The position numbers were made by a program, and so were the translations under genes. Positions 1 through 64,000 of a stretch of DNA of 64,000 nucleotides are shown in pieces. Location: assembly GCA_025786725.1 (NCBI GenBank), contig JAHLTZ010000039.1, positions 62,001-126,000 of the forward strand. The letters are read 5' to 3'. Under the pieces are notes generated by a model, which saw nothing but the letters and a program-made list of their open reading frames with translations, was not told where the DNA came from and made no database searches. This DNA comes from Syncephalis fuscata. Its lineage: Eukaryota > Zoopagomycota > Zoopagomycetes > Zoopagales > Piptocephalidaceae. The number at the start of each line of letters is the position of its first letter. Position 1 is the first letter of the stretch.

Positions 1-98
1 AAAAAGGTATGGGTTGAAAGTGAAATAGCTTCGCCTTTTTTGCCAGCACTTGCGTCTTTTATTGAATTACTTACCAATCTACTAGTATTGCCAATAAT

Positions 99-940
99 AT
101 GCTGCGTGGTGTCTTTATCCTATTTGAGGGAGGGGATCGAGCTGGTAAATCAACTCAATGTCGTCGTCTAGTAGATCATTTGAATGCCAATGGCATAGTG
201 GCGCAGCATAGACGTTTCCCAGGTCGGTCTTTGTGGTTGGCATGGCCACTCATGCTACCTAGCAATTAGACAGAATACTAATTCCTTTACTATGAATAGA
301 TAGAACGACAACGATTGGTAAAATGATTGATGCCTACCTTGCGGGCAGTACACAGCTTGATGATCGGGCTATCCATTTGCTATTTTCGGCCAATCGATGG
401 GAGGCAGTGTAAGTAGAAACGGCGATAGCTAGAAACGGTATTTAATACCAATTTAATTAGAGCAAATATGAAAGCGGATTTGCAAAAGGGCATTACATTG
501 GTTGTAGATCGATATGCTTATTCAGGTGTAGCATTCTCAGCTGCTAAGGTAATAAGGCAATAATTGTAATCATTAAGTGTACTTATAAACACTATTTATT
601 ACCATAGGGCCTATCTTTATCGTGGTGTAAACAACCGGATGTTGGATTATTACGACCAGATCTTGTTTGTTTACTTGATATGCCGGTTGAAAAGGCGGCT
701 CTTCGAGGTGATTTTGGCCAAGAGCGCTATGAACGAGTAGAGTTGCAAGAGCGTGTTCGTACTTATTTCAGTCAGCTACGCGAGCCTAGCTGGCTTGTAC
801 TTAATGCAACAGAGAGTATTGAGTCGTTGCATGAAACAATAGTAGAACATGCAATGAAAACACAAGCCGTTTGTAAAAATATGCCAATTTACGAAGATTT
901 ATGGCAAACAGAAGAGCATGACGCAGATAAAGTAAAATAA
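99..940 (+). CDS. Thymidylate kinase (dTMP kinase), four exons
   Basis: Phosphorylates dTMP to dTDP with ATP, the last committed step of dTTP synthesis. Four exons join in phase: 99-222, 300-408, 461-548 and 608-940, giving about 217 residues, the usual family length. Exon 1 carries the Walker A loop ([11 protein letters not shown]) and ends in the RFPDR motif that contacts the dTMP phosphate, completed across the first intron. Exon 3 holds the [15 protein letters not shown] signature. Exon 4 holds the LID-like segment [10 protein letters not shown]. The ATG at 99 is chosen because the P-loop follows directly, as in eukaryotic homologues. Introns are 77, 52 and 59 bp. The stop is only 12 bp from the stop of the convergent downstream gene, so the 3' UTRs must overlap. 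Family assignment is firm; exon borders were read by eye. Confidence 0.93.
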
Positions 941-952
941 ATATGTTATTTA

Positions 953-2225
953 TTATTGATTATACTTAGGCAATATGGTTGTTAATAGATTGTCAACAAC
1001 TTGTGGAAATGATGTAAATACACCATTTAATGGCACTTGTGTCTTATTTTCATCCCCTGGTTGATATTTGCCAGTCATGACTGTATAATCATTACATTAA
1101 TGTGATAACAAGCAATTTGAAACCATTACTTACCAAGATAGCGACGAAGCTGCAGTTCAATGGCACCACCTAAATATAAAAACGGATAAGTAGTTACAGC
1201 AATTGTCATAATTAACACTGAAATGCAAACCTCCAAGATCTTGTTCAACATCATCACCAATAATGGCCACAGGTGGATATGTAGATGCACTTGGTAATCC
1301 CCTATGCATTTGTTATTACTATTAATGCTTTGCTATTTACAATTTTACTTACATATCATGAAGAGCCATTTCAAAGAATGTTCTTTCAGGCTAATATAAA
1401 GTGATAGTTGGATATTTAATAAATCAATAAAAACAACACTGCTATCTACCTTGCCAATGACCGTTGCTTTAACATTGGTAGCATACTCTAGTGCAGCTAC
1501 AAATGGGCCAGGTCCTAATGCTAAATTTGATTCGGTTGCGTAATAGCGCGCTTTGTGTATAGCAAATAGTGGACAACCTTGTTGTATTAAATGAAATGCC
1601 TTATTTAACTAAACACAATTAATTAGTTAACTAAATGCCATTGACCAATACTATATGGGTCGTTACTTTGTTATAATGAAATTGACTAGGTGCTAAACCA
1701 ACTAGAACAGCATCCTTTGGCTGTCGATCATCATGGGGAATTGAAGTAGCGGCCTCTTCTTCAAGCAAAGTAAGCGGGCTAATCAATAATAAAATTAATC
1801 GATTATGGGTAGATTAATAAATAGGTTTGTTGTTTGTAAGTCTTACTTGAGCTTTTGCGTACGCATAAGAGCCGCAGCTGCATTCAATGATGTAAATACC
1901 TATAAATATTAGTATAAATATTGCATCGTGTCATTTAACTTAAAGCCACAAATAATCGCTTTTTATTAAATGCTACCTCGTGCGGTGCAACTGTAAAGCC
2001 AAGTCGTTGCAATCGTTGAACTAGACTCGTTGCCGATTCCTTGGTTGTATTTGTACAGAAGCGAAACTAAAAAGTTGTTATTTAAAAACTGCAGAATGAG
2101 ATTGCAATACTATATACCGGTATACCGGAAGCCCTTAGCCGTTCTACCGCTTCAATAGCACCGGCGATAGCGTGGTCGCCGACATGAAGTGTACCGCTAA
2201 GATCAATAAGCAAACCGTGCAACAT
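953..2225 (-). CDS. HAD-superfamily phosphatase, HDHD2/LHPP-like
   Basis: Read on the minus strand from ATG at 2225. The protein opens with [13 protein letters not shown], the HAD motif I in the form typical of HDHD2, and continues with [11 protein letters not shown] (motif II region). Then come the cap region [20 protein letters not shown], the motif III lysine region [10 protein letters not shown], and [12 protein letters not shown] (motif IV, the Mg-binding acidic pair). The C-terminus reads [11 protein letters not shown] followed by a short helix. About seven introns of 45-90 bp interrupt it. Known family members are cytosolic phosphatases of poorly defined substrate; LHPP acts on pyrophosphate or phosphohistidine, but the DLSGT form is closer to HDHD2. 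Convergent with the thymidylate kinase gene. Exon borders in the middle were read by eye and some may be off by a few bases. Confidence 0.85.
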
Positions 2226-4748
2226 AGAAGAAAAAGCTGAAGCGAAATTGTGGTGTAAGTTACAAGATGGTGTGCATACGTCACTTGCTCATTTGGTTTG
2301 TATTACCATCATCGCTATCATAAATTTATTACCATTATTAATATTCGTTTATATCATTTTCATTGATATTATTGCATATTTTATTAAGCACACGCTATTA
2401 AATGCGGCTTGAAATGGAACAAATATATCGTTGAAAGTCTTTTAGCAGATGAAACGCGATTGGCATTGCTGTTAATATCGCTACAATTGACTAAATCATG
2501 TAAATAAGCAAAGTTTTAAATTAAATGATTGCATTTATTGTGATTAACTTTTATTATTCAACAATATTATAAATACACAATACTGTTATTCAAATAATAA
2601 TAAAAATGGCCTTTTATAGTCCAATTCATTTTAGCTTATTATCAGGATTTATACAATTACAACTTTTGTTATAAACATGCTAATTTGAGCTATTGTTATA
2701 AGTTAAAGCCATTTGATAATAATATTTTTTATAAATTGATATTAAAATATCTAATTAAGCTAATATTTTTATTTATTTTCCTTCTTTGGTTGCTTGGTTA
2801 AAGTTACATCATTTTATTACTGGTGTTGTAGCAATGCCATTCTTTTTATTGCGTCAAAAACATACCAAGTTTGTAATAAGAAATAATAGCATTTGTTAAA
2901 TTATTACAATTGTTAGTATGTGTTAAGCAATTAAATATGTGCTTAGTACTTTTACTTGTACATCTTTTGATTTTATATTTGAGAATGTAGCAACACCGTT
3001 TATAATTGCCAACAAGTCTAAACTCGCCATTGGCAATCCTTAGTTCTTCAATACTGGTAAACATAGCCCCTTCAAATAGGCTGTTAAGCATTAAATGTGA
3101 TTGAAAGATACAGTTAGACTATTGCAGCTACTTATGACACACTGTGACGACTAGCAACTTAATGGCTATCGTCTTGTTTACGCTTACTTCTAGCATATAA
3201 GTGTTAGTGACCACTAGTCAATTGCTTTCCTTAGTATAGCATGAACCTGATGCTATTATAAAATAACCAATAAATGGCTTTCCTTTTAATTATCAATACT
3301 ACAGTTAAGCTTTTAACAGCTAAATAGCACCTGTAACCAAAGCAGAGAAAAGAATATATAACCAAAGATATAGATATGTTTATTATAATTTCAACAAAGC
3401 TAGTATTTTATAGTAAACATTATTGTTAATGGAATTTGAGCCTTGTTCATATAGTTGCTCATATGTCAGTAAACAACAGGTATTTACTGGTTATGTCCTT
3501 GGATAGCTGTTTTTTATGATTGTTAGCATTACTATTTAGTGTATTGTTGTTGTGGCTATTCACATGTTATCGTTAGTATGTTGTTCGATTACATGGTAGA
3601 CATCATAGATCAATCGCATGGTAGATAGTTACGTAATAATGATACCGTAATTCAATACCGTAACAACACAACACAGTAATAAAATATATGAATAAAATAT
3701 ATTGAAAGTAAACTAAAGCCTTTACTAATAATTTAATAATTTAATAATTTAAATTTTATTCAAAATTTAGAAATGGCGTATTTTCAAAATTCCCTTTAGA
3801 TTTAATGCACTTATCAAGTTTTGATGTTTCAGTCTTGTTTTATTATGGTTAACCATAGTTTGTTATAAATGTGCGTGTTAAAATTGTCAATAATCTAAAA
3901 TAATTACTCTTACCATTGTCATATAACTAATTTGTACATCAAATGACCACCAATTGATGTGTCGTATATTGCTGCTGTACATTCAAAGCCGATTATATCT
4001 GAAATGCTTAGTAGATAGTTTCTAATGTCTTTACATTAACATCAAACAATTAGTTAGCAACAATAATATATGTAGTAACATTTGATTGTACAATGTTCAA
4101 ATAAACTGTTTATTCCTGTAAGTAAATATTAATGCCAAATTGAATCTATATGCAAAACAATCTATCTATCTTTATAGTTTTGAAAGTTTGTAAATAGCTT
4201 ATACACAATAATAAATATTTGTAAAGAAATACAAGTTTACTGCGTCAGTTTTGCTATTGTACTAGTGGTGGGTATTCTTTGAAGTCCACAAAGATATTGG
4301 AAATTGGATTTATTGGTTAAGGCAACATCAGAGGCGTAGCAGTTCATTATCGTTGTTTCTGGATAATTGACAACTATAGACTACACCGCATGAGCAAGAA
4401 TTGTAATGACAAAATAGAATTTACTATATAAATCCTTACTGCATGTATAGATAGAAAACAGGTTAAAGCAAGTAACTAGGCTGCATACTATCACGCCATC
4501 GATATATTGATAAATTCGTGTTTCAAACTACCATATGCATTCACTTTAACTGGTTTGCATCACACATCAATGGACTATACCATTGAGTACATTCTTTGAT
4601 TCTTTAGAATAAACATCAACTTAAATAGCCACACAATACGCACAACTAGTCAGTGGTAGCATCATCACACTCTACTTTTTGAAAAGTATCGCTATCATCT
4701 ATTTTATACCAACCACACTCTATCGTTCATTCCCACTGTTTGTTTTAA
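2226..4748. other. AT-rich intergenic region
   Basis: Very AT-rich sequence with short simple repeats (for example the repeated taattt units around 3726-3760). Apart from the MULE relic at 2846-3091 I find no supported gene. The last ~130 bp before 4749 are richer in C and CA runs, resembling the presumed promoter/5' UTR stretches just upstream of other genes in this window, and probably belong to the gene that follows. Confidence 0.5.
2846..3091 (-). mobile_element. MULE transposase relic (N-terminal part, internally deleted)
   Basis: An 81-codon minus-strand reading frame resembles two parts of the MULE transposase found twice further on. Its start (SIEELRIANGEFRLVGNYKR) parallels the element's N-terminal SIKKLRAAIDKFKLVNSCNF, and its end (NNCNNLTNAIISYYK) parallels NNCNSLIDAIISYYK. 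The intervening zinc-finger-like segment is missing, so this is an internally deleted, diverged copy. No DDE catalytic region is present and no clear terminal repeats were seen. Confidence 0.65.
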
Positions 4749-6973
4749 CAAATCAATATCACCGTAAAGCTTTCTATTGCCGTCATCTGCATCATCGTTG
4801 TAGCTTTGGTTGCCACTACCGCCATGGTAGATGCTATGCCAACTCGAGTTCGTCGTGGTATGTTTTGGTCATAACAACTATGCGAATTGACTTGATAACT
4901 AACATTGTACTCCCAATGATGACATCAGACGGTAAGGCTTAAGTATGTATTATTGTCCTAGTACTTACTGTACCATATCGTAAACACCATGAACACTATG
5001 AAAACACGCAAACAGCCAGCACGTTTAGCATAGAACAATAGATTAAATCTCTTTATAATATTAACATCTTTAATTTACATTAACAGGAGGTAAATCACAA
5101 CGACAACAATTAATTAAATGGCTGACTATATATTGTGTATTATCAACTAACATTATTAGCTGGTAAGTGAAACTGTATATTGATTAACTGTAAATTAAAC
5201 ATATATGTCATGGAATATTTGTGTTTAACAAATTGTATTAACAGATCGTAAGTGATATTGCATATTGCTTAACTATACACTAAGGATATGCTGTGTGCTG
5301 TTTGCATTTAATAAACCGTACTAATAGCTGGTGACATTTTGTATTGATTAATATACACCAAATATATTCTTTTATATGCGTGTTCAACAACTTGTATTAA
5401 TAGATAGTAAGTGATGTTTGTGTACTACTTAACTATGCATTAAACCGTGTGTTTAATAAATTGCATTAATAGAAAGTAATGCCATTGTATATTAATTGAC
5501 AACTCATAAACATACATGTATTCTGTTTATATTTAATTGAGTTGTATTATAAGATGGTAAGACATTGTGTGCTGATTATCTACATACTAAACATATGCGT
5601 TTGATGTTACGTGTACCTAATATATTATTAATAGGCTGTAGGTAAAGGTTTACTTAATTAACTATACACTAAGCATATGCTATGCATTATTTGTATTTAA
5701 TGACTTGGATTAATAGCTGCTAAGTGGAATCTTATAGTTAACTGTACACTAAACATATACCACGTACTATGTATGTTTCTACATTTGTGTTTAATAGAAA
5801 GTAAGTGCCATTGTGTATTAGTTGGATAGACACTAAACTTATGTTATACATTTGGTGTTTAACAACTTGCACCAATAGCTCGTAAGTGCCATTGTATACT
5901 AGTTCACTAGACATTAAATATGCATCATGCTACATACATGTCTAATAGCTTGCATTATAGCCAGTAAGTGGCACCCTATGTTGATTGGTTATATATTAAT
6001 TATACACTATGCACCGTGTATATTTGACAATCTGTATTAATAGTCAGTAAGTGAGCTTATATTGCAGTCAGCCATAAACTAATTACACGTACTATGCAAT
6101 GTTTATATTTGAGCATTGTATTAATAGGCCGTAAGTGGTGTTTTATACAAATCAACTATCTGTTAAGCATATGTAATGCACCATTTATTCTCACAATTTG
6201 CATTAGTAGCGGGTAAGTGGCACTATCTATTAGTAACTACATATTAATAATATATTATATAATTTCTTGCTTGATAACATGTGTTAACAGGACGTAAGTA
6301 ATATTTTATGGTATTTAATTATACACTAAACCTATATTATTATACATATATGTCTTATAACTTGTCTTGACAGCTGGTAGGTGATATTTTAGATCGATTA
6401 ACTACAAACTAAGCATATGTCATGTGTGCTGTATGCTTGACAACTTGTATTAATAAAAAGTAAGTGGCATAGTATACTGACTGACTATCTATTAAAATCT
6501 GGTATGCACCATGTGGATTAATAACCTGTATTGATAGGACGTAAACGCCATTATATATTAATAACTAGACACTGGATCCGTATCGTGATATATGTATACT
6601 AACATGTATTATAGTCAGTAAGAAATACTTGTAAATTGATTAACTATAAATTAAACACATGCCATGTATTCTGTACGTGCAATAACTTGAATAATAGGCA
6701 GTAAGTGAGACTGTATAATAATTAACTATACACTAAACATCTATTATGCATTATGCGTGTGTTCAATAACTTGCATTAGTAGGTCGTAAGTAACACTATG
6801 TATTAGTTAACTATACACTAAATATATGCTATACAATGCTTGTGTTTAATAGCTCATAACATGTAAGTGAAATTATATATTATTGAGTTGTAGGCTAGCG
6901 CTATGGCATGTACTATGTTTATTTATACTATAGGATAACCAGTACATGCAAGACATTAGCATTCGTAGTGTAA
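4749..6973 (+). CDS. Candidate secreted-peptide gene with ~24 three-base micro-exons (hypothesis)
   Basis: Exon 1 (open from 4749 to 4857) encodes KLSIAVICIIVVALVATTA then MVDAMPTRVRR: a hydrophobic signal-peptide core followed by an RVRR kexin/furin-type site. It ends at a GTATGT donor in phase 1. The intron 4858-4928 has a clear CTAAC branch site and CAG acceptor. From there a series of three-base segments, each bounded by AG before and GT after, runs to 6785. A ten-base exon (6853-6862) and a terminal exon (6934-6973, stop TAA) follow. Read in the phase set by exon 1, the triplets contain no stop; the product starts DARADPDKNG and ends TCKTLAFVV. The third possible phase has several stops. 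Problems: no ATG lies in frame between the upstream stop (4746) and the hydrophobic segment; triplet 5016 lacks a GT donor, 5717 lacks a GT donor and 6457 lacks an AG acceptor. Skipping any triplet keeps the frame. Function unknown. Confidence 0.45.
4858..6933 (+). repeat. Tandem array of ~82-bp intron-like units with AG-NNN-GT junctions
   Basis: About 25 diverged units. Donor-like GTAAGT motifs occur at 4932, 5090, 5163, 5248, 5331, 5407, 5476, 5557, 5638, 5811, 5882, 5964, 6047, 6131, 6213, 6294, 6377, 6460, 6541, 6618, 6701, 6786 and 6863, with degenerate ones at 5019 and 5720. Each is preceded by exactly three bases and then by an ATTAATAG-like acceptor. Spacing is 69-92 bp, mostly 81-84. 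A mid-unit TTAACTATACACTAAAC-like segment resembles a branch site. The triplets are acg, cca, gag, ctg, atc, ctg, ata, aaa, atg, gct, ctg, aaa, ctc, cca, tca, gcc, cgg, gac, ctg, aaa, gac, tca, gca, gtc: 38 of 72 bases are G or C, against strongly AT-rich spacers. 21 of 24 have both AG and GT intact. Confidence 0.9.
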
Positions 6974-7276
6974 TTGGAATGCCAGTCTATACACTTTAAG
7001 TATACACTGGTAACAACCAAGATTTTCAAGCAATTATCCTCCAGTCCATTTATATATCAACTACTAATAAATGCACCAATTTATTCAATTTTAATCAAAT
7101 TATTATACATATATATGTATTACTTGCATCCAGAATACTGTTTTATAATGATTATTTGTAATAAAATATAAACTTATAACAGATAAATAAAACTACAACA
7201 TTATAAATTAACTACGCACTAAATAGCATATCGTTCATGTTATGTACTAACTATACGGAATGACTGTTTATTCTCT
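6974..7276. other. AT-rich intergenic spacer
   Basis: About 300 bp between the end of the array-associated terminal exon and the stop of the minus-strand F-BAR gene. It presumably contains both 3' UTRs. No gene or repeat unit is visible here. Confidence 0.4.
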
Positions 7277-9504
7277 TTAGAAAATTAAGGGCTCGATAAA
7301 ATTGGATGGAAATTGACCACGCCGTATTCCATTGTTACTTTCAATCTCGCCTTCCCACCAGCCGTCTAACTGAGTTGTTATTACGCGAATAATCTCTCCT
7401 TCCTTAAATGACATTTCTTCTTCCATAGTGGCATCGTAGTCGTATATAGCTCTTACTACAATGATATAAATAGTTAATTACATTGCCAGCGCTATTTATT
7501 ATGTAAGCTTACCTAGAAATCCTTCTTTTTCTGTGCCGCCAGTTGCTGATGGAGCACCAGAGGTTTGACCGCCCATTGGAGGTTGCATTGTTGATGCGCC
7601 CGATGGTATTGTTGCTGTCAATGTTGCTGCTGCTGCTGTTGCTGCTGCTGCTGGTGGTGGTGGTGCTGGTGCCATTGATGGATTTGATGGTGCATTGGCA
7701 TAAACCTCAGGTTGTTTACCTGATTCAGGTGACGTTTGTTGTACCTATTCAAAGTTTAATAAAGTAAAGTAAAAGTAATTAGTACTCACTGTAGTATTGG
7801 TGGCGGGTATAGCAGGATTGGGTGCCTGATGTGGATAGCCTGCTGGTGTAGCAGCTATACCAGCAGGTGTGTTTTGTGATATTGGTCGTTGTTGCTGTTG
7901 CTGTGGTGGTGGTGGAGGGTAAGTCTGCCCTTGAGGTGGATGAGCATTATTGTATACTTGCTCCTCAGGTCGATTAATTTGTCCATGATTATAGTCACCG
8001 CCAGGTGCAGACATAGAATTGTGAGGATGTGATGGTGTGGTATTTGGATAATTATATCCCATAGCTGTTGGTGGTGCACTCACTGGTGGTATCTTTACAA
8101 AGTAATTAGTACAGTTCAATTTTAACGACTAAAGCTTACTAAATGAGTAATTAGTATTAGCAGCTAATTTATTCAATTCAATCATTTGACTTACCCGCAT
8201 TAATCCCTTTAAGCTCAACAAATGTTGCAATATCATGGTCAATATCGCATTGTTCCAAAGACTGACGAACCCGTTCAAATGACTAGATATTACATTTGCA
8301 ACTATTAGACAATTTATTAAACACCATATCGGTCACATTACCTCATCGTCGGTCACACATACACCGGCAAAGATGTTTGCGTAATTCCAGAATATATTTC
8401 GTAAAAATTCAATTCGCTCCTCTTCCATGATTTGGAATTTCTATTCATTATTGTAATATTAATAATAATACACACATCATTTACTAACGCTCTTACATCG
8501 CATGCTTGTCGCCAGTCATTGTCAAAACGTTGAGTAACAGACTGTAGTTTCTCGCATGCCTCCTGATACTCTAATTCTATAATACCGTATAATAAATAGA
8601 TTGTAAGTTATGTCATTTCGTATTATATACTATAACCAACCTGGATTCCGTCCTGAACTATTGCCCTGACCAATCATGTTTAATTTGCTCATCATCTAAT
8701 TTCGCGGTTTGTAGGCATTCATACTATAGATATGCTACTTACCCCTGACGAACGCTGAGGTGCCATGCCATTGGCCCGCATATACTCTGCTTCGTAGCGT
8801 TCTTTGGCCTAATAACACAATATCCATGGTAATATTAGCTAACCATCCTCTATTTAAAGTACTTCATTTACCTTATGCATAGAAGCTGTATGGAGTGCTT
8901 TAGTTCGCATACTACGCTCGATAACTGCTGTGTGCTGTATCATTGCTTACAAATGAGCCCATGCCGTTCTACAACATTCTAATTGACCTACACTTTTACG
9001 CTGTTCCTTTTGTGTGGCCAAAAACGCAATAGTCGTTTGTTCTAGCTCACTGCGAATCAACGCGGCCAATTCCAAGTGAGAACGGCCGACAAATTCCATT
9101 TCATTTCTAATACTTCCTAACGAACTTTGCACAGTTCTATTATACATCTATTAGCTAAATTTGACTAGCTGTATTATCCACTGCTTGCCCTGTTTCCTCC
9201 CGTCCAAGTGATGCCTTGGAAAGTTTAAGTAGTTTTTTACCATACTCTTCCTCAATACTGGCTCTATTTCCCTGCATCAGTAATTGTTCAACGCCCTTGG
9301 TCCAAGCCTTACCGCTGAGCAAACATATTCTGTACCTGGACCACTGTCTGTTTTGCTTGGCGCAATTTATTCATTAAAATCTCTACACCCTGGTCATCCT
9401 TGTCCTATGGTCGTACAGCAGGTGGTTAGAACGCGTGTGCATCATTCGGTATAGCCACTCACGTAGAAGGCCGTGGCGAACGAAGCCGAAGACACCACCG
9501 ACAT
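7277..9504 (-). CDS. F-BAR and SH3 domain protein (PCH family, PSTPIP/Cdc15/Hof1-like)
   Basis: Members bind and bend membranes and link them to actin, often at the cytokinetic ring or endocytic sites. Read from ATG at 9504 (MSVVSSASFATAFY). The F-BAR domain follows: DKDDQGVEILMNKLRQAKQT, AWTKGVEQLLMQGNRASIEE, EEYGKKLLKLSKASLG, then LGSIRNEMEFVGRSHLELAA and MEEERIEFLRNIFWNYANIF. A Pro/Gln/Ala-rich low-complexity linker (about 7560-8110, with polyglutamine and polyproline) leads to a C-terminal SH3 domain (AIYDYDATMEEEMSFKEGE, WWEGEI, FPSNFIEPL). Around ten short introns interrupt it. The order F-BAR, disordered linker, SH3 is the classic PCH layout; which subfamily it belongs to cannot be decided by eye. 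Transcribed divergently from the capping-enzyme gene, with 1.6 kb between starts. Confidence 0.87.
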
Positions 9505-11131
9505 GTTGGTAGCACTAGCACGTGTCTATTGAGCGAATGAAAGCTTAAGTGGACAAGTATAGAGCAAGGATGCCGCCTAGATGACTTACAAACAAGTAAA
9601 ATGATAGAACGAAATACACACGACTTGCTTGTAACAAATAGGCAAACAGCAGTACTGAAAAGTTAGTTGGTTTAATCAAAGGGCTACAATGGCGTGCGGT
9701 GTAAAGCACTAGACGAGAAAGTGAACGAGAAAGGGACCGAAAAATTGAGAATTAGAACAAGGCTTGAAAACGTCCAAATGCGAGTGAGTGGATTACCTCA
9801 AAGCACAGCATGCAAGGAAGCTACACGTAAACGACCAAATAGAGTGCTACTGTAGTTGTCACACGTACATACGATGGATCGGCACACAAACGTCATTTTA
9901 CAGCTTTTATTTATACGATAATAAAATGGCCGTCTATTTGTTATGCTTTTATTGCTATTTGTCTAGATATAAATAACTCGCAAATAAATAATACAAACCG
10001 TAATTTTTAGCATTTAAACTGCGTCATAGAACCTCGGCGGCAATAGCAACTCAGTACTTGTTAAACTCCGCTAACATTTAAAAATAGGTTTATTTTTATT
10101 CAATTAATATGAGTTGATATGCAAAACTCAGCATAACCAATAACTGTAATGAATACAGCAGTCTATTCTTTAAAGCGACATATTGTATTGCTATTCATTA
10201 ATAATGATAGCTACAAATGATAAGCTAAAGCTGTATTATTAATTGAAGAGCAAGGTTTTATTAGCACAGTTTAAATCATAAATATGCCTATTTATTGTAA
10301 TGGCCTTATGATTGAACTGTACTTTGACTCCTATATTTTGAGTCACTAAAGTAAAATTTATTCCAATCAGAGTCATGCTGTTATGCATAACATAATTATA
10401 TTACTTTCTATTAAAATGCTGTTAATAAATTGATTTAGATAAAAGAATGTAACATACTAGTTGATTTCATTGAAACATTTGAGGCTGATTATTGTTGTTG
10501 TTGGCTATGTGTAGAAAGGTTGATCAAATATTAATAGAAGCCATTGATTGCAATTCCATATCGTTCTGCAGTCGTTGCATCTACGTACAGCATGGATTAT
10601 TGCATCTGAATAATCTTTTCTATTTTCTAATATTGTACTATTGTATTTTGAACATATTTGTAATGTAAGATCAATATTAAAGCAATAATAAAGATAACTA
10701 ATTAATTACATTATTGTATTGATAACTAAACATGAATCAATCAATGTTGGATGCAATATTATACATGTTATAGTAATGGATGAGTGCTTAATTGTATTTA
10801 AAAGTGTTATTACTACAGCCCATTAATCCACAACGTAAATAACACAAATATAATGTACAATCTATTAAACAAATAACTATTTATGTTAATGAAAGGATAA
10901 AGGACAAGGCATGATATGCAATGATAATCTTATTATCAACGGAAGCTAGGATGTGTCAGACTCTGCTTATTACAATGTTTGGCGGTCAATTCTTTATCTA
11001 TTTTACACCTTTCCTTTCTACTTCTTGTAGTGTGCGGACATATACAAGTAAACCAGCTTATACTTTGGCTTTCTTGCTCTACTACCACCAACCACTGTTT
11101 GTGTCATCTGATTGTCCGCATTACTGACAGT
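9505..11131. other. Intergenic region between divergent genes
   Basis: Shared upstream region of the F-BAR gene (-) and capping-enzyme gene (+). No supported gene. A dispersed repeat occupies roughly 10320-10800; the rest is unremarkable AT-rich sequence. Confidence 0.5.
10320..10800. repeat. Dispersed repeat, second copy near 50.4-50.9 kb
   Basis: Extended similarity in the same orientation to 50380-50930: both contain a TTTTGAGTC start, then CATAATTATAT, TTAATAAATTGATTTA, TGTAACATAC and a GTTGTTGTTGGC/GTTGCTGTTGGC block in the same order. The copy at 50 kb has an internal insertion of about 75 bp. No coding potential or terminal repeats seen; identity of the element is unknown. Confidence 0.75.
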
Positions 11132-12792
11132 ATGAATTCGGGCGGAACAAGGACTGTACAGCGTGGTGATATTCCCGATGTACCAGGTACTCGTCTTGAT
11201 CCTGTCAATGAGCGTGAATTACGCTCTAGAGTAGCCACACTATTGCAATTGGGCCATGAACGGTAGGGGAAACGAATGCACAGCAGTAATATCCATGACT
11301 GATAGTGCTGTGTTCTTCTATACGCGCTATGGGATATAGCTTTCCAGGTAAGGAGTCGAGAGTATTGTCGAGTAGTGATATAACACGCGTTCCCGCATAC
11401 GCACACGCATACGCACCCCATCAGGCTCGCAGCCGGTTAGTTTTACGCTAGATAGTTTAGAAGAGCTTAAGAGGGAAAAGTAAGTACTAGCTGTAGACAA
11501 AGAGCGTATATTTATTACGACTGTAGCTATTTTGTTTGCGAGAAAACCGATGGACAACGCTGTCTTATGTTAATGTTATCGAATGGCCCCAATAAAGGCT
11601 ACACTTATTTAGTAAGATGGGCAACTACAGCACCCACTTGACTAATTGTAATGTAGATAGACCGTAAAAATACTTATCGTTATGTTAATAACATCCAGTT
11701 CCCAGCTCCTGGTGATGCTTCATTTTCGGTCATGCAACATGACACTCTTTTAGATGGCGAATTAGTTTTAGATGTTGAATCCAATGGACGGGTAATAGCA
11801 TAATACTGGGCATAGTTTTAAATAATAACCACCATTGTCTATACTGTAGTTTACTCTACGTTTTATGGCATTTGACTTATTAACTATTGGTGGCAAGAAT
11901 GTAACAGACAGACCATTTACTGTTCGGTTGGGCGTATGTGACTAATTACTATGCACTATAACATGATGACTAATTGGATGTATATTAGCATTTAAGAGAT
12001 CATGTCTTGAAACCGTATCATGCCATGTTACGGGTACGTCCACAACTCGCGTCTATTGCACCGTTCGAGTAAGTGGGATAAATATCTATATAACGTATAA
12101 GTTTATCTATTTCCGTCACATGATAGAGTCTTGGCCAAACGAATGCAACTTTCGTATGGATTAGAGCGAGTAATAAAAGAGGAAATACCTCGTCTTCATC
12201 ACAAATCCGATGGTCTTATATTTACTTCATCGGTGGCAGGCTATGTGCCAGGCACATGTAATAAAATGTAAGTTTATTGTGTATAAAGCATAGTGTATTG
12301 ATATTGGCATCACCATCTGTATTAGATTAAAATGGAAACCACCTAATGAGAACTCTATGGATTTACAAGTACATCTTGTCTCTCCAAGCGGTCCTGATGC
12401 TGCCAGTCAACCACCTACAGTTGAACTTTGGGTTTGGCAATCGGGTACTGTTCATTCATTCTATGCCACATTGGGCATTACCATTGAAGAATGGCAGCAA
12501 TACCGCGGCCAGATCAGAGAAGGACGTATTATGGAGGTAGTTTATGATCCACAACACGTCCCTCCCCACCAATGGAAGATGATGCGATTCCGAGACGACA
12601 AGACAACGGCCAACCATATCAGTGTAGTCGAGAAGATTATGAAAAGTATTGAGGATGGCGTGGAAGAGGATAAGGTGTGTAACTATACGCAAGTCATTGT
12701 TAACCATCAGCTATACTAATTATGGCAAATAGCTTATTGAAATGGCGCCAGAAATCCGTACAGCATGGAAGCAGCGAGAAGGTAGCGCTTAA
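11132..12792 (+). CDS. mRNA capping enzyme, guanylyltransferase (CEG1-type)
   Basis: Transfers GMP from GTP to the diphosphate end of nascent mRNA through a covalent lysyl-GMP intermediate, in the nucleus. From ATG at 11132, exons join to give RFPGSQPVSFTLDSLEELKRE and then nucleotidyltransferase motif I, YFVCEKTDGQR, with the active-site lysine of KxDG. Further motifs follow: DTLLDGELVLDVE (motif III), HKSDGLIFTS (motif IV), MLKWKPPNENSMDL (motif V) and WKMMRFRDDKTTANH (C-terminal motif VI region). The last exon ends KQREGSA and the stop at 12790. About eight introns; one of them (donor near 11481) is only about 47 bp. No N-terminal triphosphatase domain is present, so this is the fungal-type stand-alone guanylyltransferase rather than the bifunctional metazoan enzyme. 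Confidence 0.93.
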
Positions 12793-13162
12793 ATTTAGTA
12801 TGGTTTTTTATTTGTTTGTGCCTAAATTACGTCTATTAGACTGTAATACCATCCATATAGTATGCCATTCTTCTTATTTATCAATAGGATAGAATGATAT
12901 CATTACTACAACATATAATTAAATCAAACATTTATCTATATCTTATAAATTGTTTGACTAAATTACATTCGTATTTTATTGAGAAACCGTTAAACCGGTT
13001 ACATTGACACTTTTGATTCGCTGTCATTGTCAGTGCCCCTTTGTGTATTATTTCTCCACTTTCCATTAACTAATACCGTTCTTTTTCAACACTACAACGA
13101 CACTATATCAAATAACATATCCTATTAGTTTTACTAGAGAGAGAAAGAGAGCGAGAGTAATC
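12793..13162. other. Intergenic spacer / BLTP1 upstream region
   Basis: 370 bp of AT-rich sequence. The 100 bp before the next ATG contain a CA/CT-rich run and a GAGAGAGAAAGAGAGCGAGAG stretch directly upstream of the start, probably 5' UTR. No gene seen. Confidence 0.4.
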
Positions 13163-16100
13163 ATGGACGGCAACACGACACCGCCCATCAACGAACTTGG
13201 TCATTTTTCAAACTTTTTGATATTTTGTATTATTACAGTAGTAATAGTCGTGCTTTATCTTTTCTTTTTCAATCGTCTTGTTGCATTCCTACTGTCGTAC
13301 TTTTTACGCTTATATATATGGCGTAAACATAGGGCCTACATAAGTATCGGTAAGTGTAGACACATTTAGCTATTCAGTAATGTATAAATGTGTTTTGAAT
13401 AGAATCGATACAGTTTGGTATATTAGCGGGACGTATTCTATTTAAGAACATCCACTATGTTGGTGAAAATATGTCACTGTCCATCCTCCAGGGGCATGTG
13501 ACATTTAGATATTGGTTAAAGGCTGTACGTGGTCATACTGCCACCACTAACATGGATCCGCCTACAAGCCAAGTTGGTATGTGATTTATTTGATGCAATT
13601 AGCGATGTTATTAATAGTATCGATTTAATAGATGAAGATTTGCCGTGTCGTATTATTTGCATCCTTGAGGGTGTAGAAGTATTTATATACAATAATACAG
13701 AAACGTATAGAGATGCCAAAAGGCAATTGGATCCTGAACAAGAGCCGGAAGAGCGAACATCCGAGAGAACACCTACTCAGTCGTCACGTAATCAATATTA
13801 TATGATGGTTATTCAATGTTTAATAGCTGCTTTAATTAGGTGAAACGGAGCTGGATAAGATTAGGAAATATCTTGATTCATCTATATTTTTGAAATTACT
13901 GCCAATACAGATTGATTGTCGGGTTGGCGCTATTGTTATTGGCAATTCACGTTTAGAAAGTTTGTTAACTATTGAATTTTCTGAAGGCGGTGGTGTTTAT
14001 ACGGCAACACGGGTAAATAGTCTATTAATTATCGAATAGTTTATATAACATATTACTATTATTACTGTTACTGTTATAGGCCAAATCACTACTTGATTAC
14101 TACCAAAGTCAATTGTTTATGAAATTAGGTCGAGTCCGTGTATCACTAAGAGAACATGCTGATTATGGCCAAATTGATAAAACATGGCGTAATTATACGA
14201 ATATGGCTAGACAAAAGTATTTGTAATTATCAACCACACACTTGATATTGATAGGCTATTTATTGTTTAGACGTGGATGGTTCCAACGTTGGTGTCTGTG
14301 CAACTCAATAGAGGCCACCGAAGAAGATACGTCAGAATATGAAATGACACCTAATCTTAAGCAATATCCTTTTTATGCGTATAATAGTGATAGCAATAGA
14401 TCAATTAGATTAGATTAGTTCTTGACTTTAGATTACCGCTGCCTATGATTCGTTAACTAATAAGGAAATGCAATACGCTGCAGTGGCAGATGTTCTAGAA
14501 TGCAGTCAATTAGATATTCTTTATTATTCCGATGTGGTTGGTAAATATGATGACTATTTGGCTATTTGAACGTTATAATATTTATACTCTATGGTATACT
14601 ATAGGAACGGTGCCACCATTGGACCAGCATTTATCGATAGAGAATGACAAGATTGGTAATGGAGATATAGCACCAGAATGGGGATTACAACTAGCAATAA
14701 CCAATAGTCTTATACAATATGGGCCATGGGCCGATAACCAAAGGTAGAATATAATAGATGTACGTTATAGTAGCCATTAATTATTAATTACCCATGAAGA
14801 GGACAACTACAAGACTTTTTCTATCCGGCCATCTACCGTAATCAACGCGTAACACCATTTCTACAGCATAATGATCCACGTATGCATACGGCATTTAATT
14901 TAAATATCCAATTTATGGGCGATACCAATTTCCGTATTCCAACTAGAGAGCCATCAAAGGTAAGTAATGTCTACCATCTAGTAAATATTGCTTTAATGGT
15001 GGCGGCTATAGGACTGGTTACATGTATCTGAGCCTCGTCAATCACCAACTCATCCGCGAGGTGCAGCAGCCGCACGACCCTATGGCTGGTTAGATCTACA
15101 AATGGCCCCTGATTCATCGTTATCGGTTGTGGTACCGTCCATTGTTGATGATATAGGCTATACAACAAAAGTAGAGTTGTATATGCGTAATGTAGATATT
15201 ACGACAAGTGTTGACTATGCTTCACTACTACTAGCCTCAGAGTGTCGAGTAAGTTTTTATTTATTTGTTATGATAGTTATAGTAATATATATATATATTA
15301 TACTTATGTTTTATGTCTATTAGTTTGTAGGCTATATGGAATCACCGCGTATATGGAATGCCAAACGACTATGGACTTATTCAGTATCGGTGAATAAGCC
15401 AGAAATATTTCTGTTACGTGACCATATCACTTTAGTGGTGGATTTAATCAATGACTGGACGGCAGGCCCTCCTGCTGATATGGCCCACTTTATACCGATG
15501 GCCTATGAGTATCACATTAGTTTAAGTGATTTGAAACTTCGTATGTGTGTCAATGAACACAATGTGATTAATCAAACCAATGATTTTGACGAGAATGGTA
15601 AGAGAAAATGTGTAACTTGCTAATAGAATGTTACTAATTTTAATGCTAGCATTTATTACACTTTCGACACCCATTTTTGCATTGGAGTTTAAAAGTCAAT
15701 TCTTTGATTATTTACCACAAGAAGTATCGATGCCATTTCAAATTAAGGTAGGATTAATATAACTATTATACTTTTATTAAATATTACTATTGAACACTAG
15801 GTGGCTGATGCTGGATTATCAATGGATTTGCCATCATTAGATACAAATGGTGCATTTTTAAGCGAAGAGGCTCGTCATTGCTTATCTGTGGGCATTCTAG
15901 AACTAGGTGGCTCATTTGAATATCATCCACAAGTTGATGTCGATCATGTAGATTGTTTAACATTACGTATTAAAGTAAGCTATTATTATTATTGTTATCC
16001 ATTATTACCCATTACTAATTAATTGTTAATTATTTAGGTGGATGATGTTACTGGTCGTTTATTTGGATTTATTATTCGATATATTATTATATTGGCTGAT

Positions 16101-19100
16101 AACTATTTTGGTGAATACGTTGATTTCACTACAACTGATGACTACCGTAATGGATTAAATGATACAACATCTCGACGACTACGAGTTCGACGTCGTCAAG
16201 CATCGAAGGTTAGTATTGTATGAATATTAGTCAGATTACTTATCTAATGATAACTATAAATAGCCGGCTTCTAATCAATTTGAAGTACATGTTATTGCCG
16301 TTATTACTCGAGGGTTTCTATTTCTACCCGAAACACTGTATAGTCTTGGAGAACGGCCATTACTTTTAGAATTTGATGAACTTCAAGTTGATAATCGTAA
16401 TGTTAGTTTTTATCAAGGTAAATATTCATATTACTATATGATATTTATATAATAATATGGTATTAGATTTGTTTATTTCATCAAGTCCTATCAAACTATC
16501 ACGTGGATCACCGGCCATGAGTGGTCGTCGTACACAAGCATCAGCTGCTCGTTCTATGTGGGAACGTACCGAGTGTATCTATCTAGATGGTAAGTACACA
16601 TGTTGTTGTCGTCGTTATTTTAGCGTTAATAAATGTAGAATTGAGTATTCATGGACATCGTCTATTTGGTCCAATGCCCAATACACTTACATATGTATGT
16701 CATTGGGAAATTGATCTTGGACAGTTATCGGGCCGAGTACGTCCAGCCTTGTTAGAAGCAGTTGTTTCGGCTGTTCAACGACTCGATTATCAAATGGATG
16801 ACTTTGAAAATGCACTACCTCATCAGCTTTCACCATCCGGCTATCCTGATGTTACCTTTCTACGAGTGGGTGTACGTCAAATTGATTTAACTATTTGGGG
16901 CAGTCAAGAAACGGCCACCCAACTGCTTATATCAGAAGGCATTCGAGTAGAATTCCAGAATCTTATTGGCGAGAAGTACAGTAAGAAGACGTTAGTGGCT
17001 GTACCACAAGTTATTCTACGTAGTTTAGCAGCCACTAAATCAAATGCCAATGATCCTGCGATAGTAAGTAGATGGTGATTTATTATTTTTGTTGTTATTG
17101 TCATTACAGTAGTGTTAATAAGTAACTGAATAGTTGCCGGCTGAAACGCTTATATGGACAGAAGTAGCTTATGTGGAGACATCAATTGATTTCACCGCCT
17201 ATACACATACATCAGATTGGTATGAAAAACGAGAACAACAACGCAACTTTATACACGATCAAGATAGAGAAACACGGAGATGCGCTTTTCTATATAGTTC
17301 TGATACTGATACTATACACGAAGGTAACTAAATACTGGATAATGGTATAGTAGAATAGAAGCGTGACTAATAGCCATGTATTTAGCACTGGGAGATGAAC
17401 TAACGCGACCTGATCACCAAGGTGCCTTGTATATTCCACCATTTCAACCATCATTTGCTGGTAATTATTTAATTGCTACTGGTTTAATATTTGTATATTG
17501 AATATGATATAATTATTAGATGATGACTCAACTGTATTGGCCATCCATCGACACTCTTTACAAAGCTATAGTACAGGTCAATATTCAGCCGGTTCTCAAA
17601 GCTTCCCGGTAGAACGTGATATTTCGGATCATGAACAAGATATATCAGGATCTGATAGCGATTCAGGCGTTGAGGAGGAGGAGGAGGGACGAGTAGATGA
17701 GCGCGGGGAACATTTAAATCTACTGACATCTCCTAGTCGGTAAGTAAATATAGAATAAATCATAATAGAAATAATATGGCTATTAATGTGTATTTATTGA
17801 TATCATAGATATTCGTTATCGAATCGATCTAAACTTAGTCGACGTAGTTCAGCCGTTGAATCATTTCGTACGGCATGGGAAAGTCGACATTCGCGATCCA
17901 CTTATGAAGGACGTGATGTCGACGATAATGATAGTGATATTGAAGATGAATTAAATGATGATGAAGCGCTACTTTATTCACCTGGTACGCTATATTGTTC
18001 AATAGTTATTTATACTAATATAAATATAATAGATGAGGATGTTTTATTAGATGCCCCTTCAAAGCCGCTATCTATTCCATATCATAAATATTTACGTCGA
18101 TTCCAAATAGAAAGATCTTGGCAGCCAGGCGGCAATGGTCATATTTACATTAAACCACCACTTACTCGTTTCAATCCCGAGGTAAATATATATATAGTAT
18201 ATAGTATACTATATTTACGGTATTTAATTAGATGGATCAAGAAGAAACAATTACCGATGAATCATGGCGGCCACCTTTCTATGACATGTGGCGTGAATTT
18301 GTCCGTGATCATTATGACAGTACAACTATCAACTATTTTGAGGATGGAGAACATCGATCAGCCTTTGTTATTGATATGCAAAGATCAGTTGATTTATTAG
18401 TGACACCTGTATTTTTACGTATTGTGGGTGATTTATTAGAATCATTAGACAGTGAAGTAAGTATTTACACATATACACACACATATATATATATCAACAG
18501 TTGCTAATAAAATTTTTATAGGATCGATCACCGGATAAATTACTTGATTCACTTCATATCGGTTATATGTCGCGGTTCTTTACAGCCCATAATCCAACCC
18601 GTGTTACATCTACTTTATGGGCAGTGGCCGTCCGTGTATTCATTTAAATGCCATTCAAGATGTGGCATTGCCGGCCGACCTTACCTCTTATGATGGCTAT
18701 TCAAATCATCGTACACTATATGATCTATCGGGTACATTATTATGTGCAGCTGAAGTAATACTGGACGCGTTTACGCTTCGTTTAACCCAGCAAACTGTTG
18801 AAGCATCGAAGGATTTACCGCAATTAAAACTTAACGTATCACTGGGCAGCGTACGAAGTAATCTACGATTTGTTAGTAGTTCTGATTTCACCGGCATTAC
18901 AGGTATTCCAGGTGTGATGTGTTCAATTGAACCATCTACAACAGTGCAACAACAAGATAGTGGCCGTAATGAACCTGTGGTGGTTAGTTGTTCGGCCGAT
19001 GATATTAGTATACAATTAAGTGGTGGTGGCACGCTTGAAGATCGGCTTGTTTTGGATATGCAAAGTATATCGGCTACTTGTGTTCATCAAGCGATAGAGA

Positions 19101-22100
19101 TTGTTGCAGGTGCTGCTGTATCATGGCTATCGTTTGTTGATCAATTAGAGCGTATTTTAAAGCCATTTGCTGCAAGATGGTCAGCACGGGACCGGCTATT
19201 AGTGGCCGCATTGGCTGAATCGTCAGCAAAAGAAGTTATGCCTGGTGGTGATGCAGCATTCTTAACGCGTCCATCCATTGCTTGGCGTCTATCACCGCCA
19301 GCATTTCAAAATGATTCAGGCTGGTGGTTACTCGCTCGATTGCGTCATTGTGCCCATAGTTTATCAGCTATACAGATTAACAGAGTTAAACAGCGTATTC
19401 GCTCGTTGGATCTACAAGATCGTTTACGGTTTGAAGAGTTATACGAGGCTACACGTCGCCATCTAAGTACATGGATTCATTGGGACAACGAGCGAGATAG
19501 TCGGTGCTACTTACTCGACAAGTTGTTTGGACGACCCATAGTTACTGATGCTAGAACTTCTGTCAGTGCTTTGCCGGCTGGCTTAAGACAGCAAGGACTC
19601 GATTTAGACACACTACTGGATCGACTAGCTCGTGAAAAGGCCGGCATTTCTTATAGACTTGCGCGTATTCATGTATGTATTTACGAACCGAAAAGTGAGA
19701 ATAATATCGCCATTGGTCCAATTACTGCCAACTTTGAAAGCCGACGACGCGACAACCATGGCGACTATTCACGATGGACACCCGATGCTAAATTGTCAAT
19801 ACTAGCTCGATTCTCCGTATCGCAAATAGATATTGATATATCACCTAGTATGTTATCGCTGATTAAACATGCCCTTGAGGTACAGCGCAGCTTCTCTGCC
19901 TATCAACCATTAAATCATTTCATGTATGAACGGGATAGCCTGGCACAACAGCAGCAAAGAGTCAATAGGCCGTATTCAAATGACTTTACATCAAGATCAT
20001 CTACAGCACCTGTCACAACACCTACAAATAATGTTACTACAATGAAATGGATCGAACATCTACGCCGTAATATTACTGTTCAATGTTTTGTATCGTTACA
20101 ACTAATGACTATTACAGCTTCTGCACATAATCTATTATTACGTAGTCAATTATCGGCCCTTCATTTAACGATGTTATTAACGCCATTTAATACAACAAAC
20201 AGCAATACGCCATCATCGTCACCATCCACAGCGGTGAATATGGCTGTTATGTCTACTATTTCGGCCATGTTACGTCGATTTGATGTTGTTATTCAAGAGC
20301 TGCAAATTAAACCTCATTCATTAAGAATGAAACATCCACCAACTACATTGCTGGAAATTGAATTAAATCGACAAAGTATTAATGGATCTGCCGTGCTATT
20401 TGATCCATTAAAATCGATGACAACACTACCGGATCTACTGAATGTCATGGGTGGATTAGGTGGCATATCTATTCGTATACCACAAAGTTTATTAAAACTG
20501 TATCACTTTGTTGAAGAGTGGAAAACGGATAACTTGCCCACTTATGACTTTCTACTACATAGAATACGTAATGAGTGGAAACAAACGCGTAAACCGGCAA
20601 CACCTGTACCGATGCAAGTCATATCCACCACACCTACTGAATCAAAAGATTGGCTTCAACTATTAGCGAGTCGTTTAAGAGTTCATTTGCTTATTGACAC
20701 GTTAACACTACACGCTGATACACTGCCCTCATTAAGCGGTTGTTATATAGCCCGTCAATTAATGTTAACGATGCAACCGGGCCAGTCTCAAGTAGTCGAT
20801 ATTCAAGGACAAATACATGATCAGAAAGTGAAGTTTTCAACGCGTTCGACAAATACACCACAACTACTACCGTCTAATGATACGATTAGCCATGGTGTAT
20901 TTCCTATACCGGCTATTCGATTTGGTAGTCGATATAGATTTAAGCATAATCCCGCTTCTACTTCTACAAGTAATAACAATAGTAACAATAATAATAATCA
21001 ACGGGATGTTACATCGATGGCTAAATCACGACATAAACCAATACCGCCACCTATATCCACTACGCATAATACGACAACGACGAAAACGTATGCCGCCAAC
21101 ACGTCTAATGTCAATTTGTTAGATGTTGTGGTAACGGTTGATTTTGTTGATTTAGTACTTGATGCTGATCTAATGGACAAAGTAATCACCATTCAAGGTT
21201 TACTAGGCAATGAAGTAAACGATGCATTAGAAGTATTTGTGGCAGCCAAAAAACGCTATAGTACAAGTAATACGGCAATCATTAGTCAGGATACAAGTCC
21301 CGAGTCAAATCAAGGTGATATTAGCGATAAAACAACAAAAAATAGTGGACTGGGACTGTATTATTCCATTAGTGTGGCATTACTTAGTGCTCGCGTTACA
21401 GCAGTTAGTCCAGCAGCAGCCATGATTCTAGAATCAGATGTACTACGTGGCTATTTAACAAATCATATTGAAACAAAGCCGTTCTCTATCGATTCAGAGA
21501 TGTACTGGAAGGTAGTGGCTAAAGGATTGAATTTATCATTATGCCATGGTTCAGTAGTAATGGCCAGTACATGGTCACGCGATAAACAATGGCGTCACAA
21601 AAGACTGGCCTTTATTCTATTGGATTTTAAGTTGCAAAACTTTAGAGAACGGTCATCTATGAAGCGTAGTGATCATTTGCCAACAGATGCTTGTGCACGT
21701 CGTATTTACATTTGTATTGATCGGGCCCATGCAGTAATGCAACCGGTAGCACTGGGTAAACTGGTCGATTTTGCCATTTTTTATAGTCGTGAATTATCAC
21801 GTCGACGAGAAGCAAAAGCGGGTGAAATACAGCGATTAACGGATAATACACGTCGTATGTTGCGGTCGCTTGATGTTGAGCTGCCCAAATACAAAGAGAC
21901 AGGCCGTTCCCTGCTAGAGGATAAATCCATTTCTATTCAAGTAAGCCGACTCACCGTAGCTATGCCACTAGTACGTGACTGGGAAGGTGGCACTATGATG
22001 TCCATTACAAGTACAAGCAATAGTGGCGGAGACACAGAATCATCGAGTCATAGTCATCATGACCATTTACACGGTGTACCAGCCTTTCTTATATCTGCCA

Positions 22101-25100
22101 CGGCCATCGATTTATTAACACGTCGATGGGAGGCCAGTTGTGGTCTGCTAAACAACTTTTATATTCAATTTGTACCAAGATTTAATCAAAGTGTGGAGGA
22201 GCATTTTGATCCAGCATGGCACCCCCGCGTAAACCGTGTCTTATTACCGGCACTGCAATGTGAAGTACACGCAGCAGGTACACGCCAAATGAAGCAAGTC
22301 TGGTTTGATGCATGGGCCGATGGATTAGAGGTGGATATCGATTCACAAGTAGTCCATCATATTGGTACATTAAGTGCTATTTGGGAATATAGTCGGGACA
22401 GATTTGAATTCCTCACTATTGAAGCACTAGATACCAATACGGTAGATACTGATACAGCGACAGCACCGATCATTGATACGAATACGAATAATGATGCTGG
22501 TGAATCGATTCTACTCGCCATTGAGGCACGTCTCTCTATTGATAGTGGTACCTGTCGATTCCATCCCCATCTACCGCGCCTATTAAGACATACACCTAAT
22601 TCGGAGACTAACAACAATAAGCATAGTACAAGTAGTTATTACCCTTCAAAGCGTGTATCTGCGCGATTTGGTGGTAGAACGGCTCAATCATCCCATCCAC
22701 CATTAGGCGCATCAATATCTACATCAACACAGCAAGCAGCATCACAACAACAGCAATCACAACAGCCATTGGCAGAAACTAATCTACGTCGTAACTACGA
22801 CAACTGTTTAGTAGTGCCGGGTCTTAGTCTGCGTACAAGTGTTAAACTACCACTAGGTTCATCTCATAAAAATCTTGAAGCAGCGGCTGCTCAACGAGCC
22901 CATGTTGATGTACATATCCATGCTAGTGAAAATGTACTCTACCCAACACTAGTACCGTTTATTGATGAATTACTATCAGGTCTACAATCAAGTCTGGCTC
23001 AGTCATCGCCTCAAATGACTCCACGACCATTGATAATAGATAAAGGGCGTTTATTACGTGAAAAGGAAGCAGAAGCAGAAACATCAGCCATGGCTAATAC
23101 TACAGCTACAGCCGCAGCTATATCTATTCCCAATATGCCTATTTCGATCTATTACGACTATCACGTACTCAGGTAAAACTTAGTTGCGAACCCACCGCAC
23201 AAGTATCTGGCTTACTTGACTGGGCTGATGGCCGTCTACTAATTGCCTTGACACCTGGCCATGAAGATCGACGTCAATTAACGTTTAGTGGTCGTATTCT
23301 AGATTTATCTGTACGTGTTCAACATGCCTTTTCGCCTGAACACTGTTTATCAGCGGCGACTGGTGCTATTGTTTGCAGTGCATCGATGATTGTACAGCCA
23401 TCGCTATATGAACAAACCATACCGATATTAGTGTCATCGCCATCTATAAAAAATACTGGTCATCATGATAGTAATGACAATGCTGTTTCGTTGATACTTG
23501 ATATGCCGGGTATAACAAGTGATTTAAATATACGACATTTACAAGACTGGCTTACCTTTGAACGATGCTGGATAAGTAGATGGTCAACCACCAAGATGAA
23601 TAGTGACGTAGTAAAGAGCAATGAAGATATAACATCCAATACATCAATACCTGCATCGATACCACTTCATAAACTGACACGAAGTAATAATGCGATGTTA
23701 AAATCATCATCAACAACCAATACGAACACGACATCTGATACATCGACACTATTGGGCAATTCAACAATGCCATGGAGTATTTTTATTATATTTAATTTAC
23801 GTAACTTCTCACTTAATGCTGATCTTAGTCAAGCCATTGGTATAGCCACGGCTGAATTGACTAATATTTCACTTTCATCACGTACTATTCCCGGTCGTAT
23901 TTCTGCCTCATCATTACGTTTGGGTGCGGCTGGTCTACGTTCTGATGGAAGAATTCATAGTGATTTGGCGGTCAAAGAAATTAATATTAATTTGGCTTCA
24001 TTGCTATGTACGCTGCCCACCGGACCTGGTTCATCGTATCTATTAGCCTTACATCTTGACTTTGCCGGTCTTTCTGCCATGGTCGATTATGAGTATCAGC
24101 GTATTTTATTGGCCGAATTAGGAGCCATTCGTGCTCGTGCAGGTGACCGATGGATTAATTTCGGTTTAGATGATGCGCAAATTGAATTAAATTGCAACAT
24201 TGATCTTGGCCATGTAGAAGCGATTATTGCTACCAAGACGATACCGCTAATCATGCGCACCGCCGATAAGATTAGTGGTCTGGTTCAGGAAAAACAATCG
24301 ATTGTACGTACACTGTTTTTGGATTACGAGACAAGTGGTGATAATACTACTACAACGAATCGTTTATCGATTGCTATACCGGCACCGATACCGCCCACAC
24401 GTACTCGATCGTCTACATCAATGTCACAGCTAGTGAATGATGCATTTGTCACTACAGATCTACAACCTAAACTCGCTCTTAATATTAATATAGGGGCGGT
24501 TAAAGCTGCTGTCTATCCTTACTATCTTAGCGATAGCGATTGTGCGCGAGCCATTCTTCAAACGTTTAATCTATCACTTATCCGTGACGTACAATCAGCG
24601 AGTGATATTACAAAGCGTGACTTGCAACTCAAACTCGATATGCTATCACTTGTAAAGACACAGTGTCGCAAGATGGATGGCCGTGATGAACGCGATCTAC
24701 CAATGTCAGCATGGGTAACTCGAGTGCAAGAAGGCACTGCTCGTAACATTCTTTCTTTGCCCGCCGCTACACTAAGCACACAAGCTAGACGGGCCGCCGA
24801 TGGACTACATACTGATTTGACATTTACGACCGAATTTATTGGTCATGTAGACATTGCGTTGAATTTTGGTCTGATTAAGTACTTGCAAGAACTAGGTGCT
24901 CTTTACAAACGACAGATGGATCAACGCGATGCATCGGCCGATTATCCAAAAAAGTCGGTACCGTCAACACCTGCGGCTACGACGAGTGACGAATCCGATC
25001 CAATGGCCAAAGCAGCTACTGTATCAACTGCGGATACACTATCAACGGCCGATGAAGCGGCTAAAACTGCTACTACTGCTACTGCTACTGCTACTGCTAC

Positions 25101-25359
25101 TAATGATAATGGTGGTGGTGCTACGGCCAAGTATCCATTAGCTAATAAGATGATTTATACAGTTGTGGAGCCAGTACGATTTGATCCAAAATTACGTGTT
25201 ATGGGCGATGCAACACCGCCACTCGAGTGGATTGGCGTACAACGACAACGCTTACCAATCATTCTTAATGAAGAGTTGGCCGATCCTCTTGAAAAAGGTA
25301 TGCTTCAGCTACAAGAAGTATACAGCAATGCTATTGCTCTACGAAAACATGGCATGTAG
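13163..25359 (+). CDS. Bridge-like lipid transfer protein BLTP1/Csf1 (Tweek/KIAA1109 family)
   Basis: A giant rod-shaped RBG-family protein that conducts lipids at ER contact sites. Residues 1-62 give an N-terminal membrane anchor (FLIFCIITVVIVVLYLFFFN, then LLSYFLRLYIWRKHRAYISI). The first intron is followed by the diagnostic SIQFGILAGRILFKNIHYVG, SILQGHVTFRYWL and DLPCRIICILEGVEVFIYN segments shared with yeast Csf1 and animal BLTP1. The later conserved block RTQVKLSCEPTAQVSGLLDW lies near 23160-23220, and the protein ends ALRKHGM at 25359. The first ~5.4 kb is cut by about twenty introns, whereas 18522-25359 is essentially one exon. Two places need a one-base correction to stay in frame: near 18645 (CATTTAAATG) and within about 23050-23150; both require one missing base. 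A short ACTGCT repeat at about 25070-25105 codes for a Thr/Ala run. Total length about 3,700 residues. Confidence 0.88.
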
Positions 25360-25453
25360 ATTGAATAATAACAGTATTTTGCTTTTATTGTTTATGTTAC
25401 TAAATACAACGATATTGGGTGATTTATGATAGTGAATAATTTTACTTTAATAA

Positions 25454-49849: not shown

Positions 49850-50340
49850 TACATCATATGTTAGAACTACACGCTACATTAAAACGAGTACAATAATGTT
49901 ATATATATATATAAGTATTAGCAATAACTACCAACAATAAACACCTATTAAGAAGATATGAGAGCAAGCATTTATTAGTTGTGAACATATGGGTAATTGT
50001 ATAAACTGATACGCCGCCTTAATTATGAAATACTACAAGGCATTCAAGTTCTGTTATTAGCCATCTTTACTATTTAATGACATCTTTATTCATGTCAATA
50101 AAGTATACTAGTTTCTAGCCCTATCTTATTTTTACTTGATATCATATAAGTTATTCAGTCTACTATAGCTAAACTGTGGTGATTAATGGCCAATAAAGAA
50201 TAGGTTTATTATCAAATCAATACAACTAATCAACATATTGTATTATGTGCACTAAGATAAATGTTAGCAAGCATTATAAATTAACATTATAGGATAACGC
50301 CAGGATAATGTGTTGCTTGGTCAAGTTGCGGTTTTAAATT
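49850..50340. repeat. Direct repeat flanking foldback element, right copy
   Basis: Diverged counterpart of 47500-47990 in the same orientation, ending with the CAGGATAATGTGTTGCTTGG block. Confidence 0.65.
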
Positions 50341-50379
50341 AGAAATGCAACAATACAGTGCTTGAGCGAATTGCGTTTT

Positions 50380-50930
50380 TGATTATCCTATTTTGAGTCC
50401 CCAAAGCAAAATTTGTTCCAACTAAAGTTATGCTGTTGTTATGCACAACATAATTATATGGTTTTGTATTAAAATATTATTAATAAATTGATTTAATTAA
50501 ATAATGTAACATACCATTTAATTTCTTTGAAACGTTTAAGGTCGATCATTGTTGCTGTTGGCCATGTGTAAAAAAATTGATTGAATATTAATAGAAATCA
50601 TATAATTGATTCCATGTTATTTGTATTTGTTGTTGCATCTAAATGATTTCTTTTATTTTCTATTATTCTACTATTGTATTCTCGGCATATTTGCGATGTA
50701 AAATCAATATTAATATAATTATTATAAAGTTGTTTATTAAACAGCCACTTTTTCTATAATCAATTTGACTAAATAAAGAACAATATATATATTAAAGCAA
50801 TAATAAAGACAACCAATTAATTACATTATTTTATTGATAATTACACATGAATTAATTAACTTTGGTCGTAATATTATACATGGAATAGTAATAAGTGAAT
50901 AACGGATGAATATTTAATTATATCTAAAAG
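50380..50930. repeat. Dispersed repeat, second copy of the 10.3-10.8 kb element
   Basis: Colinear with 10320-10800 in the same orientation, with an extra ~75-bp segment around 50720-50795. No coding potential seen. Confidence 0.75.
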
Positions 50931-51452
50931 TATCAAGAAAAAGGAAGTAGAATGTGCAAATAAAAAAGAAAATAATAAAAAGGCGTTGGGCCCGTTTGTT
51001 TATTAACTGGACGAGTTGACAGATCAAAGTGAAATAGTAATTACTGTAGCAAGGACATGGAACGATCAAGACTATAAGGCAGATGACGTCCAGTAAATCA
51101 CCATTCTCTACTTTTCAAAATCTAATAGCTCAATAACATAATCGCTACCTATTAGTAAAATGACGCAATCCTAAATATAGTGACTGCGCATTGTGATAAA
51201 CCAGCGATTTTAATAAAATATTCTTTTTCCTCCCCTCCTATCCAGTGACAGAATTGATAGAGATCGCTGTAAACCTTTTTCTTTGCCAAGTCGCGTTTCG
51301 TCACGCACGGCTTTTTCTCTTTTTGTTTCTCGTCTCATTCACCTTCGCACGCTGTCAACTTCTGTCACCTCACCTCATCCTCGCTCCTGTTAGTCTCTTC
51401 AATTTTGCTAGTATAATTGGTACTGTTGGCATCTTGCTATTAATTCTGCACA

Positions 51453-54400
51453 ATGTCTTCCAAAGTGCTTAAAAGACTTCTTGAAGAAGCGTCTCGTATC
51501 GTCCAAGGTAAGCTCATCCCGACAGCAATAGACATTTCTTCTCTCCGCCCCATACACATTCTATCTGCTCTGCGCCTATTTTGACATCTGCAAGACGTCA
51601 AAAAGAAAACTATGAGTCGTCTCGTGTCTCACGCCTCTACTTGTCATTGCTGTCAGGCTGGCGCATGAGTCTACGTGGCTCTTGTCGCCCTTTATACCTC
51701 TTACTCGCTTTCTCTTTCTCGACGTCTTCGTTCTTACTCTAGCACTACCTGACCTCACCGTTGCCTGTAACCTTGTTCCTTTCTTTCTATTGCAGATCAA
51801 GATCAGCCAGTCTCAGCAGCACCTGAAGTGATGTCGGCCGTCTGGGTCAAGCTCCTTCAAGGTTCACCAAACAGTTCACGCTTTACGGAGCTGGGCATTG
51901 ATAAAATCACAAATCTCAATCAAAGCAATGATATTGCCGACCTTCGTAAAACACTTATCACCGATATTGCTTTCCAAGGCAAGCTCGATGGCGTAGCCTC
52001 ATCCGACCTAAAAGTCTACAACAACGACGAAGATGCTACCAACCAGAGAGAGCCTATTGAAGAAGATACTCCACTCTCAGAGCTTATTGAGGCCGGGAAG
52101 GGCGGTAGGAAGAAGACTGCTTTGATCGTTGTAGCACCACCCAAGCCTGGTAAGTAGTTTTGCTTTAAAGACCAGCAGTCAATACGGCTCCTTCCTCTGC
52201 CGTTTGCTTTTGCTTTACGTCTATGTAGTACTAATATTTAATTATTCTTTCCATTACTCCGATATATCCATGTGTCTGTCTCATCATGTGCCTCTACTTC
52301 GCTTCCTGGCCATCTTTCAGATCAATCGCGTCCTGGTAAGTGCACTTAGACCTTTTCTAAATACTCATTGTGTAACCTTATCTTGATTACTTAACGTTAT
52401 TTTTTATCACCTTTTTTGATCATGTAGCAACACCCATCCAGCAGACGTCTGTTCCGAATGATTGCATCGAAAAGGAATTAGATGTCATTCTCCAAGGTGT
52501 CAACCATCAGCTCACTCGTCCTATCGATCCAAAGGATGTTGAAGCCTCGCAAAGAAGTATACTAGGGCCTTTTTACAAGAGGACTCTACCACATCACGAA
52601 ACAGCAACGGATATAAGTCTAGTGATGTTGGGACTTGAATTGGGCAAGCAAGCAATCGGCAGAAATCATAAAACTCTTTGTACAATTGTCGAGAACGACA
52701 TCGGCAAATCGAGTGATCATCGCGTGGTGGCCATGGTTGCCCCGTCCGGTTCAGGAAAGACTGCAACAGTCATTGACCTTGCGAGCAAGCACTTTGTCAT
52801 TTATTGTGTCTGTTGTATATCGAGTCCGACCATTTCTCCGGGTTTTAATGATCCAAACTTTATCACGCTTGCAAAGGATGTCGAGAGCATGTACCGGACC
52901 ATCGTTAACAGAAATCAGGGGAGTTTGCGCGATCCGCTGGACATTGATTCCGAAGTGAAAGCACTAGCGGAAGAACGCGTCGATCTTGAATTCCTTGCAC
53001 GAATGCTCTTCCTTCAGTATCTCCTAAAAAACAATCCTGATTTGGAGCCGCAGCAGTTCTTCTGTGAGCAAATCACTGGAGGTAACTCGACTATTGGCAG
53101 GCTAGTCCGCAAGCTACGGGATTACGACAACCGCGCAATCCAAAACATGCTCAATGAAGTCCAAACTAAGCTTCGGTCTTTTTTATCTTCCAAAGAACGT
53201 GGACTGGTGATTGCTTTGGATGAAGCTCAGGTTGCAGTGACTCACATCTTATCCAATAAGCTCATCTCGCCGACAGCTTTGGGTAATAATAAAAATACAC
53301 TTTTTGACAATAAGAACCAGATACAATTCCAATACCGCCGCAGCTTTCTTACACCTTTATCAGGTGCTTTGAGCAATATGAAGGCAACTCTAGTGATACT
53401 GGGCACATCGCTCTCATTGCAGGATGCCGACCATGTGTACACAGCCATCGCCAAAAAAACCAATTTTCTGAAAATAACAAACTTTCCGAGCTTTGATGAA
53501 GGCGATGTGAGCAGGCTATACTCGGATCTAATCGACATGTCAGGCTGTGAAATCCCACCTGCCAAACGCCGCAAGCTAACAGGACGACCTCGATTTTCCA
53601 TTGATGTCATTAACCATCTCGCTGACTCTTGCACTTTTCGAGGCTCTAAACAAACTATTCTGGATCACGCTATTGACGAGTCGATTAAAGATACGATGGA
53701 TGGTCTTCGGGCCAAGATACGCGCCATTCTTGCCAACGATCAAGCAGGTGGGATAGCTCGGCTTCTCTCTCGAATGGTATTGGCCTATCATCTTCACAAT
53801 GGCAAAATATCTTTCTCAAGCAATGACCAGTCCGACTTTGTGGATAAAGCTCTGTGCAGACTACGATCACATGATAATGACATTCACTTGGTCATGGACG
53901 AGCCAATAGTTGTTGAGGCAGTGCAGGAAGAGCTAAAGGCTTTAGGCAAAGATCCGGTGTTCTTTGAGTACATGAATCAATTTAACCAAATTATCACCAA
54001 CTTTGGCACCGCTTCAGCTTTAAAGGGGGATGCGTTGGAGCCACTTGTCCGCCGATCACTTCAACGCTTCAATGGCTACCGTCTTGTTGACCTTCCTTTC
54101 CTTCAAGGCGTCACATTGCCCGCCTGGTGCAGCAATTTCCAGCTCCAAATTGATGAGATTAAAACAGCCAATGGATTTGGATACACTGGCAGTGGCGTTC
54201 GTGCAGATCTTGCCTTCCTCACCGAATGTCCTCCAAACAAAATGCTTATTGCCAATAATGGCACACGTCCGGATGGAGTCTGGTTTTTCTCTGACAGACG
54301 TTACGCCGGCTCTCTTGCGATCAAGCTCTACAGCGACCGTTTGAAGCAGTCCGCCCACAACTCGAACAAAACTTCCAGCAATATTCGAAGTTGTTTTTTG

Positions 54401-54697
54401 AGCCGGGATGGTATCAACATGAACCAATCCTTGACAGGCGTTCGACGTGACTTTGAGGCTTCGGGTACTCCATCCAATCTCAAAGGCATTCTTCGCATCC
54501 ATCTCGAGTTTCCTGGCGTCGAGGGCGGTAATCCGGCTACTTATATCGAAGAGGACCCTGTAACTGGTATCGAGGATGTAATGGTGTATATAGGCCTTTC
54601 AAACCTGGACGATTTTTTTTTCGAGGGCATTGCAGAAAACAAGGACGATATGATCAAATTGAAAAGGTTGATTAAATTCGTCTCTGACTCAAAGTAA
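51453..54697 (+). CDS. Crinkler (CRN)-type protein: ubiquitin-like header, P-loop NTPase, nuclease-like C-terminus
   Basis: Four exons (51453-51507, 51796-52149, 52321-52335, 52428-54697) join in phase to 897 residues. The header domain SAVWVKLLQGSPNSSRFTEL, DIADLRKTL, SDLKVYNN and ALIVVAPPKPG matches the ubiquitin-like N-terminus of Crinklers. The NTPase has Walker A (VAPSGSGKTATVIDL) and Walker B (GLVIALDEAQ). The C-terminus has a PD-(D/E)XK-like pattern: GVRADLAFL, then an SLAIKLYSD lysine strand. No signal peptide is visible, as in many non-oomycete Crinklers. These proteins are known as nuclear-acting effectors or intergenomic-conflict proteins in oomycetes, chytrids and other lineages; the activity of this one is unknown. 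Exon 3 is only 15 bases. Composition is markedly more GC-rich and C/T-rich (introns included) than surrounding DNA, and it sits between two MULE copies, which suggests transfer or capture. Confidence 0.9.
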
Positions 54698-54939
54698 AAA
54701 TCGTTTAGAAATAACACTACAATTTCTAATTCAAATTCTCTACTTTTTTGTCCATATGCCTTACGTTCTGATGTTTCTTCATCGTTATATACGACTTTTC
54801 AAGCGCTGCCAGCTGTCCTACTGCAACGCATGTTAGACGCGTCAAGACTAATTTTTTCACGCCGCCAGCTGACCATCATATACACCTTACTTGTAATAAA
54901 TACAACGCAAAAATGCAGTACACAAATATATTATGTAAA

Positions 54940-55085
54940 ACTAGTACTAATAGTATTGAAACAGTAGTTGATGTTGAAATAAACGTTTTTATTGGAGAGT
55001 AAATACAAATTACTAATGAAACATCTATTACGAAAAGAAAGCGTGTCATTAAAGAGTATTCAAACTGCAATGAACGTTATTATAA
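54940..55085 (+). mobile_element. Decayed MULE transposase C-terminal remnant
   Basis: Follows the CRN gene by about 240 bp. AATACAAATTACTAATGAAAC and AAAGCGTGTCATTAAAGA align with the C-terminal coding part of the full MULE copies (around 47079-47140), ending in a degraded zinc-knuckle. Far more diverged than copies 1 and 2, so it represents an older insertion. Confidence 0.7.
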
Positions 55086-55477
55086 ATAATAACATAATAT
55101 GATAAAATGTATAATTATGACAGTATTTACTATTAATATATTCATACAGGATACTGATTGTAATATTATATGATAAAACTAAATAATGCAAAATGAATAT
55201 ACAGCGTTAAGTAAAAGTATAAATGAATACATTTATTTAATAATAGACATTATACAGTGTACATTTGTAAATATATAAATTATACAACTATATAACTAGC
55301 TATGTTAATTGACCAGCTATACTGCTAATTATATTACTAAATATTTAGTACACATTGTAAAAAATTTATAAAAAAATTATATACGATATATGAGTAAATA
55401 CATAACTAACGAGCAATATAAGTATGGATATAAACAATTATTTAATGTAGTATAAAATGGGAAATTAAAAAAATCGA

Positions 55478-57103
55478 CAGTCGCTAAATTTAATTTTATT
55501 AATTTTATTTAATAAATAAAATCTATCGTAATGTCTACTAAACTATTTAAAAAAGCTATATTTAACAGTATTAAAAAACTGAGAGCCGCTATTGACAAGT
55601 TTAAGCTTGTTAACAGTTGCAATTTTAATAGAAAAATAGTGATTCAACAAGATTACAACTTATTTGTCCTCATGAAGACCGTTCCAGCAACAAATGCCAG
55701 TTTGTTTTAACTGCCAAAAAGCGGAAAATCGGCTTATTAAAAATTGTTTAATGCAATATTAAACATTTTAATGGTTGTTTATATGATTCTGGTAATGATA
55801 CTATTAAATCTATTATTAAATATATTACAAGTGGTGTCGCTATATTCTCAAATGTAAAATCAACAGATGTACGAATAAAAGTATCAAATTATGTACACAT
55901 TTAATTATTTAATATACAATAACAATTGCAATAGCTTAATAGATGCTATTATTTCTTACTACAAAGCTTGTTCTGCTCTTAATTTAATGGAAAAGAATAA
56001 TATTAACAGCAATATTAATTCTTTTTCATTTATTAAATATTACTTTATCAAATTTGAACATTTTAATCCGGATTCTGTTCAGCACTTCTTGCAAAACCAG
56101 TCTGGTAATTTTGAAAATGCATTTTTATGTCATTTATCATTTATTAAAGCTTGCCAGTATACCCGTAAAGTACTGGTAATTGATGGTTGCCATTTAAGGT
56201 TTTCTTATGGCGGTGTTGCTGTTGCTGCCGTTGTTAAAGATGGAAATAATAATATTTTACCTTTGGTTGTTGCTATAGTATTTCATAAAAATGAAAACAA
56301 CTGGGTCTATTTCCTTAAACGTTTAGCAGATTCAGTACCTGAATTAAGTATTCACAAGCTCAAGGATTGTTAACTAATAATAGCTATTTTTTGTATAAAT
56401 CAACATTAACTGACATCAATAACTATATAGTTGATGATTATTCTGATACCAAATTTCAAATTAAAACTACTAATTTTGAAGAATTGTGGTTTTTTATTAA
56501 ATGAGTTTATTAATAAATCTTACACCATTGATTATTCAAACAAATTATATGCTCCAGAAATTTGCCTGGTTGAAATAGAGTCAATTACTGCGGATATTTT
56601 GTGTTTGCCACCGAAAATAACGAAGAAAACCGGTAGACCGAGAGTTAAAAGAATTAGATGTTATAGTAAAGCTTTGCAGACCACCAACGATATACTTGTC
56701 GCAACTGTAGCTCAAAAGGACACAATACAAGAACATGCGCTGTAAACACTAGCATGAATAACATTGAAACAAACATCTTTATTGAAAAGCAAATACAAAC
56801 TACTAATGAAACAGCTATAAAGAAAAGAGAGCGTGTTATTAAAAAATGTTTAATTTGTGGTAAACGTCATTACAAGAAAACAAAGTGTGGAGCAAACAAA
56901 AAATAATTTTATTAATAAATAGTTTTAATCAATTTTAAAAAAGAAAAATTTATTATAGTGAAATTAAAAAACAGTGTATTTCTTAATTTCCTTAAATTAA
57001 AAGTTATATTTATTTTATAAAAAATAGAAAAAAGTAAAATTAGAAATTTAAAAAGTATTTTTGTAATTAAAAGCAAAAAACAGTGTATTTTCCAAAATTG
57101 CCC
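55478..57103 (+). mobile_element. MULE transposon copy 2 (right terminus, transposase remnant)
   Basis: Transposase-derived region from 55531 matches copy 1 almost base for base. The DDE core is longer here: KVLVIDGCHLRFSYGGVAVA, VVKDGNNNILPLVVAIVF, NNWVYFLKRLADS, then a C-terminal part ending with the CLICGKRHYKKTKC zinc knuckle. A shared frame break near 55668 and a stop near 55748 interrupt the N-terminal part, so activity is doubtful unless these are sequence errors. The right end carries AAAAACAGTGTATT motifs at about 56967 and 57076 and the right terminal inverted repeat ending at 57103; the left terminal repeat is absent. Confidence 0.85.
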
Positions 57104-57303
57104 TGTTAACTATATAGAATTTTATGTAAAAACTATACACCAATTAATGATCACCACTCATATTTCTCTTTTACTACACACATATTTACTACTTTTTATT
57201 ACTCACTTGATAGGTAATTTGTATAAAATACTATATTCAATACAGACTGACACAATAACCATACGGTCATATAACTATATGTTAATAGTAACATTTCACC
57301 ACT

Positions 57304-60001
57304 ATGGCAACAATATCTTGGGCAACAACACTGCCACCGCCACATTTTAGTAATAATGCCGGGCCAGTACCTACATGGTCATTGGGTGATGGTGTACGGC
57401 AAATGGACATGGAATTCGATAATCTTAATGGAACAAGCTCTAAAGTAGCTACAAATAATGGTAAGCAACTGGAAAATAGATAAGAGTCGCGCAATGTCAA
57501 TGTGTTGACGCGTCATACGCTATTATTTATGATGATAATGGTTGTTTATTACTTAGGCGTCAATCCAACTAATACAGCTACAAAGCATCACAGCATGTCG
57601 CAATTTAATGATAAAAGTGTTATGCATCCACTTATTGGCCATACAGCCTTGATGGAAATGGATCAAGAATTCACAACATTAACTGGTGCATGGCCCAAAC
57701 AGAAAGCAAACACACTGCCACAGCGGGATATGCTCACCACAAATAAACTAGCTGGTAAAACTTTGAAGGAAAAACTAGTATCGGATAAAGAAGCGCAGGA
57801 TATTGATAAACAGTTACGAGAGATCCTTGAAAGTAACTCAGCAATTAAGGATTTTTATGCTGATATTGATGCACAAGCAGTAAGTTGTAATTATTAATTA
57901 ACGTATATTCAATACATAGATTAAGTAAAATATTAACACGTACTATAGGAACAGCAAATTGAACAGATGGATCATGATACAATGTCATTGCCAGATGAGT
58001 TATCGAATATATTAAATGATGATATCATAAATGTCAATGATTTTAATTCACCTAATACTCGATCCATACCAACTATCCAAACAAATCAATTATTTGAACA
58101 AAATCCTGCAAATTTGCTAATGCTGTCATCGCTGAGAGGCAAAATAAAGCCAGAAGAATGGATGTCAAACTTTGAAAATATGACAACAATTCAAATGGAT
58201 CCTGTAACACAGCTTCGATCCACAGCATCAATGCCATTTCAACGTAATAGAAATGATCGTGAACGAAGAAGAGATGAACGAGAAAAGACGCAGCAACAAC
58301 AACAGCAGCGGTGGCCTATAAATAAGCCTCATTATCCAACGCGCGTTTTGCGCAACACAATACCAGCACGATTGCCGACCATTGAAGAAAGTTTATTAAT
58401 GACATCAGCTAAAGTAAATAGAAATGAGAAAAAGCCAATGAATCCAACTATTACAGGTTTGCCAGATGTGTAAGCAATACAGACAAATATATTATTATTA
58501 TTATTAAATTTATTGTTGCTGTTGTTAGGTATACAGTCACTACGTCGGTACCAGTTAGCACACCTTTAATTAATATTACAGCCATGAATGAAACAATCGA
58601 TGAGACAGCTTTACCTCAATACCCGCACATTGTTAATTTGCCATATCAAGGAAATGCAAAACGTAAGTGCTATTTAAAAAATTATATAAATACATACCCA
58701 TTGTTATTTGTAGAGATTTTAAAAGCATTAAAAGCATTGCACCAACAGTTGTATGAAATGCAAAAAAGGTATACTACAGTTGTAGCTAGAAATAGCGAAT
58801 TAGAGAAACAGTTAACGGCAGCTTTATCCAAACTGTCCATGTCATCGACGGCAATTCAGCAGCAACAACAAGAAAAGCATACTGATGAAAAGAAACTATT
58901 TAAAAAAATGACGACACTTCAAACACAGTTAGAAACAGCAGAATTAAACGCTAGTAAACAGGCACAACGGTCACAACAATATAAAGCATGTGCGCTAAAA
59001 CTACGCGATGAGTTGTTACAATTGCGTCGAAAGGTTGTCGACACCGAACAGCGTAATTCAGCCCAGCGTAGAGAAATGGATCGTATCAATAACCAACTTG
59101 AGTCGTCTACACAACAACTTGGCAAATATCGCATGCAAGTAAGAACGCTAGAACAATCATTGGCCACATTAAAGCAACAGAATGAACATAAAACAGGAGA
59201 AGCCAATAAACAACATCCTACGACGCTTACAACAAAATCAGCACTACTTTCCGGTAAGTAATAATAATAATTATTATTATTATATGCAATACAGTAGTTG
59301 TGTATTGATGCTAACTAGTAGTAGATCGATCGATTAGAGAGCAAGCAGCAATGGCAACCGAAGCATTAACGGAGGCTAGAGAAGAATGTCGCCGCTTACA
59401 ACGCCAATTAGAATACGCCGGCTATCGAATAAGAGAAGTGGAAGAGAAAGAAATGCAGCTGTCAAAGCATCCAAACAAACTTCTTATGTCAAACCAATGG
59501 TAAGTTAATCAATATCGGCATATCTATGACCCATTATTTAAACGATAATAGTACAAAACAAGCGATTCAAACGTAACAGTACCCACAAACACTACTACTA
59601 CCGCCACTGCGGTGTTGCACCCACCATTATGGCCAAAGTATTACCACCAGCAATGCCAGTCGCTACAAGAGATGCTAATACAGCTCGTGGTAAGTGATTT
59701 GTACTAAATGATATCAATGTGGCAATATTTAATGATTAATAAATAAATGGCCTATTAGAGGTGGCAGATAAAGATAAAAATGATCATTTTAAAAGGTAAG
59801 CTATTATAAAATTGATAAATTGATTAACTTTAATTAATTAATATAATATTTATTAGACAATATCAAGAATTGTTACACCAATTTGAAAATATGCCACCAG
59901 GTGCACAGCATGCTTCACAAACAAGGTGGCTATTACAGCAACTACGTGATACTATTAATACAATGCAAACAAAGGTAAATAGTAATATATTTACAGTATA
60001 G
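57304..60001 (+). CDS. Coiled-coil protein of unknown function
   Basis: Starts MATISWATTLPPPHFSNN. About nine exons, including long ones near 57559-57879, 57952-58470 and 58713-59251. The first half is polar and low-complexity, with an acidic helix (KLAGKTLKEKLVSDKEAQDI) and a charged stretch (RNRNDRERRRDEREKTQQQQ). The second half is a long coiled coil beginning ILKALKALHQQLYEMQKRYT and continuing past QLGKYRMQVRTLEQSLATLK. A short C-terminal helix (TRWLLQQLRDTINTMQTK) ends at 60001. No catalytic motif or transmembrane segment. Order and composition resemble spindle-pole/centrosome scaffold proteins of fungi, but I do not recognise a family. Convergent with the acyltransferase gene. Confidence 0.7.
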
Positions 60002-60269
60002 TATTAACTAATAGGCTTAAAGACTTTTTAGACATAATGATACTGTTCTTTAACGAATGTATATTTAATAAAACTATTTATTAATTTAAGATTTTAGTAC
60101 CAAAAGTATTGCTTAAAGAAAACTGATTTATTTTTAATCCTATTATTGCAGAATATATAATTACATAAACTGCTCTTTCAATTTTATACTACTTCAAATT
60201 ATAGAAAAAACTATTTTTTTATTCTATATATACTAGCAAAAAAACAATACGATTCTATGACCGCATAAT

Positions 60270-63200
60270 TCATAGTTTTGCTTTTGAAGGTGCTTCTTCG
60301 AGAACAAGCGAAGTATCCGCCTCTTCCACTTGCTCTTTACTTGAAGATGCTACACTCATAGTGGTAGTATCTTTACCACTTTTCTCAGCCCGACCAGTCC
60401 ATCCGGAAATACCTGTCAGTTCAGCAAGTCGAAGCACCCGTGAACTAACTATATACTCATAAATATATTATTGATCAGCTATTATTGATCATATATATAT
60501 AGTTGAGAGTGGCTACTTACCGGTAGCATTGTCACGTCTGTTTTTACCCTCACGTCTAAATTGCCCAATACGCTCTACCAGTGACCAGAGACGGCCCTCA
60601 GGCAGTATACTGCCATCAGCCTGTCGTGCCGGTACATAAAGCGGATGGAGAGCAATACGTGTCGGGTCTTGGGGTGAAAGTATATCACGTCGACTAAGCA
60701 TAACGTTCTCGGTATTCAGTCGATAAAAGGCGTTCTTTAGTGTTTCTTGATTAACGGCCTCCATATAACTTATATCGCCTATGACCGAGTCAGTTTACTA
60801 TCTATTCGTTCATCGACTTACCTTGATAATAGAGTGTACGTCCAAATCCTTGGGCCTTTTTAAGAAATACTCGCTCTTCCACCCAGACTACACCATCTTC
60901 TTCAATAACCCCAGCCGGTAATTGTGCCGTAGTAGATGCCGGTGCACCAATCGTCGAATGAAGTAACCCCTGAGCATCCGTGCCCGGTGTCACCATAGCC
61001 ACAATAAGTAGACTGACCGCTAATAGATATATATATATATATAAAATACAATGTTTAATAATACCAAATAATTTGTATCCACTTACCAGCTAACCAGTAA
61101 GTTTCAATAAATGGCCAAATCAAGAAACAGTAAAAATCTAATATTCAGTATAATTAGCATTATTTATTTACCTATTCATACTATTCATACCGTAGTTTCA
61201 CGACCAATACTGCGTTCTATATCAGACAATCCAACATATTCATCTTCAACTGAAATAACATTCATTTGCTAAATAATAACCATAAATATACCATTTTCAT
61301 CATGTATCGTTTATATTACCTCCATCGATATCAATGTCTCTTCCAAATTCTCTTCAACTGTACCAGGTTGATAAATAAATTCACCTTTCAATAGACGAGA
61401 TAAAAAGGCGGTATTATCAATAGTACTTGTTGATGGATTCGCTGCGCTGATTTAATACCACCATCTTGATTTGTACATACATCGATGCTGATGCAATAGC
61501 TATTTACTAATTAATTAATCATCATTAAATACAAATAACACTTACCTTCTGGTATAAATAAGTGAATGACCTAATTAGATGTTGTAAATCAATAACATTA
61601 TTAATCATATAAATATGAATATTATTTATTAAAGACATACCTGATTACGGAAGAAGCTTAGTTCAAAGCGCTGTTGTGTATAGAATATTGGTTCTAGAAT
61701 ATCTTTATCCTTGCGTACACTGATCAGTTCACGCATTACTTGAACAGCACTATTATATATCATATATTATATATTATATATTATATATTGGCATTACACT
61801 TACCGATCAACAATATCACCCGTAGACATATTACCGAAATAGGCAACCCGTCCACCTTTACGTATAATGGCTCGTCTTAACCAATTTACTCGGCGAATTA
61901 ACTAAATATTAATTAATACTATGTAAATACATATAATGATTTGTTAACTTACTTCACTTCGACCTACTCCCTATCCATTATTAATATAATTAGTTAGATA
62001 ATGAGTAAATGAATAGATAAATATAATATGTACTTACTCGTCCACGCAAGGTCAATATAACCGTTCCAACTATATATTATATTAATACTAGGCAATACAA
62101 CTAACAAAACTGTACAATTGAATTACCTAAAGCTGTGGGCATAATAACTGAGCAACCATTCTATTTAAATAAATTAATACACGTTATTATAATAAATAAT
62201 ATATACTTGCAATATCTGACAATACGCTATAATAATTATAATAGTATTAATATTTAGTGTTATGTTTAACATGTTGTTAATAACCAACCGATACCCAAGA
62301 GATCGTAATAAAGTTCTTTATCGTCCTTTTGTTTAGGATCAAATGGTCTAATAATATTTGTTTTTAGATAACCGTTCATTAGAAAGAGTAAATACTTACG
62401 CTCGACGAATAGACTGTTCATTAATATACTCATTAAGTGAGAATGGTTTAGCAAACCTCACTAATATTACAATTAGTTACTAAATACTATACATTTGTTC
62501 TATATGGATATATAGATATATATATATTAGTTGATTTACCGTCTACACGTCCCCATTTTAATTGTAACAACTTGGTACTATTAAACACTCCCTGTAGTGA
62601 TTCTTTCTTTTTTGGTTGACCAAGTAATTCATGTGCATAAGTCTCTGTCTCAATTACCTACAAATATATGTATTAGAGAATGATATAGTATGTATATATA
62701 TATATATATACTTACACGATCATAGCCAATACTCATAGGTACAATAACACAATCACTAGTACGACCACTTTGCAATCCTTCAAGAATTAATTTTAATATA
62801 CCAAACTTTGGTTGTAATAATTTGCCTATATTATATATTGTATATAGTGTATATATATTAGTATATTATAATCAATGATTAATCATGCTATTTACCCGTT
62901 CTACTACGGGTACCCTCAATAAAGCATTCAATATTATGTCCTTTTTCTAATAGTGTCTATTTACAAGTTATATATATAATACATAATGAGTTAGTCCAGT
63001 TAATATCTTACTATAATAGTCTACCTCGATATATTCACGGGCCAGTTCTGTGTACATCAAATCACTGTCCCATGACCGACGAATAAAGAAAGCACCACCA
63101 TGACGTAGAATATTACCAAGAATAGGCATATCCAAATTATCACCGGCCGCAATATGCGGTAACGCCAATCCCAAGCGATAAAAGACATAGGAAATAAGTA

Positions 63201-64000
63201 AATAATCTACGTGAGATTTATGGCATGGTAGAATAATTAAGGATTGTCGATTCTGTTGTGCTTTAATAGCATGTCGGCGTAACTATATACACGCATAAAC
63301 TAATTGAATATACTACAAAGTACCACTTACTTCTAATAGCTCACTCTCCTTAATATGAATACCTTGATGATACAATCGTACAAAAATGTTATTCACTGTA
63401 AAGACAAATGCCCTATACATATTCATTAATGACTAATAGATGCTGATGATTAGATAGATCGTACCGAATAAGACGCTGACTGCTAAAATCGGCAAACATT
63501 TTATCGGCCATATTACGCACTACTACTTCTAGTTCACGTTCCAATCTTACTTCACGTTCTACAATCTTTGTCACAGAAGGTTGGGCGTGGAGTTGTATGG
63601 CTTGTTTTCCCGACAAATACTTTATTGTATTACGTACTATATATTGGTTATTACACTAATCACTTGGTACTATATACATATGGCTAATAACATACCTCGA
63701 TCACTACTTAATACGGCCTTTTTAATATCTTTGGTATAATTAGGATATAGAATACGTGCACCAATATAGTCTCGATAACTACGCCATCCCTTTACAAATA
63801 ATAACAATTAGATTATTAATTGCAATAGTATGTATATAAGTATTCATATTACTTACAGCGCCTAAATAGAATGCAGTTGATTCTGAAGTAAGTCGAATCA
63901 TAAAATTAACAGGATTGGCTCGAAAATGACCCAAATCTTTGCCCTTACTAGTTCATAGTTCATTAGTTAGTTAATTAATTACTTAATTAAATTGGTTTTC
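60270..64000 (-). CDS. Glycerol-3-phosphate / DHAP acyltransferase, PlsB/GPAM/GNPAT-type (5' end outside window)
   Basis: Acylates glycerol 3-phosphate or dihydroxyacetone phosphate in the first step of phospholipid or ether-lipid synthesis. Read on the minus strand, all four acyltransferase blocks are present: LIILPCHKSHVDYLL (HxxxxD), HGGAFFIRRSW, CFIEGTRSRTGK and CVIVPMSIGYDRV. Upstream are HFRANPVNFMIRLTSEST and VEREVRLERELEVVV, a PlsB-like N-terminal part. Downstream come FAKPFSLNEYINEQSIRRA, PLYVPARQADGSILPEGRLW and a tail ending APSKAKL (stop at 60270). At least fifteen introns, several of 45-60 bp. The start codon lies beyond 64000. Block II FFIRRSW and the long C-terminal region fit the PlsB/GPAM/GNPAT branch rather than the short PlsC type; peroxisomal or mitochondrial placement cannot be decided here. 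Confidence 0.9.

Follow-up and report, generated by a model that had tools for sequence, protein, structure and literature searches.

Organization of the array in the window

The window analyzed here is a stretch of 64,000 nucleotides from the genome of Syncephalis fuscata (Zoopagales; 29 Mb in 299 contigs), a parasite of other fungi. Its forward strand carries a row of units in which an acceptor-like AG and a donor-like GT are separated by exactly three bases, as located by pattern matching and reading by eye (Table 1). The original prediction had reported 24 consecutive units of this kind with both dinucleotides intact in 21, and both counts are confirmed at the positions listed. Unit length is variable, as had been claimed, but a recount gives a spacing of 69–85 bp instead of 69–92 bp, the sole exception being a double-length gap of 158 bp between the first two triplets; the G+C content of the triplets is 37 of 72 bases, where 38 had been given.

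The peptide encoded by exon 1 of related genes matches window positions 4764–4859 with 78% identity and no stops (tblastn), and by this leader and its units the window copy is a member of the gene family described below. Exon 1 of the relatives starts with ATG, whereas the first codon of the window leader is not ATG. The final exon resembles, by eye, the final exons of the relatives, and either reading of its start (Table 1) implies that the frame stops immediately. The missing ATG of the signal-peptide frame and the broken dinucleotides in 3 of the 24 units make the copy in the window a probable relic, a family member that has decayed or is decaying. A tblastn match to the leader on another contig (C298), with a score equal to that of the window, could be a second copy.

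Several other features were observed in the window (Table 1). The two adjoining open reading frames (ORFs) that match LAG1-DNAbind and BTD would, as a CSL-type transcription factor gene, occupy at least two exons, and the 773-codon ORF encodes what we take to be a Crinkler-type or NTPase effector-like protein. An Rfam search of the window and of four other array loci (L035, L043, L045 and L049) gave nothing above gathering scores, and no tRNAs were found in the window with bacterial settings. For the class I aldolase encoded in the window, the best identity among the matches listed, its own record aside, is 84%, to Syncephalis plumigaleata.

Table 1. Features of the array copy and of its surroundings, in window positions.
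Feature	Position	Strand	Remarks
Putative signal-peptide exon (exon 1)	4764..4857	+	Ends one base into a codon; without the initiator ATG of relatives
First intron	4858..4928	+	GTATGT...CATCAG; donor as after exon 1 in relatives
Array of 24 putative three-base exons and intron spacers	4929..6862	+	AG and GT both intact in 21 of 24 units
Triplets 1–12	4929, 5087, 5160, 5245, 5328, 5404, 5473, 5554, 5635, 5717, 5798, 5879	+	
Triplets 13–24	5961, 6044, 6128, 6210, 6291, 6374, 6457, 6538, 6615, 6698, 6783, 6860	+	
Broken-donor unit	5717..5721	+	CTG, then CTAAGT (donor CT)
Broken-acceptor unit (triplet 6457)	6455..6459	+	AATAA before AAA
Last, degenerate unit (triplet 6860)	6853..6862	+	CTCATAACAT before GTAAGTG; acceptor lost or 10-base exon
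Start of final exon	6934..6938	+	After TTTATTTATACTATAG; GA then TAA, or TGA across the junction after CAT
Tandem repeat	29420..29482		Perfect 29-bp repeat, 2.2 copies; unit has donor-like GGTAAGTA; outside the array
Two adjoining ORFs	42643..44857	+	Match LAG1-DNAbind and BTD
Repeat in AT-rich stretch	48913..49539		334-bp unit, 1.9 copies, 85% matches
ORF of 773 codons	52376..54697	+	No Pfam match
ORF	55879..56373	+	Sub-threshold match to MULE transposase

Genome-wide distribution and splice-site character of the units

The pattern AATAG-N3-GTAAGTG occurs 1,390 times in the genome, compared to 4 matches of a reversed-pattern control. The same motifs separated by zero to two bases give 33 matches (control 15), and separations of 4–33 bases give 311 over thirty gap lengths (control 219). 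Thus, the three-base gap is special genome-wide, and the observation made in the window is far beyond chance. The original prediction implied a single gene; the array is instead one of many in the genome.

Twenty-six further stretches around arrays were taken from the listed pattern matches and are therefore not a random sample; all loci examined were picked for arrays or for the family leader exon. These stretches and the window hold 28 arrays of 8–83 units each, amounting to 789 units, 263 of which match the strict pattern. Scaling by this share gives a rough estimate of ∼4,200 units in the genome.

Putative exons and introns were chained into gene models using one fixed cost per exon, exons of at most 60 bases and introns of 40–110 bases, with four near-duplicate loci left out. 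With site models that had been trained on units with a three-base gap, 404 of the 422 internal exons of these chains have three bases and 3 have six, the six-base exons recurring at a similar place in several genes; 12 have 54–56 bases (mostly skipped units) and 3 are of other lengths. Introns in the models range from 56 to 107 nt. In a set of 498 sites, selected for the presence of YAG and GT, the consensus is GTAAGT for the donor and AATAG for the acceptor, and occasional GC donors are found among the array introns. The array introns appear to have normal U2-type GT-AG ends. Long runs of three-base exons are hard for a normal spliceosome, which would speak for removal of the spacers by other means, such as DNA elimination or another kind of RNA processing. 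We give this next to no credence, as the spacers carry GTAAGT donors, AATAG acceptors and the occasional GC donors, and we know of no such elimination in fungi.

A leader exon of defined phase

Of 29 array runs, 18 are preceded by an ATG-started hydrophobic leader whose GT donor follows the first base of a codon (phase 1); this count includes near-duplicate loci. One further run has a weak phase-2 candidate, while no signal-peptide exon was found upstream of the other 10. A typical leader reads MKLSIAVVCTIVVA...VDAxPxxVRR, in which the predicted signal peptide (MKLSIAVVC...VDA) was judged by hydropathy only. A tblastn search of the genome with the leader gave 336 candidate places, of which 150 matches were scored, that of the window among them; no internal stop is present among the matches listed.

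Reading frame of the joined triplets

To assess a possible message in the triplets, those of uninterrupted runs were concatenated and read in three frames, and the results were compared with shuffles of exon order within runs. The first set consisted of 469 exons from 17 loci, after near-duplicates (L031, L034, L036 and L041) had been dropped. It contains 3, 33 and 1 stops at offsets 0, 1 and 2, compared to shuffle expectations of 37.9 at offset 1 and 17.2 ± 3.0 at offset 2. The latter offset corresponds to phase-1 introns, where a codon consists of the last base of one exon and the first two of the next. Six held-out loci (171 exons), which include the related copies L052 and L055 (∼91% identical over 3.5 kb), have 1 stop in the phase-1-intron frame compared to 7.6 ± 2.1 expected (P 0.0004). 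The phase of the leader exon is the one that the stop test demands, and the leader thus serves as an independent anchor.

In a pooled set of 606 exons in 51 runs, with five near-duplicate loci dropped, joins between adjacent exons give 2 stops compared to 25.1 expected, and 50 Cys codons compared to 26.3 expected; the two remaining stops lie near array ends (L043 and L056). Genome-wide pattern counts agree. Among 1,963 pairs of adjacent units, 608 first triplets end in T and 277 second triplets start with AA or GA, and 5 TAA or TGA junction stops are found compared to 85.8 expected; of the five, two appear to be copies of a single locus. The Fisher P-value of about 1e-40 for this deficit is overstated, because the units are related by duplication.

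The avoidance of stops is confined to consecutive joins. When exons are skipped, joins of exon i to i+2, i+3, i+4 and i+5 give 27, 24, 21 and 15 stops, compared to 23.2, 21.3, 19.8 and 18.4 expected. Cys codons in the joins to i+2, i+3 and i+4 are at or below expectation; a small excess at i+5 (26 compared to 19.5, P 0.04) counts against the coding interpretation favored here. To our knowledge, no non-coding cause would tie the last base of a triplet to the next triplet, ∼80 bases on, and not to the one that follows it. These data also bear on the proposal that alternative splicing is extensive, with any subset of exons skippable and a combinatorial repertoire of peptides as the result. Internal exons are nearly all symmetric, such that skipping would keep the frame; however, stop numbers at about the chance level in joins that skip one to four exons indicate that selection has not acted on skipped products, and we regard the proposal as unlikely.

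A further alternative is a tandem repeat of minisatellite type, with splice-like motifs that arose by chance and triplets that carry no message. The units are indeed homologous repeats, and block duplications exist (L050). The constancy of the gap despite drifting unit length had been offered as an argument against a repeat, which does not hold on its own, since a gap inherited with its repeat unit would look the same. What argues strongly against a minisatellite is that stops are avoided in consecutive joins only and in one frame, repeatedly so in the held-out loci and genome-wide, that this frame fits the phase of exon 1, and that peptides of this kind are also encoded by two paralogs that have no introns (see below). 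We therefore consider a minisatellite exceedingly unlikely.

Two other readings of the triplets were tried and dropped. One, our first, took them as hydrophobic codons. The other was frame 0, in which each triplet is a whole codon and where the 3 stops in 469 exons compare to 12.1 expected by column shuffle. The exon-order test selects the phase-1-intron frame, and exon 1 ends in that phase. We attribute the scarcity of frame-0 stops to limits set by splicing, as AATAG followed by TAA or TGA creates a GTAAGT or GTGAGT sequence that would compete as a donor. Among the 1,390 triplets of the strict pattern, TAA occurs 0 times, TAG once, TGA 7 times and TGG 3 times.

Taken together, the stop deficit and Cys excess of adjacent joins, the agreement of the held-out loci, the phase of the leader and the intron-less paralogs show, at the level of sequence, that the triplets behave as coding sequence in which each is joined to its neighbor, in order and within a single frame. 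For the gene family, the original idea of a gene composed of three-base exons thus has strong support from the stop avoidance and Cys enrichment in a single frame, from the signal-peptide exon of matching phase in 18 of 29 runs, and from the two intron-less paralogs with a similar Cys pattern. The term “single-codon exons” does not apply strictly, since a triplet would straddle a codon boundary, its first two bases completing one codon and its third opening another.

Intron-less paralogs and predicted peptides

Of three further leader loci with long open frames that were examined, one (L059) is an array. The other two (L057 and L058) are intron-less: leader, Arg-Arg, a six-Cys peptide and a stop lie in one exon, followed by the 3' flank of the array genes. 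The Cys pattern of L057 is C-x2-C-x3-C-x9-C-x3-C-x5-C. When the array of L032 (34 short exons) is spliced on paper, the product has the pattern C-x2-C-x3-C-x9-C-x3-C-x8-C; the predicted Cys spacings of the array gene and the intron-less gene would thus be nearly the same.

A six-Cys peptide results from 6 of 16 leader-anchored array models, those of L032, L035, L036, L045, L052 and L054, including the near-duplicates L035 and L036. The L035 model has 40 exons of three bases and one of six, and the L052 model relies on several weak sites. Five of the six end in a stop; the last exon chosen in L054 runs on, and an alternative acceptor that would soon give a stop is visible. For five of the six, exon-order shuffles are open and have as many Cys in just 0.01–2% of cases. 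Among the ten models that do not give a six-Cys product, six chained just 1–6 exons, those of L037 and L055 have open products with 3 and 4 Cys, and those of L040 and L056 hit stops.

Two public S. fuscata proteins, viewed as protein sequences only, are of a kind like L057 and L058: P0121 has 6 Cys, and P0126 has 8 Cys and no Arg-Arg. A signal peptide, a dibasic pro-site and an even Cys framework are combined in L057, L058, P0121 and six of the 16 array models. Richness in Cys is not shared by some other members, such as P0129, L049 and the window copy, and the leader appears to be used for more than one kind of peptide. In its protein sequence, P0129 has the family leader and several KR sites but no Cys framework.

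All 10 family protein matches listed are S. fuscata records. Four family proteins gave nothing above cut-off against Pfam (one sub-threshold match), and the L057 peptide had no match to PDB by sequence at E 5. An AlphaFold prediction of P0126 from two sequences has two helices in the mature part and a mean pLDDT of 58.6, which is too weak for conclusions. The C-terminal part of another public S. fuscata protein, P0122, looks like translated array introns (tblastn), and P0124 resembles P0122 by eye. The family is probably misannotated in public data.

Divergence between copies, within arrays and in the flanks

We compared four pairs of near-identical gene copies. Acceptors (the last five intron bases) are changed at 0 of 590 sites, compared to 118 changes at 8,970 other intron sites (P 0.0008), with a slight bias toward acceptor conservation, as units were chosen by a pattern for which the first copy must have its acceptor. 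Donors changed at 5 of 826 sites and are not significantly more conserved than introns (P 0.10). Triplets changed at 6 of 354 sites, at a rate similar to that of the introns (P 0.48). A fifth pair, L052/L055, is more diverged and gappy and was left out; it has 5 changes in 122 acceptor sites, 2 in 163 donor sites, 201 in 1,859 intron sites and 19 in 73 triplet sites. The counts of the four close pairs indicate that acceptors are constrained and that triplets are not unusually mutable, such that hypermutable triplets, toward which L052/L055 would point, are unsupported.

It is conceivable that the family was once functional and that most present copies are relics that are not productively spliced. 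The window copy, with no ATG and with broken units, is probably of this kind; other arrays show weak sites, missing sites or the lack of any signal exon that we could find; and between young copies triplets change about as fast as introns. However, relics would accumulate junction stops and acceptor changes alike, and both are rare: 5 stops in 1,963 adjacent pairs and no changed acceptor in the four close pairs, although L052/L055 has the acceptor changes noted above. It is thus very unlikely that most copies are relics.

Within arrays, the relation between introns and triplets is different. Where the introns of two units differ by 3–7%, their triplets differ at 40–67% of sites; where intron identity reaches 98% or more, the figure for the triplets is 10–17%, although such unit pairs are not independent. 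Triplet divergence within arrays is far above that of the introns, and simple unit duplication is no explanation. Whole units do duplicate, as in the block duplications of L050 and in one extra codon of L036 compared to L035. Since units duplicate and yet triplets diverge, either conversion may homogenize introns while selection keeps the codons, or introns may be copied into place. The strict three-base spacing favors descent from one ancestral unit, because intron insertion alone would not need it.

Flanks of up to ∼2 kb are homologous among ten loci (L031, L032, L035, L036, L042, L045, L048, L053, L054 and L056), mostly at 75–88%, and possibly reflect segmental duplication. Direct repeats of 173–518 bp flank the arrays in L032, L035, L036, L042 and L048 and are 98.8% identical in L035. 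An LTR or other mobile element was considered and rejected, as the repeat ends differ between the four direct-repeat loci inspected; consistent TG...CA ends were not seen in these four. No obvious shared flank gene is present among ORFs of at least 90 codons in 14 loci.

Proposed gene architecture and comparison with known systems

We consider it highly probable, as read from the DNA, that the array belongs to a large S. fuscata family that encodes small secreted peptides, at least some of them Cys-rich, in consecutive three-base exons. Exon 1 would encode a signal peptide followed by a short pro-piece, in most cases with Arg-Arg at its end (likely a Kex2 site), and would break off one base into a codon. 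Three-base exons in a run, with a rare one of six bases, would then carry the mature peptide, with GT-AG introns of ∼60–90 bases between them and a short last exon that supplies the stop. The spliceosomal introns are probably removed one after another, because U1 and the 3' splice-site factors cannot fit simultaneously on an exon of three bases. Each step would add one codon's worth to the upstream exon and present the next donor, which would amount to recursive splicing that leaves a codon. The peptide would be secreted, cut free after the dibasic site and often stabilized by disulfides.

Unequal exchange between intron repeats could add or delete whole codons in frame. A more far-reaching proposal, which in our judgment has an even chance of being correct, is that this is a diversity-generating family. 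In that case, the intron repeats would act as recombination handles, codons would be inserted, deleted or moved without frameshift, introns would be homogenized or copied from unit to unit, and the spliceosome would join up to ∼80 three-base exons in order.

Genes built of runs of three-base exons would be categorically new. The original prediction knew of no described array of consecutive 3-nt exons, and we found none either, nor such a feature in Syncephalis, in the titles and abstract openings of the matches listed from the open-access PMC literature. The splicing of very small exons is regarded as difficult and as dependent on special help. Such splicing is nevertheless described as possible for 1-nt exons of APC11 and VPS55 in plants and for 3-nt exons in Drosophila (PMC8831610, PMC8042270), and very small exons are spliced in the RPS24 microexon cluster. 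These examples are single exons or clusters of about three, in contrast to the whole coding regions of S. fuscata.

A further near likeness in exon structure is that to the micro-exon genes (MEGs) of Schistosoma, which are summarized as encoding secreted proteins in many consecutive tiny exons, mostly multiples of three, and as being hard for annotation pipelines (PMC10526429). The same source gives 10–20 exons per gene, exons of 6–81 bp (3–81 is also given) with a majority of 15 bp, and introns of 0.1–5 kb. As in MEGs, the coding region of the S. fuscata arrays would consist mostly of many short symmetric exons, and the product has a predicted signal peptide (by hydropathy only). Unlike in MEGs, nearly all internal exons would have exactly 3 bp, up to ∼80 consecutively, and the introns are mostly 60–90 bp and repeats of one another, in a fungus. 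There is no flatworm lineage or homology, as the family matches listed are all from S. fuscata.

Ratchet steps in recursive splicing leave no sequence or skippable sequence, unlike the step proposed here, which would leave three bases of product. Nor do the units resemble a zero-length ratchet exon, with AG directly before GT, the gap in S. fuscata being three and gaps of zero to two bases giving just the 33 genome-wide matches (control 15) noted above. In outline, recursive splicing is described as removal in steps, where each joined site re-creates the 5' splice site that is used next (PMC6224609, PMC6110457). Introners are described as near-identical intron copies at many positions (PMC9860276, PMC4457414); neither Syncephalis nor any Zoopag* term is present in the main text of PMC9860276. 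Unlike introners, which are scattered among many genes at unrelated sites, the S. fuscata copies are in tandem, three bases apart.

The bicycle genes of aphids, which encode insect effectors, have small exons that are larger than those of S. fuscata, and we know of no three-base exons in them. They are presented as fast-evolving putative effectors that were recognized by their unusual gene structure (PMC9168663).

If the proposed architecture, with its thousands of three-base exons in series, is correct, a spliceosome is able to build up a reading frame in steps of three bases, and the family would be a natural system for studying splicing order and recursive splicing. At least one public gene model, that of P0122, has the look of array introns in translation, which suggests that genes of this kind are overlooked by gene predictors. 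For the fungus itself, secreted peptides could evolve by insertion and deletion of whole codons, and we would guess that these peptides serve in attacking or handling the fungal host.
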